A stretch of 64,000 nucleotides of DNA from Oscillospiraceae bacterium. GTDB lineage: Bacteria > Bacillota > Clostridia > Oscillospirales > Acutalibacteraceae. Position numbers and translations under genes: made by a program. The notes below the pieces were generated by a model. That model made no database searches. It had not been told where the DNA came from and was given only the letters and a program-made list of their open reading frames with translations. The stretch lies in the NCBI GenBank assembly GCA_910574995.1, contig CAJTCS010000001.1, positions 310,001 through 374,000 of the forward strand. Direction: 5' to 3'. Numbering within the stretch: the stretch's first letter is position 1; each line of letters opens with the position of its first letter. Below are positions 1 to 64,000 of this stretch, in pieces.

Positions 1-894
1 GTCCACAAAATCGGTGCTGGCAGCCTTGGCTTTTTTGAAATCCCCGGACCGCAGGCGGTCCATGGGCATACCCAATATTTCTATGTGTTCCGGCGATGGG
101 GGCCCTAGGCCCCGCTGGGCCGCCAGCTCCAGCATCCGCACCGCCCCTGCTGGGAAACCGATCAGCCCGGCCATGCATACATCCAGGGCATAGGGGCTTT
201 TCGAGGCCCCTAAAAGCCCGGCTTCCCGCCGGTCCCCGCCGGTAGGGCCGTCCCCTTCCATGGCCCAAACGCCGTCCATCAAGGCCAGGTCCGGCTGGAG
301 GAAGTCACAGATATCTACCAGGGCGTGGGAGAAATCCTCCCGGTCGGGGAAACGGCAATGGATCTCCGGCTTTTGCAGGCCAGGCACCGCCCCGAACAGG
401 TTCTTCACGGCCCCCGAATACCCCACCATGCCGTGGGTTTTCAGCTTCGCCAGGTCAATTAGGTAGTCATGCTCTAAAAAAGGCTCTACAATGGCGGCTT
501 CCCGCAGCCGCTGCCCCTGGCGCAGGGGGACCTCCCGGCTTTTGCACTGGGTGTACAGCTGGAAGCCCCAGGCTTCCGCCATGTCCGTATAGCCGCTGCT
601 TTTGAACACGGCCTTCATCCGGCCGGGGGTATAGGGGCCGCCGGGGCTTTCGGCAATCAGTACCTTGCCCCCCGCCCGCTGGACGCACCGCCCTACCGCG
701 CAGGTAAAGGCCGGGTGGGTGCAGATGGCCGCCTCTGGCCTGGCCCCCATGATCAGGTTGGGCTTCAGCACCACCTGCATCCCCGGCTTGATCTCGTTAT
801 ATATGCCCAACGCCTGGAAAGCGGCGTCTACCTGCCGCAACAGGGCGTCGGGCTCGTAACTGGGGCAGGCCCCCAGCCAGACTTTTTCCCTCAT
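1..894 (-). CDS. DUF362 domain-containing protein (3' end outside window)
   Basis: The open frame starts at an ATG at 892-894 and runs off the left edge, so about 298 N-terminal residues are visible. It opens MREKVWLGACPSYEPD and contains the conserved DUF362 blocks MQVVLKPNLIMG, GGKVLIAESPGG, LAKLKTHGMVGYSGAVKN (the KTH / GAVKN signature) and LALMDGVWAMEGDGPTGG. DUF362 proteins are uncharacterised iron-sulfur-linked proteins, often with a C-terminal 4Fe-4S ferredoxin domain; that part would lie outside the window. Its ATG overlaps the stop of the upstream aminotransferase by 4 bp (ATGA), so the two are very probably translationally coupled. The exact reaction is unknown. Confidence is high for the family and nil for the substrate. 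Confidence 0.85.
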   Translation of the reverse strand, partial: MREKVWLGACPSYEPDALLRQVDAAFQALGIYNEIKPGMQVVLKPNLIMGARPEAAICTHPAFTCAVGRCVQRAGGKVLIAESPGGPYTPGRMKAVFKSSGYTDMAEAWGFQLYTQCKSREVPLRQGQRLREAAIVEPFLEHDYLIDLAKLKTHGMVGYSGAVKNLFGAVPGLQKPEIHCRFPDREDFSHALVDICDFLQPDLALMDGVWAMEGDGPTGGDRREAGLLGASKSPYALDVCMAGLIGFPAGAVRMLELAAQRGLGPPSPEHIEILGMPMDRLRSGDFKKAKAASTDFVD

Positions 895-2060
895 AGTTCC
901 TGTAAAAACGCTTCCATGCGCTCCAAAGCCTCTGTGATATGCTTTACCGAATAACAATAGGAAATGCGCAGGAAGCCCTCGCCGCAGGCCCCGAAAGCAT
1001 CCCCGGGCACCACGGCCACGTGCTTGGAATAGATCAGCCTCTCACAGAATTCCCCGCTGGTCAGCCCCGTGCATTTGATAGAGGGGAACACGTAGAAAGC
1101 CCCTTCGGGTTCAAAGCACTTTAGCCCCAGCTTGTCCAGCCCGTCCAGGATCAGCCTGCGCCGCATGTCATATTGCCCCCGCATGTATTCCATGTCGTCG
1201 TCGCCGCCCCGCATGGCTTCGATGGCCGCGTACTGGCTGGTGGTGGGGGCGCTCATAATGGCGAACTGGTGTAGCTTGGTCATCAGGGAGATCAACTCTT
1301 TTGGGCCGCAGGCATAGCCCAGCCGCCATCCTGTCATAGAGTGGGACTTGGAAAACCCATTCACCAAAACGGTACGCTCTTGCATACCGGGCAGGGCCGC
1401 AATGGACACATGTTTTTCCTCCCCATAGGTCAGAGAGGCGTATATTTCATCGGAAAGCACCAGCAGCCCGTGTTTTTCCACCACCCGGGCCACAGCCTCC
1501 AGGTCGCCCCGGCGCATAACGGCCCCCGTGGGGTTGTTGGGGTAGGGCAGCACCAGCAGCTTGGTCTTCCCCGTGACTTTTTCCTCAATCTCCTCCGCCG
1601 TCAGCCGGAAGCCGTTTTCCGGCTTTGTCTCGATGGTCACCGGCACGCCCCCGGCCATGCGGGCGATGGGCTCGTAACAGACAAAGCTGGGCTGGGGGAT
1701 AAGCACCTCGTCGCCAGGGGAAAGCACGCAGCGCATGCACAGGTCGATGGCCTCCGAGCCGCCCACCGTAACCAATACATCGGTTTCCGGCGTGTAATCT
1801 ACCCGGTAATGCCGGGAGACAAAGGCCGCGATCTCCTCCCGCAGCTTAGCGAAGCCCCGGTTTGGCGTATAGCGGGTACGGCCCTTTTCCAGGCTTTCAA
1901 TGCCCGCCTCCCGGATATGCCAGGGGGTGTGGAAATCCGGCTCGCCTACGGAAAGGGAGATCACGTCCTCCATCTCGTTGGCGATATCGAAGTATTTCCG
2001 GATACCCGAGGGCTTTACCTGTTTGATGGTAGGATTTACCAAATTATCATACTCAATCAC
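891..2060 (-). CDS. PLP-dependent aminotransferase, class I/II
   Basis: This 389-aa protein has the normal length for fold-type I aminotransferases of the aspartate/aromatic group. Visible hallmarks are the N-terminal substrate-loop region SVGEPDFHTP, the PLP-binding stretch LPYPNNPTGAV, SDEIYASLTY, and the Schiff-base lysine motif GFSKSHSMTGWRLGY. The C-terminal arginine that binds the substrate carboxylate is probably in GFLRISYCY. The amino donor cannot be decided from sequence. The start overlaps the end of the Lrp/AsnC regulator by 8 bp and its stop overlaps the DUF362 start by 4 bp, giving a three-gene operon. An Lrp-type regulator encoded directly upstream suggests control by an amino acid that this enzyme handles; that is inference. 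Confidence 0.92.
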   Translation of the reverse strand: MIEYDNLVNPTIKQVKPSGIRKYFDIANEMEDVISLSVGEPDFHTPWHIREAGIESLEKGRTRYTPNRGFAKLREEIAAFVSRHYRVDYTPETDVLVTVGGSEAIDLCMRCVLSPGDEVLIPQPSFVCYEPIARMAGGVPVTIETKPENGFRLTAEEIEEKVTGKTKLLVLPYPNNPTGAVMRRGDLEAVARVVEKHGLLVLSDEIYASLTYGEEKHVSIAALPGMQERTVLVNGFSKSHSMTGWRLGYACGPKELISLMTKLHQFAIMSAPTTSQYAAIEAMRGGDDDMEYMRGQYDMRRRLILDGLDKLGLKCFEPEGAFYVFPSIKCTGLTSGEFCERLIYSKHVAVVPGDAFGACGEGFLRISYCYSVKHITEALERMEAFLQEL

Positions 2061-2547
2061 ACAAATTACTCCCTCTCTCGTCTATTTCCTCGTAGTCGCG
2101 GTTGAACACCACGCCCCCGTCTTTGTATTTGGTCAGCACGAAGTGGGTGGCTGTAGACAGCACCCCGTCGATGGTGGCCAGGCGTTTTTGTACGAACATG
2201 GCCACATCCTGCATGGTGCGGCCGGTCACGGTCACGGCCAGGTCATACCCGCCGGACATGAGGTATACGCTTTCCACCTCTGGGAAGTTCATGATGCGCC
2301 CGGCTATCTCGTCAAAGCCCGTGTCCTTTTTGGGCGTTACCCGCAGCTCGATAAGGGCCGAGGCCTTCTGGGTCTCGGTGCGTTCCCAGTTGACAAGGGC
2401 GTGGTAGCCCCTGATGGCCCCTTCTTTTTCATACTGGGCAATGGCTTTCCTGACCTCATGTTCATCTTCGCCCAACATTACGGCCAGTTGTGCCGCCGTC
2501 AGCTTCGCGTCGTCCTGTAAAAGCTCTAATAGCTGTTCCCTTTGCAT
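2053..2547 (-). CDS. Lrp/AsnC family transcriptional regulator
   Basis: This is a 164-aa regulator with an N-terminal winged helix-turn-helix (MQREQLLELLQDDAKLTAAQ, then EVRKAIAQYEKEGAIRGYHA) and a C-terminal RAM/AsnC ligand-binding domain (IELRVTPKKDTGFDEIAGRI, VYLMSGGYDLAVTVTGRTM). The longer open frame begins further upstream, but I chose the ATG at 2545-2547: it has a GGGTGG ribosome binding site 10 bp upstream and gives the usual family length. It overlaps the aminotransferase start by 8 bp and is the first gene of the operon. Just upstream, near 2568-2583, is an imperfect palindrome (TTGTCTAAACAA) that could be an autoregulatory box; this is only a suggestion. Confidence 0.92.
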   Translation of the reverse strand: MQREQLLELLQDDAKLTAAQLAVMLGEDEHEVRKAIAQYEKEGAIRGYHALVNWERTETQKASALIELRVTPKKDTGFDEIAGRIMNFPEVESVYLMSGGYDLAVTVTGRTMQDVAMFVQKRLATIDGVLSTATHFVLTKYKDGGVVFNRDYEEIDERGSNLCD

Positions 2548-2731
2548 ACTGAAAAACCACCCTTTATATTTGTTTAGACAATAAAAATGCAGCACGCCTC
2601 CCGCTCTTGTCCCAGGCATAGCGCGCGCCTGCCTCCAGCCGAAGCTCCTCGCCGGATTCCCCCACAAGGGCCTGCCGCCCGATAGGAGGGCCGCCCCCGG
2701 CCTGTTCCGAATGGGGTGCCCCTGGCGCCCC

Positions 2732-3544
2732 CTATTCCAGCGGCAATTGGCGGGGTTGGCGCTGTATGTATAAGGTGAATTCGGTAAAGCCCGCCGCTTG
2801 CAGCAGCTCCATGCCCTGGTCTATGCCGCGGCCCAGGTCGGCGGTGCTGTGGGCGTCTGAGCCCAGGGTGACCAGCCTGCCGCCCAGCTCCCGGTAACGG
2901 CGGAGGATGGGCAGGTCTGGCAGGGCGCGGCCTATCTTTTGCCGCAGGCCGGAAGTGTTCACCTCCAGGGCCTTGCCCCCGCGCACCAGCCCCTTTAATA
3001 CACTATCGACCGCATCCTGGTGTTTCTTTAGGTCTACAGGGATGCCGTGGTCGCCTTCGATATAGCGCAGGGGATAGGTGAGGTGGCCCAGGGCGTCGAA
3101 ATCCCCCCAGGCGATCAACTCCAAGAGCTCTTCCCAATACGCGGACAGGAGGCCGTCGATATACCCGGCCGGCTTGCCGGTATAATCCAAAAAGAAAAAA
3201 TCTTCATAATCCCGGATGTTGTGGATGGAGCCGATGACAAAATCGTACCCCCGTCCCCGCAGGGCCTCTTTTGCCGCCTCCGTATCCTGGTTGGGCTGGC
3301 CCAGCTCGATGCCCCGGTAAAACCGCGGGCCCCCTGCCTGGCTGACGCCTTCCATCTGGATCCAGGCCTCCTCCACACGGCTGCGGTAGCGTTGCGCGTA
3401 TTTCTGGCATTCGCAGTGGTCGGTCAGGGTATGGGCGTACAGGCCCAGTTCCCTGGCCCGGGCCGCCATGGCGGCGGGGGCGTCGCTGGCGTCTGGGGAA
3501 CAGCTTGAGTGGTTGTGGCAGTCGCAGGCATACCGGTGCTTCAT
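2732..3544 (-). CDS. PHP-domain phosphatase, histidinol-phosphatase (HisJ/HisK) family
   Basis: This 270-aa PHP-superfamily metallophosphatase carries the N-terminal metal motif CDCHNHSSCSPDA (HxH) and TLTDHCEC. Further ligands lie in FVIGSIHNI, FDALGHLTYP, LEVNTSGLR and LVTLGSDAHST. This pattern matches monofunctional histidinol-phosphate phosphatases of Firmicutes, which remove phosphate from L-histidinol phosphate in histidine biosynthesis. No other his genes are adjacent, so a different phosphoester substrate remains possible. The ATG at 3542-3544 follows an AAAGGAGG ribosome binding site and a good promoter at 3593-3621. It is transcribed divergently from the Eis-like gene. Confidence 0.88.
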   Translation of the reverse strand: MKHRYACDCHNHSSCSPDASDAPAAMAARARELGLYAHTLTDHCECQKYAQRYRSRVEEAWIQMEGVSQAGGPRFYRGIELGQPNQDTEAAKEALRGRGYDFVIGSIHNIRDYEDFFFLDYTGKPAGYIDGLLSAYWEELLELIAWGDFDALGHLTYPLRYIEGDHGIPVDLKKHQDAVDSVLKGLVRGGKALEVNTSGLRQKIGRALPDLPILRRYRELGGRLVTLGSDAHSTADLGRGIDQGMELLQAAGFTEFTLYIQRQPRQLPLE

Positions 3545-3592
3545 AAAAGTGACCCTCCTTTTTGGATAAGGCTGCCGTGCCCAATATCAGCT

Positions 3593-3621
3593 ATTATAGC
3601 ACATCCTGCGGCGGGGTACAA
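3593..3621 (-). promoter_or_regulatory. Sigma-A-type promoter for the PHP phosphatase gene
   Basis: Read on the minus strand: TTGTAC, a 17-bp spacer, then a perfect TATAAT. The transcript would start about 40 bp upstream of the ATG. Confidence 0.7.
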
Positions 3622-3786
3622 GGGGAAAGCGGCCTGGGGGACACCCAAAAGTATCGCCGAAAGCGAAGGCGGCAAGAAGCCGCTGCGCCCCCGGCGGCCT
3701 TGCCGGAAGCCGCCAGGCCGCCCGTCTATCTAAAAAGACTGGCTTTGGGCGTGCCTATACATTCCGCCGCGTGCCCCGTTGTATCC

Positions 3787-3815
3787 TTGACTTCTGCGGC
3801 CAGGGATGGTACTAT
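3787..3815 (+). promoter_or_regulatory. Sigma-A-type promoter for the Eis-like gene
   Basis: TTGACT, a 17-bp spacer, then TACTAT, ending 34 bp upstream of the ATG at 3850. The remainder of the 305-bp divergent gap (3622-3786) is GC-rich and holds nothing I can name. Confidence 0.7.
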
Positions 3816-3849
3816 GGGAGCATAACCCAAAAAGAAAGGTGGCGGGGAA

Positions 3850-5052
3850 ATGCAGGTAAGGAAGCTGCGCGGGGACGAGCTGTGGCGGTCGCGGCTGAAC
3901 ATGGCGGTGGCGTTTGAGGGGGATTTTGACTGGGAAAAGGAGAAGGCGAAAAGCCAGGAGGAACAGGCAAAGCCAGAGGAGGCCCATTGGGGCGCTTTCC
4001 AGGAGGGGGAGGAGTACCCCTGTGCCAGTTTGATCGTGAACCGGTACACCGTCCGGTTCGACGGGCACATGGTGGGCCTGGGGGGCGTCGGCGGCGTGGC
4101 CACATTGCCGGCCAACCGCCGGGGCGGGGCTGTGCGCGCCTGCTTCCAGGGGGCTTTCCGGGAAATGTACGACAGCGGTGTGGCGCTTTCGGCCTTATAT
4201 CCCTTCAGCACCGGGTATTACCAGCAGTTCGGCTATGAAAACAGCGTAGCCTGCTTGTTGTGGAACATCCCCCTGCGGGACCTGCCCAGGCAAAGCCCTG
4301 GCGGGCGGGTACGGCAGCTTTTCCCTGGGGATAGCCTGTCGCCGCTGCTGGAGGTGTACAACGCCTTTTACGGGGGCTGTAACCTGGCGGCCGCCCGGGA
4401 GGTCTTCGACCGGGACCTGGAGGTAGGGGCCCTGTTAGGACAGCGCCGGTACATATACCTGTGGGAGGACGGGGCAGGCGTGCCGGGGGCTTTCCTCATA
4501 GGCAGCCGGGACGGGGACGTCTTGAACTGCCGGATGGATTTTAGCAGCCGCAACTGCCTCTTGTTCCGGGACGCCCAGGCGTTTACCGGCCTGATGGCCT
4601 TTGTGGGGCGGGCGTTCCAGGCCAACTATAAGGCCATACGGTTTTCCCTGCCCCAGTGGGCGGATGTCTCCCCGCTGCTGCCCGAGTGCGCCGGCCTGGA
4701 GCGCAGCTGTTTTTTCAACGGCATGGTGCGGGCAGTGAACGTGGGGCGGCTTCTGGCCCTGTGCCGCTGCCAAGGGGAGGGCGCCCTTACCCTGGCTGTC
4801 ACAGACCCGCTGCTGCCGGAGAACCAGGGCACGTTCCGGCTGGAGTTCGCCCCTGGCCGGGAGAACCGGGTGTCCCGCGCAGAGGGGGCCCCGGATATTA
4901 CCTTGGGGGTGGGGGAGCTGACGGCCTTGGCGTGCGGCATACGGGGGGCGGAGGAATTGCCTTGGATGCCAGGCGTGCAGGTACACGCCGCCGGCCTGGA
5001 CCTGGGACAGGTTTTCTACCATAAGCCGTGCCACTTGTTAGAGCTGTTTTAA
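3850..5052 (+). CDS. Eis-like GNAT N-acetyltransferase with SCP2-type C-terminal domain
   Basis: This 400-aa protein has the typical length of the Eis (enhanced intracellular survival) acetyltransferase family. The first GNAT domain holds the acetyl-CoA loop GGVGGVATLPANRRGGAVR (about residues 78-96), followed by SALYPFSTGYYQQFGYE, characteristic of Eis homologues. The middle is a second GNAT-like fold and the last ~110 residues (TDPLLPENQGTFRLEF through GVQVHAAGLDLGQVF) look like a sterol-carrier-protein-2 domain. Family members acetylate amines, including aminoglycosides in some lineages; the natural substrate here is unknown. The start is supported by a GGTGGCGGGGAA ribosome binding region and its own promoter. 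The isomerase-family gene follows 63 bp downstream. Confidence 0.88.
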   Translation: MQVRKLRGDELWRSRLNMAVAFEGDFDWEKEKAKSQEEQAKPEEAHWGAFQEGEEYPCASLIVNRYTVRFDGHMVGLGGVGGVATLPANRRGGAVRACFQGAFREMYDSGVALSALYPFSTGYYQQFGYENSVACLLWNIPLRDLPRQSPGGRVRQLFPGDSLSPLLEVYNAFYGGCNLAAAREVFDRDLEVGALLGQRRYIYLWEDGAGVPGAFLIGSRDGDVLNCRMDFSSRNCLLFRDAQAFTGLMAFVGRAFQANYKAIRFSLPQWADVSPLLPECAGLERSCFFNGMVRAVNVGRLLALCRCQGEGALTLAVTDPLLPENQGTFRLEFAPGRENRVSRAEGAPDITLGVGELTALACGIRGAEELPWMPGVQVHAAGLDLGQVFYHKPCHLLELF

Positions 5053-5115
5053 AAGGCCTTTAGGAATGCCTTTACGCAATAAACCGTAAGAAAATAAAAG
5101 GAGGATCTATAAACC

Positions 5116-6594
5116 ATGAACAACATCCCAGAGATCAAGGCCGGCGTGGTGGCTGTGTCAAGGGACTGCTTCCCGGAATCCCTGTCCGTCGGCCGCCGCA
5201 AGGCGCTGATAGACGCTTACCAGAAGAAGTACGGCGGCGAGGGCGTGTACGAATGCCCTATCTGCATTGTAGAGAGCGAAATCCATATGACGCAGGCCCT
5301 GGAGGATGTGAAGAAAGCCGGGTGTAACGCCCTGGTGGTGTACCTGGGGAACTTTGGGCCGGAAATCTCCGAAACCCTGTTGGCCAAGCATTTTGACGGG
5401 CCCGTGATGTTTATCGCCGCCGCCGAGGAAAGCGGGGACAACCTCATCGGCGGCCGTGGGGACGCTTACTGCGGGATGCTTAATGCCAGCTACAACCTGA
5501 AGCTGCGGGAGGTCCGGGCATACATCCCGGAGAACCCTGTAGGCGACGCTGAGGAATGCGCCGACCGCGTCCACGAATTCCTGCCTATCGCCAGGGCTCT
5601 GGTGGGGCTGAAAGGGTTGAAGATCATCAGCTTCGGCCCCCGCCCCTTAAACTTCCTGGCCTGTAACGCCCCCATCAAGCGCCTGTACGACCTGGGGGTG
5701 GAGATCGAGGAAAACTCCGAGCTGGATTTGTTTGAGGCTTTCCATAAGCACGCGGGCGACCCGCGCATCCCGGGCATTGCCAAAGAGATGGCCGAAGAGC
5801 TGGGCGAGGGCAACAAAAAGCCCGAGATATTGGAAAAGCTGGCCCAGTATGAGATTACCCTGTTGGACTGGGTGGAGGCGCACAAGGGCTACCGCCCGTA
5901 TGTGGCCCTTACCAGCAAGTGCTGGCCCGCGTTCCAGACCCAGTTTGGCTTTGTGCCCTGCTATGTCAATTCCCGCCTGACCGGCCGGGGCGTCCCTGTT
6001 TCCTGCGAGGTGGACATCTGGGGCACATTAAGCGAGTTTATCGGCGCCTGCGTCAGCGGGGACGTCGTGACGCTGCTGGACATCAACAACACCGTGCCCA
6101 AGGACATGTATAAGTCCGACATCGAGGGCCGGTTCCCCTATGGCCTTACCGATACTTTCATGGGCTTCCACTGCGGCAACACCTGTTCGAAGAAGCTGTG
6201 CAAGCCCACCATGAAGTATCAGATGATCATGGCGCGCAGCCTGCCCGAGGAAGTCACCCAGGGTACCCTGGAGGGGGACATCTGCCCTGGCGGCATCACC
6301 TTCTTCCGGCTGCAAAGCACCGCCGACTGTGAGCTTCGGGCCTATGTGGCGCAGGGCGAGGTGCTGCCCGTGCCCACCCGCTCTTTTGGCGGCATCGGGG
6401 TGTTTGCCATCCCAGAGATGGGCCGCTTCTACCGCCATGTGCTCATTGAGAAAAACTACCCCCACCACGGCGCGGTGGCTTTCGGCCATCACGGCAAGGC
6501 CCTCTTTGAGGTGTTCAAGTACCTGGGCGTGCGGGACATCGGCTTTAACCAGCCTAAGGGGATGCTGTATAAAAGCGAGAATCCTTTCTGCTGA
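5116..6594 (+). CDS. L-fucose/L-arabinose isomerase family protein
   Basis: This 492-aa protein has the three-domain architecture of the fucose/arabinose isomerase superfamily: an N-terminal Rossmann-like half (IKAGVVAVSRDCFPES, VVYLGNFGPE, VMFIAAAEES), a middle domain (KIISFGPRPLNFLACNAPIK, YVALTSKCWPAFQTQFGFVP) and a C-terminal beta domain ending HHGAVAFGHHGKALFEVFKYLG. Acidic and histidine residues that could bind the divalent metal are visible in CEVDIWGTLSEF and MGFHCGNTCSKKLC. Known members interconvert aldoses and ketoses, and some isomerise sulfosugars. No kinase, aldolase or transporter is adjacent, so the sugar is unknown. A GGAGG ribosome binding site lies 8 bp before the ATG, and a strong terminator follows at 6621. 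Confidence 0.8.
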   Translation: MNNIPEIKAGVVAVSRDCFPESLSVGRRKALIDAYQKKYGGEGVYECPICIVESEIHMTQALEDVKKAGCNALVVYLGNFGPEISETLLAKHFDGPVMFIAAAEESGDNLIGGRGDAYCGMLNASYNLKLREVRAYIPENPVGDAEECADRVHEFLPIARALVGLKGLKIISFGPRPLNFLACNAPIKRLYDLGVEIEENSELDLFEAFHKHAGDPRIPGIAKEMAEELGEGNKKPEILEKLAQYEITLLDWVEAHKGYRPYVALTSKCWPAFQTQFGFVPCYVNSRLTGRGVPVSCEVDIWGTLSEFIGACVSGDVVTLLDINNTVPKDMYKSDIEGRFPYGLTDTFMGFHCGNTCSKKLCKPTMKYQMIMARSLPEEVTQGTLEGDICPGGITFFRLQSTADCELRAYVAQGEVLPVPTRSFGGIGVFAIPEMGRFYRHVLIEKNYPHHGAVAFGHHGKALFEVFKYLGVRDIGFNQPKGMLYKSENPFC

Positions 6595-6620
6595 CACTTT
6601 GCGCCTGTGTATGTCGGTTT

Positions 6621-6653
6621 GGGAAGGGCGGCGCGGCTGCCCTTCCCCTTTTT
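6621..6653 (+). terminator. Rho-independent terminator after the isomerase-family gene
   Basis: A 9-bp GGGAAGGGC / GCCCTTCCC stem with a 9-nt loop, followed by a CTTTTT tract. Confidence 0.85.
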
Positions 6654-6800
6654 ATGTATTTCCATCCCTGCCGATGTTCCCGCAACACTTCCCACTTTTT
6701 CTGTGTAATTCCCCCACCAATCCCCCCCGCTTCGCCCGGAAACCCCATGTTTTGCCTGTTTTGCCCCCCTGGGCGCCGTGGCTGGCCCAGGGCTTTTCCG

Positions 6801-6829
6801 TAGACAGCCGGGCCGATTTGTGATAAACT
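6801..6829 (+). promoter_or_regulatory. Possible promoter for the 387-aa protein
   Basis: TAGACA, 17 bp, then TAAACT. The boxes are imperfect; the call rests on spacing and position between a terminator and the next gene. Confidence 0.4.
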
Positions 6830-6902
6830 GGGGATAGCCAAAGGGGAAAGATAGTCCCTGTTTCTTCCGTTTTCCGGCGGGAGGGAAAAGGAGGTACCGA
6901 TC

Positions 6903-8066
6903 ATGCCAGGAAGAGAAGCTGTTTTGTGGGGCAGGCCCATGCCGCCCAAGGACGACGCGCCCAGGCGGTCTATCCTGCACTGCCTGCGCATGCTGGCGCC
7001 TTTCCGCGAGGCGCTGCCACCCTCAGAATTCGCGGACTCTGACATGGCGGAAGGGGAACGCCAGTTCTATGCTTTCATCAAAGGCCTGTATGGGGAGATG
7101 TACGGCGACCCGGCGTTTTTCCTCATCCCCCAGGGGGAATATGACGAATATATGGAAAGCCTGGCTTTGCAAGGGGCGGGCGGGGAAGAGGACGAAGATG
7201 GCGGGGGCGGCCCCCACGAAAAGGCAGACCAGAAGGAAAGCCGCCTGCGAAACCGCTTCCAGCAAGCCATACGGTTTTATGCGGCGTACCTGTACGAGCT
7301 GGGGACCCGGGCCCAGCGCCTGGAAAAGGGCGTGCTGGTGCTTTCGGCGGAAGATTGGCGCGAAGCCCGCAAGGCTATGGAGTGGCCCCACCTGCGGGGG
7401 GAGAACGCCCCCCGCTTCCAGCGCCTGCAGGTGCTGGGCCTGGACGAGCAAGTGGAACCCAAGCTGGTATATGTTACCTGCCGGGAGTTCCCCAAGATGC
7501 TGTACGGCCTGTGGGCCCTGTGCGCCGCCCCCAAAAACCCGTATCACTACGCCAACTACCTGCGCCTGGATTACCGGGCCGCCTGGCAGAAGGCGCCCAG
7601 CGTACAGGACGTTTTCCGTACCTTGACGCCCGAGCGCGCGGCGGCGGCCCAGGCCATCCACAACGCCATGACGGCCAAAGGCCTGGGCCTGTACATCAAG
7701 CCCCTGCGGGAAATTACTTCTGGCGCCCGGTGGAAAGGGGAGTACCGGGCGGGGGGCAGATGTACCGCCGGGTTCTACGCAGACCCGGACAGCCTGACCC
7801 TGTGCCTGTATTTTGGCAGCCCAGAGGAGGTTTCCGCTATGAGCGCCCGCCTTTGGCGGCAAGAGCCGGTGCTGGGCGCCTGGTTCGACTCGAAGCTGCC
7901 GGAACGCCGGTGCACTTGCCCCCACAATTGCCGGGTCCGTCTGGGTGATGGCCCCCGGCGCATCTGCGGCATGGCCTGCCGTGCCGAGGTGGAGGACCCC
8001 AGCTTCCAGGAGGTGCAGACCTGCCTGTCGGTGCTGGCCCTTCTGGAAGGGGCGCAAACAGAATGA
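6903..8066 (+). CDS. Unrecognised 387-aa protein with a C-terminal cysteine cluster
   Basis: I do not recognise the family. The protein is soluble by eye, with no signal peptide or membrane segment. It has an acidic, glycine-rich low-complexity stretch at about residues 93-112 (EEDEDGGGG) and a mostly helical core rich in aromatic residues (FYAAYLYELGTRAQRLEKG). The C-terminus has closely spaced cysteines, RRCTCPHNCRVRLG then RRICGMACRAEVED, which could bind zinc or an iron-sulfur cluster. The start is well supported by AAAAGGAGG. The gene ends 16 bp before the hydroxyacid dehydrogenase, whose ribosome binding site overlaps this stop, so the two are probably co-transcribed. It is an intact gene with codon use like its neighbours. 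Confidence 0.75.
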   Translation: MPGREAVLWGRPMPPKDDAPRRSILHCLRMLAPFREALPPSEFADSDMAEGERQFYAFIKGLYGEMYGDPAFFLIPQGEYDEYMESLALQGAGGEEDEDGGGGPHEKADQKESRLRNRFQQAIRFYAAYLYELGTRAQRLEKGVLVLSAEDWREARKAMEWPHLRGENAPRFQRLQVLGLDEQVEPKLVYVTCREFPKMLYGLWALCAAPKNPYHYANYLRLDYRAAWQKAPSVQDVFRTLTPERAAAAQAIHNAMTAKGLGLYIKPLREITSGARWKGEYRAGGRCTAGFYADPDSLTLCLYFGSPEEVSAMSARLWRQEPVLGAWFDSKLPERRCTCPHNCRVRLGDGPRRICGMACRAEVEDPSFQEVQTCLSVLALLEGAQTE

Positions 8067-8082
8067 AAAGGAGTGGATTGTT

Positions 8083-9117
8083 ATGACTGGTCAAAAAGAC
8101 GTGAGGAATATTTTGGTGACAGCCCCGATAGAGCAGCGCCACCTGCGGGCCCTGCAGCAGGCGGCGCCCCTGTGCCAGTTCCGCTGCCGGTGGGCAATGG
8201 CGCCTATTTCCAGCCTGACCGCCAGCCTGCCCTTTACAGACCTGGTAGACGCGCCCCAGGTGGCACAGGAAGATGTGGACTGGGCTGACGTCATCTTGGG
8301 CAATGTAAGCGGCAAGCTGCTGCACGGCGGCGGGAAGCTGCGGTGGCTGCAGACCAACAGCGCCGGCGTAGAGGAGTATATCCAGCCGGGGGTGCTGGCA
8401 GAGGGGACGGCCCTGACCAACGCCACCGGGGCCTATGGCCTGGCCATTTCCGAGCATATGCTGGGCATGCTGCTGGTGGTGCTGAAAAAACTGGAGCTGT
8501 ACCGGGACGCCCAGCATAAGGAAAGCTGGCAAAGCCTGGGCGCGGTACAAAGCATATATGGAAGCACGGTGCTGGTGCTGGGCATGGGGGACATCGGCGG
8601 GGAGTTCGGTAAACGGTGCAAGGCCCTGGGGGCCAAGGTCATCGGCGTGCGCCGGACAGACGCCCAAAAGCCGGACTATGCCGACGAGGTGCACCTCATT
8701 GGGGATTTAGACCGTCTGCTGCCTTTGGCGGACGTGGTAGCGGTGACCCTGCCAGGCACGGCGGCCACCAGGAACCTGCTGGGCCGGGAGCAGATTGGCA
8801 AAATGAAGCCGGGCGCGGTGCTGCTGAACGTAGGCCGGGGGACCATTGTGGACACGGAAGCCCTGTGCGACGCCCTGGAAAGCGGGGCGCTGTCTGGGGC
8901 GGGGCTGGACGTGACCGACCCCGAGCCCCTGCCTCCGGGCCACCGGCTGTGGCAGATCCCCACGGCGGTGGTGACGCCGCACATCTCTGGGTTTTACCAC
9001 CTGAAGGAGACCCACGAGCGCATTATCGGCATATTCGTGGACAACTTGGGCCGTTTCCTCCGGGGGGAGGCGCTGCGTAACCAGGTAGACTTTGCCACCG
9101 GGTACCGGAAGCGGTAA
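8083..9117 (+). CDS. D-isomer-specific 2-hydroxyacid dehydrogenase
   Basis: This 344-aa NAD(P)-dependent oxidoreductase belongs to the phosphoglycerate/D-lactate dehydrogenase superfamily. The nucleotide-binding Rossmann motif is VLGMGDIGGEFGKRCKALG. The catalytic triad is visible as the arginine in LLNVGRGTIVD, the glutamate in VTDPEPLPPGH and the histidine in VTPHISGFY. A longer open frame extends upstream, but I chose the ATG at 8083 because AAAAGGAG precedes it and the upstream part overlaps the previous gene. The substrate is a 2-keto/2-hydroxy acid of unknown identity; the N-terminal domain (MTGQKDVRNILVTAPI) does not resemble SerA. It lies directly downstream of the unrecognised 387-aa gene. 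Confidence 0.9.
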   Translation: MTGQKDVRNILVTAPIEQRHLRALQQAAPLCQFRCRWAMAPISSLTASLPFTDLVDAPQVAQEDVDWADVILGNVSGKLLHGGGKLRWLQTNSAGVEEYIQPGVLAEGTALTNATGAYGLAISEHMLGMLLVVLKKLELYRDAQHKESWQSLGAVQSIYGSTVLVLGMGDIGGEFGKRCKALGAKVIGVRRTDAQKPDYADEVHLIGDLDRLLPLADVVAVTLPGTAATRNLLGREQIGKMKPGAVLLNVGRGTIVDTEALCDALESGALSGAGLDVTDPEPLPPGHRLWQIPTAVVTPHISGFYHLKETHERIIGIFVDNLGRFLRGEALRNQVDFATGYRKR

Positions 9118-9241
9118 GGCGCCCTCTTAGGCCGGGAAAGGCCCTTTGCAGGTGCTGTTTTGCGTGTCCTTTGCGTGTCCTTTTTACAAAATTTTCCCAA
9201 CAGGGCGGGGCGCGGGTCCCCGCCTAAAAGGAGGCAGGCCC

Positions 9242-10378
9242 ATGGCCGAATGGTATCTGGACAATTCCGCCACAACGCCGGTGCTGCCAGAGGCCGCGGA
9301 AAAGGCCCGGCAGTTGATGGTGGAGGAATTTGGCAACCCCTCGTCTTTGCATACGCGGGGCTTCCGGGCCCGGCAGCAGGTGGAGGAAGCCCGGGCCCTG
9401 GTGGCGGGCAGGCTGCGGGCCAGGCCCGAAGAGGTGGTTTTCACCGGGGGCGGCACAGAGGGGAACAACCTGGCCCTGCTGGGGGCCGCCCAGGCCCGCA
9501 GGCGGCTGGGGGATAAGATCGTGACCACGGCGGCCGAACATGATTCGGTGGGCAATGCCATGAAAGAGCTGGAACGCCGGGGCTTCCGGGTCTCTTATGT
9601 GCGGCCGGACAGCCAAGGCCGGGTAGACCCGGCGGCGCTGGCAGAGGAGATTGACGAAAAGACGGTCCTGGTCAGCGTGATGCTGGTGAACAACGAGACC
9701 GGGGCCTTGTTGCCGGTGGAGGGCCTGAGGCGCGTAATAAAGCGGAAAAACGCCCCGGCCCTGCTGCACACCGACGGGGTGCAGGCCTTTGGGAAGCTGG
9801 ATTTTTCCCCGGCAAAGCTGGGGGTAGACCTGTGCACGGTCAGCGCCCACAAGATACACGGCCCCAAGGGCGTGGGGGCGTTGTATATCCAAAAAGGGGC
9901 CCGGGTCTTGCCCCAGGCCTTTGGCGGCGGGCAAGAGCGGGGCCTGCGCCCCGGCACAGAGGGCGTGCCCCTTATCGGGGCCTTTGGGGAAGCGGTGCGC
10001 CTGCTGCCAAAGCCCGCCGGGGTTCTGCCCCATATCCAGGCTTTGCGCGATTCCCTATTGGAGGGGTTGCGGGGGCTGCCAGGGGTTGTGGTCAATTCCC
10101 CGGAGGACGGGCTGCCTTATATCGTCAATTTTTCCGTACTGGGCCTGCGGGCCGAGACCGTGCTCCATTTCCTGGCCGAGCGGGGGGTATTTGTGTCCGC
10201 CGGGTCTGCCTGCGGCCGGGCAAAGCCCAGCCATGTGCTGGAAGCCATGGGCCTGCCCAAAGAACGGGTGCAGTCGGCGCTGCGGGCAAGCTTTTCCCGG
10301 TTTTCCGCCATGGAGGACGTGGAGGCCTTGCTGGCCGGGCTGGGGGAGGCCAGGCGGGTGCTGGCAAGCGCCCGCTGA
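9242..10378 (+). CDS. Cysteine desulfurase (NifS/IscS family)
   Basis: This 378-aa PLP enzyme removes sulfur from L-cysteine as an enzyme-bound persulfide. Hallmarks are the N-terminus YLDNSATTPVLPEA, TGGGTEGNNLAL, TAAEHDSV, the PLP lysine in SAHKIHGPKGVGALY and the catalytic cysteine in the loop SAGSACGRAKPSH near the C-terminus. I chose the ATG at 9242 over an upstream in-frame one because AAAAGGAGG lies just before it and the family starts with this motif. With ThiI two genes downstream it very probably forms a dedicated sulfur relay for tRNA 4-thiouridine, as YrvO/NifZ-type desulfurases do elsewhere; no IscU or SufU scaffold is nearby. Confidence 0.95.
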   Translation: MAEWYLDNSATTPVLPEAAEKARQLMVEEFGNPSSLHTRGFRARQQVEEARALVAGRLRARPEEVVFTGGGTEGNNLALLGAAQARRRLGDKIVTTAAEHDSVGNAMKELERRGFRVSYVRPDSQGRVDPAALAEEIDEKTVLVSVMLVNNETGALLPVEGLRRVIKRKNAPALLHTDGVQAFGKLDFSPAKLGVDLCTVSAHKIHGPKGVGALYIQKGARVLPQAFGGGQERGLRPGTEGVPLIGAFGEAVRLLPKPAGVLPHIQALRDSLLEGLRGLPGVVVNSPEDGLPYIVNFSVLGLRAETVLHFLAERGVFVSAGSACGRAKPSHVLEAMGLPKERVQSALRASFSRFSAMEDVEALLAGLGEARRVLASAR

Positions 10379-10434
10379 CGGGCAGCCGCGCGAAAAGTGG
10401 GTTGCGGGCCCGATGTAAAAGGGGGGAAACATAG

Positions 10435-10911
10435 ATGGGGACATACCAGGTGCGGCGGCTGGAAAGCCCGGAGGAGAAAGCGGCCTGCGTCCGGCAGGTG
10501 CTGGAAAGCCTGCCAGACTGGTTTGGCAATGCCCAGGCCATAACGGGCTATTGCCAAGAGGCGCGGGGCCTGCCCTTTTGGGCGGCTGAGGACAGCATGG
10601 GCCAGTGGCTGGGGATGCTGGCCGTAGACATGCATTATGGCAGGACAGGGGAGATTATCGTCATGGGCGTGCGGCCGGGTAGCCACCGCCAGGGCCTGGG
10701 CCGGGCATTGTATGCGCAGGCGGAAGCCTATTTTCGCCAGGAGGGCTGCGGATATGCCATGGTAAAGACCCTGAGCGAGCAGGTGGATTTTGCCCCTTAT
10801 GAAAGCACCCGCCGTTTTTACCAGGGGATGGGGTTCGAACCTTTGGTGACCCTGCGGGAAATGTGGGACGAGGAGAACCCCTGCCTGATCATGCTGAAAG
10901 CGCTGGGGTGA
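10435..10911 (+). CDS. GNAT family N-acetyltransferase
   Basis: This 158-aa single-domain acetyltransferase shows the acetyl-CoA signature VMGVRPGSHRQGLGRALYAQAEA (motif A, shown here in part) and the C-terminal motif ESTRRFYQGMGFEPL. The substrate cannot be predicted. It sits between the desulfurase and thiI, but two hairpins downstream (10945-11005) may separate it from thiI, so it need not belong to the sulfur pathway. The ATG follows a G-rich ribosome binding site (AAAAGGGGGG). Confidence 0.88.
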   Translation: MGTYQVRRLESPEEKAACVRQVLESLPDWFGNAQAITGYCQEARGLPFWAAEDSMGQWLGMLAVDMHYGRTGEIIVMGVRPGSHRQGLGRALYAQAEAYFRQEGCGYAMVKTLSEQVDFAPYESTRRFYQGMGFEPLVTLREMWDEENPCLIMLKALG

Positions 10912-10981
10912 CCCTGGGCCCTGGCGGGCGGGGAGTTTTTTGGAGGTCCTCGGGAGGTATTAAAAAAGCCTCCTGAGCGGG

Positions 10982-11005
10982 GTTTGGGGCAAAGCCCCAA
11001 ACTTT
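10982..11005 (+). terminator. Probable terminator between the GNAT gene and thiI
   Basis: A GTTTGGGGC / GCCCCAAAC stem with an AAA loop, followed by only four Ts. A second hairpin (GGAGG...CCTCC) lies just upstream at about 10953-10975. Confidence 0.5.
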
Positions 11006-11030
11006 TCTGGGAAAAGGCAGGTAGACACGT

Positions 11031-12239
11031 ATGGATAAAGAAATTATTTTATGCAAGCTGGGCGAGGTGGCCCTGAAGGGGCTGAACCGCCGGGCCTTTG
11101 AAGACGTACTGATAAAAAATATCCGGCGCAGGCTGCGGGACGCCGGGCAGTTCTCTGTAACAGCCCGGCAGTCTACCGTTTATGTAGAGCCCCAGGACGG
11201 GGACGCGGACATGGACCTGGCAGAAGAACGTTGCGCCAAGGTGTTTGGAGTGGTGGCCTATACCCGGGCTGGGGCGGCGGAAAAATCCCTGCCAGCCATA
11301 CAAGAGAAAGCCGCCGCCTACCTGGAAGAGGTTTTGGAGGATTCGTCCACTTTTAAGGTGGAGTGCAAACGCAGCGACAAGAAGTTCCCCTATAAGTCCC
11401 CGGAGGTTTCCGCGGAGGTGGGGGCGTACTTGCTGGAAAAATTCCCCCACCTGCGGGTTGACGTGCACCGGCCCGACCTGGTGGTCCGTGTGGAGGTGCG
11501 GGAGGCGGAAGCTTTTGTCCATGCCGACCCCAAGCCTGGGGCGGGGGGCATCCCTGTGGGCACCGGCGGGAAAGCGGCCGTGCTTATCAGCGGCGGGCTG
11601 GACAGCCCCGTGGCCGCCTGGATGATGGCCAAGCGCGGCGTAGAGCTGACGGCCATCCACTTTGCCAGCCCGCCCTATACCAGCGAATTGGCACACAGAA
11701 AGGTGGTGCGCTTGCTGGAAAAGGTCAGCGAATACGCCGGGCGCATCAAAATGGTCACTGTGAATTTCACCCATCTCCAAGAGCAGATCCGGGACTGCTG
11801 CCCGGAGGACCTGGGCACTGTCATCCTGCGGCGGTTCATGCTGCGGGCGGCCCAGCAGGTTGCCCGGGACGAGGGGTGCCAGGCCTTGATTACTGGGGAG
11901 AGCCTGGGGCAGGTGGCCAGCCAGACCCTGCAGGCCATCGCCTGTACAGACGCGGCGGCGGATATGCCTGTGTTCCGGCCGCTAATCGGCGCGGACAAGT
12001 CCGAGATCGTGCGGCTGGCCTATCAGATCGGCACCTACGATATCTCGATCGAGCCCCATGAGGACTGCTGTACTATTTTTACCCCTAAACACCCCCGCAC
12101 ACGGCCCATCCTGCATTTTGTAGAGGAGGGGGAAAAGGCCATTGATGGAGAGGGCCTGTTGGCCGAAGCCCTGCAAAGCCCAGGCACTATCCACATCCGG
12201 CCCATGGGCCTTGGCGGCCTGCCGGATGATGGGGCATGA
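11031..12239 (+). CDS. thiI: tRNA 4-thiouridine synthase ThiI
   Basis: This 402-aa enzyme uses ATP to adenylate U8 of tRNA and inserts sulfur from a persulfide. The order is an N-terminal ferredoxin-like domain, a THUMP domain (about residues 60-165, including FKVECKRSDKKFP and HVDRPDL-like text), then the PP-loop ATPase with SGGLDSPVAAW. The conserved motif EDCCTIFTPKHPRTRP holds the catalytic cysteine. The C-terminal rhodanese domain of E. coli ThiI is absent, as is usual in Firmicutes, which explains the need for the nearby dedicated cysteine desulfurase. A role in thiazole synthesis is less likely without that domain. Confidence 0.96.
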   Translation: MDKEIILCKLGEVALKGLNRRAFEDVLIKNIRRRLRDAGQFSVTARQSTVYVEPQDGDADMDLAEERCAKVFGVVAYTRAGAAEKSLPAIQEKAAAYLEEVLEDSSTFKVECKRSDKKFPYKSPEVSAEVGAYLLEKFPHLRVDVHRPDLVVRVEVREAEAFVHADPKPGAGGIPVGTGGKAAVLISGGLDSPVAAWMMAKRGVELTAIHFASPPYTSELAHRKVVRLLEKVSEYAGRIKMVTVNFTHLQEQIRDCCPEDLGTVILRRFMLRAAQQVARDEGCQALITGESLGQVASQTLQAIACTDAAADMPVFRPLIGADKSEIVRLAYQIGTYDISIEPHEDCCTIFTPKHPRTRPILHFVEEGEKAIDGEGLLAEALQSPGTIHIRPMGLGGLPDDGA

Positions 12240-12352
12240 TGGATAGAGCGCTAAACGCTGCGGAAAAGGGGGGGCCGCAGGCCCTCCCATGGCCCTGCCT
12301 TGCGCCGGCACAGGCCTACGCGCGTCGGGCGCCCCTTGCCCGGGCGTGTTGC

Positions 12353-12381
12353 TTGCAAAGGGCGGCAATAGGTGTTATACT
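12353..12381 (+). promoter_or_regulatory. Sigma-A-type promoter for the YARHG protein
   Basis: TTGCAA, 17 bp, then TATACT, about 48 bp before the ATG at 12429. This indicates that the gene is transcribed separately from thiI. Confidence 0.65.
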
Positions 12382-12428
12382 GGTACAGACAGCAACTTGA
12401 AAAGAAGGAAGATAAGGGAGGATGGCCT

Positions 12429-13493
12429 ATGAACTGCCCCAATTGTGGAAAAACGGTTTCGGAAGGGCAAAAATTTTGTATTGCCTGCGGAGGTTCCTTG
12501 CAGGATACCCCGCAGCAGCCCCATGTGCATGCACAGCCTGTCCCGCCCGCGCAAAATACACAGGCACAAAGCGTACCGCCCGCGCCAAAGCAGCCAACGT
12601 ATTTGGACAGCCCCAAAAAGGCCCGGCGGAAAACCCCAGTCCTCTTAGCGGCGCTGGTGGTAGTGCTGCTGGCAGGGGTTACGCTTGGGGCTTGGGTGGG
12701 CACAGGCTCCCCCTTCGGCTGGCTGGCCGGCCTGCCTTCCCCAGCCCAGGAGGACGGGGAGGACGCGGTTTCCAGCAGCGCCCCCTTAGAGGATACCCCC
12801 GCCCCTTCCAGCGCCTTGGCCTCTAGCGCCCTGGAGGCCGCGGCAGATCCCACTGCCGCCCCCAGCCCCACACATACGCCAGAGCCTACACCTGCGCCTA
12901 CGCCTGCCCCAGTTGCCACAGATTATTACATTTTGCCCCAAAGCGCCCAGCGGCTGTTGGTGTACAATGACATCGCCAACTTTACAAAGCAGGACATGAT
13001 GCTGGCACGCAATGAGATTTATGCCCGGCATGGCAGGAAATTCTCCGACGAGGACGTGCGGTCCTATTTCGAGGCACAGACTTGGTACAAGGGCACCGTA
13101 GAGCCGGAGGCTTTTTCCGCGTCGGTGCTTTCCGATATCGAACAGGCGAATGTGGAATACCTGAAGCTGCACGAAGACGGCCAGACCGGCATCTCTCAAA
13201 ATGTGGGGAACTCTAATAATACGGTAGTGACCTATGGCGGCTACATGATCCCGCAAAGCTCGTCCCGGCGGCTGACCTATGCGGACATCGCGGGGCTTTC
13301 CAGCTGGCAGCTGATGATTGCCCGCAACGAGATTTATGCCCGCCACGGCCGCAGGTTCAACGATGCGGATATCCAAGCGTATTTCAACGCCCAGTCTTGG
13401 TACAGCGGCACCGTGGATGCGGAGAATTTTGACACGTCCTGGCTGTCCTCGGTAGAGATATACAATATCGACTTCATCCAGTCTTACGAATAA
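12429..13493 (+). CDS. Zinc-ribbon, membrane-anchored protein with two YARHG domains
   Basis: This 354-aa protein starts with a zinc ribbon (CPNCGKTVSEGQKFCIACGG). A proline-rich cytoplasmic linker and one transmembrane segment (LLAALVVVLLAGVTLGAWV, about residues 76-96) follow. Next is a Ser/Ala/Pro-rich extracellular linker and two YARHG domains centred on LARNEIYARHGRKF and IARNEIYARHGRRF. YARHG domains are extracellular modules of unknown function common in Firmicutes. The ATG at 12429 was chosen over an upstream frame start because GGGAGG precedes it and the zinc ribbon begins right after it. The protein probably links the cytoplasm to the envelope; the function is unknown. Confidence 0.85.
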   Translation: MNCPNCGKTVSEGQKFCIACGGSLQDTPQQPHVHAQPVPPAQNTQAQSVPPAPKQPTYLDSPKKARRKTPVLLAALVVVLLAGVTLGAWVGTGSPFGWLAGLPSPAQEDGEDAVSSSAPLEDTPAPSSALASSALEAAADPTAAPSPTHTPEPTPAPTPAPVATDYYILPQSAQRLLVYNDIANFTKQDMMLARNEIYARHGRKFSDEDVRSYFEAQTWYKGTVEPEAFSASVLSDIEQANVEYLKLHEDGQTGISQNVGNSNNTVVTYGGYMIPQSSSRRLTYADIAGLSSWQLMIARNEIYARHGRRFNDADIQAYFNAQSWYSGTVDAENFDTSWLSSVEIYNIDFIQSYE

Positions 13494-13566
13494 ACCCCAT
13501 GGGGACGCGCCGCCTATAGGCAGCGCGTCCATGGGACAACCGCCCGCCCTTATTGCGCGCATACGG

Positions 13567-13627
13567 AAAAACGCCCGCCGTTTACGTTCCCTTTATGGAA
13601 CGCAGACGGCGGGCGAAGCTTTTTTTA
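13567..13627. terminator. Bidirectional terminator between convergent genes
   Basis: A long stem (CGCCCGCCG.../...CGGCGGGCG, about 19 bp with one mismatch) with a six-base CTTTAT loop. It is flanked by a T tract on the plus side and by AAAAA on the left, which gives a T tract for the minus-strand gene ending at 13687. Confidence 0.85.
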
Positions 13628-13686
13628 TTGCGGCCGTCCCAGCGGCCTATCAGGCGGTCCTGTTCAAAAGAGGTACATACCGATTC

Positions 13687-16338
13687 TTAAGTGCGTTGAC
13701 AATGGCGTCCTTTGGCAGGGCCTGGGGACGGAGCCCCGGCAGCGCGCTGGAAAGCCGTGCGCAGGGTATCGCCCCGGGCTTTTAGGCGGTTTTGCTGAAG
13801 GATGCCCGCGATTTCCCCCTGGGCGTGCTCCACCTCCAGGCGCAGCTCTTGGGCGGACACCCGTAAAGAACCGTGACCCAGGATAATGAGCTGTTCGGCA
13901 AAGTCCGCTGTGGCTACCCGCACACGCTGGCGTTCCCGGGCCAGCTGGTAACTGGCCTTTTCAATGTAGGCGTCGGCGGTCTCAGCTTCTTTGGTGTACA
14001 CCACGTGTATATTATGGTAGAGGGATACAGAGCCTGTGCCCCCCGGGACTTTGTACGCGTCGAAGACCAGGATCACCCGGTTCTGGCGGAAGCCCGCGTA
14101 GTTGCTAAGGATGTCCATCAAGGCGGCGCGGGCGGCGTCCAGGTTCTCACGGGCGACGGCGTTCAGCTCTTCCCAGGCGAAGATGATGTTATAACCGTCT
14201 ACCAGGAGGTATTCGGGCCCAAGGGGGGGCAGGGGGGCTTGTTTTATAGGTGTGCTGCTATCCCCCTTGGGGGGCGGGCGCATGTCCCGTGGCTTTACCT
14301 GGCCGTAGGTGCGCTCGAAAATGGCCAGCAATTCCTTGTCCTGTTCAAGGGCCCCCAGGGCGGGCCGGCCGGTAGGAGGCTCTGGGGGCAGAGGAGGGGA
14401 AGGCGCGCCCTTTGTCACCGGCAGGGGAAGTAGGTGCATATAGTGCTCTACCTCCTGCCAGGGCACGAAGAACCCCGCCCCATGGGAACAGAACACCGAG
14501 CCCGCCGGGTTGTCCAAATCCGCGTCTGGGTCATAGGCGGCCGCTTCTACAACAGCTTGCTGTTCTTGGCAGGGGCGGTAGCCTCCTGGGGCGCAAGTGA
14601 ACCGGCCGCGCCCTTTGGTATAGGCTGACACTTCCGCGGCGTAGTCCTGCAAAGCCTTGGCCGGGGCGCAGCCATGGATGACCGCCTCTTCCCCTATGGC
14701 CTGGGGCGGGTCCGATTCGCCGCCCATACGCTGCAGGTCCGCCAGGGCACGGCCCAGATTCCCGGCGGGCACCTCCAGCTGGAAATCGTACCAGGGCTCT
14801 AGCAGGATGCTTTCCGCTTTCATCAGCCCATGACGTACCGCACGGTAGGTGGCCTGGCGGAAATCGCCGCCCTCGGTGTGCTTTTCGTGGCTGGCCCCGG
14901 CCACCAGCGTCAGCTTCATATCCGTGATGGCCGAGCCGGTCAATACGCCTTTGTGGGGCTTTTCCGCCAGGTGGGTCAAAATCAGGCGCTGCCAATTTTT
15001 ATCCAGCTTGTCCTCGGGGCAGGCGCTGGCAAACACCAGGCCCCTGCCCCGGGGCAGGGGCTCTAACAAGAGATGCACTTCAGCGTAATGGCGCAGGGGC
15101 TCGAAATGCCCCACGCCTTCTACAGGGGCGCAAATGGTCTCCCGGTAGCAGATGCTCCCCGGGCCAAAGGTGACGGCCAGGCCAAAGCGGTCCGCGATTA
15201 CCTGTTGTAAGATCTCCGCCTGTACCCGGCCCATCAGCCGCAGATGGATCTCCCCCAGGGCTTCGTCCCATTCTAAGTGGAGCTGGGGGTCTTCTTCCTC
15301 CAGCTGCCGCAGCTTGGGCAGCGCCACATGGGGGTCGGCCCCTTCCGGCAAAACCAGCTGGTAAGAGAGGGCGGGCTCTAAAACAGGCGGGGCCCATGGC
15401 TCTTGGGCGCCTAAGGCCTGGCCGGGATATGTGCCCGTCAACCCAGTTACGGCGCACAGCGAACCCGCCCCGGCGGAACTGACAGAAGTAAACCTGTCCC
15501 CGGAATAGACACGCAGCTGGTCGGCCTTTTCCGCGCCCGTAGGCAGGTCCAGTACCATTTTGCTTTTTAACGCCCCGCCGGTTACCTTCAAGTGGGTCAG
15601 CCGTACCCCCTGGGCGTCCCGGGAGATTTTGAACACACGGGCGGCGAACTCCTCCCTATAAACAGGCCGCGGGGCGAACCGGCACAGCCCGTCCAGCAAG
15701 GCCTGTACGCCTTCTGCCCGCAGGGCGCAGCCAAAAAAGCAAGGGAAACACTTCCGCTCTCCCACCAGCCGGCGCAGGGTCCCGTGGGAGAGGGCCCCTG
15801 CGCCCAGGTATTCCTCCAGGGCTTGCTCGTCCCCTAAAGCGGCGGCCTCCCAGAAGCCGTCTTGGCCAAAGCTGGAAAAGTCCAACAGGGAATCGGATAG
15901 AGCGGCCCGCAGCTTTCCCCACAGGGCTTCCCGGTCCACAGGCTGGTCCATCTTGTTCAGGAAGAGGAAGGTGGGGATGCGGTGCCTCTCCAGCAGCCGC
16001 CACAGGGTCAGGGTGTGGCCTTGGGGGCCGTCGGGGCCGGAGACCACCAAAATGGCGCAGTCCAGCACCTGCAGGGTGCGCTCGGCTTCGGCGGAGAAGT
16101 CGACGTGCCCGGGGGTGTCCACCAGGGTGATCTCCACCTCTGGCAGCGCCAGGACGGCCTGCTTGGAAAAAATAGTAATGCCCCGCTGGCGTTCCATCCG
16201 GTCTGTGTCCAAAAAGGCGTTGGCATGGTCTACCCGGCCCAGGCTGCGCAAAGCCCCGCCCAGGTACAGCATGGCCTCGGAAAGCGTTGTTTTGCCTGCG
16301 TCCACATGGGCCAGTATCCCGGCAGTCAGCTTGCGCAT
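13687..16338 (-). CDS. TetM-like translation GTPase fused to a Rae1/YacP-type NYN nuclease domain
   Basis: This 883-aa protein is much longer than the ~640-aa ribosomal protection proteins. Residues 1 to about 650 follow the EF-G/TetM plan: P-loop AHVDAGKTT (10-18), RGIT switch I, DTPGH (74-78), NKMD (128-131), then beta-barrel and EF-G-like domains ending AAEVSAYTKGRGRF. A proline-rich linker follows. Residues from about 709 match the NYN/PIN-like Rae1 (YacP) family: LLVDGYNIIFAW, VILVFDAYKV, TKEAETADAYIEK, VATADFAEQ. B. subtilis Rae1 is known to cleave mRNA in the ribosomal A site. I infer a factor that binds the ribosome through the GTPase and cuts mRNA. Tetracycline resistance is not implied. 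It has its own promoter and no mobile element nearby. Confidence 0.85.
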   Translation of the reverse strand: MRKLTAGILAHVDAGKTTLSEAMLYLGGALRSLGRVDHANAFLDTDRMERQRGITIFSKQAVLALPEVEITLVDTPGHVDFSAEAERTLQVLDCAILVVSGPDGPQGHTLTLWRLLERHRIPTFLFLNKMDQPVDREALWGKLRAALSDSLLDFSSFGQDGFWEAAALGDEQALEEYLGAGALSHGTLRRLVGERKCFPCFFGCALRAEGVQALLDGLCRFAPRPVYREEFAARVFKISRDAQGVRLTHLKVTGGALKSKMVLDLPTGAEKADQLRVYSGDRFTSVSSAGAGSLCAVTGLTGTYPGQALGAQEPWAPPVLEPALSYQLVLPEGADPHVALPKLRQLEEEDPQLHLEWDEALGEIHLRLMGRVQAEILQQVIADRFGLAVTFGPGSICYRETICAPVEGVGHFEPLRHYAEVHLLLEPLPRGRGLVFASACPEDKLDKNWQRLILTHLAEKPHKGVLTGSAITDMKLTLVAGASHEKHTEGGDFRQATYRAVRHGLMKAESILLEPWYDFQLEVPAGNLGRALADLQRMGGESDPPQAIGEEAVIHGCAPAKALQDYAAEVSAYTKGRGRFTCAPGGYRPCQEQQAVVEAAAYDPDADLDNPAGSVFCSHGAGFFVPWQEVEHYMHLLPLPVTKGAPSPPLPPEPPTGRPALGALEQDKELLAIFERTYGQVKPRDMRPPPKGDSSTPIKQAPLPPLGPEYLLVDGYNIIFAWEELNAVARENLDAARAALMDILSNYAGFRQNRVILVFDAYKVPGGTGSVSLYHNIHVVYTKEAETADAYIEKASYQLARERQRVRVATADFAEQLIILGHGSLRVSAQELRLEVEHAQGEIAGILQQNRLKARGDTLRTAFQRAAGAPSPGPAKGRHCQRT

Positions 16339-16394
16339 ATGCAGTTCCCCTCCTTCCCGCTTACAGGCATGGCCCCAAAAGACCCTTTTACAAT

Positions 16395-16423
16395 ATCATA
16401 CCACAAGCGGGGGCACAATGCAA
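16395..16423 (-). promoter_or_regulatory. Sigma-A-type promoter for the GTPase-nuclease gene
   Basis: On the minus strand: TTGCAT, 17 bp, TATGAT, giving a leader of roughly 50 nt with a GGAAGGAGGGG ribosome binding site. No attenuator or leader peptide of the tet(M) type is seen. Confidence 0.6.
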
Positions 16424-16467
16424 ACGGGGCCGGAGGGTTTTACCATGAAACCAGCAAATATATGCGC

Positions 16468-16499
16468 GGAAAGGCCCGGGGGGTTACCCGGGCCTTTCC
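16468..16499 (-). terminator. Hairpin terminator after the NCS2 permease gene
   Basis: A perfect 13-bp GGAAAGGCCCGGG / CCCGGGCCTTTCC stem with a GGGTTA loop, 20 bp past the stop codon. The T tract is weak. Confidence 0.6.
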
Positions 16500-16519
16500 C
16501 TGCTTTCCGATGTGTTGTT

Positions 16520-17896
16520 TTAGGCGGGCATCACCAAGGTGATAATGCGCAGGACGAACAGGGCGAACGCGATCCACATGACAGGATGGACCGTTTTGGC
16601 CTTGCCGGTGCAGACCTTCAGGATGACCCAGGCCAAGATGCCGAACATGATGCCGTTGGCGATGGAATAGGTAAAGGGCATCATGACCAGGGCCAGGAAG
16701 CCGCCCACCACGTCGGCAATGTCGCCCTCAAACTTCATCTTCAGCACGGATTTCATCATCAACAGGCCCACAAACAACAGCGCCGGCGCTGTGGCAAAGC
16801 TGGGGATGGCCAGGAAGATGGGGGACAGGAACAGGGCCAGGATAAACATGACGGCGCTGGACACGGCGGTAAGGCCAGTGCGGCCGCCTTCGGCCACGCC
16901 GGCGGTGGACTCTACGTAGCTGGTGACAGTGGAAGTGCCCAGCACAGAACCGGCCACTGTGCCTACAGCGTCGCTCATCAGGGCCGCGCCGGCTTTGGGC
17001 AGTTTACCGTCCTTGGTCAACAGGCCGCCCTGGTCGGCCACGCCAATCAGGGTGCCCACCGTGTCGAACAGGTCCACAAACAGGAAAGCGAACACGATGG
17101 CTGCGAAATTCACAAGATGCTGGCCTACAAAGGCGAAGTCGAACTGGAAGAAAGTGGGGGCCAGGGAAGGGGGCAGGAAGCCGCCGCTGAAATTGGGGAC
17201 AAGGGAGTATACGCCCGCTTCCGGGTTGACCGCATACCAGCCGGTGAACTCAGCCAAAATGCCCAGCACCCAGGTGCCCAAAATGCCCCATAGGATGGCG
17301 CCCTTGACCTTGAAATGCCACAGGATGCCGATGAGGATGAGCCCAACGAAAGCCAGCGCCACCGGGGCGGAGCCCACGCTGCCCAAGGCAACCAGGGTCG
17401 AGCCGTCGTCGGAGACAAAGCCGGAACCCTGCAGGCCCACAAAAGCGATGAACAGCCCGATACCCGCCGAGATACCGTATTTCAGGTTGGCAGGGACAGA
17501 ATTGACCAAAGTCTCCCGGAACTTGAACAGGGAGAGGATGATGAAGATGACGCCCTCTACCAAAATGGCGGTCAGGGCCACTTTCCAGGGTTCGGAGACG
17601 CCCATTCCAGCCAGCGTGGGGCAAACGGTGAAAGCGAAGTAGGCGTTTAGGCCCATGCCGGAAGCCAAGGCCACGGGATAGTTGGCGAACACGCCCATAA
17701 TGATGGTGGCAAAAGCGGCGGACACGGCTGTGGCCGTGAACACCGCGCCCTGGTCCATGCCGGCGGCGGCCAGCATGGAGGGGTTGACCGCCAGAATGTA
17801 GGCCATGGACAGGAACGTGGTGATACCGGCGACAACCTCTGTCCGTACATCGGTGCCGTGCTCTTTGAGCTTAAAGAATTTTTTGATCTTTTCCAA
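16520..17896 (-). CDS. NCS2 family purine permease (AzgA/PbuG type)
   Basis: This 458-aa, strongly hydrophobic protein of about 12 membrane segments belongs to the AzgA branch of nucleobase:cation symporters. That branch imports hypoxanthine, guanine or adenine with protons. Family landmarks are VRTEVVAGITTFLSMAYILAVNP near the N-terminus, FANYPVALASGMGLNAYFAF, VDLFDTVGTLIGVADQGG and SSVTSYVESTAGVAEGGRTGL-like text (seen as GTSTVTSYVESTAGVAEGGR). The start is a TTG (17894-17896) preceded by AAAGGAG. The promoter lies about 190 nt upstream, leaving a long structured leader; I looked for a purine riboswitch there and did not recognise one. Confidence 0.92.
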   Translation of the reverse strand: MEKIKKFFKLKEHGTDVRTEVVAGITTFLSMAYILAVNPSMLAAAGMDQGAVFTATAVSAAFATIIMGVFANYPVALASGMGLNAYFAFTVCPTLAGMGVSEPWKVALTAILVEGVIFIILSLFKFRETLVNSVPANLKYGISAGIGLFIAFVGLQGSGFVSDDGSTLVALGSVGSAPVALAFVGLILIGILWHFKVKGAILWGILGTWVLGILAEFTGWYAVNPEAGVYSLVPNFSGGFLPPSLAPTFFQFDFAFVGQHLVNFAAIVFAFLFVDLFDTVGTLIGVADQGGLLTKDGKLPKAGAALMSDAVGTVAGSVLGTSTVTSYVESTAGVAEGGRTGLTAVSSAVMFILALFLSPIFLAIPSFATAPALLFVGLLMMKSVLKMKFEGDIADVVGGFLALVMMPFTYSIANGIMFGILAWVILKVCTGKAKTVHPVMWIAFALFVLRIITLVMPA

Positions 17897-18085
17897 CGCG
17901 ACTCACTCCTTTAACAATGGGGAAATGGGAAGGCGGCCTGGGAGGAACAGCGTTCCCGGACGCCTTGCGGATACAGCCGGCACACGTAAAAAATTTTGGC
18001 GCTTTTTTGCGCACGCTGGCTATAAAATGGGAAGGGCGCCCCAACCGACCGGAAAAGGGCGGGGCAGGACACTTTCCAATATTAT
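17897..18085 (-). other. Long 5' leader of the NCS2 permease transcript
   Basis: About 190 nt between the promoter and the TTG start. It contains a GCGC-AAAAAA-GCGC mini-hairpin followed by a T tract (around 17990-18012) and GC-rich inverted segments near 17935-17975. The conserved loops of the purine riboswitch are not visible. Its role is unknown. Confidence 0.4.
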
Positions 18086-18091
18086 ACCACT

Positions 18092-18120
18092 AGTATACTG
18101 GTTCCTTTATAAAAAAGCAA
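18092..18120 (-). promoter_or_regulatory. Sigma-A-type promoter for the NCS2 permease
   Basis: On the minus strand: TTGCTT, 17 bp, TATACT. A second TATAAT is found 8 bp further downstream. Confidence 0.6.
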
Positions 18121-18239
18121 TAGTCCCGTTACATTTTATTCACAATTATGGTTTGACCAGGCTTGCGCGCCCGCTGGCCGCAGGGGGCGGCCGGGGTAAA
18201 AATTCTTTGCGTTGGGCATGCCTTTTTCCAGCCGTCCTA

Positions 18240-18268
18240 TTGCAAACCGGCAATTTCTGGGATATAAT
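18240..18268 (+). promoter_or_regulatory. Sigma-A-type promoter for the SLH/NPCBM protein
   Basis: TTGCAA, 17 bp, then a perfect TATAAT, about 100 bp upstream of the ATG at 18368. An AGAGGAGG ribosome binding site follows. Confidence 0.75.
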
Positions 18269-18367
18269 CTTATAAACATAGGTGTTACACGGGTAAGAAG
18301 CCGGCGGCTTTGGGCTTCCTACGGTGGGCATAATGCACGGAAAAGTATAGAGGAGGAATGACAAAAC

Positions 18368-21300
18368 ATGATGAAAAAGAAAATACTGGCATGGTTGTTG
18401 ACGCTGTGCCTGTTGTCCGCGCTCTTGCCGGGCACAGCCCTGGCGGCCGGGAATCTGCCTTTCCGGGACGTAAAACCAGATGATTGGTTCTATAAGGACG
18501 TACAATACGTTTATGAAAACAGCCTGATGTCAGGCACAGGGGACACGACCTTCGACCCCAATGGCATTACTACCCGGGGCATGATCGTTTCGGTGCTGTA
18601 CCGCATAGAGGGGCGGCCAGAGGTTTCCGGCGGGAATTCCTTCCGGGACGTGGACCCCAGCATGTACTGCGCCAAGGCCATCACATGGGCCTCTCAAAAT
18701 AAGATCGTATCCGGCTATGAGGGCAACCGGTTCGGCCCTAACGACTCCATATCCCGAGAGCAGATGGCGGCTTTCCTGTACCGGTACGCCGCCTACAAGG
18801 GATATGACGTTTCTTCCTTTGCAAACCTGTCCGTATTCCCGGACGCGTATAAGGTCAGCGATTGGGCCTGGTCCCAGCTTTCCTGGGCAAACGCTGTGAA
18901 ATTGATACAGGGCACGGGCAAGGGCGAGCTGGCCCCCAAGGATTTCGCGTTCCGCTCCCAGGCGGCATCCATCTTGGCCCGGTTCTGCCGCCAGTTCGTC
19001 TCCGAAGACCCGGGATCGTATACGGTCACGTTTGACTGGAATTACCCCGGCGCAGAGGCGCCTTCCAAAGTAAACGTGCAGGCGGGGCAGGCTGTGCCCG
19101 CCCCGGCCGACCCCAGCCGCAGCGGCTATACCTTCGACGGCTGGTATACGGCGGAGGAGGGCGGCCAGCGTTTCAGCTTTGACACCGCCGTTATGGGGGA
19201 TATGACCTTGTACGCCCATTGGACGGCGGAAGCCCCCTCCCGCTATACGGTGACGTTCCACTTGAATTACCCAGACGCGGGGGTGTTCCGCACGGAGAGT
19301 GTGCAGCCGGGGCAGGTGGTGCCCGCCCCGGCCGACCCCAGCCGCGGCGGCTATACTTTCGGCGGCTGGTACACGGCGGCGGAGGGCGGCGAACGCTTCC
19401 GTTTTGACACCGCTATTATGGGGGATATGACCCTGTATGCCCACTGGACCACGGCCCAAACCTACACCGTGTCTTTTGACCTGAATTACCCGGGATCGGG
19501 CGTGTACAAGCAAGAGCATGTGGCCGAAGGCAACGCCTGCCCCGCCCCGGCCGACCCCAAACGGGGGGATTACATTTTCGGGGGCTGGTACACGGAAGCC
19601 CAGGACGGTGTACGGTATGATTTTACGGCGGGTGTGACGGGGGACATGACCCTGTATGCCCATTGGATCTATGACGGCATCGTGTATGCCAAGCCCTATC
19701 AGCACAGCAACTATATAGACCTGTACGAAGGGGACGACCCCCTGCGCACTTTCTCCATGATGGGGAGGCCATATACGCAGGGGCTGACCATGTCGGCGGC
19801 GTATTCCGGTGACACTACCGAAGTCCTGTACAGCCTGGAAGGTAAGTATAGGATGATGGGTTTCGACATAGGGTCTTTGGACAACAACGGTACTTCATCC
19901 AGCACGCTGTATGTGTATGCCGATGGGACATTGGTGGATACGATAGCGTTGACCTGGAATATGCCCACGTATCACTACAGCCTGAACGTAGAAGGCGTTA
20001 CCCAGCTGCGCTTTGCCCGGGAAGGGCGGTCCAGTTATGGATATGGTATGGCTAACACCATCCTGTATACGGAAGCTGACGTGGAAAAAGAAGGGCTGAC
20101 GGTCCCGGCCGTCTCTTCTCTGGAAGCCGTATTGGACAGCAACTTGTCCTCCGGGGCTGTGCTACCCTATCAGAACACGGGGTATATAACCCAGTATAAT
20201 GGGGAGGACCCTTTAAACACCTTCAGCATGATGGGCAATGCCTATGCCCAGGGATTGGCCCTGGAGGCGTCTTATTCCGGGGATACCACAGAGTTTATGT
20301 TCAATTTAGGGGGCCGGTTTGAGGAGTTCTCCGCTGTCATCGGGCACCTGGATAACAAAGGCACTGCGGCCGCAACCATAAATGTGTATGCGGATGGGGA
20401 GCTTGTTGAGCAGCTGCCGCTGACGGGCAACATGGCTTGTTATACCTACACGCTGAACGTGCAGGGTGTAAACCAGCTGCGCTTTACCCGGGAAGGGCGG
20501 TCCAGCTATGGCTATGGCCTAGCCAATATCACATTGGACACGGAAAGCACCCTGGCCGGCCCGCTGCAGTCGGATAAAACAGAGGTGCGGGAGACCAACC
20601 TGTCCTCCGGGGCTGTGCTGCCCTATCAGAACACGGGGTATATAACCCAGTATAACGGGGAGGACCCTTTAAACACCTTCAGCATGATGGGCAATGCCTA
20701 TGCCCAGGGGCTGGCCCTGGAGGCGTCTTATTCCGGGGATACCACAGAGTTCCTGTTCAACCTGGGGGGCGGGTTTCAAGAGTTCTCCGCTGTTATCGGG
20801 CACCTGGATAACAAGGGCACCTCGGCCGCAACCATAAATGTGTATGCGGATGGGGAGCTTGTTGAGCAGCTGCCGCTGGCTGGCAACATGGCTTGTTATA
20901 CCTACACGCTGAACGTGCAGGGTGTAAACCAGCTGCGCTTTACCCGGGAAGGGCGGTCCAGCTATGGCTATGGCTTAGCCAATATCACATTGGACACGGA
21001 AAGTACCCTGGCCGGCCCGCTGCAGTCGGATAAAACAGAGGTGCGGGAGACCAACCTGTCCTCCGGGCTTGTGCTGCCTTATCAGAACACAGGGTATATA
21101 ACCCAGTATAACGGGGAGGACCCTTTAAACACCTTCAGCATGATGGGCAATGCCTATGCCCAGGGGCTGGCCCTGGAGGCGTCTTATTCCGGGGATACCA
21201 CAGAGTTCCTGTTCAACCTGGGGGGCGGGTTTCAAGAGTTCTCCGCTGTCATCGGGCACCTGGATAACAAAGGCACCTCGGACGCAACCTTAAACGTGTA

Positions 21301-21454
21301 TGCGGATGGGGAGCTTGTCGAGCAGATACCCCTGACCGGCAATATGGCTTGTTATACCTACACGCTGGATGTGCAGGGTGTAAACCAGCTGCGCTTTACC
21401 CGGGAAGGGCGGTCCAGCTATGGCTACGGGCTGGCAAACATTACCCTTAGCTGA
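18368..21454 (+). CDS. Secreted surface protein: 3 SLH domains, 3 InlB-type repeats, 4 NPCBM-like modules
   Basis: This 1028-aa exported protein opens with a signal peptide (MMKKKILAWLLTLCLLSALL, cleavage near ALAA). Three S-layer-homology domains (about residues 29-205; PFRDVKPDDWFYKDVQYVYE is typical) should bind it to secondary cell-wall polymer. Three InlB/Listeria-Bacteroides repeats follow (about 217-430), each with GYTF.GWYTAEEGG and MTLYAHW. The C-terminal ~590 residues hold four NPCBM-like carbohydrate-binding modules (NTFSMMGNAYAQGLALEASY, FSAVIGHLDNKGT, INVYADGEL). The last three are nearly identical tandem copies of 152 residues. No catalytic domain is present, so I infer an adhesin or a glycan-binding surface protein. 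It is monocistronic, with its own promoter and terminator. Confidence 0.9.
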   Translation: MMKKKILAWLLTLCLLSALLPGTALAAGNLPFRDVKPDDWFYKDVQYVYENSLMSGTGDTTFDPNGITTRGMIVSVLYRIEGRPEVSGGNSFRDVDPSMYCAKAITWASQNKIVSGYEGNRFGPNDSISREQMAAFLYRYAAYKGYDVSSFANLSVFPDAYKVSDWAWSQLSWANAVKLIQGTGKGELAPKDFAFRSQAASILARFCRQFVSEDPGSYTVTFDWNYPGAEAPSKVNVQAGQAVPAPADPSRSGYTFDGWYTAEEGGQRFSFDTAVMGDMTLYAHWTAEAPSRYTVTFHLNYPDAGVFRTESVQPGQVVPAPADPSRGGYTFGGWYTAAEGGERFRFDTAIMGDMTLYAHWTTAQTYTVSFDLNYPGSGVYKQEHVAEGNACPAPADPKRGDYIFGGWYTEAQDGVRYDFTAGVTGDMTLYAHWIYDGIVYAKPYQHSNYIDLYEGDDPLRTFSMMGRPYTQGLTMSAAYSGDTTEVLYSLEGKYRMMGFDIGSLDNNGTSSSTLYVYADGTLVDTIALTWNMPTYHYSLNVEGVTQLRFAREGRSSYGYGMANTILYTEADVEKEGLTVPAVSSLEAVLDSNLSSGAVLPYQNTGYITQYNGEDPLNTFSMMGNAYAQGLALEASYSGDTTEFMFNLGGRFEEFSAVIGHLDNKGTAAATINVYADGELVEQLPLTGNMACYTYTLNVQGVNQLRFTREGRSSYGYGLANITLDTESTLAGPLQSDKTEVRETNLSSGAVLPYQNTGYITQYNGEDPLNTFSMMGNAYAQGLALEASYSGDTTEFLFNLGGGFQEFSAVIGHLDNKGTSAATINVYADGELVEQLPLAGNMACYTYTLNVQGVNQLRFTREGRSSYGYGLANITLDTESTLAGPLQSDKTEVRETNLSSGLVLPYQNTGYITQYNGEDPLNTFSMMGNAYAQGLALEASYSGDTTEFLFNLGGGFQEFSAVIGHLDNKGTSDATLNVYADGELVEQIPLTGNMACYTYTLDVQGVNQLRFTREGRSSYGYGLANITLS
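20141..21451 (+). repeat. Tandem coding repeat, 456-bp unit, three copies
   Basis: Copies begin at 20141, 20597 and 21053, each with an AACTTGTCCTCCGGG-like start; the third lacks the tail. Spacing is exactly 456 bp (152 codons) and nucleotide identity is very high, including silent positions, which points to recent duplication or gene conversion. Confidence 0.9.
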
Positions 21455-21498
21455 GAAGGTCTGGGCAGAAATTGAACCAAAGGAAATAAGGTAGAGAA

Positions 21499-21534
21499 GG
21501 GCCCCAGGGCAAAAAGCCCTGGGGGCCCTTTTTT
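21499..21534 (+). terminator. Rho-independent terminator after the SLH/NPCBM gene
   Basis: A 12-bp stem GGGCCCCAGGGC / GCCCTGGGGGCCC with an AAAAA loop, followed by TTTTTT. Confidence 0.92.
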
Positions 21535-21604
21535 GCTGGGCATGGCCATGGCGGAGCGGGCCGCTGTCCCAGGGCGTTCTTTTCGTTATTTACCATTTAT
21601 ATCG

Positions 21605-21634
21605 TTGACAAACCCCTGCCAGGTGGCCTATAAT
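21605..21634 (+). promoter_or_regulatory. Sigma-A-type promoter for the chemoreceptor gene
   Basis: Perfect TTGACA, 18 bp, perfect TATAAT, about 110 bp upstream of the start. This chemoreceptor is therefore driven by a vegetative rather than a sigma-D promoter. Confidence 0.8.
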
Positions 21635-21741
21635 AAATTAAAGTTTTTTAGAGCGGCCCCCAGCCTCCAGCTTTGCTGTTGCCTTGGGAGCTGTGCTAAG
21701 GCTTGCCTGGAAACCGGATGAAGCGAAACAGGGGTGTATTG

Positions 21742-23718
21742 ATGATGAAAAGTATCCGCAGGAAAATCACAACATGTTTGATCGCCACAGTGCTTGCCGC
21801 CTTGTTGGCGGTAGGGGCTTTTAGCATGGTGCTGAACTACCGGAGCACCTTGTCTACGGTGGAACAGATGATGGGGGAAACGGCCGTGCTGGCAGGCGGG
21901 CGCATCCAACAGGAGTTGACGGCCTACCGGAACGTTGCCATGGACACGGGCTGCATCCCCCAGCTTTCCGATAGCGGGGTGCCTGTGGAAGAAAAGCGCG
22001 CTATCATAGACGAGCGGGTGGGCATGCACGGCTTCCAGCGCGGCAACATCGTGGGCGCGGACGGCATCAGCATATTTGATGGGAACGACTACTCCGACCG
22101 GGAATATGTGCGGCAGGCCATGGCGGGGAACGTATATGTATCAGAACCGCTTATCAGCAAGATTACCGGCGAGCTCTCCATTATGGTGGCCGCCCCCCTA
22201 TATGACGGCGGCCGGCAGGGCGGGGATATTATTGGCGTTGTGTATTTTGTGCCCTCCGAGACTTTCCTCAATGACATTGTCTCTTCTGTCAAGGTCAGCG
22301 AAAGCAGCCATGCTTATATGATCAATAAGGATGGCGACACCATTGCCGACAACACCCTGGAGACCATCACCACCCAGAATATTGAGCGCGAAGCCCAAAA
22401 AGACCCGTCCCTACAGGAGCTGGCGGATATCCATACGGCCATGCGCCAAGGAGGCAGTGGGTTTGGCAGCTTCCAGGCGGCAGATGGGCCCCGTTTTGCG
22501 GCCTATGCCCCGGTAGGCGGGACAGACGGCTGGAGCGTGGCAGTGACGGCCATGAAAAAGGATTATCTTGCCGATACATATTTTGGCATGTTTATCAATG
22601 TGGGGGTTATGCTGCTCTCTATCCTGGCTTCTATCGTAGTGGCCATAAAGCTTTCCAGCAACATCAGCGTGCCCATGCAGGCCTGCGCCCGGCGCATGAA
22701 GCAGCTGGTGGCGGGCGACCTAGAGTCCCCTGTACCCCAGGCCCATGGGCAGGACGAGACCGCCGACCTGACGCGGTCTACTGGAGAGCTGGTGGCGGGC
22801 CTGCACACCATTATCCAGGATATCAGCTACCTGCTGACAGAAATGGCGGGGAAGAACTTTGATGTGGCGTCCTCCCACCGGGACGCGTATGTGGGCAGCT
22901 TCCAGGGGATATTGGAAGCCATGCGTACCTTGAAGATCCAGCTGAGCACGACCATACGCCAAATCGACGGGGCTGCGGGGCAGGTATCTGCCGCCAGCGG
23001 CCAGGTTTCCACCGGTGCGCAGACTTTAAGCCAGGGCTCTGTAACGCAGGCCAGTTCTGTGCAAGAGCTGGCCGCTACGATCGCCGACATTTCCTCCAGC
23101 GCCCAACGCACTGCTTCCGCGGCCGAGGAAGCAGGCCATTTTGTAGAGCAGGCGGGGGCGCAGCTGGGTACCAGCGTGAAATATGTGGGCGAGCTTAACG
23201 GCGCTATGGAAAAGATATCCCATTCCTCTGAAGAGATTTCCGTTATCATTGGCACCATAGAGGATATCGCTTTCCAGACCAACATCCTGGCCTTGAACGC
23301 CGCTGTGGAAGCCGCGCGCGCAGGGAGCTCTGGCAAGGGCTTTGCCGTAGTGGCAGACGAGGTGCGGAATTTGGCGTCCAAGTCCGACGAGGCCGCTAAG
23401 GCCACCAAGGATTTGATCGAGCGTTCCATTTCCGCTGTCAATGAAGGCAACGGGACTGTAGCCAAGGTCACCGAAGCCCTAGAGCGTACCAGTGCTTTGG
23501 CAGGCAACGTGACCACCCAGATGGACATTGTGGTGGAAGCCGTGGAGAACCAGACGGAAGCCATCACCCAAGTGACCGAGGGGATCGACCAGATTGCCTC
23601 TGTGGTACAGATGAACAGTGCTACCTCGGAGGAAAGTGCCGCCGCCAGCCAGCAGCTTTCGGCGGAGGCAACCAGCCTAAAGCAGCTGGTGGAGCAGTTT
23701 ACCCTTGCAAAAGAGTAA
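21742..23718 (+). CDS. Methyl-accepting chemotaxis protein with dCache-type sensor
   Basis: This is a 658-aa transmembrane chemoreceptor. TM1 is at about residues 8-30 ([20 protein letters not shown]). An extracytoplasmic dCache-like sensor follows ([33 protein letters not shown]), then TM2 ([20 protein letters not shown]) and a HAMP domain ([20 protein letters not shown]). The long coiled-coil signalling domain has the conserved hairpin tip [20 protein letters not shown] and [15 protein letters not shown] chose the ATG at 21742, just after GGGGTG; ATGs at 21703, 21718 and 21745 are alternatives. The ligand is unknown; dCache receptors often bind amino acids or carboxylates. Its che partners lie about 25 kb away in this window. 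Confidence 0.92.
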
Positions 23719-23784
23719 GGCTGCCCGAAAGACGAACCCATGATCCCCAGCGGCCCAGCCCCCATAGGCGGGCGGCACAGGGAA

Positions 23785-23819
23785 GGGGCCCTGCCTTTTA
23801 CTGGCAGGGCCCCTTTTTT
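23785..23819 (+). terminator. Rho-independent terminator after the chemoreceptor gene
   Basis: An 11-bp GGGGCCCTGCC / GGCAGGGCCCC stem, loop TTTTACT, followed by TTTTTT. Confidence 0.92.
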
Positions 23820-23895
23820 GTCAGGGTATTATGGGTTGGCGTGCTTGCTGAAGGGCGGCTTTTTGTATCCCGCTTGGGGGATACGGCTGGCACGG

Positions 23896-24792
23896 CTATG
23901 CCCGCCCTTCCAGGAACCCCTCTACCTCTGCGCGGCTGGGGATGGAAGGCGCAGCGCCCTGCCGGGTTATGGCAAGGGCGGCGGCAGCGGCGGCCCGCTC
24001 CATAGAACGCCCCAAAGGCAGGCCTTGGGCCAGGCCAGCCGCAAAATATCCCAGGAAGGTGTCGCCCGCCGCCGTAGTGTCTACCGGCTTTACCGGGCAA
24101 CAGGGCTGGTAGACGGCGTCCCCTTTTGCTGGCTGGCAGAACGCCCCCTCGCCCCCCAGGGTGAGCACCGCACCTGTCTGGGGGAAGCGTGCCGCTAGCG
24201 CCCGCAGAATGGCGTGGCTTTCCTGTTCGCCCGTTATCTGCCGCCCTTCCACTTCATTGAGAACCAGCCAGCGTACCTGGGATAGGCTGCAGCCCAGCAA
24301 GGCCTGGTCACAGGGGGAAGGGTTCAGGATGATGTCCAGCCCATGCTGGGCGGCCCGCTGTATAAGGTAATCTAGGTTGTTGATCTCGTTTTGCAGGATG
24401 AGCAGGTCGCCAGCCGCAAACTGGGACAGCACCTTGTCAATGTGCGCCTGGCTGATGGCTCGGTTGCTCCCGCCAAAGAGCACGATACTGTTCTGCCCCT
24501 GGGCGTCCACCTGGATGAAGGTGTGGCCGGTCTCCCGCTGGGACTTTTCAATAAACCGGCTGTCCACACCATAGGCTGCACAGGCGGCCAGCAGGCCATC
24601 CCCATCGGGCCCCACCATCCCGGCATGGTATATGTAGACGCCGGCCCGGCTGACGGCAACCGACTGGTTGAACCCCTTGCCGCCATAGTAGACCTCCCGC
24701 CCGGAGGAAGCAACGGTCTCCCCAGGTGCGGCGATGTGGCTTACCGAATAGACGTAGTCAATATTAAGAGAACCGAAATTCAGTACGCGCAC
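23896..24792 (-). CDS. Ribokinase-family (PfkB) carbohydrate kinase
   Basis: This 298-aa cytoplasmic kinase of the PfkB family has the N-terminal sugar-binding text NFGSLNIDYVYSV, the GG motif YYGGKGFNQSVAVSRAG, and the C-terminal catalytic and anion-hole motif PVDTTAAGDTFLGYFAAGL with the catalytic aspartate. Length and motifs fit ribokinase (D-ribose to ribose-5-phosphate), but related nucleoside or sugar kinases cannot be excluded because no transporter or isomerase is adjacent. Translation starts at a GTG (24790-24792) preceded by an AGGAGG ribosome binding site. The promoter at 24966-24995 leaves a leader of about 170 nt. Confidence 0.88.
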   Translation of the reverse strand: MRVLNFGSLNIDYVYSVSHIAAPGETVASSGREVYYGGKGFNQSVAVSRAGVYIYHAGMVGPDGDGLLAACAAYGVDSRFIEKSQRETGHTFIQVDAQGQNSIVLFGGSNRAISQAHIDKVLSQFAAGDLLILQNEINNLDYLIQRAAQHGLDIILNPSPCDQALLGCSLSQVRWLVLNEVEGRQITGEQESHAILRALAARFPQTGAVLTLGGEGAFCQPAKGDAVYQPCCPVKPVDTTAAGDTFLGYFAAGLAQGLPLGRSMERAAAAAALAITRQGAAPSIPSRAEVEGFLEGRA

Positions 24793-24965
24793 AAGCGTCC
24801 CTCCTCATAGGCTCACATAGCCTGAAAATATTATTTTGCAAGATGCAGGGCGCGGCTGGGCAATATCCGAAAGGCATGTTTTACCGGGCAAGCCCTGTTT
24901 AAAAGGCGTTAAGGGTTTCAACTGGGTTTGTCCAGAGGAAAGCCCCTCTTCCATTTTGCACAGCC

Positions 24966-24995
24966 ATTATATCATGGGTGGCTAAGGGGTGTAAA
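24966..24995 (-). promoter_or_regulatory. Sigma-A-type promoter for the ribokinase gene
   Basis: On the minus strand: TTTACA, 18 bp, perfect TATAAT. Confidence 0.65.
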
Positions 24996-25071
24996 GGGCT
25001 TGGCAGGGCTGGGAGCGTCCATACCGCATTCTTTTTTTAAGGCTACCAAAGTGGCGGGCGTATCCATATTT

Positions 25072-25121
25072 TGCCGCCCGGTTCAAAAGCAGTATACCTC
25101 TTTTAAACCGCGTTAACTATA
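25072..25121 (-). repeat. Partial copy of the dispersed inverted-repeat element
   Basis: Read on the minus strand it begins TATAGTTAACGCGGTTTAAA and continues through CTTTTGAACCGGGCGGCAAA, closely matching the first ~50 bp of the complete element at 26898-27002. The distal end is not found. Confidence 0.6.
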
Positions 25122-25242
25122 ACAAATGACCAAACCCTTTATGGATCTGTATTTCCTTTTCAAAACAACCCCATATGGGTCATCCCGTGGCGGTCGGTTA
25201 TAACATAAGCGCGCAGCGCCCTGTTTGCCTCCATTGAACGCC

Positions 25243-25270
25243 AAAAAACCGCGCAGCCGCGCGGTTTTTT
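25243..25270. terminator. Symmetric terminator downstream of tRNA-Ser
   Basis: AAAAAA-CCGCGC-AGCC-GCGCGG-TTTTTT. It can act in both directions; on the minus strand it lies 30 bp past the tRNA 3' end. Confidence 0.8.
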
Positions 25271-25299
25271 GAGCGAATATCTTTTTTATATCCGCAGGA

Positions 25300-25391
25300 T
25301 GGCGGAGGAGAAGGGATTTGAACCCTTGCGCCGGCGTTACCGGCCTACTGGTGTTCGAAGCCAGACCCTTCAACCACTTGGGTACTCCTCC
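25300..25391 (-). tRNA. tRNA-Ser (anticodon CGA)
   Basis: The minus strand folds as a class II tRNA: 7-bp acceptor GGAGGAG / CTCCTCC, discriminator G and an encoded CCA (25300-25302). There is a CCC/GGG D stem, anticodon loop TTCGAAC giving anticodon CGA, a long variable arm (GGCCGGTAACGCCGGC-like) and a T arm AAGGG-TTCAAAT-CCCTT. The long variable arm and anticodon identify serine, reading UCG codons. The last base pair of the anticodon stem (31-39) appears as C-A. A strong promoter and terminator flank it, so it is transcribed alone. Confidence 0.95.
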
Positions 25392-25403
25392 AGTTACCCT
25401 TTT

Positions 25404-25432
25404 ATTCTAGCTTCTATTGGGGGAAAAGTCAA
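25404..25432 (-). promoter_or_regulatory. Promoter for tRNA-Ser
   Basis: On the minus strand: TTGACT, 17 bp, TAGAAT, ending 12 bp before the tRNA 5' end. Confidence 0.8.
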
Positions 25433-25449
25433 GTATTTTTGGCGAAAGG

Positions 25450-25479
25450 TTGACATATGTAGGGGAAAAGTAGTAAAAT
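25450..25479 (+). promoter_or_regulatory. Promoter for the solute-binding lipoprotein gene
   Basis: TTGACA, 18 bp, TAAAAT; divergent from the tRNA promoter. Confidence 0.7.
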
Positions 25480-25562
25480 ACAAAAGTAATTATAATTTTA
25501 CCTTTTGCGCGGCCTTGCCCTGGCGGGGCACTGCATACAAGAAAGTGAGTTGTGGTGCATTT

Positions 25563-26840
25563 ATGAAAAAAGTTGGAGGCTTTCGGCGTGTTTGCCTGCT
25601 GCTGTGGGCAGCTTTGGCCTGCGGGCTGCTGGCAGGCTGTTCAGACATGCACAATATCGTATCCGGTGTGGCCGCTGCGGGTGAATTCCCCGTAGAGGTA
25701 GCGGGGGTGACGATCTCTTCCCGCCCCCAGAAGGTGGCGGTGCTGTCCCCCAGCCTGGCCGATGTAGTGCTGGCTTTGGGTTATGAGACCCAGCTGGCCG
25801 CCGGTTCACAGGAATGTACCCAGGCCAGCCTGCAGGATCTAGCGAAGATACCGGGGGACGACGCCCAGGCAGTGGTCGATGTGGGCCCAGATCTGGTCCT
25901 TTTGGACCCGGGTAGCAGTGCGGTTGCCGCCGCCCTGGAAGAAGCGGGCCTTACGGTGCTGTCAATCGCCCCGGCTACAGACCGGGAGGATTTCGAGCGG
26001 CTGTACGCCCAGGTGGCCTCTGCCCTGGCAGGCGGCGGCCCTGGGTATGACGCGGGTATTAAAGCCGCCCAAGACATCTTTCTGACCCTGGATACCATAA
26101 ACCGTATCGTGCCCAGCGACAAGGTGACCACGGCCTGCTACCTGTATGATCTGGAAAGCCGCGCCGTCACAGGGGACATGCTTGGCAGTACTATCATGAC
26201 CTATTCCGGCGTAACCAATGTTTTCAAAAGCCAGCAGGGCGGCGCCTATGATTTCGAGACCCTGCGCATTTCCAACCCCAACGCCATCTTCTGCCCGCCG
26301 GGCATGGCGGAACAGATCCAGTCGGACAGCCGGTTCCAGGGCCTCCAGGCGGTACAGGACGGCAAGGTGATCGAGATGGACCCCAGCCTGATGGAGTGGC
26401 AGGGGCGCACCGTGGTGGAAACGGCCTATGAGATCAGTTCCACCGTTTTCCCCGAGCTGCTGGAGGAGAATTCCATGCAAGTGGCGGACCCCGCCGAAGA
26501 GATCGAATCTGCCGTAGGCTCGGCGCTGGCCAGCGCCTCTGCGGAAGAGGCCGCGGACGATACCCAATATGAGGCCTTGCGGGAGGGGGATCAAGGGGAG
26601 GCTGTGCTGAAGCTGCAAGAACGCCTGGACGAGCTGGGGTACCTGGACACGGAATACGACGGGCATTTTGGCGAATATACAGCCCAATGCGTGTCCGATT
26701 TCCAAAAGGCCAACGGCCTGGAGGAAACCGGCGTGGCGGACGCCGCCACACAACGGAAGCTTTTCAGCCGGTCGGCAAAGGCCAAGGGTGCGCAGGAGGA
26801 TACGTCTTCACAGCCGCCCGTTTCTTCAGACCCTTCCTAA
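25563..26840 (+). CDS. ABC-type metallophore/cobalamin-like solute-binding lipoprotein with C-terminal peptidoglycan-binding domain
   Basis: This 425-aa exported lipoprotein has the signal MKKVGGFRRVCLLLWAALAC with lipobox LLAGC. Residues ~45-310 form a class III (BtuF/FhuD-like) binding fold: RPQKVAVLSPSLADVVLALG, VVDVGPDLVLLDPGS, GVTNVFKSQQGGAYDFETL, EMDPSLMEWQGRTVVETAY. Such proteins capture iron-siderophores, haem or cobalamin for an ABC importer. The last ~75 residues are a PG_binding_1 domain (LREGDQGEAVLKLQERLDEL, FGEYTAQCVSDFQKANGLEE), an unusual addition. No permease or ATPase is adjacent. The start was set at the ATG at 25563, which opens the signal peptide; the longer upstream frame covers the tRNA and promoter. 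The ribosome binding site is weak. Confidence 0.85.
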   Translation: MKKVGGFRRVCLLLWAALACGLLAGCSDMHNIVSGVAAAGEFPVEVAGVTISSRPQKVAVLSPSLADVVLALGYETQLAAGSQECTQASLQDLAKIPGDDAQAVVDVGPDLVLLDPGSSAVAAALEEAGLTVLSIAPATDREDFERLYAQVASALAGGGPGYDAGIKAAQDIFLTLDTINRIVPSDKVTTACYLYDLESRAVTGDMLGSTIMTYSGVTNVFKSQQGGAYDFETLRISNPNAIFCPPGMAEQIQSDSRFQGLQAVQDGKVIEMDPSLMEWQGRTVVETAYEISSTVFPELLEENSMQVADPAEEIESAVGSALASASAEEAADDTQYEALREGDQGEAVLKLQERLDELGYLDTEYDGHFGEYTAQCVSDFQKANGLEETGVADAATQRKLFSRSAKAKGAQEDTSSQPPVSSDPS

Positions 26841-26856
26841 AAAAACCGGACAAACA

Positions 26857-26896
26857 GAAAACAGGCGGCCCCTCATGGGGGGCCGCCTGTTTTCTG
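26857..26896 (+). terminator. Rho-independent terminator after the lipoprotein gene
   Basis: A stem AAAACAGGCGGCCCC / GGGGCCGCCTGTTTT with a short loop; T-rich tail TTTTCTG. Confidence 0.85.
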
Positions 26897-26897
26897 T

Positions 26898-27002
26898 TAT
26901 AGTTAACACAGTTCAAAAGAGGTACACCTCTTTTGAACCAGGCGGCAAAGCCGCTAGGCTTTAAAATGCGGCATGCACCGGTTTTAAAGTGTGTTTACTA
27001 TA
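26898..27002 (+). repeat. Complete copy of a small inverted-repeat (MITE-like) element
   Basis: The 105-bp element starts TATAGTTAACACAGTTCAAA and ends with the near inverted copy TTTAAAGTGTGTTTACTATA (19 of 22 terminal positions match). The left end also contains an internal hairpin GTTCAAAAGAGGT...ACCTCTTTTGAAC. It has no coding capacity. Related ends occur at 25072-25121 and 32741-32778. The rest of this gap, 27003-27241, holds nothing I can name. Confidence 0.65.
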
Positions 27003-27241
27003 TCCGTCCTGTAACCCTTTAATGTTGGCGGGGCGAATAAGGGCCCCTTATTGCAGCTCAAAATCTACCTTCCCTGTAAAAATTAAGGACCGGACGGCGG
27101 GATCCCCCACCCGCCTTTGCGTCTTGCGGCCAGGGCGGCCGTGACAGGATGGGCTTGGCAGGCGCTTTTTAACGGCAAAGTTTTGAAACTGCCAGAAGCA
27201 AAAAACGCTGCGGGCGGGGGCTCACTTCCCAAATTAAGGTC

Positions 27242-27270
27242 TTGTAACTTGTGCGCATGTGTGGTATAAT
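27242..27270 (+). promoter_or_regulatory. Sigma-A-type promoter for plsC-ispH/rpsA
   Basis: TTGTAA, 17 bp, perfect TATAAT, about 90 bp upstream of plsC. Confidence 0.8.
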
Positions 27271-27363
27271 AAATTCAATTATACGGTCTGCTGGGTGTTT
27301 GCCCTGTTGAATGGGCCAGACGGCGGGGAAGCCGGCCCTGCGGCCCTATAAGGAGGCGAAGAT

Positions 27364-28044
27364 GTGGCGAAAAAGAAAAGGGAAGGCAAGCGGAAAATGC
27401 CGCTGTACGCCGTGGGGCAGTTCTTGCTGCGGCTGTTCTACTTCCCGGTGTTCCGCATCCAGGTGCGTGGGCGGGAGAACCTGCCCCGGGGCGGGCCGGT
27501 GCTGCTGTGCTCAAACCATGTGGCCAAGCGGGACCCGGTGATCTTAGGGGTGTCCCAGCGCAGGCAGATCTTCTATATGGCCAAGGAGGAGCTTTTCCAA
27601 AACTGGTTTATCGGGGGCCTGCTGCGGAAGCTGGGGGCGTTCCCGGTGCTGCGGGGCAGCGGCGGGGCAGACGCCCTGCAGGAAGCCTATGGTTTGCTGG
27701 ACAGCAGCGGCGTAGTGGGGGTGTTCATCGAAGGCACCCGTTCGAAGACCGGCGAACTGGGCAAGCCGAAAACCGGCGCCGCGCTGCTTGCTTACCGTAC
27801 AAAGGCCCCCGTGGTGCCGGTATGCATCACCTGCGATGGGGGGATGCCGCACCCATTCAAGCGCACGCTGGTAAATTTTGGCAGGCCTATCCCCTTCGAG
27901 CAGCTGCAGATGCCGGACGATTCCAGCATGCAGCTGCGCAAGGCCAGCCGGAAGATCATGGAAGCTATCGCGGCGCTGCGGGCCAGTTCCTTGGAAGAAT
28001 TGGGCCAGCCCATAGGGGAGAGCCCCGGAGAGGGGGCAGGCTGA
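27364..28044 (+). CDS. plsC: 1-acyl-sn-glycerol-3-phosphate acyltransferase (PlsC)
   Basis: This 226-aa membrane-associated acyltransferase converts lysophosphatidate to phosphatidate in phospholipid synthesis. The catalytic HX4D motif is in CSNHVAKRDPV and the glycerophosphate-binding motif in FIEGTRSKTGEL; VVPVCITCDG is also typical. A basic N-terminus (AKKKREGKRKM) precedes a hydrophobic segment. The start is GTG at 27364 with AGGAGG 7 bp upstream; an overlapping ATG two bases earlier is in another frame. The stop abuts the ispH-rpsA TTG start with no gap, so translation is coupled. The order plsC - ispH - rpsA is a conserved Firmicute block, usually with cmk in front; cmk is missing here. 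Confidence 0.93.
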   Translation: MAKKKREGKRKMPLYAVGQFLLRLFYFPVFRIQVRGRENLPRGGPVLLCSNHVAKRDPVILGVSQRRQIFYMAKEELFQNWFIGGLLRKLGAFPVLRGSGGADALQEAYGLLDSSGVVGVFIEGTRSKTGELGKPKTGAALLAYRTKAPVVPVCITCDGGMPHPFKRTLVNFGRPIPFEQLQMPDDSSMQLRKASRKIMEAIAALRASSLEELGQPIGESPGEGAG

Positions 28045-30039
28045 TTGCAGGTTGAAGTGGCCAAAACAGCGGGTTTCTGTTTTGGCGTAGACAGGGCCGT
28101 GGGCGCTGTTTACAAGCTGCTGGAGGAAGGGAAGCGGGCCGCCACGCTGGGCCCCATCGCCCATAACCCCCAGGTAACGGGGGAACTGCGGGCCAGAGGC
28201 GTTGTGGAAGTGGCTTCCCCGGCGGATACCCCGCCCGGCTTTGTCCTGGTCATCCGGTCCCATGGGGTGGGGCGGGAGGTGGAGGAGGAAGCCCGGCGTT
28301 TGGGCGTTCCCTGTGTAGACGCTACCTGCCCTTCTGTAAAAAAGCTGCACGCCCTGGCAGAGCGGGCGGGGGAAGAAGGGCGGCTGTTCCTGTTGTTTGG
28401 GGACCGGGATCACCCAGAGGTACGGGGGATAACCGGGCATTGTACCGGGGAGTATTTAGTATGCAGGGATCGGGAAGAGCTGGGGGAAGCCTTGGGAAGC
28501 CGCCCGGATTTAGCAATAATGCCCATAGTGGTGGCCGCCCAGACCACCTTCCATGCTGGAGAGTGGCAAAATTGTTTGGAAACCCTGAAAAAAGTATGTA
28601 CAAACGCCTCGGTTTTTGCTACAATATGTAATGCAACTGCGAAGCGGCAAAAAGAGGCAATGGACCTGGCCCAAAAATGCCATCGGATGGTGGTCGTGGG
28701 GGGCCGGGACAGCTCGAATACGGCAAAACTCCGCGATATTTGCGCTGAATATTGTGAGACGTACCTCATAGAAAGGGCGGACGAGCTGCCCGCTTTTCCG
28801 GCCGGACTGCGCATTGGCATCACAGCAGGGGCATCGACCCCGGCAAGCATTATAAAGGAGGTACTGGTTACCATGGCAGAAATCAACACCAACGAACAGA
28901 ATTTTGAGGAAATGCTGGAGGAATCCCTCAAGAGCTTAAATACAGACGAAAAGGTACATGGCGTTGTAGTGGGGATCTCCCCCACGGAAGTATATGTGGA
29001 CGTAGGGCGCAAGCAGGCTGGCTTCATCCCGGCCAGCGAGCTTTCGAACGACCCCAGCGTGAAGCCCGAGGACGTGGTGAAGCTGGGGGACGAGATGGAT
29101 CTGCTGATTATGAAGACCAACGACCAGGAGGGCACTATCATGCTCTCTAAGCGCCGGGTAGACGCCATGAAGGGCTGGGATGAGATCCAGGAGGCCCAGG
29201 AAAGCGGCGAGATTTTGGAAGGCAAGGTTATCGAGGTGGTCAAAGGCGGCGTCATCGTCTTGAAGGATGCCATGCGCGTGTTCGTGCCCGCGTCCCAGGC
29301 CACGGCCAGCCGGGGCGAGGATTTGAACGCCTTGCTGAACACCCAGGTGCGGTTCCGTATTATCGAGGTGAACCGCCAGCGCCGCCGGGCGGTAGGCTCC
29401 ATCCGCAGCGTGCTGCGGGAAGAGCGCAAGGCCGCCCAGGAGAAATTCTGGGAGACTGTGGAAGAGGGCCAGGCTTTCACCGGCTCTGTCAAGTCCCTGA
29501 CAAACTTTGGCGCATTTGTGGATTTGGGCGGCGTGGACGGCATGATCCATATTTCCGAGCTTTCCTGGAACCGTGTGAAGCACCCCAGCGAGGTGGTGAA
29601 CGTAGGCGACACCGTGGACGTATACGTAAAGGGCCTGGACCGGGAGAACGGCAAGATCTCCTTGGGATACAAGCGGCCGGAGGACAACCCCTGGGTTAAA
29701 CTGGAGCGGGAGTACCCCGTGGGCACAGTTTGCCAGGCCAAAGTGGTGGGCATGACGGCTTTCGGCGCGTTTGCCAACGTGATCCCCGGCATAGACGGCC
29801 TGATCCATATCTCCCAGATTGCGGACCACCGCATTGAAAAGCCCCAGGATGTGCTGCACGTAGGGGACGAGGTGCGGGTGAAGATTACCGAGATCGATTT
29901 TGAGAAGCACCGGGTATCCCTTTCCATCCGGGCTTTGCTGGAGGAAGAGCAGGCCGCCGCCGACGAGGCTGCCGCCGGGGCCCCAGCAGAAGAAGTGGTA
30001 TACTCCACAGAGGCCCCCGCAGGGGAGCCACAGGAATAA
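28045..30039 (+). CDS. ispH-rpsA: Fused HMBPP reductase (IspH) and ribosomal protein S1
   Basis: This 664-aa protein has two parts. Residues 1-275 are IspH (LytB), the 4Fe-4S enzyme that makes IPP and DMAPP in the last step of the MEP pathway. Its three cluster cysteines are visible in AGFCFGVDRAV, DATCPSV and TICNATA. Residues 277-664 carry four S1 RNA-binding domains (VHGVVVGISPTEVYVDVGRK, LEGKVIEVVKGGVIV, FTGSVKSLTNFGAFVDLGGV, CQAKVVGMTAFGAFANVIPG) and form ribosomal protein S1. This fusion is known in many Clostridia. The start is TTG at 28045. A full Shine-Dalgarno and in-frame ATG at the S1 junction (28854-28875) could also give free S1. Confidence 0.95.
   Translation: MQVEVAKTAGFCFGVDRAVGAVYKLLEEGKRAATLGPIAHNPQVTGELRARGVVEVASPADTPPGFVLVIRSHGVGREVEEEARRLGVPCVDATCPSVKKLHALAERAGEEGRLFLLFGDRDHPEVRGITGHCTGEYLVCRDREELGEALGSRPDLAIMPIVVAAQTTFHAGEWQNCLETLKKVCTNASVFATICNATAKRQKEAMDLAQKCHRMVVVGGRDSSNTAKLRDICAEYCETYLIERADELPAFPAGLRIGITAGASTPASIIKEVLVTMAEINTNEQNFEEMLEESLKSLNTDEKVHGVVVGISPTEVYVDVGRKQAGFIPASELSNDPSVKPEDVVKLGDEMDLLIMKTNDQEGTIMLSKRRVDAMKGWDEIQEAQESGEILEGKVIEVVKGGVIVLKDAMRVFVPASQATASRGEDLNALLNTQVRFRIIEVNRQRRRAVGSIRSVLREERKAAQEKFWETVEEGQAFTGSVKSLTNFGAFVDLGGVDGMIHISELSWNRVKHPSEVVNVGDTVDVYVKGLDRENGKISLGYKRPEDNPWVKLEREYPVGTVCQAKVVGMTAFGAFANVIPGIDGLIHISQIADHRIEKPQDVLHVGDEVRVKITEIDFEKHRVSLSIRALLEEEQAAADEAAAGAPAEEVVYSTEAPAGEPQE
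28854..28875 (+). promoter_or_regulatory. Internal Shine-Dalgarno and in-frame ATG at the IspH/S1 junction
   Basis: AAAGGAGGT lies 10 bp before ATG 28873, codon 277 of the fusion and in frame. Initiation there would yield a 388-aa S1 beginning MAEINTNEQNFEE, a natural S1 N-terminus. Confidence 0.65.
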
Positions 30040-30060
30040 GCGCATACTGCCAGACAGGAC

Positions 30061-30090
30061 AAACAGGGTAGTGGACACTGCCCTGTTTTG
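30061..30090 (+). terminator. Rho-independent terminator after ispH-rpsA
   Basis: A near-perfect 13-bp stem AAACAGGGTAGTG / CACTGCCCTGTTT with a two-base GA turn, then TTGTC. Confidence 0.75.
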
Positions 30091-30119
30091 TCTGTACAGA
30101 TGGCAGGAGGGGGGATACG

Positions 30120-30206
30120 ATGCCGCGCATATGTTTTGATGATTGGGACATGTTTTATGAAGACATGGGGGCATGGTGTGCGGCAGCCTACAGCGGGACG
30201 TCCTGA
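30120..30206 (+). CDS. Possible 28-aa small protein upstream of secDF
   Basis: A short frame, MPRICFDDWDMFYEDMGAWC followed by AAAYSGTS, preceded by a very strong AGGAGGGGGG ribosome binding site 5 bp before the ATG. The peptide is acidic and aromatic, with no signal or membrane segment. It lies between the ispH-rpsA terminator and secDF. Short length means it could be chance; only the ribosome binding site argues for it. The rest of the 354-bp gap (30207-30393) has one hairpin (about 30262-30288) and no clear promoter. Confidence 0.3.
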   Translation: MPRICFDDWDMFYEDMGAWCAAAYSGTS

Positions 30207-30393
30207 CAGAAGAGGGCTGGGCGGCTATCCGTTGCCCGGCCCTGTCCATCAATGGCGTAAGCCCCTGTTTGCTATGGGGCAGGGGCGCGGGATAAACGTC
30301 GCTGTACTGGAATCCCTTCCCCGTGTTGGGAATAGCCGGTGCGCTTAGGCGCCCGCTGGCTTGCAGTAAAGAAGATAATTGGAGGAAAGACCC

Positions 30394-32736
30394 ATGAAGC
30401 GAGTAAAAAGGCCTGTATTTTTTGTAGTGCTGATCTTGATTTGCGCCTTGGTATTCACGTCCCTTTTCGGCGTGTATGGCCAGAGGGGCGACTTTAAGGA
30501 TACCTACATCAAAGGGGCGGGGGACATCCGTTGGGGCATCGACATCCGCGGCGGCGTAGAAGCCACTTTCAGCCCGGCGGGGGATGTGAAGGCCACGGAT
30601 ACCGAGCTGGAATCGGCCAAGCAGATCATTGAGACACGCATGGTGTCCCAGAACATCACAGACTATGAACTGTACACAGACGCGGCCAACAACCGCATCA
30701 TCGTGCGCTTCCCCTGGAAGAGCGATGAAACGGACTTCGACCCGGAAAGCGCCATCAACGAGCTGGCCGCCACGGCCTTGCTCACCTTCCGGGAAGGGGG
30801 CGAGTATGCGGACATGGAGTATGGCTCGGACGGGCAGCCTGTATACAAAACGCCCGCCGGCACCACGGCTGACACCATCATCCTGGAAGGCGCGGATGTA
30901 GTGAAAGCGGAGCCCGCCGTCATTCAGGATGAGAATACCGGCGCGCCCCAGTACGTGGTCAGCCTGGAGTTCAACGACTCTGGCAAAGAGAAGTTCGCGG
31001 AGGCCACCACCCGCCTGGTGGGGCAGACCATCTCCATCTGGATGGACGACGTGCGTATTTCCGCCGCCACGGTGAACGAGGCCATCACCGATGGCAAGGG
31101 CATCATCAGCGGCACCTTTACCAGCGAGGAGGCCACCCAGCTGGCGGCCCGCATCCAGGCCGGCGCGCTGCCCTTTGCCCTGGAGACCTCCAACTTCAAC
31201 GCCCTGGCCCCCACCTTGGGCTCTCAGGCGTTGGACGCCATGATGCTGGCAGGCGTCATCGCCTTTGTACTCATCGCTGTGTTGATGGTCCTGGTGTTCC
31301 GCCTGCCTGGCGTGGTGGCGGTCATCAGCCTGGCCGGGCAGATGGGCATCTGCTTTGCGGCTATCTCCGGCTTCTTCCCGGCGCTGAATTCCTTTACCAT
31401 GACGCTGCCCGGCATCGCGGGCCTAATCCTCTCGATCGGTATCGGCGTAGACGCCAACGTGATTACTGCCAGCCGTGTGCGGGAGGAACTGCGTTCCGGG
31501 AAGACCCTGGACGGCGCGTTGCACCGGGGCTTCCAAAGCAGCTTTTGGGCCATCTTTGATGGCAACATCACCACCGCCATTGTGGCCGTTATGTTGATGG
31601 GCGTGTTCGGCCCCAGCAATATTTTGTCCCTGCTTTTCGGCGAATCCACCACCGGCTCTATCTTCTCCTTTGGCTTTACCTTGTTGGTGGGCATCATTGC
31701 CAACTTTATCATGGGTGTGTTTGCCACCCGCCTGATGACCCTTTCCCTGGCGGCATTCAAGTGCTTTCACAAGAAGTGGCTTTTTGGCGGCGAAGGTACG
31801 TCCAAAACGGAGAAGGTGTTCGATTTCTTTGCCAAGCGCAAGACTTTCTACATCATTTCTGTTGCGGTAATCGCGGTGGGCGTCATTGCCAGCGCGGTGA
31901 TGGGCCCCAAGCTGGACATCCAGTTTGCGGGCGGCGCTATGATCCGCTATGCGGTGGACGGCGCTGACGTTTCCCCGGACAGCATCCAGCAGACCATCCA
32001 AAGTGAATTGGGCAAGACCTGCTCGGTGGCTGTAAACCAGGATATGGATTCCGACGCCAAGCATGTGACGATCTCTTTTGCGGGCAACCAGAGCATGACC
32101 CCCGATGAGCAGAAAGAGGTGGCGCAGACTTTGTCTGACGCGTATGACGAGGCCAACTTTACCTTGTTAGAGTCCAACTCGGTAGACGCTACCATGGGTG
32201 CGAAGTTCTTCCAGAAGTGCCTGGTGTGCTTTGCCCTGACCGCCATACTGCTGCTGGTGTACATTGCCCTGCGGTTCAAGAAAATCGGCGGCCTGGCGGC
32301 TGGCTTGACGGCCATCGTGGCGCTGCTTCACGACGTTTTGATCTCCTTCTGTGTGTTTGTCATCTTTGGTATGCCTATCAACGACATCTTTATTGCGGTG
32401 GTACTCACCATCCTGGGTTATTCGTTGAACAGCACCATCGTCATTTACGACCGCGTGCGGGAGAACACCAAGAAGTTCGGCTCTAAAGAGGAATTTTTGG
32501 GCATTATGAACCAAAGCCTCAGCCAGACCTTGGGCCGCACGCTGCTCACCTCCCTTACCACCTTCCTGGCTTTGGTGGTGGTGTTGGCCGTGGCGGGGAT
32601 GTACTCTATCAGCAGCGTTATTTCCTTCTCCTTGCCCATGATGGTGGGTGTGGTTGCCGGGTGCTTCTCCTCCCAGTTTATTGCCCCCAACCTGTTTGCA
32701 GCCTGGCAGCAGAAGCGTTCTGCTACGAAGCTGTAA
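30394..32736 (+). CDS. secDF: Protein translocase subunit SecDF (fused SecD and SecF)
   Basis: This 780-aa, 12-TM membrane protein uses the proton gradient to help SecYEG export proteins. SecD part: TM1 (VFFVVLILICALVFTSLF), DIRWGIDIRGGVEATF, large P1 domain, then TM2-6 with GIGVDANVITASRVREEL. SecF part from about residue 485: TFYIISVAVIAVGVIASAVM, LDIQFAGGAMIRYAV, and AVVLTILGYSLNSTIVIYDRVRENT, the conserved TM motif. Fused SecDF is usual in Firmicutes. The ATG at 30394 follows GGAGGAAAG; a TTG five codons upstream is rejected because it lies in that ribosome binding site. No transcription terminator follows except the repeat fragment at 32741. Confidence 0.96.
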   Translation: MKRVKRPVFFVVLILICALVFTSLFGVYGQRGDFKDTYIKGAGDIRWGIDIRGGVEATFSPAGDVKATDTELESAKQIIETRMVSQNITDYELYTDAANNRIIVRFPWKSDETDFDPESAINELAATALLTFREGGEYADMEYGSDGQPVYKTPAGTTADTIILEGADVVKAEPAVIQDENTGAPQYVVSLEFNDSGKEKFAEATTRLVGQTISIWMDDVRISAATVNEAITDGKGIISGTFTSEEATQLAARIQAGALPFALETSNFNALAPTLGSQALDAMMLAGVIAFVLIAVLMVLVFRLPGVVAVISLAGQMGICFAAISGFFPALNSFTMTLPGIAGLILSIGIGVDANVITASRVREELRSGKTLDGALHRGFQSSFWAIFDGNITTAIVAVMLMGVFGPSNILSLLFGESTTGSIFSFGFTLLVGIIANFIMGVFATRLMTLSLAAFKCFHKKWLFGGEGTSKTEKVFDFFAKRKTFYIISVAVIAVGVIASAVMGPKLDIQFAGGAMIRYAVDGADVSPDSIQQTIQSELGKTCSVAVNQDMDSDAKHVTISFAGNQSMTPDEQKEVAQTLSDAYDEANFTLLESNSVDATMGAKFFQKCLVCFALTAILLLVYIALRFKKIGGLAAGLTAIVALLHDVLISFCVFVIFGMPINDIFIAVVLTILGYSLNSTIVIYDRVRENTKKFGSKEEFLGIMNQSLSQTLGRTLLTSLTTFLALVVVLAVAGMYSISSVISFSLPMMVGVVAGCFSSQFIAPNLFAAWQQKRSATKL

Positions 32737-32740
32737 GGCT

Positions 32741-32778
32741 TATAGTTAACGCGGTTCAAAAGGGTTATACCGAATTTC
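32741..32778 (+). repeat. Partial copy of the dispersed inverted-repeat element
   Basis: TATAGTTAACGCGGTTCAAA and the next bases match the left end of the element at 26898-27002 and then diverge. It begins 4 bp after the secDF stop. Confidence 0.55.
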
Positions 32779-32839
32779 AAACGAGCCCTAGGTTTGGCAG
32801 ATAAAAAATCCTATTTTTCTTAGGATATGCCCTGACAGA

Positions 32840-32887
32840 AGAAAGCCCGCCGTTGGCTCCCCAGTGGTTGCCAGCGGCGGGCTTTCT
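32840..32887 (-). terminator. Hairpin terminator after the DeoR-type gene
   Basis: An 18-bp stem AGAAAGCCCGCCG.../...CGGCGGGCTTTCT with a 12-nt loop, 21 bp past the stop. Confidence 0.75.
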
Positions 32888-32908
32888 ATATATGTGTAGG
32901 GGCAGCGT

Positions 32909-33655
32909 TCAGCACAACAGGATATCCACGCCCTCTGCTTCCAATAAGGAGCGGGCTTCCCCTGGCAGGCCGCTGTCTGTAACCAGTGCATCCACCTGCC
33001 TGCCAAGGCCCAAGGGCACCACGCCCCGGCGGGAAAACTTCTCGCTCTCCGTCAGTACGGCTACATGCTCGGCCTGGGCCGCCATGTCCCGCACGGCCTG
33101 GGCCCGAAGGTGGTCGCTGTTGGTAAAGCCATGGTCTGGGGAGAAGCCATCCGCGCCCACAAAAAGGCGGCTTACAAAAAAACCAGCCGCGCCCTGTGCT
33201 ACCATGGGGCCTACCATCACCTGGGCGTCGTTCTGGTACATCCCCCCCAACAGGACGATGTGGGCCCCAGGCTTGCCGCGTACATAGCCGGCAATAAAGG
33301 CGCTGTTGGTGATGAGGGTCACATCCCGCCTATTGCTGCAAAGCTCTTCAGCCAGAAGGGCGCAGCAGCTGCCGTTTTCAATCATGATGGTCTCCCCATC
33401 TGCCACCAGCCCGGAAGCCCGTTTGGCAATGAGCTGTTTGCGCTGATAATGGTAAGCCAGGCGGCTGTTCAGGTCATCCGGGCTGTGGAGGACAGCGCAA
33501 CCATGTTCCCGGCGGATGAGGCCCTTGGCTTCCAGCGCGTCCAGGTCTTTGCGCATAGTCACGCTGGAGACGCCCATGGCCTGGGCCAGGGCAGAGACGT
33601 CGGCCTTCTTCTGCTGGGTAAGCAGCTCTAATATTTTTGTGGCGCGGTCTTTCAT
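32909..33655 (-). CDS. DeoR/GlpR family transcriptional regulator
   Basis: This 248-aa regulator has an N-terminal DeoR helix-turn-helix (RATKILELLTQQKKADVSAL, SVTMRKDLDALEAKGLIRRE) and a C-terminal DeoRC sugar-phosphate sensor domain. The sensor contains IMIENGSCCALLAEEL, VTLITNSAFIAGYV, VLLGGMYQND and FVSRLFVGADGFS. Members usually repress sugar catabolic genes and are released by a phosphorylated sugar. No sugar gene is adjacent, so the target is unknown; the nearby lone EIIA-Glc and ribokinase are only suggestive. The promoter lies at 33722-33750 and is bracketed by an inverted repeat, CGCTTGCAA...TTGCAAGCG, that may be its own operator. Confidence 0.9.
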   Translation of the reverse strand: MKDRATKILELLTQQKKADVSALAQAMGVSSVTMRKDLDALEAKGLIRREHGCAVLHSPDDLNSRLAYHYQRKQLIAKRASGLVADGETIMIENGSCCALLAEELCSNRRDVTLITNSAFIAGYVRGKPGAHIVLLGGMYQNDAQVMVGPMVAQGAAGFFVSRLFVGADGFSPDHGFTNSDHLRAQAVRDMAAQAEHVAVLTESEKFSRRGVVPLGLGRQVDALVTDSGLPGEARSLLEAEGVDILLC

Positions 33656-33678
33656 TCGATCACCCCGTACAGTTTACG

Positions 33679-33753
33679 CGCTTGCAATTTTGTTGCCTTT
33701 CCAGTCTACTAACCGTAACCTATTATACCCTATCCCTCTTTCGTTTGCAAGCG
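33679..33753 (-). promoter_or_regulatory. Promoter of the DeoR-type gene with flanking inverted repeats
   Basis: On the minus strand the promoter is TTGCAA (33745-33750), 17 bp, TATAAT (33722-33727). CGCTTGCAA at 33679-33687 and its exact inverse at 33745-33753 lie 57 bp apart; one overlaps the -35 box. They are candidate operators for autoregulation. Confidence 0.55.
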
Positions 33754-33772
33754 GTCCCCTTTCACAGGCAAA

Positions 33773-33826
33773 GGCCCCCGCCCGCAGCTAAACAATGCCA
33801 TGCATTGCGCGCTGCGGGCGGGGGCC
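33773..33826 (-). terminator. Hairpin terminator after the anti-sigma gene
   Basis: A perfect 16-bp stem GGCCCCCGCCCGCAGC and its inverse, with a 22-nt loop that holds a nested CAATG/CATTG hairpin. T-rich tail only on the minus side (TTTGCC). Confidence 0.65.
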
Positions 33827-33899
33827 GGCAGAGGGTCTATTTACGCTGGGTTATATAGCACTGGCAGTGGGTAAAAGCCATTTTCTAAGGGTGGCGGCG

Positions 33900-35813
33900 T
33901 TACGGCCGCCACACGTCGCTGATAAGGGGGTCATCTATCAGCACTTCGCCAGTCTTGCTGTCCACCACCTGGATGGAGAGCGCTTCGTACAGGTCATTGT
34001 TCGATCCGGCCGGGCTGTCCAAGCCGTCGAAGCGGAAGCGCAGGGCCCATTGGGGGATGGTCTGCCAGCCCATGGCCCGGTAGCCCTCTGGGTCCAACAC
34101 ATCCTCACAGCTATCTCGCGTGAATACGCCGCTGCCGTCCTTGTATTGATACCATTCGCCGTTGTGCACGGGCTCGCACTCTTCCACCGGGCGGCATTGG
34201 ATGACGCCTACCTGCTCCCCCTGAGAGAGCAGCCGCACCTCAATGTCCGGCTCTGCTACGTCGGCATACAGGTCCACCTCGTAGGACCAGCCGGACAGCG
34301 GTTCCCCGGTCTCGTCGTCGTAGGCGGGGCCGATATACTGGTTCTGCACATAATACCCGCCGGTGTAGTTGGGGGTGTGGGGGGTGTTGATATATTCCTC
34401 GCTGTCCAGCTTTTCAAAGCCAAACTGCGTGTAGGTGTCCGTGGCCGTGGCTTTGCCGGTTTCCAGGTCTATAGTCAGCTCGGCAAATACGCCGGGTTTC
34501 AGCCGCGCCAGCTCTTCCACTGCTTCGCTGCCGTTTTCCAGCTGCCATTCATACTCGAACATGTTTTTGTTCAGGATGCGCAGCACCACTTTCTGGCAGC
34601 CCTCCGGGGCCCCGGCAAAGCCGATGGTGTGGGTCAGCATCTCGCCCTTGGGGGGGAAGACAGGAACCGGCCCCTCCACGTTCTCGACCCGGTCGTCCAG
34701 GTCCCACAGGTTGGAGACCCGTTCCAGCTTTTGGCCGTCTTCGGTGTACAGGTAGCAGTTGTTGGGTATGCCCAGGGGGATGCCCGTGTGCAGGCTTTCT
34801 TCGCCCTCATAGCCCCACACCGGGGCCTCCAGGGTGATGGCGATATAGCTGGGGGTGCTCTCCACCCGCTGGATGCTGACGCCGTTGTCGTCGCCCTCCC
34901 CCACCGTGATGCGGTTATAGCTGGTGTCCACGGTGATGGTGAACTCCGCGTCAAAGCCCACCGGGATGGTTTCGTGCGACTGGCCGCCCTCCTGGTTTGG
35001 GTTGTCGAAAAAACAGACCAGGTCTGGCACGTGCAGGGACATGGGCAGCTCTTTCCCGTTTTCATATTCCCCCGGCAGGGGTAGGGTGTAGCTGTAGCTG
35101 ATCTTCCCCTCCTGCGCCGGGCCGGAAGAGCCGCCGCTGACGGGCGTGACCTCCTTGCCGTCTATCAGGAACTTGGTGTCGTCAGCCGTGTATTCATAGT
35201 CTGTCCCCCCTGCTTCCCAGGTGTGCTGGTAAGGGGTGATGCTGTTATATTTCGAGGCCTCTTCCGGGCAGGTGAGCTCCAGGGTAAGGTACACGTTTTT
35301 CCCATCGCAGAAGGATTGGTCCACCCGCAGGCTGTAGCCGGAATCCACCTTTGCCAGGGCCATAAGGTCGATGTCTTTCACCGCGTCCACATAGCTGTCC
35401 AGGTTCACGCCCATGGGGTTCTTTGCGCCGTTCATGGTAGAGAACAGCCCCCCCAGGCCGGGCAGGCTTTCTGTGAAGCTAGGCGCCACTTGGTTGGCCC
35501 CCAGCAGCAGGCCGCACACCAGTGCCAGCGCCGCCGCCGTAGTAAGGGCCCACCGCGCGGGCCAAGGCAGCCTGCGGGCCTCCACAGCCACTACCTCTTC
35601 TGTCCGTTGGGTATAGGGCAGGCCTGGCATGGCAGGCGCGTTTTTGGGGGGCAGGTAGCTTTGGGGCACTTCCCCGGGCAGTTCGGCGTATATCTGCCGC
35701 AGCTTCCGTTCTACAGCGGCTGGCACGGCCGTAACGCCCAGTTCTTGGGCCAGGCGCTGCCGGTCCAGGCTGCTGTTAGCATCGTTGCTTTTCAGATGCT
35801 TCATCATACACAT
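33900..35813 (-). CDS. Probable membrane anti-sigma factor (DUF4179-like) with large extracellular region
   Basis: This 637-aa protein has an N-terminal cytoplasmic part of about 88 residues (LAQELGVTAVPAAVERKLRQ), one transmembrane segment (WALTTAAALALVCGLLLGA, about 88-107) and an extracellular region of roughly 530 residues. The latter begins with DUF4179-like text (NPMGVNLDSYVDAVKDIDLM, LTLELTCPEE). This layout and the overlap with the ECF sigma gene identify it as the probable anti-sigma factor. The large ectodomain would sense an envelope signal. The start is uncertain by a few codons: ATG 35813, 35807 (ATGA overlap with the sigma stop) or 35804 are all possible with the same AGGAGG. 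The gene ends in a strong hairpin. Confidence 0.75.
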   Translation of the reverse strand: MCMMKHLKSNDANSSLDRQRLAQELGVTAVPAAVERKLRQIYAELPGEVPQSYLPPKNAPAMPGLPYTQRTEEVVAVEARRLPWPARWALTTAAALALVCGLLLGANQVAPSFTESLPGLGGLFSTMNGAKNPMGVNLDSYVDAVKDIDLMALAKVDSGYSLRVDQSFCDGKNVYLTLELTCPEEASKYNSITPYQHTWEAGGTDYEYTADDTKFLIDGKEVTPVSGGSSGPAQEGKISYSYTLPLPGEYENGKELPMSLHVPDLVCFFDNPNQEGGQSHETIPVGFDAEFTITVDTSYNRITVGEGDDNGVSIQRVESTPSYIAITLEAPVWGYEGEESLHTGIPLGIPNNCYLYTEDGQKLERVSNLWDLDDRVENVEGPVPVFPPKGEMLTHTIGFAGAPEGCQKVVLRILNKNMFEYEWQLENGSEAVEELARLKPGVFAELTIDLETGKATATDTYTQFGFEKLDSEEYINTPHTPNYTGGYYVQNQYIGPAYDDETGEPLSGWSYEVDLYADVAEPDIEVRLLSQGEQVGVIQCRPVEECEPVHNGEWYQYKDGSGVFTRDSCEDVLDPEGYRAMGWQTIPQWALRFRFDGLDSPAGSNNDLYEALSIQVVDSKTGEVLIDDPLISDVWRP

Positions 35814-36328
35814 TCGCCCTCCTGTTCTAAATAGATTTTCCGAAACCGCTGGCGGCTGCGCATCAGGCGGGTTTTTACGGTGCCCTCCTTTACACCCAGC
35901 AGCCGGGCGATTTCCCGCACAGGCATGTCCTCCAGATAGTGCAGCGTCAGCACCAGCCGGTCGTTCTCTGCCAACATCTCAAGGCCCCGTTGGATGTCCA
36001 AGGCCCGATCTTGATCGGGCCCGTCTTGGGGGACGTCTGGCATGGTGTCGATGGGCACGACCCGCTGCCGGGCCCGTAGGATGTCGTAGCAGTTGTAGAT
36101 TAGGATACGGGTCAGCCAGGTTTTAAAATATTTGGCCTCCCGCAGGGTGCACAGCTGGGAAAAGGCGGCCAGTACGGTCTCGCCAATGGCGTCGGCCGCA
36201 TCCTCGTCGTTGTGCACGATGGCTAGGGCTGTGCGTGACATGGCCAGCTTGTGGGCTTCTATCAGCTGGACAAAGGCAGCCTGGTCGCCCTTCTGGGCCC
36301 TGCGCACCAGTTTTTCTGTGGATTCCAT
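35804..36328 (-). CDS. ECF-type RNA polymerase sigma factor
   Basis: This 174-aa sigma-70 factor of the extracytoplasmic-function class has region 2 (DQAAFVQLIEAHKLAMSRTA through AKYFKTWLTRILIYNCYDIL) and region 4 (LTLHYLEDMPVREIARLLGV, GTVKTRLMRSRQRFRKIYL). The true start is the ATG at 36326-36328, which follows AGAGGA; the longer upstream frame has no such support. Its stop overlaps the start of the anti-sigma gene. The upstream sequence carries an ECF-type promoter (36471-36495), consistent with autoregulation. The regulon is unknown. Confidence 0.93.
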   Translation of the reverse strand: MESTEKLVRRAQKGDQAAFVQLIEAHKLAMSRTALAIVHNDEDAADAIGETVLAAFSQLCTLREAKYFKTWLTRILIYNCYDILRARQRVVPIDTMPDVPQDGPDQDRALDIQRGLEMLAENDRLVLTLHYLEDMPVREIARLLGVKEGTVKTRLMRSRQRFRKIYLEQEGECV

Positions 36329-36470
36329 TTGCAGCAGTCCTCTTTTCTCCCGCTGGTTTGCCGGGCGCCCGGCTGCGGGATGTGGGTAGGTTATAGTAAA
36401 TGCGTTCGCGGTCCGGCGGCTACCAGGCCGTATAGGTTGAGGCAACCACATTCACCATATACGCCCATTA

Positions 36471-36495
36471 GACGGGCCTGGGAAGGGAAAGGTTC
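36471..36495 (-). promoter_or_regulatory. Candidate ECF-type autoregulatory promoter
   Basis: On the minus strand: GAACC, exactly 16 bp, CGTC (followed by TAA), resembling the AAC / CGTC boxes of SigM/SigW-type promoters. It would give a leader of about 135 nt before the sigma gene. Confidence 0.5.
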
Positions 36496-36609
36496 GCGTG
36501 TGGCATGGATTTTTTCTTTTTGCGTGGCAGGGAAGTGGCAGACACGGAAAATTTAAAGAATCTTGGAATAAAAATGTGCAAAGAAACTAAAAATAATGCT
36601 GAAGCTCTA

Positions 36610-36638
36610 TTGACTTTGCATGGCGTCCAGGCTACAAT
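36610..36638 (+). promoter_or_regulatory. Sigma-A-type promoter for the dehydrogenase gene
   Basis: TTGACT, 17 bp, TACAAT, 48 bp upstream of the ATG. Nothing else was recognised in the divergent gap beyond this and the ECF promoter. Confidence 0.8.
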
Positions 36639-36685
36639 GAAGGCAAGTTTAAACCTATTTTATCAAAAGAAAGGCGGTACTGACA

Positions 36686-37723
36686 ATGTATAATCTGGAA
36701 AAGATCCGTGTGGTGCAATATGGCTGCGGCAAAATGAGCAAGTATATTTTGCGGTATCTTTTTGAAAAGGGCGCGGAGATTGTGGGTGCAATCGACACAA
36801 ACCCAGAGATTTTGGGCATGGATGTGGGCGAGTATGCCGGGCTAGGCGTGAAGCTGAACGTACCCATCCGTTCCGACGCGGATGCGGTGCTGGATGAATG
36901 TGACGCGGACATTGCCGTTGTCACCCTGTTCAGCTTTATGGCCGATGTGCTGCCCCACTTCGAGCGTTGCCTGTCCCGGGGCATCAACGTTGTCACCACC
37001 TGTGAGGAGGCCATCTATCCCTGGACCACCGCCGCCTCCATCACCAACCGCCTGGACAAGCTGGCCAAGGAGAACAACTGTACCATCACCGGCACCGGCA
37101 TGCAGGATATTTACTGGATCAATATGGTCGGCGCTGTGGCGGGCGGCGTGCACAGCATCCAGAAGATCGAGGGCGCCGTCAGCTATAATGTAGAGGATTA
37201 TGGCCTGGCGCTGGCAAAGGCCCATGGCGTTGGCCTCACCCCCGCGGACTTCGAAAAGCAGCTGGCGCATCCAGAAGTGGTAGAGCCCTCTTATGTATGG
37301 AATTCCAACGAGGCCCTGGCCAACAAGCTGGGTCTTACCATCAAGTCCATCACACAAAAGTGCGTGCCATATTTTTATGACAGCGACCTGTGGTGTGAAA
37401 CCACCGGCGAGACGATCCCCAAGGGCAATTGTATCGGCATGAGCGCCGTGGTGACCACCGAGACCTTCCAGGGCATCACCCTGGAGACCCAGTGCATCGG
37501 CAAGGTATATGGCCCGGACGACGGGGACATGTGCGATTGGAAGATTATCGGCGAGCCCGTAACAGAGTTCCATGTGGTGAAGCCGGCCACCCCCGAGCAC
37601 ACCTGTGCCACCCTGGTAAACCGCATACCCACCATCCTGAACGCCCCGGCTGGTTTTATTACCGCCGAAAAACTGGAGGACGTGGGGTATATGGCATGGC
37701 CCATGCATATGTATCTGGACTAA
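36686..37723 (+). CDS. Dihydrodipicolinate-reductase-like dehydrogenase, resembling 2,4-diaminopentanoate dehydrogenase
   Basis: This 345-aa NAD(P)-dependent enzyme has an N-terminal Rossmann motif [19 protein letters not shown] and [20 protein letters not shown]. The conserved text [30 protein letters not shown] and [13 protein letters not shown] matches the family of 2,4-diaminopentanoate dehydrogenase (Ord), used in clostridial ornithine fermentation. None of the other ornithine-pathway genes (OraS/OraE aminomutase, OrtA/B thiolase) is present in the window, so the substrate is uncertain. It is monocistronic, with its own promoter, an AAAGGCGG ribosome binding site and a strong terminator. 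Confidence 0.8.
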
Positions 37724-37745
37724 AAAGCAGGCGGCACAAATCGCG

Positions 37746-37774
37746 AAAGGCTCCCCATGGCGGGGAGCCTTTCC
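37746..37774 (+). terminator. Rho-independent terminator after the dehydrogenase gene
   Basis: An 11-bp stem AAAGGCTCCCC / GGGGAGCCTTT; the tail is TTCCTTATAT. Also placed to stop minus-strand reading from the EIIA gene. Confidence 0.8.
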
Positions 37775-37814
37775 TTATATAAAAGTAAAATGTGAAAGCC
37801 GGCGGGGGCAGGCT

Positions 37815-38270
37815 TCAGTGAAGCAGCAGCAGGTCTTCCCCGGCCGCAATGGGGCCAAGCTTCAGCACGGTAAGGCGGCGGTTGGCCGCGTTGCAAAAAA
37901 CAAAGGGTATCACGGGGGAGTAACCGGCGCTGGCCAACACCTGGGGATCAAAGGACAATAAGGGTTGGCCCCGGGAGACCTGGTCGCCGGTGCGTACATG
38001 CAGCTGGAACCCCTCGCCCTGCAGCTTGTAGGTGTCCAGCCCCACATGGAGGATGAACTGTACGCCTTGAGGTGTCTGCAGGCCCACAGCATGCTTGGTA
38101 GTAAAGGAAAAGTATACGGTGGCCTCTGCCGGGGACAAAAGCGTGTGGGCCGCGGGCAACAAAAGCACACCCCGCCCCAATTTCCCTTGGGAAAAACTGG
38201 CGTCCTCGCAATGGGAGAGGGGGGCAACGCTGCCATGGATGGGGCAGCTGAAAACAAACGGTCCAGCCAT
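37815..38270 (-). CDS. PTS glucose-type EIIA domain protein
   Basis: This 151-aa stand-alone EIIA of the glucose/glucoside family has the phosphorylated histidine in GVQFILHVGLDTYKL (H75) and the partner histidine in TTKHAVGLQT (H60). It accepts phosphate from HPr and passes it to an EIIB domain. No EIIB/EIIC lies nearby, so it probably serves one or several separately encoded permeases. It could have a regulatory role like Crr in enterobacteria. It has its own promoter and GGAGGGT ribosome binding site. Confidence 0.92.
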   Translation of the reverse strand: MAGPFVFSCPIHGSVAPLSHCEDASFSQGKLGRGVLLLPAAHTLLSPAEATVYFSFTTKHAVGLQTPQGVQFILHVGLDTYKLQGEGFQLHVRTGDQVSRGQPLLSFDPQVLASAGYSPVIPFVFCNAANRRLTVLKLGPIAAGEDLLLLH

Positions 38271-38306
38271 ACAGTACCCTCCTTTCCGGGGATATCCTTT
38301 GCCTGC

Positions 38307-38335
38307 ATTATACCGTAAGTATAAAGAAAAAGCAA
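38307..38335 (-). promoter_or_regulatory. Sigma-A-type promoter for the EIIA gene
   Basis: On the minus strand: TTGCTT, 17 bp, perfect TATAAT. Confidence 0.75.
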
Positions 38336-38375
38336 CAGGGTTTTATGTGTTTTTAAGAAGTTTTTTATATAACAA

Positions 38376-38401
38376 GGCCCCCGCTGGAATAGCGGGGGTC
38401 C
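38376..38401 (-). terminator. Hairpin terminator after the 1666-aa SLH gene
   Basis: Stem GGACCCCCGCT / AGCGGGGGCC on the minus strand, five-base loop, then a T/A-rich tail (TTGTTATATAAAAAA). Confidence 0.65.
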
Positions 38402-38425
38402 TGCTAGTTTTGGGAGAAAAAGGCC

Positions 38426-41400
38426 TTACTTGCTTTCCCTGGCGTCCCAGCCGGGGGTAATTTTAATTTCTATAGCTTTCGTCCCATCCCGGTTCGTTAC
38501 AATATGGGCGGTAACGGAAAGCGCGGGGCTCCGTGTGCGTTGGGAAACATTGCACAGGTCATTGGTAAAGACGATGCCTTGCCCGCTTTGGGCTTTATTA
38601 AAGTTTATGGTTAACACGCTGGTTGCCTGAGGCTGCTGGCTCGGGTCTACTGCGATGTTGACGCTCTGGCTGCTTGTGACGCCGTTCTTTAAGCTGGCCG
38701 CAGAAATATAGGTAGTATCCGGATTTGTCCCGCCGATGCCTGCCGTATTGGCAGTGACTGTGCGGCGGATTTTCATCCCGTCAGAGTCTGTCCAGAGGCA
38801 GTAAAGGTTCTTGTCAAAACTCAGGACAAGGTCGCCGCAAATCCGGTCGTTTTCCAGGTTGCCATCAGCGGGCAGGAACATGGCTTCCGACACTTTTGGC
38901 GCTTCCGGGTCGCTTAGATAGAAAGGATGGAAAGAACGGAAAGCATAGCTTAAGGGGTTTTCTTCGTTGCTTAGGGCGCTGCGTCCAGTCGCAATCAAGC
39001 AATAAGGCTGGCCATAGGACAGCTTGAAATCGGGGTTCGAGCAGTCTACCTGCAATGGCTGCCGTGCCGTGGCCGTGCCGTCTCCAACCGCCATGATAGA
39101 CGTAGAATCCGGGGCGGTTGATTTGATGTATTCCACTACGGTCCGGCGGGCTTCCGTATCTGTGGCGTAATTGTCGTATACGGAGCCTTTGTGTGGGCTG
39201 GAGGCAGTTCGGGACATAGCTTCGTAAACCTTAAGTTTCTGCTCTGCGTCGCCGGGGTTTGGCGTATAGGTAAAGTCGCCGTATAGGATCTGGCCCATTT
39301 CAGAAGAATATGGCACAATGATGTAGTTGATTTCTGTGGTAGAGGCCAAATCTGTGCGGATGTTGAAGACAGAGCCGTTCTGCTGCAGGGTCAGGGCCGG
39401 CCGGACGATCTCGGTAGTTGTAAAGGTGTATACGTACACCTCCGAGTACCGGTTCGAACCGCCCTGGGTCACCAGATAGGCATAGTACTTTGTTTTGGGG
39501 CTTAGCCCGTTGATCTCCAGCGTCACGCTGGAACGGCCCACGTCTTCTACCGAATCGCTTACCACGCCCTGCAGGGTGCCGATGGTAGAGGGCTTTACGA
39601 TCATGTTGGTAGTGGGATTGACAAGCTTTTCGCCAGGCTGGGTTGCAGAATCGTCCGGCTCGCCCGTGGGGATATCCGGGATCACATTGTTCTGGCTGTC
39701 CCGGGGAGGAAGGGCGTTTTCAGGCGCGATGACGTAATATACAGTACCCACGCGCTCCAGCGATAGTGTCATGCTTACGCCGCTGTCTCCCGCGGTAAAG
39801 GTGGGGTCGGGGGGCAGCAGGGCGGGGGGCGTCAGGTCGGTAAATTCCTTGGGGATGGTGTACCCTGGCTCAGACGTAATTTCGGTTACCGTGCCTGCGG
39901 CGATTTCCTCCAACAGCCTGGATTTGGATACGATGGACATGTTGCTTACGTTCAGGTTGCTGCCGGTAATAATGGTAATGCCGCAGTTTACCGTGCCATT
40001 GAAAGCCTCGCGCTGGCTGTTGTTGTTCAGTTCGGTAAAGTGTATGGCAAATTCGTACACCTTGTTCTCGTCCAGGCTTTCCGCGGCGGTGCCCCGTACC
40101 AGGAACGGCAAGGGGTTTTGCCCAGGCTTGGTCACGCGCACCAGGCTGATGCCGGCTTCGCCCTCCAGGTCGGAAACCATCAGGTCCTGCGTATCGCCCA
40201 CTTTCTCCCAGCCTTCGTTGCTGGTAATGTCCTCTGGCCGTATCCGGCGGTACAAGTCGAACTTGCTGGTGGTATCCAGCCACAGCCGCATATCCCAATA
40301 TAGGCCCTCGTCCGAGCTGTTGGTGGAATCGGGCGTGACAGAGAAGCCGATATCAATGGCGAACTCGTCGCTGGCCGGGTCGGAAGTGTCTACTGGTTTT
40401 ATATGGGTGGATTTGATCGGACCTATATGCGCCAGCGCCGACACGGTGGTAAAGCGGTTGGTCCAACGCTGCTCCATTACATTCTTCGCCGGGGTGGCGT
40501 CGGCCAGGTTCTGGAAGCGGAAGAAGTAGGTAGTGCCGCTGCCCAGGTTCAAGGCGCTTAAAGAGGTGTCCGCTGTGTTGGTGGGGAAGGTGACTGTCAG
40601 CTTGCCGTCCCGCTCCAGGCTCAGCGTTACGTTGCGGTAATCGATGCCCCACTCTTCCTGGCCGTCCTCCGTGCGTTCTACCACCTGGAATTCCCGGTTG
40701 CCAGACACCCGGTACAGTTTCATGGTATCCCGCAAAATCTTTACCAGGTCTTCCTTGGCCTTGGCACGCACGTCCAGGCCCAAAGCCAGGTTGTTGGCGG
40801 TGCGGTACAGGGTAAGCAGCACCGCGTTATCCGGCTCGTACATAATGTTCTCGCTGAACACGATGCTTACGTCCGTGTTGGCGTAGGGCTCGTTGGACCC
40901 CTCCGCCACGTTGGAGAAAGCGAGTTCCGCCGTGGGGGGTGTGTTATCCTCGGTGCTTACAGTAAGCTTTTCCACCCGGTTGGAGTAGTTCCCGGCGGAA
41001 TCCACCGCGATATAGTAGATATCGTAGGCGGTTTCAGGCTGCAGCCGGGAGATGGTGGCAGAGGCGCTGGCATTGCCCCGGGCGCGGATATTCCCGCTCT
41101 GCTCTGCCCGCTGGCCGTATTGCACCTGCAGCTTGGCATATTCGCTGGTCAGGAATTCCTCGTCAGTGCTGGTCAGGCCGCTGTCCTGCTGGGGGACGGG
41201 GTAGTCCCGGCCAGTGGGCACCAGGGCCCAGTAGACCGTAGCGTCCTCGTTCACCACACAGCTGACGCCTACGGAATTGGGCCGCATCTCGGTCTGCTGC
41301 ATATCCGACGTGAACTCTGGCGGCGTCTCATCCTGGGTGGTGAAGGTCAGCTGGGTAACAGCGGAACTCCGCACGCCGTCTGGGTCTGTCAGCCACAGGT

Positions 41401-43426
41401 ACAGCTCGTAATTCTTCTGCTCTTCCAGGATGTTGGTTTCGGTGGGCCGGTTGAAAGCGTCGGGGTAAATCAGGTCGTTTACCTGCACAGTGTCGGTCTT
41501 GTTCTTTTTCAGCTGGATGCGCCCATAGCCCAGGGGGTCGCTAAAGGTATAGGACAGGAAGTCGTTGGGGCCGGGAGGGGTGCTGCCCTGGGGCAGCAGG
41601 ACGTAGTACAGGTCGCAGTCCTTGTTGGTCATTACGGTGACCTGGGGGTCCGCCTTGGAGACCTTGCTCATATAGGGGTAATCCTTGCTGCTGAAAGCCG
41701 GGATGGTATCGTCCGGCGTTTGGAACATCTCGCTGTACACCGGGCTGCGCCGGCCATGGACGTCCACCAGGACCGCTGAGACAAAGTAAGTGCCGTTGGC
41801 GGTCAAGCCCGTCAGGGCCGTGGTGTAGTCGGTGCTGGATTCATCGGCGGTAAATTTGCCGTTCATCAGGAAGCCCGCCCCGTAAGAGGGGGAGATCAGC
41901 CGGTCCGCGCCTTCTTTGGTGTCGGGCACGGCGCCAAGGGCCGCCGACGTGACGCCCCAGTACACGGTACCGCTCTTGTTGGTCTGCACAACGGCGGTAG
42001 CCGAGGTGGGGGAGATGTCCTTCAAGGTAGGATAACCGCTGAGGATCCTGGGGTCGTTGGAGAACTCGATAGCTTCTGAGGAATCGATATTCTCCCCGTA
42101 AATATCGGCGGAGTTGCCAGGCCGGATGGTGAGGTCGTCTGGCAGCATTTCCACCACAGAGCCGTCCGAGTTGATGGTCAGGTGGCCGATGTCGCCCCTG
42201 CCCGTCACGGTGGTGGCCACGTCCAGGTTCATATTGTCTACCGTGGCGTTGATCTCCAGCTGTACCCGCGATCCCACGGCGCTTTCATCCACCGTAAGCG
42301 AGCCTACCTGGGCGTTGCCTATGGTCAGGGTAGAACCAGGGGTGCGGTTTATAATGGTTTCCAGGTTGCCAGAGAGGGTGAACGCGCTGCCCTCCGGGGC
42401 TTCCAGGGAGATGTTCAGGAAGCCGTAGCCGTCCCGGCAGCCGTCCTCTAGGAAGCCGTTGGAGCGCACCATGGTCTTCTGGATGACCGTGCGGCCTTCT
42501 GTGCGCACAGAGGTGTACTGCCCGGTGGGCATATCCACCACCAGCTCTTGTGCCTCTACGCCCCGCAGCAGCACGCTGTTGCGGCCCATTTCACTAGAGC
42601 CGCCGCCGGCGATGACGATGCGCCCCAGGACCTGTACGTTCTCCAGCACCACGTCCCCCAGGCCGATACCGCCGCTGATATAGAGGTCCCCGGCAATGAT
42701 GGTGTCCTTCAGCGTCACGTTGGTGGTGTTGATGGTCATATTGCCGAACACGCCCCCGGCCACATGGTTCCCGCTCTCCTGGATCAAGGTGCCCACGGCC
42801 GAGGAGATCATACGGATGGCCTCGCCCCGGGTGATGTTTTTCAGGGGCTTGAAGGTGCCGTCCGTATAGCCGGAGATGAAGCCCGCCCGCACGGCGGCAT
42901 GCACATAGGTACGGCTGAAGGTGCTGAAGTCCCGGCCGTCTGTAAAGCTGGTCACTTCCCCGTTATACCGGTCCAGCCGCATGTTCCGGGACAGGAGGGC
43001 CACGGCCTGCTCCCGGGTCACAGGGTCGCGGGGTGAGGCGGTGGTGGCGGAGGTGCCCGAGAATATGCCGGCCCTGTAGGCCTTGGCAATGTCCTCATAG
43101 AACCAGTCCTTGCGGCGGACGTCTGTAAAGGGGATGGGGCCCAAGTCCCGGAAGCCGTAGGCCCGGTTCAGCATAGCCACGAATTCCGCCCGGGTGATCT
43201 CGGCGTCAGCGCGCATATTGCCCTTGTCGTCGCCGACCACTACGCCCCATTCCACGGTTTTCTCCAGGTGGGGCCGCAGCCAGTCGGCGATGACTTCCGC
43301 TGCCTGGGCCCGCCCCCCGGGCATGCCGGGGATGAAGGGGGCCGACAGGATGACGACGGCGCATAAAAGCAAGGCTAAAAGCTTTCTGCCCGTCTGCTTT
43401 CCGCTTTTTTTGGTATGAATCTGCAT
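38426..43426 (-). CDS. Very large SLH-domain surface protein (1666 aa)
   Basis: The exported protein has a signal peptide (KLLALLLCAVVILSAPFIPG, cleavage near AQA). Three SLH domains follow (about residues 45-215: ITRAEFVAMLNRAYGF, FTDVRRKDWFYEDIAKAYRA, ITRGEAIRMISSAVG). A stretch of about 230 residues looks like a beta-helix (GNMTINTTNVTLKDTIIAGD, DVVLENVQVLGRIVI). The rest is a chain of roughly 100-residue Ig/fibronectin-like modules recognisable by recurring text such as GTVYWGV, ATVYWALVP, GTVYYVIAPEN and INYIIVPYS. No enzymatic domain is seen. It is anchored to the wall by SLH. It lies 55 bp after the PilZ gene on the same strand with no terminator between, so it appears to belong to the flagellar-type operon. 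Confidence 0.88.
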   Translation of the reverse strand: MQIHTKKSGKQTGRKLLALLLCAVVILSAPFIPGMPGGRAQAAEVIADWLRPHLEKTVEWGVVVGDDKGNMRADAEITRAEFVAMLNRAYGFRDLGPIPFTDVRRKDWFYEDIAKAYRAGIFSGTSATTASPRDPVTREQAVALLSRNMRLDRYNGEVTSFTDGRDFSTFSRTYVHAAVRAGFISGYTDGTFKPLKNITRGEAIRMISSAVGTLIQESGNHVAGGVFGNMTINTTNVTLKDTIIAGDLYISGGIGLGDVVLENVQVLGRIVIAGGGSSEMGRNSVLLRGVEAQELVVDMPTGQYTSVRTEGRTVIQKTMVRSNGFLEDGCRDGYGFLNISLEAPEGSAFTLSGNLETIINRTPGSTLTIGNAQVGSLTVDESAVGSRVQLEINATVDNMNLDVATTVTGRGDIGHLTINSDGSVVEMLPDDLTIRPGNSADIYGENIDSSEAIEFSNDPRILSGYPTLKDISPTSATAVVQTNKSGTVYWGVTSAALGAVPDTKEGADRLISPSYGAGFLMNGKFTADESSTDYTTALTGLTANGTYFVSAVLVDVHGRRSPVYSEMFQTPDDTIPAFSSKDYPYMSKVSKADPQVTVMTNKDCDLYYVLLPQGSTPPGPNDFLSYTFSDPLGYGRIQLKKNKTDTVQVNDLIYPDAFNRPTETNILEEQKNYELYLWLTDPDGVRSSAVTQLTFTTQDETPPEFTSDMQQTEMRPNSVGVSCVVNEDATVYWALVPTGRDYPVPQQDSGLTSTDEEFLTSEYAKLQVQYGQRAEQSGNIRARGNASASATISRLQPETAYDIYYIAVDSAGNYSNRVEKLTVSTEDNTPPTAELAFSNVAEGSNEPYANTDVSIVFSENIMYEPDNAVLLTLYRTANNLALGLDVRAKAKEDLVKILRDTMKLYRVSGNREFQVVERTEDGQEEWGIDYRNVTLSLERDGKLTVTFPTNTADTSLSALNLGSGTTYFFRFQNLADATPAKNVMEQRWTNRFTTVSALAHIGPIKSTHIKPVDTSDPASDEFAIDIGFSVTPDSTNSSDEGLYWDMRLWLDTTSKFDLYRRIRPEDITSNEGWEKVGDTQDLMVSDLEGEAGISLVRVTKPGQNPLPFLVRGTAAESLDENKVYEFAIHFTELNNNSQREAFNGTVNCGITIITGSNLNVSNMSIVSKSRLLEEIAAGTVTEITSEPGYTIPKEFTDLTPPALLPPDPTFTAGDSGVSMTLSLERVGTVYYVIAPENALPPRDSQNNVIPDIPTGEPDDSATQPGEKLVNPTTNMIVKPSTIGTLQGVVSDSVEDVGRSSVTLEINGLSPKTKYYAYLVTQGGSNRYSEVYVYTFTTTEIVRPALTLQQNGSVFNIRTDLASTTEINYIIVPYSSEMGQILYGDFTYTPNPGDAEQKLKVYEAMSRTASSPHKGSVYDNYATDTEARRTVVEYIKSTAPDSTSIMAVGDGTATARQPLQVDCSNPDFKLSYGQPYCLIATGRSALSNEENPLSYAFRSFHPFYLSDPEAPKVSEAMFLPADGNLENDRICGDLVLSFDKNLYCLWTDSDGMKIRRTVTANTAGIGGTNPDTTYISAASLKNGVTSSQSVNIAVDPSQQPQATSVLTINFNKAQSGQGIVFTNDLCNVSQRTRSPALSVTAHIVTNRDGTKAIEIKITPGWDARESK

Positions 43427-43481
43427 GATAAAGTCCTCTCTTTGCTGGGTAAAAGGTCTTCAGGAGGCCGGGGGAACCGCG

Positions 43482-44102
43482 TCAACCGGCCTGGTCCCGG
43501 ATGTACTGGAGCTGGGCGTTGAAAACCGCCTCCCGCACCATGCTCTCCTGTTCGTCGATGATGTCCAGGAACTTGCAGGCGTACAGGCTTTGCCCCTGGC
43601 CCCCGGCCCGTTCGCGCAGCACCTGGCATTGCAGCAGCAGGGGCGCCGTGCGGGTGACGGGGATTACGATCTCCATCACGTCCCCGGGGGAGAAGCAGGA
43701 GTCGCAGAAAAAGGAAATGCCGCCGCAGCTCAGGTCGTTGGCCCTATAGGGCACCCGCGCCTTAGACGGGCCGGACAGGGGGTAGATATAGCCGGCGAAA
43801 TATACGGGCATGCGCAGGTTTGTGCGCACCTCGGCGCCGGTCAGCTCCCGCAGGGTCTCGAAAGCGACCACGCCGTCGTCCGAGCAGTCTACCACCCGGG
43901 CCAGCCGCGGCGTGGTCTTTTCGTCGTTGGGTACGATCTGCACCTTGTTGGCGTGCAGCACGGCCTTCACGCTGCCCTCTGTCACGCGCACCCGCAAGGA
44001 CCAGGGCCCGCTGGCGCTTTCAAAGGCGCCTTTGGCCAGCACCTTGGACATGCTGTCCATCACCAGGCAGTCCGCCTTCTTTTTCTTTTTCCATCCAATC
44101 AT
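43482..44102 (-). CDS. PilZ-domain protein (YcgR/flagellar-brake-like)
   Basis: This 206-aa protein has an N-terminal YcgR-like beta domain (about residues 15-95) and a C-terminal PilZ domain. The cyclic-di-GMP motifs are visible: RVPYR (RxxxR) and NDLSCGGISFF (D/NxSxGG). Such proteins bind c-di-GMP and slow the flagellar motor or affect surface behaviour. Its start overlaps the FlhB-like gene stop by 4 bp, so they are co-translated. The position beside flagellar genes fits a motor-brake role; the target is inference. Confidence 0.9.
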   Translation of the reverse strand: MIGWKKKKKADCLVMDSMSKVLAKGAFESASGPWSLRVRVTEGSVKAVLHANKVQIVPNDEKTTPRLARVVDCSDDGVVAFETLRELTGAEVRTNLRMPVYFAGYIYPLSGPSKARVPYRANDLSCGGISFFCDSCFSPGDVMEIVIPVTRTAPLLLQCQVLRERAGGQGQSLYACKFLDIIDEQESMVREAVFNAQLQYIRDQAG

Positions 44103-44497
44103 GTGCGTTCCTCCTCCGTTGTGGCGTCGCCCCCCGCCGGGGGCGGCCCTTCCTCCGGGGCGGCCGGGGCGGGCGGTTGCTCCGCTTGCTTATCCAGCCG
44201 TTTTCCGGGATCGTTAGGGTCAAAATTCAGGAAATAAACGTATATTTCCACCACGGCCCGGTACAGCTCCTCCGGGATTTCCTGCCCCAGGTTCAGCTGG
44301 GACAGGATGGTGGCAAGGGAATTGTCCTCATAGATGGGCACGCCGTTTTCATGGGCCACGTCTACGATCCGTTCTGCCAGATACCCCATGCCAGAGGCCA
44401 CCACCACCGGGGCCGTGTCGCTTGCGCCGTATTGCAGGGCCACGGCCCGTTTGGCGGCGGGGCGGGGGTCGGGCTCGTTAGACCTTGACATCGACAC
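44099..44497 (-). CDS. FlhB C-terminal-domain-like protein (YlqH/FlhX type)
   Basis: This 132-aa protein aligns with the cytoplasmic domain of FlhB: AVALQYGASDTAPVVVASGM, GYLAERIVDVAHENGVPIYE, LGQEIPEELYRAVVEIYVYF. The membrane part and the NPTH autocleavage site are absent, so it resembles the short FlhB-like proteins (YlqH in B. subtilis, FlhX in others) that accompany a FliK-like protein. A Pro/Glu-rich tail follows residue ~100. The start lies inside the end of the upstream gene (20-bp overlap), with an alternative ATG two codons later. Confidence 0.88.
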   Translation of the reverse strand: MSMSRSNEPDPRPAAKRAVALQYGASDTAPVVVASGMGYLAERIVDVAHENGVPIYEDNSLATILSQLNLGQEIPEELYRAVVEIYVYFLNFDPNDPGKRLDKQAEQPPAPAAPEEGPPPAGGDATTEEERT

Positions 44498-45893
44498 CGG
44501 TCATCACCTCTTGGAATAATTTTGGGAATGCTTCGGATATGTTCATAGGCCTGCGCATGGGGGACACCCGTATCTCCCCGGCCCGCAGGCCGTTGCGCTC
44601 CAGGATATCATTTAAAGACCGGGAGACTTCCCCGGAATGGGCGGCCACCGCCTCGGGGCAGGAGACCTGCAAAGAGGTGCGCCCGGCGCTGCTCTCCACC
44701 AGCAGGTCAAAAACCCCCAGGCCCTGTATGTCCATTTTGATGAGGATGCGCGTACCGCCGCCCTGCTGCCCGCCAGAGCCGTCGTCTGGGTCCACCCACA
44801 TTTCCGAGAAGACCGCCTTGTTTTCCCATTGGAAAGGCAGCAGCAGATGCAGCAGGGGCATGTACACGCTCTCGTTCACCAGGATAGAGGCCATGATGTT
44901 CCGCAGGGCGTCCTGGGTAGCCACGTTGGCCTCCCCCGCCAGCGCCTTGTCCGTCATCTTTACCAGGTGTTCGGTAAAGCGGTCGGTACGGGCGGCCTTT
45001 GTGAACTCCGTCTCCCGCAGCAGCCGCAGGATCTCCTCGTCAGACAGGTTCTCCAGCCCTTCTGGGAAGATGCCGTAGCTGCTTAGATGCCGGAAAGCCA
45101 TCACCATCTCCCGTTCGCCGCCGTTTTCGTACCGCACCATGTCTAAGGTCAGCATGGAAAGCAGGCCCCGGGCCCGGCCATGGTCGTGGGTGTGGCGGAC
45201 GTAGTCGGAAATAAGGGGGAACACCTCGTTGCGCAGCAGCTGCAGGTTCCCTTGGCGGTCCCCGGCAGCCACGCCGTTTTGCAGGCGGGCGGCGGTATCC
45301 AGCAGCCTGCCGGACCAGTGGGAGGGCAAAGACCGGGACATTTCGTACAGGGTGCGCACCATGCGCCCCTCCAGGTGCCCGGTAGAGGAATTGTCGCTGT
45401 ATTGCCGCAGGAACTGGAGGATCTCGGCCCGCAGCATTTCCGAGCCCGAGCGGGCATAGGCTGTGCGCAGGGCCGAGAACAAGGGCCCGCCGAAGCGCGC
45501 GCTGCTTTTCAGCTGCCCTTCTATGAACTGGGTCAGCTGGGCCTCGTCCATCTGCATATATTCCAAAAACTGGGCCATCTCCACGGCCAGCCCTTCGCTG
45601 ATGCCGGAACTGACCTGCAGCCCCCGCCCTTGCAGCAGCTGCAGGAAAGCGGTAGCCATGTCCGGGGCGGTACGCAGGCGCTGGATGAACGTGAGGAAGT
45701 TGGAATCGTACCGCAGGCCCTGGGTGGCGTCGCCGGCATTCTGCTGGTCGGTGCGCTGGTCTGCCCGGGTCACCCGGGAGGGGTCCACCACGTTCTGTAT
45801 GGCGGTGTCGTTGGGCGTTATGGCGGGGGAAGTCCGGGGGCCTACGTTGTCGTAAGCGGGCACCGGGTTCGTGGGGCGGAGTATTTCTGGCAT
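44478..45893 (-). CDS. FliK-like hook-length-control-related protein (YlqG position)
   Basis: This 471-aa protein is hydrophilic, with no signal or membrane segment. Most of it is helical and not recognisable. The C-terminal ~100 residues (LIKMDIQGLGVFDLLVESSA, SLNDILERNGLRAGEIRVSP) look like the FliK C-terminal beta domain that interacts with FlhB. With the FlhB-C-like gene next to it, the pair resembles ylqG-ylqH of Bacillus, whose function is unclear. I chose the ATG at 45893, preceded by AAGGAG, rather than the frame start at 45923. It heads the minus-strand operon and diverges from cheA. Confidence 0.7.
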   Translation of the reverse strand: MPEILRPTNPVPAYDNVGPRTSPAITPNDTAIQNVVDPSRVTRADQRTDQQNAGDATQGLRYDSNFLTFIQRLRTAPDMATAFLQLLQGRGLQVSSGISEGLAVEMAQFLEYMQMDEAQLTQFIEGQLKSSARFGGPLFSALRTAYARSGSEMLRAEILQFLRQYSDNSSTGHLEGRMVRTLYEMSRSLPSHWSGRLLDTAARLQNGVAAGDRQGNLQLLRNEVFPLISDYVRHTHDHGRARGLLSMLTLDMVRYENGGEREMVMAFRHLSSYGIFPEGLENLSDEEILRLLRETEFTKAARTDRFTEHLVKMTDKALAGEANVATQDALRNIMASILVNESVYMPLLHLLLPFQWENKAVFSEMWVDPDDGSGGQQGGGTRILIKMDIQGLGVFDLLVESSAGRTSLQVSCPEAVAAHSGEVSRSLNDILERNGLRAGEIRVSPMRRPMNISEAFPKLFQEVMTGVDVKV

Positions 45894-46257
45894 GGTATTT
45901 CGACTCCTTCGGGGGGCGCGCATAACCGTGCGCAGGCATCCCGGGCTTTTTCAAAAAACAATGGAAAAGCGATGGGCTGTCTGCGCGGGGGCGGGAAGCT
46001 TTTGCGCCTTTTTATAAAAAATACGGGCGGGCTCTTGCCAAGGGGCCTGCCACAAAACGGCGGGCAAAACGCAAATAACTGGGCTGGGTCTCTTATTTTT
46101 CAAAGAAGATTGCCGATACCCTAATTAAGGGAACCGCGTTTTACCGCGGGAATACGTGCCGGCTTATGGTATCCGGTACGTTCGCTCCACGCTCTGCAAG
46201 CGGGGGGGCCGCAAAACTTCAAGCTCCCTGAATCTATACAGAAAAGGTGGAAACGAT
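45894..46257. other. Divergent regulatory region between the FliK-like operon and cheA
   Basis: The 364-bp gap holds the sigma-D-like promoter for cheA (46093-46119) and a 139-nt cheA leader. No convincing promoter for the minus-strand operon was found by eye. Confidence 0.5.
46093..46119 (+). promoter_or_regulatory. Sigma-D-like promoter for cheAWRB
   Basis: (C)TTAT, exactly 15 bp, GCCGATAC. The -10 box matches the flagellar sigma consensus GCCGATA; the -35 differs from TAAA but is the same as upstream of fliD. Confidence 0.6.
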
Positions 46258-48339
46258 ATGGGCAACGATATGATGGAAGCATATCTATATGAGATGAATA
46301 CGCTTCTGGAGCAGCTGGACGAGATGGTACTGGCCGCCGAGGACGCAAGTACCTTTTCCCAAGACGACGTGAACGAGATTTTCCGCATCATGCACACCAT
46401 AAAGGGATCTTCCGCCATGATGGAGTTCAACTCCCTTATGACAGTGGCACACCGCATCGAAGACCTGTTCTTTATCATCCGGGACCAGACCATGGAGGTC
46501 ATCCCCGACGGGCTGCGGCCCGAGCTGTTCGAATTGATTTTCCGATCCATCGATTTCTTCCGGGCCGAAATCGAGAAGCTGGAGAACAACGAAACGCTCA
46601 ATGAAGATATCGACAGCATAGTAGAGAATATTAATAGGTTCTCAAACAAAATTAAATCCCCTGGGGCTGGGGACGAGGCCGCCGCGGAGGAGGCCCCGGA
46701 GAGCGGCGGGGCTTCGGCCGCTGGTGAGGAAAGCTTTGGGTCCAGCCAGTTCCCCTATGGCATCCGCGTGTTCTTCGACGAGGGCAGCGGCATGGAGAAC
46801 CTGCGGTCGTTCATGGTGCTGAACGCCGTGAAGGACCTGTGCGAGCCGGGCCAGATGGACTGCCTGCCCCCGGACGTGGACTCGAACCCGGAGACGGCGT
46901 CCTTTGTGGCGGAAAAGGGCTTTTTCCTTCGCTTCGCCACACCTGAACTGCGGGACCTGGCGCTGCCCATCGTGGCGGAGACTGGCTCTGTGCAGGAATA
47001 TTCCCCCTTTGATTATGCCGAGCCCCAGCCCGCCCCGGAGGAGTCGGCGGCTCCGGCCGCCGAGCCTGCGGCCCCGGCGAAGCCCGCGGCCCCTGCGCCC
47101 CAAGCGGGCGGCACGCCAAGCAAGCAGCAACAGCAGCAGGCGCACAACAACAAGGAGAGCTTGATCAGCGTCAACCTTTCCAAGCTGGATGAGCTGCAGG
47201 CCGTGGTGGGGGAAATCGTCATTACCGAGTCCATGGTCACGGCTTCTCCAGACCTGAAGGGCCTGAAGCTGGACAGCTTCACCCAGGCTGCCCGGCAGCT
47301 GCGCTCTTTGACCGACCAGCTGCAGGATGTGTCCATGTCCCTGCGCATGGTGGCCGTATCCGCCACCTTCCAGAAGATGCGCCGCATTGTGCGGGACATG
47401 AGCAAGAAGCTGGGCAAAGAGGTGGTGCTGAACCTGGAAGGGGAAGACACCGAAGTGGACAAGACCATTGTGGACAGCATTGGCGACCCCATCATGCACA
47501 TTGTGCGTAATTCCATGGACCATGGCATTGAGGAGCGCCCGGAAGACCGGGTGGCTGTGGGCAAGGACCGGGTAGGCCACATCACCCTTTCCGCCCGGCA
47601 TACGGGCAGCGAGGTCATCATCCAGGTCATTGACGACGGCCAGGGCGCGGATGATGAGGCCATCCTGAACAAGGCTGTCCGCCAGGGCCTGGCCTCCCCG
47701 GGGGTGGACTATTCCCACAAGGACATCCTCAACTTCCTTTTGATGCCGGGCTTTTCCACCAACACCGAGGTCACCGAGTATTCGGGCCGGGGCGTGGGCA
47801 TGGATGTGGTCAAGTCCAATGTGGAAAGCGTGGGCGGCACGGTATCTATTACCAGCGAAAAGGGCCGGGGCATGACCACCACGCTGAAGATCCCCCTGAC
47901 CATGGCCATCATGGACGGCATGGAGGTGAAGGTAGGCCGTTCCGCCTTTACCGTGCCCATCCAGAACATACGCCAGATCTTCCGCGTGACGGAGAAGGAT
48001 ATCATCCACGACGCGGCCCGGGGCGAAATGATTGAGCTGATGGATAACTTCTACTCTATCGTACGGGCCAAGGAGTTCTACCAGATGGAGGACGGCGTGG
48101 ACGAGTTTGAGGACGGCATCCTCCTGTGGGTGGAAAGCGGCGAGACCTCCTTCTGCCTGTTTGTGGATGAACTTATCGGCGAACAGCAGGTGGTCGTCAA
48201 GCCCTTGCCGAACTTCGTCACCGATTTTGGCATCCGGGACTATGGCGTGGCCGGGTGCACCATCCTGGGCGATGGCAGCATCAGCATCATCCTGGAGGTT
48301 TCCAGCATTTACGCCATGGCACAAAGCTACGCCCGGTAA
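46258..48339 (+). CDS. cheA: Chemotaxis histidine kinase CheA
   Basis: This 693-aa cytoplasmic kinase has five domains. P1 Hpt carries the phosphorylated H46 in IFRIMHTIKGSSAMMEF. A P2-like response-regulator-binding domain lies at about residues 160-250. After a Pro/Ala linker with a run of glutamines come P3 dimerisation (ISVNLSKLDELQAVVGEIVI), P4 ATPase (N box HIVRNSMDHGIEERPEDR, G boxes IDDGQGADD and SGRGVGMDVV) and the P5 CheW-like domain. It phosphorylates CheY and CheB under receptor control. The ATG at 46258 with AAAAGGTGG was chosen; the longer frame would start inside the promoter leader. It is first in the cheA-cheW-cheR-cheB order. Confidence 0.97.
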   Translation: MGNDMMEAYLYEMNTLLEQLDEMVLAAEDASTFSQDDVNEIFRIMHTIKGSSAMMEFNSLMTVAHRIEDLFFIIRDQTMEVIPDGLRPELFELIFRSIDFFRAEIEKLENNETLNEDIDSIVENINRFSNKIKSPGAGDEAAAEEAPESGGASAAGEESFGSSQFPYGIRVFFDEGSGMENLRSFMVLNAVKDLCEPGQMDCLPPDVDSNPETASFVAEKGFFLRFATPELRDLALPIVAETGSVQEYSPFDYAEPQPAPEESAAPAAEPAAPAKPAAPAPQAGGTPSKQQQQQAHNNKESLISVNLSKLDELQAVVGEIVITESMVTASPDLKGLKLDSFTQAARQLRSLTDQLQDVSMSLRMVAVSATFQKMRRIVRDMSKKLGKEVVLNLEGEDTEVDKTIVDSIGDPIMHIVRNSMDHGIEERPEDRVAVGKDRVGHITLSARHTGSEVIIQVIDDGQGADDEAILNKAVRQGLASPGVDYSHKDILNFLLMPGFSTNTEVTEYSGRGVGMDVVKSNVESVGGTVSITSEKGRGMTTTLKIPLTMAIMDGMEVKVGRSAFTVPIQNIRQIFRVTEKDIIHDAARGEMIELMDNFYSIVRAKEFYQMEDGVDEFEDGILLWVESGETSFCLFVDELIGEQQVVVKPLPNFVTDFGIRDYGVAGCTILGDGSISIILEVSSIYAMAQSYAR

Positions 48340-48375
48340 GCGGGGCAATTCCACAAAGAAAGGACTTGTGTATAT

Positions 48376-48870
48376 ATGCCAGAGCAGAACATGCTGTTCG
48401 CCCGCACAGACGAGCAGTATAATACGACAGAAGAGCAGGCGGCTGTGGACACGGAGAAGTACCTGGTGGTATCCTCCGCGGGGGTGCTGTACGGGGTGAA
48501 CACCCGGTATATCGAGACGATCCTTACCGAGATATCCATCACCTGGCTGCCCATGCTGGCCCCCCATATCCGGGGCGTAATCAACCTGCGCGGGGCCGTG
48601 GTGCCCATCCTGGACTTCCGCCTGCTGCTGGGGCAGGAGCCTGGGGAGAAGTCCTGCACCATTGTGCTGGACAGCGGCGACGGCACGCAGATCGGCATTA
48701 TGGTGGATGAAGTGGACCAGACGGTGGACATTGAAAGCGGCCACATCCTCCAGGTGCCCTCTCAAAGCGCGGAAGAGCACAAATTGGTATCGGGCATGTG
48801 CAGCCTGCCTAACCAAGGCGGCACCTTGATGGTGCTGGACTGCTCGCTTCTGTTCAATGGACAACAGTAA
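48376..48870 (+). CDS. cheW: Chemotaxis coupling protein CheW
   Basis: This 164-aa protein couples chemoreceptors to CheA. It has an N-terminal extension of about 30 residues, then the typical fold: YLVVSSAGVLYGVNTRYIET, WLPMLAPHIRGVINLRGAVV, PILDFRLLLG and IGIMVDEVDQTVDI. The arginine region NLRGAVVPILD is the receptor/kinase contact. The stop overlaps the cheR start by 14 bp. Confidence 0.95.
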   Translation: MPEQNMLFARTDEQYNTTEEQAAVDTEKYLVVSSAGVLYGVNTRYIETILTEISITWLPMLAPHIRGVINLRGAVVPILDFRLLLGQEPGEKSCTIVLDSGDGTQIGIMVDEVDQTVDIESGHILQVPSQSAEEHKLVSGMCSLPNQGGTLMVLDCSLLFNGQQ

Positions 48871-49684
48871 AAAAGCCGCCGGCATGTCTATCTCAGAGGC
48901 TGACTTCCGCCGTCTGGTCAGCTTCGTGCAAAGCAAATATGGGATAGACCTGCGGGAGAAAAAACAGCTGATCACCAGCCGGCTAAGCAACACGGTGAAG
49001 GGGATGGGCTTTACCAGCTTCACCCAATACGTGGATTACCTGTTGAAGCAGGGCACAGGGGACGACATCAACGCGCTGCTGTCCAGGCTGACCACCAACT
49101 ATACCTACTTCATGCGGGAAGTGGAGTCTTTCGACTATTTCTACAGCACGATTCTGCCCGAGCTGGTGCGGGCGCACCAGCGGGACAAGTCGTTGTCTAT
49201 CTGGAGCGCGGGGTGTTCCTCCGGCGAAGAGCCTTACAACGTTTCCATGTATATCATGGATTACCTAGGCAGCCAGGCGTCCCAATGGGATACGCGCCTG
49301 TTAGCCACAGACCTTTCCGTAGAGGCCCTAAACAAGGCCCGGCGGGGGCTTTACCAGCTGCCGGATACCATACCGGCCGGCTGGAAAAAGAACTACTTTG
49401 TGGCTGCCCAGGGGGGGCAGTATACAGTGGCGCCCAAGATTAAGAACAATGTGCTGTTCCGGCAGTTCAACCTGATGGACTCCATCCAGTTCCGGCGGAA
49501 GTTCGACCTGATTTTTTGCCGCAATGTGATGATCTATTTCGACCAGCCAACCAAAGACGCCTTGGTGCGCCGCTTTTATGACGCCACTGTGCCGGGCGGC
49601 TATTTGATCATCAGCAAGGCGGAAAACCTGCCCCCTGACACGCCCTATAAGCGTGTGGCAACGTCCATCTTCAGGAAAAAATAG
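48857..49684 (+). CDS. cheR: Chemoreceptor methyltransferase CheR
   Basis: This 275-aa S-adenosylmethionine-dependent enzyme methylates receptor glutamates. It has an N-terminal helical domain (ADFRRLVSFVQSKYGIDL), the motif YFMREVESFDYF, the SAM-binding glycine loop WSAGCSSGEEPYNVSMY, LLATDLSVEALNKARRGLY and DLIFCRNVMIYFD. It ends ISKAENLPPDTPYKRVATSI, without a TPR extension. Translation is coupled to cheW by a 14-bp overlap. Confidence 0.96.
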   Translation: MDNSKKAAGMSISEADFRRLVSFVQSKYGIDLREKKQLITSRLSNTVKGMGFTSFTQYVDYLLKQGTGDDINALLSRLTTNYTYFMREVESFDYFYSTILPELVRAHQRDKSLSIWSAGCSSGEEPYNVSMYIMDYLGSQASQWDTRLLATDLSVEALNKARRGLYQLPDTIPAGWKKNYFVAAQGGQYTVAPKIKNNVLFRQFNLMDSIQFRRKFDLIFCRNVMIYFDQPTKDALVRRFYDATVPGGYLIISKAENLPPDTPYKRVATSIFRKK

Positions 49685-49791
49685 CCATTGCCAAGCGCAC
49701 GCCGTTTGCCTTTCCGCGCCCCCGCGGGAGGGCATGGCGCTTTGCGCTTTTTGGCATATATGCCCGCCCATGTGAAGGAGGAGAGGTTTGG

Positions 49792-50847
49792 ATGAATGTA
49801 TGGGGGAAGAAGATCCGCGTACTGGTGGTAGACGACTCCATTGTAGCTAGGAAAACGATTATAGACGGCCTTAGCGCCTGCCCGCAGATCGAGGTGGTGG
49901 GGTATGCCGTAAACGCCCAGGATGCCGAACGCAAGGTGGCGCAGCTGAATCCGGATGTGATGACCTGCGATGTGCAGATGCCTGGCATGACCGGTATCGA
50001 GCTGCTGCAGAAGCTGCTGCCAGTGCATCCGCTGCCGGTGGTGCTGGTGTCCTCGTTGAATCTGAAAGTGTTCGACGCCCTCCACGCAGGCGCCGTAGAT
50101 TTTGTCCGGAAGCCTGACGATACCCAGGGGCGGGATACGTTTATCCTGTCCTTGGTGCAAAAGGTCATTGTGGCCTCCAACGCAAAGGTGCGCCGCCCCC
50201 GGCTTGCCCGGGAGCCGGAGCCTGCCCAGGCGGCTGCCCCCGCCCCCACCTTATTGGGCGCAACGCCCCAACAGGTGGTAATCGGGCTGGGGGCCTCCAC
50301 CGGCGGCACCGAGGCCACGCTGGAAGTGATGAAGCGCCTGCCAGCGGACATACCAGGGATGGTGATTGTACAGCACATGCCGCCTGGGTTCACCAAAATG
50401 TATGCCGACCGGCTGAACCGCCTGTGCCGCATGGAGGTGCGGGAAGCGATGAACGGTGACCGCATCCGGAAGGGGCTGGCGCTGGTGGCGCCAGCCGACC
50501 TGCAGTGCCGTATGTCCCGCCTGGCCACCGGGGAGTATTACCTTAGCTGCACGCCCGGCGAGCGGGTCAGCGGCCACAGGCCCTCGGTGGACGCGCTGTT
50601 CCATTCCATGGCAGAAAACGTGCGCTGTAAGATGGTGGGCGTCATCATGACAGGGATGGGCGCGGACGGGGCCGAAGGCCTTTTGGCCATGCGGCGCAAG
50701 GGGGCTTTCACTATTGGCCAAGATAAGGAATCCAGCGTGGTGTACGGCATGCCCGGCGTAGCTTTTGAGAAAGGCGCGGTATGCGAGCAGGCCTCTTGCG
50801 AAAACATAGCCGGGGTGCTGATGCGCCGGCTGCAGATGTATAAATAA
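49792..50847 (+). CDS. cheB: Chemotaxis methylesterase/deamidase CheB
   Basis: This 351-aa protein has a receiver domain (LVVDDSIVARKTI, phospho-acceptor D60 in VMTCDVQMPGMTG, KPDD with the conserved lysine) and a linker. The esterase domain shows the catalytic triad S169 in GLGASTGGTEA, H195 in IVQHMPPGF and the aspartate in MTGMGADGAEG. It removes methyl groups from receptors after phosphorylation by CheA. The ATG follows a GGAGGAG site. A strong terminator follows, overlapped by the next promoter. Confidence 0.96.
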   Translation: MNVWGKKIRVLVVDDSIVARKTIIDGLSACPQIEVVGYAVNAQDAERKVAQLNPDVMTCDVQMPGMTGIELLQKLLPVHPLPVVLVSSLNLKVFDALHAGAVDFVRKPDDTQGRDTFILSLVQKVIVASNAKVRRPRLAREPEPAQAAAPAPTLLGATPQQVVIGLGASTGGTEATLEVMKRLPADIPGMVIVQHMPPGFTKMYADRLNRLCRMEVREAMNGDRIRKGLALVAPADLQCRMSRLATGEYYLSCTPGERVSGHRPSVDALFHSMAENVRCKMVGVIMTGMGADGAEGLLAMRRKGAFTIGQDKESSVVYGMPGVAFEKGAVCEQASCENIAGVLMRRLQMYK

Positions 50848-50865
50848 TACATAAAACGGGAATAT

Positions 50866-50912
50866 AATATCGGATGGCTCTTAATTTTTCCAGGAGCCAT
50901 CCGATATTTTAT
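50866..50912 (+). terminator. Terminator of the che operon
   Basis: A perfect 15-bp stem AATATCGGATGGCTC / GAGCCATCCGATATT with a 13-nt loop and a T-rich tail. Its right arm contains the -10 box of the flgM promoter. Confidence 0.85.
50881..50907 (+). promoter_or_regulatory. Sigma-D-like promoter for the flgM operon, inside the terminator
   Basis: (C)TTAA, exactly 15 bp, TCCGATAT. It has the same spacing and layout as the cheA and fliD promoters; about 90 bp upstream of flgM. Confidence 0.5.
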
Positions 50913-50996
50913 ATAGAACAGACCCCTGTGTACACAACCAAAAAGGCTGCAGGAGCCTGGCGGGCTGGGCCTGCCAGGCGGAAGAGAGGATACGGT

Positions 50997-51296
50997 ATGG
51001 TACAGTTTTCCCGAAATGGAATATCCCCGGTTCCAGGCGCTGTCAGGCCTGGAACGGCCCGGCCGGCTGCCACTTCCACCGCTGGCCGCGTCAGTGGGAA
51101 GTATGATCAAGTTACCATCAGTTCCCATGAGGGCGACCCCTTCATGTTGGAGCTGAAAAGCAGGCTTTCCCAAGAGGTGCGCACTGCCACAACCACAGGC
51201 GCCCTTTCCACCTTGCGCGAAGAGGTGCAGGCTGGGGAGTATAGGATAGACGCCGGGAACATTGCCCGGAAGATGCTTCTGTTGGGGGAGGTTTAA
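50997..51296 (+). CDS. flgM: Anti-sigma-D factor FlgM
   Basis: This 99-aa protein has the FlgM layout: a disordered N-terminal half rich in Ser, Thr, Pro and Ala, then YDQVTISSHEGDPFMLELKS and the sigma-binding helices LREEVQAGEYRIDAGNIARK. FlgM holds the flagellar sigma factor inactive until the hook-basal body is complete. The ATG at 50997 with AGAGAGGA was chosen over a frame start inside the terminator. It is first in flgM-flgN-flgK-flgL-DUF6470-fliW-csrA, the Bacillus order. Confidence 0.93.
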   Translation: MVQFSRNGISPVPGAVRPGTARPAATSTAGRVSGKYDQVTISSHEGDPFMLELKSRLSQEVRTATTTGALSTLREEVQAGEYRIDAGNIARKMLLLGEV

Positions 51297-51300
51297 GGCT

Positions 51301-51750
51301 TTGGCTGACAAAAACCCCCACGCAGAGTATCTAGAGCTCCTGAGAGGGCTAAACGGCATTTTGGGCCAGTTGGTGGATATCGCCCATGAAAAGATCGACT
51401 CCACCCGTCAAGGGGATTTGGAGGCTTTGGACCGGTGCATGAAACAAGAGCAGGTGTTTACCCTTACCCTGAAAACCATTGAGAAAAAGCGGATAGCGCT
51501 GCTTTCCCAGCTGGGTATGGGGGATGTGCCTTTGGCCCGCCTGCATGAGCATTACCCCCAGGAGCTGCGGCTGCAGGCGAAAGAATGCGCCGAAAGTTTG
51601 CGCGACAGCTACAAGACATACGAAAGCGCCTCGGGAGCGGCACGCACTGTGATGGAGCGGGCCCTGCGGGACATTGAAAAGATGTTCCCGGAAGACCAGG
51701 CGCCGCCGCCCGGGTCCCCTTCTTCTATGGGGACGGACATCCGGGCATAA
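51301..51750 (+). CDS. flgN: Flagellar export chaperone FlgN
   Basis: This 149-aa, almost entirely helical protein sits in the FlgN position before flgK. FlgN-like text includes YLELLRGLNGILGQLVDIAH, KQEQVFTLTLKTIEKKRIAL and the C-terminal coiled coil. It binds FlgK and FlgL for export. I set the start at TTG 51301, 10 bp after the GGGAGG site, since the open frame upstream overlaps flgM and there is no nearer ATG. Confidence 0.88.
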   Translation: MADKNPHAEYLELLRGLNGILGQLVDIAHEKIDSTRQGDLEALDRCMKQEQVFTLTLKTIEKKRIALLSQLGMGDVPLARLHEHYPQELRLQAKECAESLRDSYKTYESASGAARTVMERALRDIEKMFPEDQAPPPGSPSSMGTDIRA

Positions 51751-51776
51751 AGACATACGCAAGGAGGAAAAACGAT

Positions 51777-53630
51777 ATGGGCAGCAATGTTTCTACTTTT
51801 GGCGGGTTTTCCACCGCCCGTTTGGGCATATATGCCGCACAGAAAGCTATGGAAGTGGTGGGCAACAACATTTCCAATATCAATACGCCCAACTATACCC
51901 GCCAGGTGTTGAACCAGAAATCCTTACACATTGGCGGGGCCGACCATTATACTTCGGTCTCCAATATCAAGGTGGGCGCGGGCGCCCTATGCACAGGCGT
52001 GTCCCAGCTGCGGGACCCGTACCTGGACATCCGGTACCGCAACGAAATGGCGAATGTAGGCGCCGCCGCCGGGAAATTGTCCGGCTTAGGGGATCTCTCT
52101 GCCATTTTTGACGAGGTGGCCAAGGGCGACGAGGACAACGGCGTGCTGGAACAGCAGATCAACGATTTCCTGTCTAAGCTGCAGGATTTGAACAATTATC
52201 CCAACCGGGATGAATATAACAACATGGTGCGCGGTTCTGCGGAAGCCATGGTAATCTGGTTCAACGAATATGGCAAGCAGCTGGACACCCTGCAGAAAGA
52301 CCAGGAGGCCCAGTTCCGCCAGGACGTTACCGAGGTGAACACCATCCTCACCAGCATCCGCGACCTGAGCGAATCGATCCGTAAGGCGAACATACACGGC
52401 AACGACGCCCTGGAGCTGAAGGACGAGCGCAACGCCCTGATCGACCAGCTTTCCGCCTACATGCGTATCAATGTCAAATATGTAGACGAGGACATCGGCG
52501 CAGGCATGACGGTAGAAAAGCTGGTCATCAATATCAACAGCAATGAATCGGGTATCCCCAGCGAGGGCCCTGTGTTGATTGACGGCAACTATTGTACCCA
52601 GCTTTCCCTGCAGAAGGTGCCGAAAACAGATGAAAACGGCGACCCGGTCCTGGACGACAAGGGCAACCCCGTTATGGTTGACGACCCTAACTTTAAGCTT
52701 CAGCTTGCCAGGCTGGAGGACCGCCGGGGCAAGCTGAAGCCCGGCGCCAACGAGGTAGTCCCTTTAAGCGACACCACCCTGTACGGCTCCCTTCAGTCCG
52801 CCCGTGAGATGCTGACCCGAAAGGGCGAGTATTCTACGGAGGACGATATCCAAAACGACCCCAACGCCGCCACCAAGCGGGGCATCCCCTTCTATAAGAC
52901 GGCCCTGGACCACTTGGCCCGTAAGTTTGCCCAGATGTTCAACGAAGCGAACTCTGTGAACCCCAAAGACAATCCGGGCTTTTATAAGCAGGATGGGAAT
53001 GGGCAGTTGGTAGATGCCAATGGCGCGGTGATTGATACAACCGTTGACGGATGGGAAGAGCTGGCTGTCTTTGACGAGAAATATAAGGATGAGCTGAAGG
53101 CCGGCGCATTGTTCAGCAACAACGGCGCGGGTGACGACACTACCAACATTACCGCTTCAAACATCTCCATTTCCTACAGCTGGTCCCACGATACCGTACA
53201 GGTAGTGCGCACGAAGGACCCGGATAAGCTGCTGAACCAGTCCACTTTCCAGGATAATATTGCCCACATGGTGGCCATGATGGGCGAAAAGCTGAACTTT
53301 GCGCCCACTGATATGGACGACCAGACAGGCGGCCCTGGCGCAGCGGACGGCACTGTTTATTTCGAAGGCTCTTTCCAGGGCATGCTGACAAAGATTTGCA
53401 GCACGCTGGCCAATGACACCAAAACCACCAGCGAGACCTTGGATAACTTCAGCCTGGCTGCTGACGACCTGTACATGAGCCGCGACGGCGTATCCGGCGT
53501 AGACCTGAACGACGAGGCGGTCAGTATGATCCAGTACCAAAAATCCTATACGGCCGCTTGCCGGCTGTTGACCACCCTGGACGAGATGCTGGAAAGGCTT
53601 ATCAGCAATACGGGCATTGTCGGCCGCTAA
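51777..53630 (+). CDS. flgK: Flagellar hook-associated protein 1 (FlgK)
   Basis: This 617-aa exported (type III, no signal peptide) hook-filament junction protein has the N-terminal rod/hook motif FSTARLGIYAAQKAMEVVGN followed by NISNINTPNYTRQVL. The C-terminal heptad region is GVSGVDLNDEAVSMIQYQKS, then YTAACRLLTTLDEMLERLIS. The variable central part spans about residues 250-520. An AAGGAGG site precedes the ATG. flgL follows after 33 bp. Confidence 0.96.
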   Translation: MGSNVSTFGGFSTARLGIYAAQKAMEVVGNNISNINTPNYTRQVLNQKSLHIGGADHYTSVSNIKVGAGALCTGVSQLRDPYLDIRYRNEMANVGAAAGKLSGLGDLSAIFDEVAKGDEDNGVLEQQINDFLSKLQDLNNYPNRDEYNNMVRGSAEAMVIWFNEYGKQLDTLQKDQEAQFRQDVTEVNTILTSIRDLSESIRKANIHGNDALELKDERNALIDQLSAYMRINVKYVDEDIGAGMTVEKLVININSNESGIPSEGPVLIDGNYCTQLSLQKVPKTDENGDPVLDDKGNPVMVDDPNFKLQLARLEDRRGKLKPGANEVVPLSDTTLYGSLQSAREMLTRKGEYSTEDDIQNDPNAATKRGIPFYKTALDHLARKFAQMFNEANSVNPKDNPGFYKQDGNGQLVDANGAVIDTTVDGWEELAVFDEKYKDELKAGALFSNNGAGDDTTNITASNISISYSWSHDTVQVVRTKDPDKLLNQSTFQDNIAHMVAMMGEKLNFAPTDMDDQTGGPGAADGTVYFEGSFQGMLTKICSTLANDTKTTSETLDNFSLAADDLYMSRDGVSGVDLNDEAVSMIQYQKSYTAACRLLTTLDEMLERLISNTGIVGR

Positions 53631-53663
53631 TGTAAACTCCCTATTGAAAGAGGTGTAAGATAG

Positions 53664-55034
53664 ATGATCCGCCGTGTAACCACAAATGGTACGATGTATA
53701 GCTATAAAGCCAACCTGATGCGAAGCTTTAACAAGCTGGTGAACGCCAGCGACAGGCTGATTACCAACCGCAGGTTCAATTCCTATGCGGAAGACCCCGC
53801 TGCTGCCAGCCGGGCGTTCCAGCTGCGGCGCAACATGTGGAACACAGAGTCCCAGTTGCGCACCAACTCCTCGGTGCAGGGGAAATTCAGCCAGGGCTGG
53901 GACGCTATAGACGAGGTGTATGACAAGCTGGGCAACGAGCTGGCCAACTTCTCTGACCTGCGGGCTGAAAACGACCCGGATGGTTCCGCCCGTAAGGCCC
54001 TGGGGCAGTCTATGATTGCCACGGCCAATTCCATCGTATATACCATGAACTCCAAGTTTGGCGACGAATACATTTTTGCCGGGGCCGATGGGTTGAATCC
54101 GCCCTTCTCCTGGGCGGAGGATGGCAGTACCCTATTGTTCCGGGGCGTGCCTGTAGACAGCGACCCCGACGACCCCGCTTTCCAGGCCCAGCCCGCCGTA
54201 TTCGAAGCCAAAAATGTCCCCGTCCCAGGCGCTGGCGTGGGCTCCTTGACAATCGGCAATTTTACCGCAACAGTTACGCCTGACGCAGCGCCTAAAACCC
54301 AGCTGCAAGAATTTGCCAATGCGTATAACAATGATGCGGCCAACGCCGATTGGACGGCCTCTGTCAATGAGGATGGCACCGGCATCGTCTTTACCGCCAA
54401 ACAAGCGGGCGATATGGGCACATTGGGCCTGACCCAGCCAGCTGGCACCACACAGGTTTCCGCCGGGCAGGATGTCCAGCAGGATAAGATTGATGCTGCC
54501 CAGAAAGCGCAGGAAGCCATGAAAGCGATGATGGAAGAGTATACCCATGTAGACCTGGGCATGGGCATGCATGAGCAGAACGGCAAAATGGTTGAATCCA
54601 CTGTGTTCAATTCCGCGCTGTGCGGTTTGAAGTATCTGGGCGGCTTTGGCCTGGATGCGGACGGCGACCCGGAGAATTTCATTTCCATCATCAAAAAAGT
54701 GGGCGATTTGCTGTATAACTGCGATGAAGACGACGGCTCTTTCACCACGGGCACCCGGAATGACCTGGACCGTTTGACAGGGAAGCTGCAGGAAACCTTG
54801 GCTGAAGTCAGCCTGAACCATGTGGATCTGGATACCGAGGTGGCTTTTCTGAAAAGCAACAACACCCGCTTGACCGCTACCAAAGACACGCTGAACGACC
54901 AGATTACACAGGTGGAAGACATGGACCCCGCCGAGGCCATCACCTCGTTGATGTGGGCCCAGTATTCCTACAACGCTGCTCTGAAAATCGGGAATGGCAT
55001 CCTGTCACAGTCTTTGCTTGACTATTTGGGCTGA
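53664..55034 (+). CDS. flgL: Flagellar hook-associated protein 3 (FlgL)
   Basis: This 456-aa junction protein of the flagellin superfamily is longer than most FlgL (about 300-400 aa). Conserved ends are RRVTTNGTMYSYKANLMRSF, NRRFNSYAEDPAAASRAFQL and, at the C-terminus, LDTEVAFLKSNNTRLTATKD plus VEDMDPAEAITSLMWAQYSY. The extra length lies in a central variable insert (about residues 165-300). Confidence 0.95.
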   Translation: MIRRVTTNGTMYSYKANLMRSFNKLVNASDRLITNRRFNSYAEDPAAASRAFQLRRNMWNTESQLRTNSSVQGKFSQGWDAIDEVYDKLGNELANFSDLRAENDPDGSARKALGQSMIATANSIVYTMNSKFGDEYIFAGADGLNPPFSWAEDGSTLLFRGVPVDSDPDDPAFQAQPAVFEAKNVPVPGAGVGSLTIGNFTATVTPDAAPKTQLQEFANAYNNDAANADWTASVNEDGTGIVFTAKQAGDMGTLGLTQPAGTTQVSAGQDVQQDKIDAAQKAQEAMKAMMEEYTHVDLGMGMHEQNGKMVESTVFNSALCGLKYLGGFGLDADGDPENFISIIKKVGDLLYNCDEDDGSFTTGTRNDLDRLTGKLQETLAEVSLNHVDLDTEVAFLKSNNTRLTATKDTLNDQITQVEDMDPAEAITSLMWAQYSYNAALKIGNGILSQSLLDYLG

Positions 55035-55084
55035 TAGCGTTATGATTAAGTAAAAGGAGTTTTTAGAGGGAGGAGCACGTTAGT

Positions 55085-55702
55085 ATGGGACCGTTGATTG
55101 AAATTAAAACAGTACCGATCGAGTTGGAGATGAAGACAAAAAACGCTCAGCTGCTTTATTCTCGCGGGACTGCCGAAATGGAAATCAGCCGTGACAAGGG
55201 TGGCGTCAGCATCAAAAGCAGGCCCATCAAGGTGAAGATGGATTCCTTTGAGGCGCAGAATTCTATCCGCCCCACCACGGTGCGCAGCATCGAGCAGGCC
55301 GCCCAGAAGGGCAAGCAGGCTGCCTATGAGGCCACGGCCACTTATGCCCAGCGGGGCCAGCTGATGCTGCGGGCCCAGGTGGGCGAAGAGCTGGTCACCC
55401 AGTTTGCGGAAGAGGATTTTGACAAGCAGATGATCGCCTATAAACAGGAGTTTGGCCTGGATTTTATCCCCAAGGGCGGCGTAGACCTGCAATGGGAAGG
55501 CGGCGAAATGCAGATCCGTTATGAGATGGATAAGTTGAACTTCAACTGGAAGACTGGCGGGGTGGGCTTTGAGTTCGTCCCGGGTGACATTGAGATTTCC
55601 GTAGTGCAGCGGCCAGAGGTTATCATCAAGTATGTAGGTGAACCCATGTATGTGCCGCCCTCGGCAAACCCCAATTACCAGCCAATAAACGTCGAGGCGT
55701 AA
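55085..55702 (+). CDS. DUF6470 family protein (YviE position)
   Basis: This 205-aa soluble protein lies between flgL and fliW, the place of B. subtilis yviE, and matches that family: PLIEIKTVPIELEMKTKNAQ, ISRDKGGVSIKSRPIKVKMD, and repeated PGDIEISVVQRPEVIIKYVG near the end. The function is unknown. Conserved position suggests a role in filament assembly or in FliW-CsrA control. Confidence 0.85.
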   Translation: MGPLIEIKTVPIELEMKTKNAQLLYSRGTAEMEISRDKGGVSIKSRPIKVKMDSFEAQNSIRPTTVRSIEQAAQKGKQAAYEATATYAQRGQLMLRAQVGEELVTQFAEEDFDKQMIAYKQEFGLDFIPKGGVDLQWEGGEMQIRYEMDKLNFNWKTGGVGFEFVPGDIEISVVQRPEVIIKYVGEPMYVPPSANPNYQPINVEA

Positions 55703-55714
55703 AGAGGTATTTTT

Positions 55715-56158
55715 GTGAAAATATCCACTAAATATTTCGGCGACATTGAGTACGAAAAAAAGGACGTCCTCTCGTTCCCCAAAGGGCTGTTTGCCTTTGA
55801 GGACGAGAAGGAGTTCCTTTTGCTGCCCTTCTCTGGCAGCGAGGGCGCCATGCTGTGCCTGCAGAGCCTGGGGACGCCCCAGCTGGCCTTTGTCGTGATG
55901 AACCCCTTTTCCCTCCGCCAGGAATACGCGCCCCAGCTCCAGCCGGAAGAGTTGAAGGAAATGGGCGTGGGGGACAGCCGGGACCTGTGCTTTTATGTGC
56001 TGTGCGTAGTGAAGAATCCTGTATCCAGCAGCACGGTGAATCTGAAGTGTCCTGTAGCCATCAATGATGAGACACGCCAGGGGATGCAGGTCATTTTGGA
56101 AGGGGATGACTATGAGATGCGCCATCTGCTTTCCGAATTTGCGGAAGGGGGAAAGTAA
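55715..56158 (+). CDS. fliW: Flagellar assembly factor FliW
   Basis: This 147-aa protein antagonises CsrA and binds flagellin. Conserved text includes ISTKYFGDIEYEKKDVLSFP, KGLFAFEDEKEFLLLPF, LAFVVMNPFSLRQEY, and NLKCPVAINDETRQGMQVIL. The start is GTG at 55715 after AAAGAGG. The next gene, csrA, begins 3 bp after its stop. FliW released when flagellin is exported frees or blocks CsrA, which controls flagellin translation in Bacillus. Confidence 0.96.
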   Translation: MKISTKYFGDIEYEKKDVLSFPKGLFAFEDEKEFLLLPFSGSEGAMLCLQSLGTPQLAFVVMNPFSLRQEYAPQLQPEELKEMGVGDSRDLCFYVLCVVKNPVSSSTVNLKCPVAINDETRQGMQVILEGDDYEMRHLLSEFAEGGK

Positions 56159-56160
56159 AA

Positions 56161-56442
56161 ATGCTTATCCTCCGCCGCAAGCCAGGGGAGTCTTTCCGTG
56201 TTGGGGGTAATGTAACGATAACGGTGCTCTCTTCAAAGGACAACGAAGTGCAGATCGCGATTGACGCGCCAAAAGAAGTGGCGGTTCTGCGCAGCGAACT
56301 ATATAATGCGATGAATGAAAACCGGGATGCGGCTGCTGAGCAGTCCCAACCTCAAGAGCTTTTGGCTTTGCTTAGCCACATGCAGCAGAAAGAGCCAGGG
56401 GAGAAACCGGATGGGGACAACCAAAAAAGAGGGGGCAAATAG
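56161..56442 (+). CDS. csrA: Translational regulator CsrA
   Basis: This 93-aa RNA-binding protein has the canonical start MLILRRKPGESFRVGGNVTI and VQIAIDAPKEVAVLRSELYN, followed by a C-terminal extension of about 30 residues with LLALLSHMQQKEPGEKPDG. Most CsrA are 60-75 aa. The core binds GGA loops in mRNA leaders, typically of flagellin. The last codons form the left arm of the operon terminator. Confidence 0.95.
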   Translation: MLILRRKPGESFRVGGNVTITVLSSKDNEVQIAIDAPKEVAVLRSELYNAMNENRDAAAEQSQPQELLALLSHMQQKEPGEKPDGDNQKRGGK

Positions 56443-56461
56443 GTATGCCCCCTCTTTTTTT
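56423..56461. terminator. Bidirectional terminator overlapping the csrA stop
   Basis: Stem AAAAAAGAGGGGGC / GCCCCCTCTTTTTTT with a short loop; the csrA stop codon lies in the loop. T tracts on both sides suit the convergent genes. Confidence 0.92.
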
Positions 56462-56474
56462 CCAGTTTTCAGGG

Positions 56475-57248
56475 TCAGTGCCGCGGGCTTTCCGAGACTT
56501 TCTTGCAGGCCCACATCAGCTGGGCGATAATAGCGGTGTTGTAGCGGCCTTCGTATACCGTAAGCATAGGGATCTCCTCTTGCTCCCGGACCACCACATA
56601 CTTGGCAGGCAGGCTGGTAAGGGCCAGCGCCATTACGTCTGTGCGGCAGCGGGGGCAAGAACACATGTCGAACATTTTGATATAGCGGTCCACCTTTTCC
56701 TCTACCAAAGCCTGCATGACGTTTAGGCAGGAAATGGCAGGGGCCGGCGCTTCTTCCGCTTCCGGCGTTGGGCCTTCTTCCTCTACCGGGGGGGGAAGCG
56801 CAGGGCCGGGTTCTTCCTCCGGGGCGGCGGTTTCCAGCTGGGGCTGGGGGGGGGCCTCCGGCTCTGGCACAGGCTCTTCCACGGGCGCGGGGAGATCGGG
56901 GCCTGCCTGTACGGTAGGTCCCGCTTCTACTACAGGGGCTAACTCCTGCATAGGGATAAACTCTGGTTCCGCCTCAACTTCCTGGGGTGGTTCCGGCTGC
57001 GGTGCGGCGGGCTGCGAAGGCTCTTCGGCCAGCTCGGCTGCCAAATCCTCTTCCAGGGCGTCCCGTATCTGTTGGGCAACGGTCTCGTTATCCGCCAGCT
57101 GGGGTGTGGCAGGGGGCGGTGCAGGGGAACGGGCGGCCTGGGAGGCGCCGTCTTCCACAGGGTGTTCGGTTTCGGTCAACAAGTTCAGTACATGGGCGGT
57201 CTTGCTGCTTTTTCCGCCGCGTCCAGATTTCCCATTTGCCTTTGGCAT
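56475..57248 (-). CDS. ComFB-domain protein with basic N-terminus and acidic Pro-rich linker
   Basis: This 257-aa protein has three parts. Residues 1-20 are strongly basic (MPKANGKSGRGGKSSK). Residues ~30-172 are a low-complexity Pro/Glu/Ala linker. Residues ~173-253 match the late-competence ComFB domain: CLNVMQALVEEKVDRYIKMF, the cysteine motif CSCPRCRTDVMALALTSLP, and YNTAIIAQLMWACKK. ComFB domains have been reported as cyclic-dinucleotide receptors in other bacteria. It lies 34 bp after a parA gene on the same strand, inside flagellar genes. A basic N-terminal peptide is a common feature of proteins that activate ParA ATPases, so I infer that the two work together. It could also only be a wall- or DNA-associated regulator. 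Confidence 0.78.
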   Translation of the reverse strand: MPKANGKSGRGGKSSKTAHVLNLLTETEHPVEDGASQAARSPAPPPATPQLADNETVAQQIRDALEEDLAAELAEEPSQPAAPQPEPPQEVEAEPEFIPMQELAPVVEAGPTVQAGPDLPAPVEEPVPEPEAPPQPQLETAAPEEEPGPALPPPVEEEGPTPEAEEAPAPAISCLNVMQALVEEKVDRYIKMFDMCSCPRCRTDVMALALTSLPAKYVVVREQEEIPMLTVYEGRYNTAIIAQLMWACKKVSESPRH

Positions 57249-57282
57249 ATTTGTTCACATTCCTTTCTGTGTATGGTGCAAG

Positions 57283-58062
57283 TCAGCGGATGGGGGGCCA
57301 AGGGGCCGGGTTCCCCATCAATTCGTCCAGAAGCGCCTGGAAGTCCTGGGAAGGCTTAGAAGAGGGGGCGTAGCTTAAAACACTTTCCCCGTGGGCGGGG
57401 GCTTCGGCCACGGCCACGCTGGTACGGATCTTTGTCTCGAAGACTTTGGTATCCAGCCGGCGGGCAATCTCCCCGGAAAGTTCAAGCACCTCCCGGTTCA
57501 GGGTCAGGCGGTTATTGAATTTATTCAGCAAAATACCTAGCACCCGCAGGTCTGGGTTGTAGTATTTACGCACGGTGTTAATGGTATCCAATATCTGGGA
57601 GATGCCCAGGAGGCTTAAAATTTCCGGGGCCATGGGAATGATCAGCGCGCCGGAAGCCACATAGGCATTCACCGTCAAAACGTTCAGAGCGGGGGGGGTA
57701 TCGATGATAATATAATCGTAACGGTTGGACACATGGTCCAGCTCGTTCTTCAGCATGTATTCCCGGCCTGGAGAGTTGAACTCCAGCTCGGCTGTGGACA
57801 GCAGGATATTAGAGGGCAGGATATCCCCCAATTCGGTAGAGACGATGGCGCTTTCCACCTGGGCCGTGCCTTTGAAGACCTCATACACGGTGGTGCTGTT
57901 TTCAATATCCAGCCCGGCGGAGAAACCCAGGCTGCCTTGGGGGTCCAGGTCAACGCCCAGCACCCGCAGGCCGCGCATGTGCAGGGCATTGATGAGGGAA
58001 AGCGAAGTGGTAGTTTTGCCCACACCGCCTTTCTGGTTGGTTACGGTGATGATTTTTTCCAT
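57283..58062 (-). CDS. ParA/Soj-like ATPase (orphan)
   Basis: This 259-aa deviant Walker A ATPase has TVTNQKGGVGKTTTSLSL (deviant P-loop with signature lysine), VLGVDLDPQGSLGFSAG, Walker B YDYIIIDTPPALNVLTVNAY and a C-terminal helix region typical of small ParA/Soj. Lacking a helix-turn-helix, it belongs to the group that positions chromosomes, plasmids, carboxysomes or chemosensory arrays by walking on the nucleoid. There is no parB or parS site here. Its operon partner is the ComFB-domain protein. The location between csrA and fliD suggests a role in placing motility or chemotaxis components; that is inference. Confidence 0.9.
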   Translation of the reverse strand: MEKIITVTNQKGGVGKTTTSLSLINALHMRGLRVLGVDLDPQGSLGFSAGLDIENSTTVYEVFKGTAQVESAIVSTELGDILPSNILLSTAELEFNSPGREYMLKNELDHVSNRYDYIIIDTPPALNVLTVNAYVASGALIIPMAPEILSLLGISQILDTINTVRKYYNPDLRVLGILLNKFNNRLTLNREVLELSGEIARRLDTKVFETKIRTSVAVAEAPAHGESVLSYAPSSKPSQDFQALLDELMGNPAPWPPIR

Positions 58063-58104
58063 ATGGAACCTCTCTATCTAAGAGCAAATTTTTGCTGAAA
58101 GCCC

Positions 58105-58131
58105 TTATCTTTCTATTTTCTATGTCGATAT
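58105..58131 (+). promoter_or_regulatory. Sigma-D-like promoter for fliD-fliS
   Basis: (C)TTAT, exactly 15 bp, GTCGATAT. A small palindrome AGCAAA-TT-TTTGCT lies just upstream at 58083-58096 and could be an operator for parA or fliD. Confidence 0.55.
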
Positions 58132-58264
58132 AAATAGGGAAAGAGTTAAGTGTTTTTGCGGCTTTTTTTCAAGATTTAGCCATTCTTTTTTCAAAAACGG
58201 GCTTAACTCCCATCTGGTATACCCTTGTGTTGTGCATTTTTACTATAAAAAGGAGTGAGAATTT

Positions 58265-60718
58265 GTGGCATCTATCAGTAGCTTGATGGGAAGCGGTTCT
58301 ACCAGTAGTATCTACGGAAACCGTAATGTTATCAGCGGCCTTGCCAGCGGCATGGATACCGAGGCTATGATCGAAAATAGTATTGCCGGTTACAAGAATA
58401 AGATCATGGCGCTGCAGAAAAAGCAGGTTAAAACAGAGTGGCAGCAGGACGCTTACCGCAGCATCATCAGCAAGATGGTGGGCCTTACCCAGAAGTATAC
58501 CTCTTATACTTCCGGTACCAACCTGTTTAGCAATTCCTTCTTCAATAGGGCCGTCACTTCCACCGCCCATGGCTCTAACGCCTCGAAGGTTTCAGCTACC
58601 GGCAAGAGCAGCAACAATATCTCCATCGAGAGCGTCAGCTCTGTAGCCAAGGCCGCCCGGTATTCTACCGGTGCCCAGCAGCTGGTGGACAACGCCTCTA
58701 GGACGGAGGCCATGGACTGGTCTGAAAACGGCGTTACCGAAAGCACTATCGCCGGTACCATCAACATGAAATACGGCAACAACAGCCTTAGCCTGCGTTT
58801 TGGGGAGAACGACATTTTCGAGTCTACGCAGGACCTGGTGGACGAGATCAACAAGCAGCTGGCCGACCAGACCATCAAGACCAACAGCGGCTCCGGTAAA
58901 GCTTCCGACTACCTGGAGGCCAAGACCTACGGTGACGGCCGTATTGTTTTCGAGCAGAAAAAGGCGCAGAACAAGTTCTACTTTGAAAGCGCCAGCGAGA
59001 ACATAGAAAAAACGATGGGCCTGGAGACCGGCGAGGACAGCCCTACTGTCTTGTTTGCACCGGATAAGCAGCTGACCCAAAAGACCAGCCTGGTGGAGCA
59101 CATGAAGGACCGCACCATGAGCTTTACCCTGGATGGCGTGACCAAGACCATCAGCCTGGGCCCCAAGGGTGAAAATGACACAGAGTACCAGGAGTTTGCG
59201 AAGCTTGCCTCTGACCCCAATATTGGCGATAAGAAAAAGGCGGAGACCTTCTCCCGGTTCCTGCAGAAGCGCGTAGACGAAGCGTTTGGCAAGGACAGGA
59301 TTTCCATAGGCGAAAGGAAAGTGGCGGACGCTGACGGGAAGGTGTCCTATGCCCTGGACATCAAGGCCTATGAGGGCAACAACGACCAGAACCACACCCT
59401 TACGGTTACCTCTTCTGCCAGCCGGGCCCTGGGCTTGGGCAACACGGGCATCGGCAACACCATGAACACCAGCTGGACGCTGGGCGATGTGATGGCGGAC
59501 GATTATTTTGCCAAGAGGAACGAAGACGGCAGTATCGCAAAGGATGAGAGCGGCAAGACCATTTATGAAAAGAAAGACCTGGTCATCAATGGCAAGACCA
59601 TCGGTACCTTTGATAAGGACACGACGCTGGAAAGCGTGCTGACCAGCATCAACAATAACGCGGACGCGGGGGTGAACGTAAGCTTTTCTAAGCTGACCAA
59701 TGAGTTCGTCTTTACCAGCCGCGAAACGGGCTCCCACAAGGAGATTACCATGGACAGCGACTTTGCCAAGGCGCTGTTTGGCGACGCCAGCAAAGCCGGC
59801 ACGGCTGAAAACCCCACCGCAAAGTATGAAAAGGGTGAGGACACGGTCTTTACCGCCAATATAAACGGCAGCAGCAAGACCTTTACCCGCTCTACCAATG
59901 TGGTAGACCTGGATGGCTTGTCCGTTACGTTTAAGGAAACCTTTGATTCGAAAGCCGTGGACGGCGGCGACGCGGTTACCTTTACTACCGCTACCGATAC
60001 GGACACGATTGTAGACGCTATCAAGTCCTTTGTAGAGGACTATAATGCCATGGCTTCGGAAATCCACAGCGCCTATTCCACTTTGCCATATCAGAAGAGC
60101 AGCGGCTCTTTCGCCAATTACGAGCCTCTGGTGGGGGACGAAACCGACGGTTACAGTGAGAGCGAGCTGAAACGCTATGAGGAAAAGGCCAAGCAGGGCA
60201 TCCTCTTTGGCGACCGGGATCTCTCCACCTTGTACCGGGACCTGACTAGCGCCATCCAAAGCAGCGGCGTAGACGGGGCGACACTGCGCTCGATCGGCAT
60301 CGAGACCAGCTATGCGGACGGCATGACCACCCTTAAGCTGAATGAGACCAAGCTGCGTGAGGCCCTTTCGGCCGACCCTGACAAGGTGCGGGACGCTTTT
60401 ACCAAAACCAAGGAAAACGGGGCTTCTTCTAACGGCCTGATGTATAATTTGAAAAACACCATGGACCGGTATGCCAGCACCTCCATCGCCAACCCCGGCA
60501 CACTGGTGAAAAAGGCCGGCACGCCCTTATCCTCCTACTCCCTGCAAAGCAACGTCCTCCAGGACCAGATTGACAGCCTGGAAACCCAGATTGAAAAATG
60601 GCAGGACAAGATGAGCGACCGTATCGATTATTATACCAACCAGTTTACCCGTTTGGAGCAGCTCATCAACCAGATGAACTCCCAAAGCTCTGCTTTGGCC
60701 GGGCTGATGGGCGGCTGA
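58265..60718 (+). CDS. fliD: Flagellar filament cap protein FliD (hook-associated protein 2)
   Basis: This 817-aa protein is far longer than typical FliD (about 450-650 aa). The N-terminal domain has NVISGLASGMDTEAMIENSI and KIMALQKKQVKTEWQQDAYR; the C-terminal coiled coil has LRSIGIETSYADGMTTLKLN, DQIDSLETQIEKWQDKMSDR and YTNQFTRLEQLINQMNSQSS. The extra length lies in the central surface-exposed domains. FliD caps the filament and inserts flagellin. The start is GTG at 58265 after AAAAAGGAG. fliS follows. Confidence 0.95.
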   Translation: MASISSLMGSGSTSSIYGNRNVISGLASGMDTEAMIENSIAGYKNKIMALQKKQVKTEWQQDAYRSIISKMVGLTQKYTSYTSGTNLFSNSFFNRAVTSTAHGSNASKVSATGKSSNNISIESVSSVAKAARYSTGAQQLVDNASRTEAMDWSENGVTESTIAGTINMKYGNNSLSLRFGENDIFESTQDLVDEINKQLADQTIKTNSGSGKASDYLEAKTYGDGRIVFEQKKAQNKFYFESASENIEKTMGLETGEDSPTVLFAPDKQLTQKTSLVEHMKDRTMSFTLDGVTKTISLGPKGENDTEYQEFAKLASDPNIGDKKKAETFSRFLQKRVDEAFGKDRISIGERKVADADGKVSYALDIKAYEGNNDQNHTLTVTSSASRALGLGNTGIGNTMNTSWTLGDVMADDYFAKRNEDGSIAKDESGKTIYEKKDLVINGKTIGTFDKDTTLESVLTSINNNADAGVNVSFSKLTNEFVFTSRETGSHKEITMDSDFAKALFGDASKAGTAENPTAKYEKGEDTVFTANINGSSKTFTRSTNVVDLDGLSVTFKETFDSKAVDGGDAVTFTTATDTDTIVDAIKSFVEDYNAMASEIHSAYSTLPYQKSSGSFANYEPLVGDETDGYSESELKRYEEKAKQGILFGDRDLSTLYRDLTSAIQSSGVDGATLRSIGIETSYADGMTTLKLNETKLREALSADPDKVRDAFTKTKENGASSNGLMYNLKNTMDRYASTSIANPGTLVKKAGTPLSSYSLQSNVLQDQIDSLETQIEKWQDKMSDRIDYYTNQFTRLEQLINQMNSQSSALAGLMGG

Positions 60719-60779
60719 TAAGCTGGCTTTTTACAGGGGGAAAGCTTTTTTACCACAATTGAAAGGCATGGGCAACACA

Positions 60780-61163
60780 ATGGAACACAATGCTTTCCAA
60801 CAGTATAAAGAACAGTCCATCAACACCATGACGCCAAACGAGCTGCTTCTCCTCCTGTATGACGAGCTGGTAAAGCACCTGCTGCGGTGCGAGTTGGCGC
60901 TGGACAAGGAAGAATATGACCAGCTGGAGGCTTCGGCAGATCGCAGCATGGATATTATCCAGTATTTGGATGATACGTTAGACCGTCAGTATGCCATCAG
61001 CCACGACCTCCACCGCCTGTACGATTATTTCAGCTATCAGCTTGGCCGGGTAAAGATTGGGCGGAATCGAGAGGTTTTGCACGAAATCAAACCAATGATC
61101 ATGGACCTGCGGGAAAGCTTCCGCGCGGCGGAAAAGAACTGCGCGGAGGCGGCCCCGGAGTAG
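60780..61163 (+). CDS. fliS: Flagellin export chaperone FliS
   Basis: This 127-aa helical protein starts NAFQQYKEQSINTMTPNELL, followed by LLYDELVKHLLRCELAL and the helix ending with YDYFSYQLGRVKIGRNREVL. FliS binds the flagellin C-terminus before export and also FliW in some bacteria. Several starts are possible (TTG 60759, ATG 60768, ATG 60780); I took 60780 because it gives the usual FliS N-terminus and AAAGG lies 13 bp upstream. Confidence 0.94.
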   Translation: MEHNAFQQYKEQSINTMTPNELLLLLYDELVKHLLRCELALDKEEYDQLEASADRSMDIIQYLDDTLDRQYAISHDLHRLYDYFSYQLGRVKIGRNREVLHEIKPMIMDLRESFRAAEKNCAEAAPE

Positions 61164-61185
61164 GGAAAGGGGCGTATGCCTTATC

Positions 61186-61584
61186 ATGGATACGCATATC
61201 CTGTCAGACCTATTTATAAAGGCCCGGAAGCAGTACATCAAGCTGCTGGAGTTTTTTGACCTTACCCAACAGCTGGGCCAGGCTGTAGACCGCAAGGACG
61301 AGGTTTCGGTCCAGATGCTGCTGCATATGCGGGAAGACCCGGTAAATGCCCTGAAACAGCTGGAGGCCCAGATCCACGAGGGGGTGCTGAAGCTTCCGGA
61401 GGAGGACGCTATCCGCGCCCACCAGCTGCTGACGGGCAGCGGGCCCAAAAAAGAAGAGGAAGAGGCGCTTTGTGGCCAGATTGCCCAGAATAGGCGTTTG
61501 CTGGACAAAGCCCAAGAGCTGGACAAAAGGGTCAGCATGCGTATGGACGGCCGGCACTCCTTCTATTCAAAATTCAGAACATAA
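61186..61584 (+). CDS. Small helical protein in FliT position
   Basis: This 132-aa protein is charged, all-helical by eye, and follows fliS by 22 bp. That is the place of fliT, the FliD chaperone, in many flagellar operons. Text such as ARKQYIKLLEFFDLTQQLGQ and LDKAQELDKRVSMRMDGRHS is FliT/FlgN-like but too weak to be sure. A modest hairpin (about 61599-61621) follows and may end the operon. Confidence 0.6.
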   Translation: MDTHILSDLFIKARKQYIKLLEFFDLTQQLGQAVDRKDEVSVQMLLHMREDPVNALKQLEAQIHEGVLKLPEEDAIRAHQLLTGSGPKKEEEEALCGQIAQNRRLLDKAQELDKRVSMRMDGRHSFYSKFRT

Positions 61585-61646
61585 GCAGGCAAAAAATGCC
61601 GGCCGGGGTTTTCCGGGCGGCATACTTTGCTGAAAACCGATAGGGC

Positions 61647-62567
61647 TTATAAGCTGGGGGGCGGGGTGGAGATCAGCCACAGCCACAGGCCTTTCCCATC
61701 GCTGGAGGACGTCTCTTCCAGCAACACCTGGGGGTCCCAGGCAACCAGGCTGTTCTGCCGGCTGTTGGGGTCCGCCACCAGCACCTGGCCGGTCAGCGTA
61801 GCCCCCCGCAGGACGATGAAATGCCCGCTGTTGGTAAAGTGGCCCGGCCCCACCAGGCCCACCATCAGTTTATCAGACAGTAGGCATTGGAGCAGTTGGT
61901 CCGGGGTGCATGCGGTCAGGCGGTCGCATTGCAGGCCAAAAGCCTGGGCGGTATCTTGGATGATGGACTGGTAAGAGCCGCTTTGGGGGGCCCAATACCC
62001 GTTGGCAGCAGCCCAGGCAGCCATTTTGCCGGGGTCTGTGTCCGCCCCTGTCATGGAGGCCACTACCATAGCCATGGCTGTGGGGCCGCAGCCGTAGGGC
62101 CCGATAGGGTCGTCGCCGTAAGGCATGTTCGCCCAGGCCGGGTCCCGTTGGTTGAAGTATACGCAGGGCATAGCGCCGCCGGTAAGAACCTCCTGCCCAT
62201 CCTTGATGATCAGTTGGGTGACCACCGGGTCAGCGGGGGGGGCGTCCGGCGTAGGGGCCGGCTCGATAGCCACCTGGGGCGGTGAAAATTCCAAAGGGAA
62301 AGGGGAGATGGCAGCCTTTGCTGAGGCCGCGCACCGTGATCTTACAAAGTGCCCGGTCTGCCAGGCTTGTATTTGGGCCTGGGCCGCCTGTACGGCCTCC
62401 ATGACGGTGTCTCCTATTGCCTGGGCGGCGTTTGCCACAGGCGCGGTGATGCGGGCGAACAGCGCCGGGGAAAACCAGCTGCAGAACAGCAGTTCCATAA
62501 TACCCACACATAGCGCCGCCAACAGGAAGTACCCCCATATCCTCTTTTTCTTCTTCGTATGCTTCAC
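61647..62567 (-). CDS. Membrane-anchored C39-like cysteine peptidase
   Basis: This 306-aa protein has a Lys-rich N-terminus and one membrane anchor (GYFLLAALCVGIMELLFCSW, about residues 12-32). An Ala-rich helix and a Pro-rich linker follow, then a C39/papain-like peptidase domain. The catalytic cysteine is in YGCGPTAMAMVVASM, the histidine in NSGHFIVLRG and the aspartate in VLVADPNSR. It is likely outside the membrane and may act on cell-wall peptides or another extracellular target. I set the start at GTG 62567, preceded by GGAGG, instead of the upstream ATG. It diverges from the FtsE-like gene. Confidence 0.85.
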   Translation of the reverse strand: MKHTKKKKRIWGYFLLAALCVGIMELLFCSWFSPALFARITAPVANAAQAIGDTVMEAVQAAQAQIQAWQTGHFVRSRCAASAKAAISPFPLEFSPPQVAIEPAPTPDAPPADPVVTQLIIKDGQEVLTGGAMPCVYFNQRDPAWANMPYGDDPIGPYGCGPTAMAMVVASMTGADTDPGKMAAWAAANGYWAPQSGSYQSIIQDTAQAFGLQCDRLTACTPDQLLQCLLSDKLMVGLVGPGHFTNSGHFIVLRGATLTGQVLVADPNSRQNSLVAWDPQVLLEETSSSDGKGLWLWLISTPPPSL

Positions 62568-62631
62568 AGGGATACCTCCATGGACACACAAACCGCATTT
62601 GCTGGCTTTTGTACCAGCCTTTCTATAATAA

Positions 62632-62660
62632 AGTATAACAAATGCGAGTATTTTTGTAAA
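62632..62660 (-). promoter_or_regulatory. Promoter for the C39-like peptidase gene
   Basis: On the minus strand: TTTACA, 17 bp, TATACT. On the plus strand a TATAAT at 62624-62629 may serve the FtsE-like gene, but a -35 box is unclear. Confidence 0.6.
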
Positions 62661-62701
62661 GCGGCCACCCAGCAGGCAGGGCGCGAAGGAGCTAACAATT
62701 T

Positions 62702-63406
62702 ATGCCAACCATCCGTTTGGAACACGTTTCAAAAGTATTCAAAGGCCGCCGCCACAAGTTCGAAACCTTACGTGACGTAAACCTTACCATAGAACAAGGC
62801 GAGTTTGTTTTCCTCATTGGCAGCCGGGGCGCGGGCAGCACCACACTGCTGAATATGATTGCGGGCGACCTGCCACCAGACGACGGCAACGTGTATCTGG
62901 ATCGCTTTGACCTTGACAAGCTTAACCGCCGGCAGCAGAAAAAACTGCCCTACATTTTCGGGCGGGTTCCCCAGGAATCCCAGCTGGTGCGGGGGGCCAC
63001 GGTGTATGACAACATGTGCTCCATGAAGAAAATGGAACGGTTGCGCGCCAAGCTGACCGACGAGCCCCGGATGAAGAAAGCGCTAGCCTTGGTGGGCATG
63101 GCCGGCTGTGAATACCGTTACCCCCTGGAGATGTCTATTTCAGAGTGCAAAAGGGTCGAACTGGCAAAGGCGATCCTCAACAGCCCGCCTATCCTGCTGT
63201 TGGATAAAATTACCGACCGGATGGACGACGACAGCATCTGGGATATTTTCCACCTTTTGCATGAGATGAACAAGCTGGGGACCACGGTGGTTATGTCCAC
63301 ACACGCCAGGCAGTTCGTAAATATAATGCGCAGGCGTGTGGTTACGTTGGTAGATGGACGGGTGGTGGGGGATGTGGAAAAAGGGCGCTTTGGCGATATC
63401 GTGTAA
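62702..63406 (+). CDS. FtsE-like ABC protein with degenerate ATPase motifs (predicted pseudo-ATPase)
   Basis: This 234-aa protein follows the FtsE plan from end to end (IRLEHVSKVFKGRRHKFETL, VNLTIEQGEFVFLIG, LLNMIAGDLPPDDGNVYLD). Its catalytic motifs are altered: Walker A is GSRGAGSTT (40-48), with serine in place of the lysine at 46. The signature is MSISECKRV instead of LSGGEQQRV, and Walker B is ILLLDKI, with lysine 169 in place of the catalytic glutamate. The Q-loop glutamine (Q91) and H-loop histidine (H201 in STHARQF) remain. The frame is intact with an AAGGAG site. No ftsX follows. I infer a non-hydrolysing regulatory or structural protein. Confidence 0.85.
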   Translation: MPTIRLEHVSKVFKGRRHKFETLRDVNLTIEQGEFVFLIGSRGAGSTTLLNMIAGDLPPDDGNVYLDRFDLDKLNRRQQKKLPYIFGRVPQESQLVRGATVYDNMCSMKKMERLRAKLTDEPRMKKALALVGMAGCEYRYPLEMSISECKRVELAKAILNSPPILLLDKITDRMDDDSIWDIFHLLHEMNKLGTTVVMSTHARQFVNIMRRRVVTLVDGRVVGDVEKGRFGDIV

Positions 63407-63500
63407 ACGGGAAAATACGGGGACGCGGCCCAGGCCGGTTTGCAGCCCCGATTTTATATAAAGAACATTTCCAGAACTAAAAATCAAGGAGGGAACTATC

Positions 63501-64000
63501 ATGCTCAAGAACATGAAAGTCAAAGCGAGCCTGATAATGGGGTGGGCCGTCACACTGTTGGTTGCCGTGGCCATCATCGTGGCTACACTGGTTATCATGA
63601 ACCAGCAGACCGGAACGTATCAGGAGATCATTGACACGAACATACGGGCCAGCAGCCTGATTTACCAGGCCCGCATGAACACGAATATCGGGGCGCGCCA
63701 CCTGCGCGACATTGCCCTATCCCCCGATGGAAGCGACAGCGCATCCAAAGAGACGCGCATCAACGAAACCTTGGCGGCCCTTTCCGAACAGCTGAAAGAG
63801 CTTAAGGAGATATACCCCCTGGATGATACGACTAAATTGGACGAGTACTTAAACAGCGTTGGCAATTGGGGCACGTTGGTACCCAGCATCCTGGAGGCCC
63901 TGAAGACGGATAAGGATGAGGGCATCCGCATGATCTTGGAGGAGTGCTCCCCCTTGATCAACGCCACGGCAGATATCTCCCAGTCTGTAACTACAGCTTT
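63501..64000 (+). CDS. Methyl-accepting chemotaxis protein, N-terminal part (3' end outside window)
   Basis: A frame opens at ATG 63501 after AAGGAGGG and runs to the window edge (166 residues). It starts MLKNMKVKASLIMGWAVTLL, with a first membrane segment (VTLLVAVAIIVATLVIM). An all-helical ligand-binding region follows (YQEIIDTNIRASSLIYQARM, LAALSEQLKELKEIYPLDD) that looks like the four-helix-bundle 4HB_MCP sensor. HAMP and signalling domains should follow outside the window. It lies downstream of the FtsE-like gene on the same strand. Confidence 0.85.
   Translation, partial: MLKNMKVKASLIMGWAVTLLVAVAIIVATLVIMNQQTGTYQEIIDTNIRASSLIYQARMNTNIGARHLRDIALSPDGSDSASKETRINETLAALSEQLKELKEIYPLDDTTKLDEYLNSVGNWGTLVPSILEALKTDKDEGIRMILEECSPLINATADISQSVTTA

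Follow-up and report, generated by a model that had tools for sequence, protein, structure and literature searches.

A conserved ParA-ComFB gene pair, found mostly among flagellar genes, as a possible unrecognised means of flagellar placement or counting

Introduction

Why should the gene of a ParA-type ATPase stand among flagellar genes, next to a gene for a ComFB-domain protein and with no parB beside it? The cargoes that ATPases of the A/D class position include chromosomes and carboxysomes, and also flagella and chemosensory clusters (PMC10241942). In the McdA-McdB system, binding of McdA requires the N-terminal 20 residues of McdB, some of them basic, and these residues are also sufficient for it (PMC12204374, a preprint). 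The ComFB protein of B. subtilis is a dimer in which zinc is held by C25, C27, C30 and C88; at the last of these positions homologues have either C or H (PMC4381287). In cyanobacteria, ComFB has c-di-AMP (KD 2.6 uM) and c-di-GMP as ligands, and pili are altered when the protein is lost (PMC12313861). For the background on FlhF and FlhG our source is PMC12826062. What we take from these papers, and from the others cited below, rests on parts of their texts. Among the titles and abstracts listed in searches of an open-licence library, no paper dealt with the pairing of ParA with ComFB.

We analysed a stretch of 64,000 nucleotides (hereafter the window) from the genome of an Oscillospiraceae bacterium (contig CAJTCS010000001.1, positions 310,001 to 374,000). 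A first-pass annotation of this stretch had proposed that the two genes form a positioning system inside the flagellar island, in which the ComFB protein might stimulate ParA through its basic tail and tie positioning to the level of a second messenger. As a whole, this interpretation is partly supported by the results presented here.

Results

The locus

The coordinates of the ORFs and the Pfam matches agree with the first-pass annotation that parA and the ComFB gene lie 34 bp apart on the minus strand, between csrA and fliD (Table 1). The inverted repeat between csrA and comFB resembles a terminator serving csrA (+) as well as comFB (-), and parA-comFB is thus probably its own transcription unit. 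This repeat was absent from the output of a general consensus scan for promoters and terminators around the pair, in which the number of sites was not above that of shuffles. A sigma-D scan allowing 3 mismatches returned 47 matches in the window against 31.9 expected, a number reached in 1 of 100 shuffles, from which we draw no inference; one of the 47 is a sigma-D-like site at 58105 with 3 mismatches. The divergence of parA and fliD is seen again in many relatives of the window's clade.

Table 1. Features of the window around the ParA-ComFB pair
Feature	Position	Strand	Basis or remark
DUF6470 gene, function unknown	55085-55702	+	between flgL and fliW in the window and in many relatives
ORF that we take to be fliW	55715-56158	+	ORF, named from position and sequence; similar ORFs in relatives
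csrA, 93 aa, convergent with the ComFB gene	56161-56442	+	Pfam
Inverted repeat, A-run and T-run on its two sides, overlapping the end of csrA	56423-56461		seen in the sequence itself
ComFB-domain partner gene, 257 aa: basic tail, acidic linker and ComFB domain	56475-57248	-	ORF list; Pfam
ComFB domain, residues 176-257	56478-56723	-	PF10719 5.7e-15; PDB 4wai match 5.9e-06
CSCPRC (C196, C198, C201), three of four presumed zinc ligands	56646-56663	-	
Acidic Pro/Ala/Glu-rich linker, residues 26-175	56724-57173	-	length varies among relatives
Basic N-terminal tail, residues 1-25, motif ..SSKTAHVLNLL, presumed ParA contact	57174-57248	-	recurring motif
Gap between parA and the ComFB gene	57249-57282		34 bp
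parA, ParA-type (AAA_31) ATPase, 259 aa	57283-58062	-	ORF list; Pfam AAA_31 1.3e-51
parA/fliD divergent intergenic region	58063-58264		presumed home of both promoters
fliD, divergent from parA	58265-60718	+	FliD_N match at that place
fliS	60759-61163	+	Pfam
132-aa ORF after fliS, perhaps a flagellar chaperone	61186-61584	+	no Pfam match at E 0.01; recurs there in many pair loci
ABC ATPase gene, presumably FtsE-like	62702-63406	+	recurs beyond fliS in many pair loci

Conservation of the pair

PF10719 searches gave matches in 15 of the 200 genomes of the family sample, 37 of the 295 of the order sample and 88 of the 291 of the class sample. The phylum sample was searched with a profile of the tailed ComFB proteins, which matched 171 of 299 genomes, mostly through the domain alone. 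All the family places and all 41 order-sample places were fetched, together with selected places only from the class and the phylum. This resulted in 77 ComFB ORFs at E at most 1e-9, including seven ComFB-bearing loci from named genomes (a weak match in G431, L078, was dropped), to which 14 further order-sample ORFs were added, making 91 in total.

The first-pass annotation had beforehand made its reading depend on conservation of the pair in relatives. This conservation is found: at 40 of the 91 ComFB ORFs, ParA stands immediately upstream in the same orientation, and at the other 51 it does not. These 40 pairs belong to 39 genomes (G279 contributes two contigs), and the recurrence of ParA just upstream of a tailed ComFB in so many genomes is more than chance. 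The domain is preceded by more than 50 residues in 46 of the 77 ORFs, and ParA stands directly upstream of 40 of these and of none of the 31 short ones. In our judgement the extra length of the six long ORFs without ParA (L064, L186, L187, L190, L191 and L193), none of which matches the tail pattern described below, looks like the product of over-long ORF starts. No ParA was seen in the stretches of the 14 added ORFs. With 31 short and 14 further ORFs lacking ParA upstream, we reject a universal pairing of ComFB with ParA. Outside the order, few pairs were seen in the class and phylum surveys, for which selected places were fetched.

One ORF scored as short (L069, G399) lies on a contig whose end cuts it off before any ParA, and another contig of G399 has a ParA-type match beside fliD; we therefore counted G399 as a pair genome split by the assembly. 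Pair genomes therefore number 40, and the order sample contains 19 of these. The window's genome has one ComFB place. Some relatives depart from the usual arrangement. G941 has a solitary tail-less ComFB between fliW and fliD (L197 6140-6472), where relatives have ParA-ComFB, and its ParA and tailed ComFB are located elsewhere in the genome; G965 has a further ComFB match beside fliD. The tail-less copy of G941 and the extra copy of G965 are outside the 91. In G976, a 441-aa ComFB protein with two ComFB matches (L192 5294-6619) stands beside ParA, and this pair adjoins amino-acid synthesis-type genes, named from the starts of their sequences only.

ParA and the question of parB

The window's ParA has the deviant Walker A (KGGVGKT) and the Walker A' and Walker B aspartates, and the Walker A, A' and B residues K11, G12, G13, K16, T17, D38, D40 and D121 are invariant in all the 26 pair ParA proteins (of 40) that were aligned. 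As the first-pass annotation had it, no parB lies beside parA: the window's genome has nine ParB_N matches (one under the cut-off), none of them on the window's contig. It also has twelve AAA_31 matches. Judging from coordinates, a ParB_N match lies no further than about 1 kb from each of six other ParA places (of which one, on C4, has an in-frame stop), and the window's ParA has a ComFB gene where these six have their ParB_N neighbour. Three further genes are also without a ParB_N match nearby: an orphan ParA (C18), a broken copy (C1) and a MinD-like gene (C3). The C18 gene (C18:7338-7853, L016) forms a long branch beside the pair ParA. The ParA places C1:690348-690946 and C4:325618-326216 are near-identical; both are divided between two frames, the first part containing an in-frame TGA.

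Another way in which the first-pass reading might have failed, a parB in some other part of the genome that is the evident partner of this parA, is ruled out by these ParB_N and AAA_31 places. The control search points the same way. With seven of the ParB proteins of the window's genome as queries, a ParB-like ORF was found in none of the 78 ComFB survey stretches versus 69 of 73 ordinary ParA loci in the same search.

We built a quick tree from 118 ParA sequences (40 from pairs, 72 others and 6 of the window's genome). It groups 38 of the 40 pair ParA with a support of 99, the long-branched L124 and the C18 orphan being nested inside. The ParA of L060 and L061 fall elsewhere, and the tails of their partners lack the shared motifs; the pairing may thus have arisen twice. 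Among the best 80 of the ParA loci listed for named genomes, ComFB adjoins ParA in 7, and these 7 have the highest ParA identity to the window (45-69%) among the 80. They come from an Intestinimonas MAG, a soil Bacillota MAG, an Oscillibacter MAG, UBA3871, two Lachnospiraceae and an Erysipelotrichaceae MAG, and all 7 stretches have flagellar profile matches, L102 by the flgK-type profile only.

Chance neighbourhood, or a relic of DNA partition, was rejected on the strength of the conservation, the tree and the ParB control.

The tailed ComFB protein

The ComFB protein of the window has the three parts described by the first-pass annotation: a strongly basic start (residues 1-16 have a net charge of +5 and are followed by SKTAHVLNLL), an acidic, Pro-rich linker of considerable length (61% P+A+E) and a ComFB domain with the CSCPRC motif. 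The basic N-terminus, which was expected to recur in homologues, does so in all 40 paired proteins, which are net positive in their first 16 residues (mean +3.4, range +1 to +7, at least +2 in 38), the starts of L048, L049, L101 and L105 being possibly over-long. By comparison, the 31 short ComFB ORFs average -0.4 over the same length. One of two recurring motifs is found in 38 of the 40 tails, ..SKTAHVLNLL or close forms in 26 and ..DKEMYKKIMPS or close forms in 12; the two others (L060 and L061) have neither. Of the 37 unpaired ORFs to which the tail pattern was applied, none matches it, a figure that is descriptive and no test, since the pattern was written after the first alignments, with some wording for single cases. 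The difference in charge is independent of this wording.

The linker is 23 to 303 residues long among the pairs (omitting L192, which has a further ComFB domain in its stretch) and net negative in 37 of 40. The domain itself matches PF10719 with 55.6 bits (cut-off 25) over residues 176-255. C196, C198, C201 and H257 are invariant in all 30 aligned rows, and H257 is presumed to be the fourth zinc ligand. At the dimer-interface positions N4, E7, D33, N40 and Y46 of ComFB, the window's protein has N, Q, D, T and Y in the alignment with 4wai. Within the window's clade, 6 of 26 proteins retain E7 and 4 of 26 retain N40; all 12 proteins of the other tailed clade have both, and among the 37 unpaired proteins 32 have E7 and 36 have N40. 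The altered interface residues of the window's clade could reflect a changed dimer or pocket. We found no residues given for cyclic-dinucleotide binding in the parts of the ComFB papers that we used (PMC12313861, PMC13075795, PMC4381287).

Association with flagella

Is the flagellar setting of the window a general trait of the pair? FliD_N matched in 51 of the 295 order-sample genomes, including all 19 pair genomes of that sample, an overlap with a chance of 1e-16 if genomes were independent, which related genomes are not. It also matched in all the remaining 21 pair genomes, though weakly in G976 (8.9e-6, partial). Five pair-bearing genera (g140, g174, g196, g220 and g249) also hold genomes without FliD, and in these genera FliD and the pair occur together in 8 genomes and are both missing from 9. 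Against this stands G328, a flagellated member of genus g189, to which the pair-bearing G276 also belongs: it has no ComFB match at all.

The setting assumed by the first-pass annotation is thus stronger than it had noted at the level of genomes, with FliD in all 40 pair genomes and FlhF and FlhG not found where tested, but less uniform at the level of loci. At least one of eight flagellar profiles matches in 31 of the 40 pair stretches, flgK, flgL, DUF6470, fliW, csrA, fliD and fliS being among the profile neighbours; in the fetched stretches of the other nine (L048, L050, L051, L060, L061, L077, which is a 3.8 kb contig, L184, L185 and L192) none of these profiles matched. By Pfam, the neighbours in L185 include an FlhB C-terminal match and two PilZ genes, and the FlhB-type gene argues for a flagellar setting there. 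Nothing seen in the stretches of L048, L050, L051, L060, L061 and L192 argues for one. In L055 the pair is flanked by cheD and cheC, with a CheA-type kinase about 4 kb off and a sigma-70 factor, flhA and an HDOD-EAL gene among the neighbours; L066 has flagellin, and a CheA-type kinase about 4 kb off.

FlhF is above the cut-off in 17 of the 295 order-sample genomes. Of these, 14 are among the 51 with FliD and none is a pair genome (0 of 19). The window's genome (G000), with a best match of 8.0e-21, is not among the 17. An FlhG gene stands beside FlhF in 5 of 5 fetched loci, from which we built an FlhG profile to search 62 genomes, 30 of them pair genomes. This profile scored 381-510 bits in 13 genomes, all with FlhF, and not above 111 bits in any other of the 62 (70.7 bits at best in G000), so that FlhG was found in none of the 30 pair genomes searched. 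The 51 flagellated genomes of the order sample are therefore divided into 19 with the pair, 14 with FlhF and 18 with neither. The lack of any overlap between FlhF and the pair has a chance of 3.7e-4 counted by genome and of 0.016 by genus; since the latter value is only 0.016, the exclusion could reflect descent. The pair is dispensable for flagella, as 32 of the 51 flagellated genomes lack it, 18 of these being also without FlhF.

Discussion

We showed that ParA-ComFB is a real, conserved and flagellum-associated module. As for its function, we lean, a little beyond even chances, towards a dedicated two-protein positioning module of the A/D class, with the tailed ComFB dimer as adaptor and a flagellar or chemosensory cargo. 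ParA would dimerise with ATP on the nucleoid, and the ComFB protein, a zinc-stabilised dimer, would act as the adaptor, with its two basic N-terminal tails extending on the long disordered linker to dock at the ParA dimer. Docking would lead to ATP hydrolysis and release of ParA, in the way reported for McdB and further partners of such ATPases. The ComFB domain would be tied to the flagellar (or chemosensory) machinery or to its assembly factors, and the module would set the place or number of flagella or arrays in genomes without FlhF and FlhG. Against this reading stand the nine pair stretches in which no flagellar profile matched, the flagellated genomes that lack the pair, G328 among them, and the mostly changed dimer-interface residues E7 and N40 in the window's clade. 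The parts of this scheme are not equally firm. By analogy with McdB, contact between the tail and ParA is likely; a flagellar or chemosensory cargo is fairly likely, and positioning seems somewhat likelier than another kind of control. Since cyanobacterial ComFB proteins bind c-di-AMP and c-di-GMP, a ligand may switch the adaptor, and by this analogy a dinucleotide switch is possible. GGDEF genes were present in all 30 pair genomes searched (31 genomes were searched, of which G425 is not a pair genome). One might go further and regard the pair as a second, independently evolved system of flagellar placement or counting, which would replace FlhF-FlhG in many gut Clostridia and read c-di-GMP or c-di-AMP directly, the number or place of flagella being set by the second messenger. 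We hold this larger view to be doubtful, though worth stating.

The pair might instead control the expression of flagellar genes, ParA-ATP or the ComFB dimer binding a flagellar regulator or the CsrA/FliW switch to repress or release it. FleN/FlhG acts on FleQ in this manner. Many loci of the window's clade stand beside csrA-fliW and divergent from fliD, the solitary tail-less ComFB of G941 stands between fliW and fliD, and CdgR, a cyanobacterial ComFB protein, works through an interaction with DevH (PMC13075795). Yet the tail and the full set of ATPase motifs match known positioning partners (PMC12204374), and several pair stretches, e.g. L055, L048, L050 and L051, have no csrA or fliW; we think such control unlikely. 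Alternatively, the cargo might be the chemosensory array, as for ParC-type ATPases, and not the flagellum. This is at odds with most pairs of the window's clade, which adjoin fliD and fliS (che genes were sought by Pfam around L055 and L066 only), and we see it as quite improbable in spite of the place of L055 between cheD and cheC, of the CheA-type genes at the same distance in L055 and L066, and of the chemosensory clusters of H. neapolitanus, which are positioned by an A/D ATPase (PMC10241942).

It has also to be considered that the ComFB domain gates the same ParA module by sensing zinc or redox state and not a cyclic dinucleotide. The structural study of B. subtilis ComFB proposed sensing of this kind (PMC4381287), and the invariance of the zinc ligand pattern (30 of 30) would fit it, but zinc might be purely structural, and binding of c-di-AMP and c-di-GMP is known for two ComFB proteins of cyanobacteria (PMC12313861), which leaves us with little expectation that it is so. 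Finally, the ATPase is of the partition type and its genome has several partition parA genes, so it could be left over from DNA partition and lie beside an unrelated ComFB gene. With 40 conserved pairs, each with a basic tail, FliD in all 40 pair genomes, and ParB-like ORFs missing from the survey stretches and common at ordinary ParA loci, this explanation is very hard to believe.

How would a ParA-ComFB positioning module relate to known systems? It resembles McdA-McdB in that the gene of a ParA-type ATPase adjoins that of a partner with a short basic N-terminal stretch, but here the partner has a ComFB domain and the link is to flagella and not to carboxysomes. With FlhF-FlhG it shares an A/D-class ATPase tied to flagella, albeit one of the ParA and not the MinD type, and the pair and FlhF occur together in 0 of 295 genomes. 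Systems of ParC-type chemosensory positioning also have a ParA-like ATPase in motility loci; the adaptor here is a ComFB protein, and most copies of the window's clade are beside fliD and fliS. ParABS partition has the same ParA fold and motifs, and the presumed chromosomal ParB of the window's genome also starts basic, like the partner of the pair; yet the pair ParA has no parB beside it and its partner has no ParB domain. The ComFB protein of B. subtilis has the same domain with the same zinc-ligand pattern, and ComFB and CdgR of cyanobacteria, which bind c-di-AMP and c-di-GMP, also have this domain. In contrast to the pair, their contexts are competence, pili and cell size, and the parts of the texts that we used mention no ParA partner.

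ParA/MinD ATPases are told apart by their adaptors, and a ComFB adaptor, if our reading is true, would be a new kind. To our knowledge it would also be the first flagellum-linked adaptor of the ParA, and not the MinD, type. The ComFB domain, about whose function outside cyanobacteria little is known, would thereby gain a role. Flagellar control in the flagellated Bacillota that lack FlhF and FlhG would then become testable, and flagellar placement could be tied directly to a second messenger.
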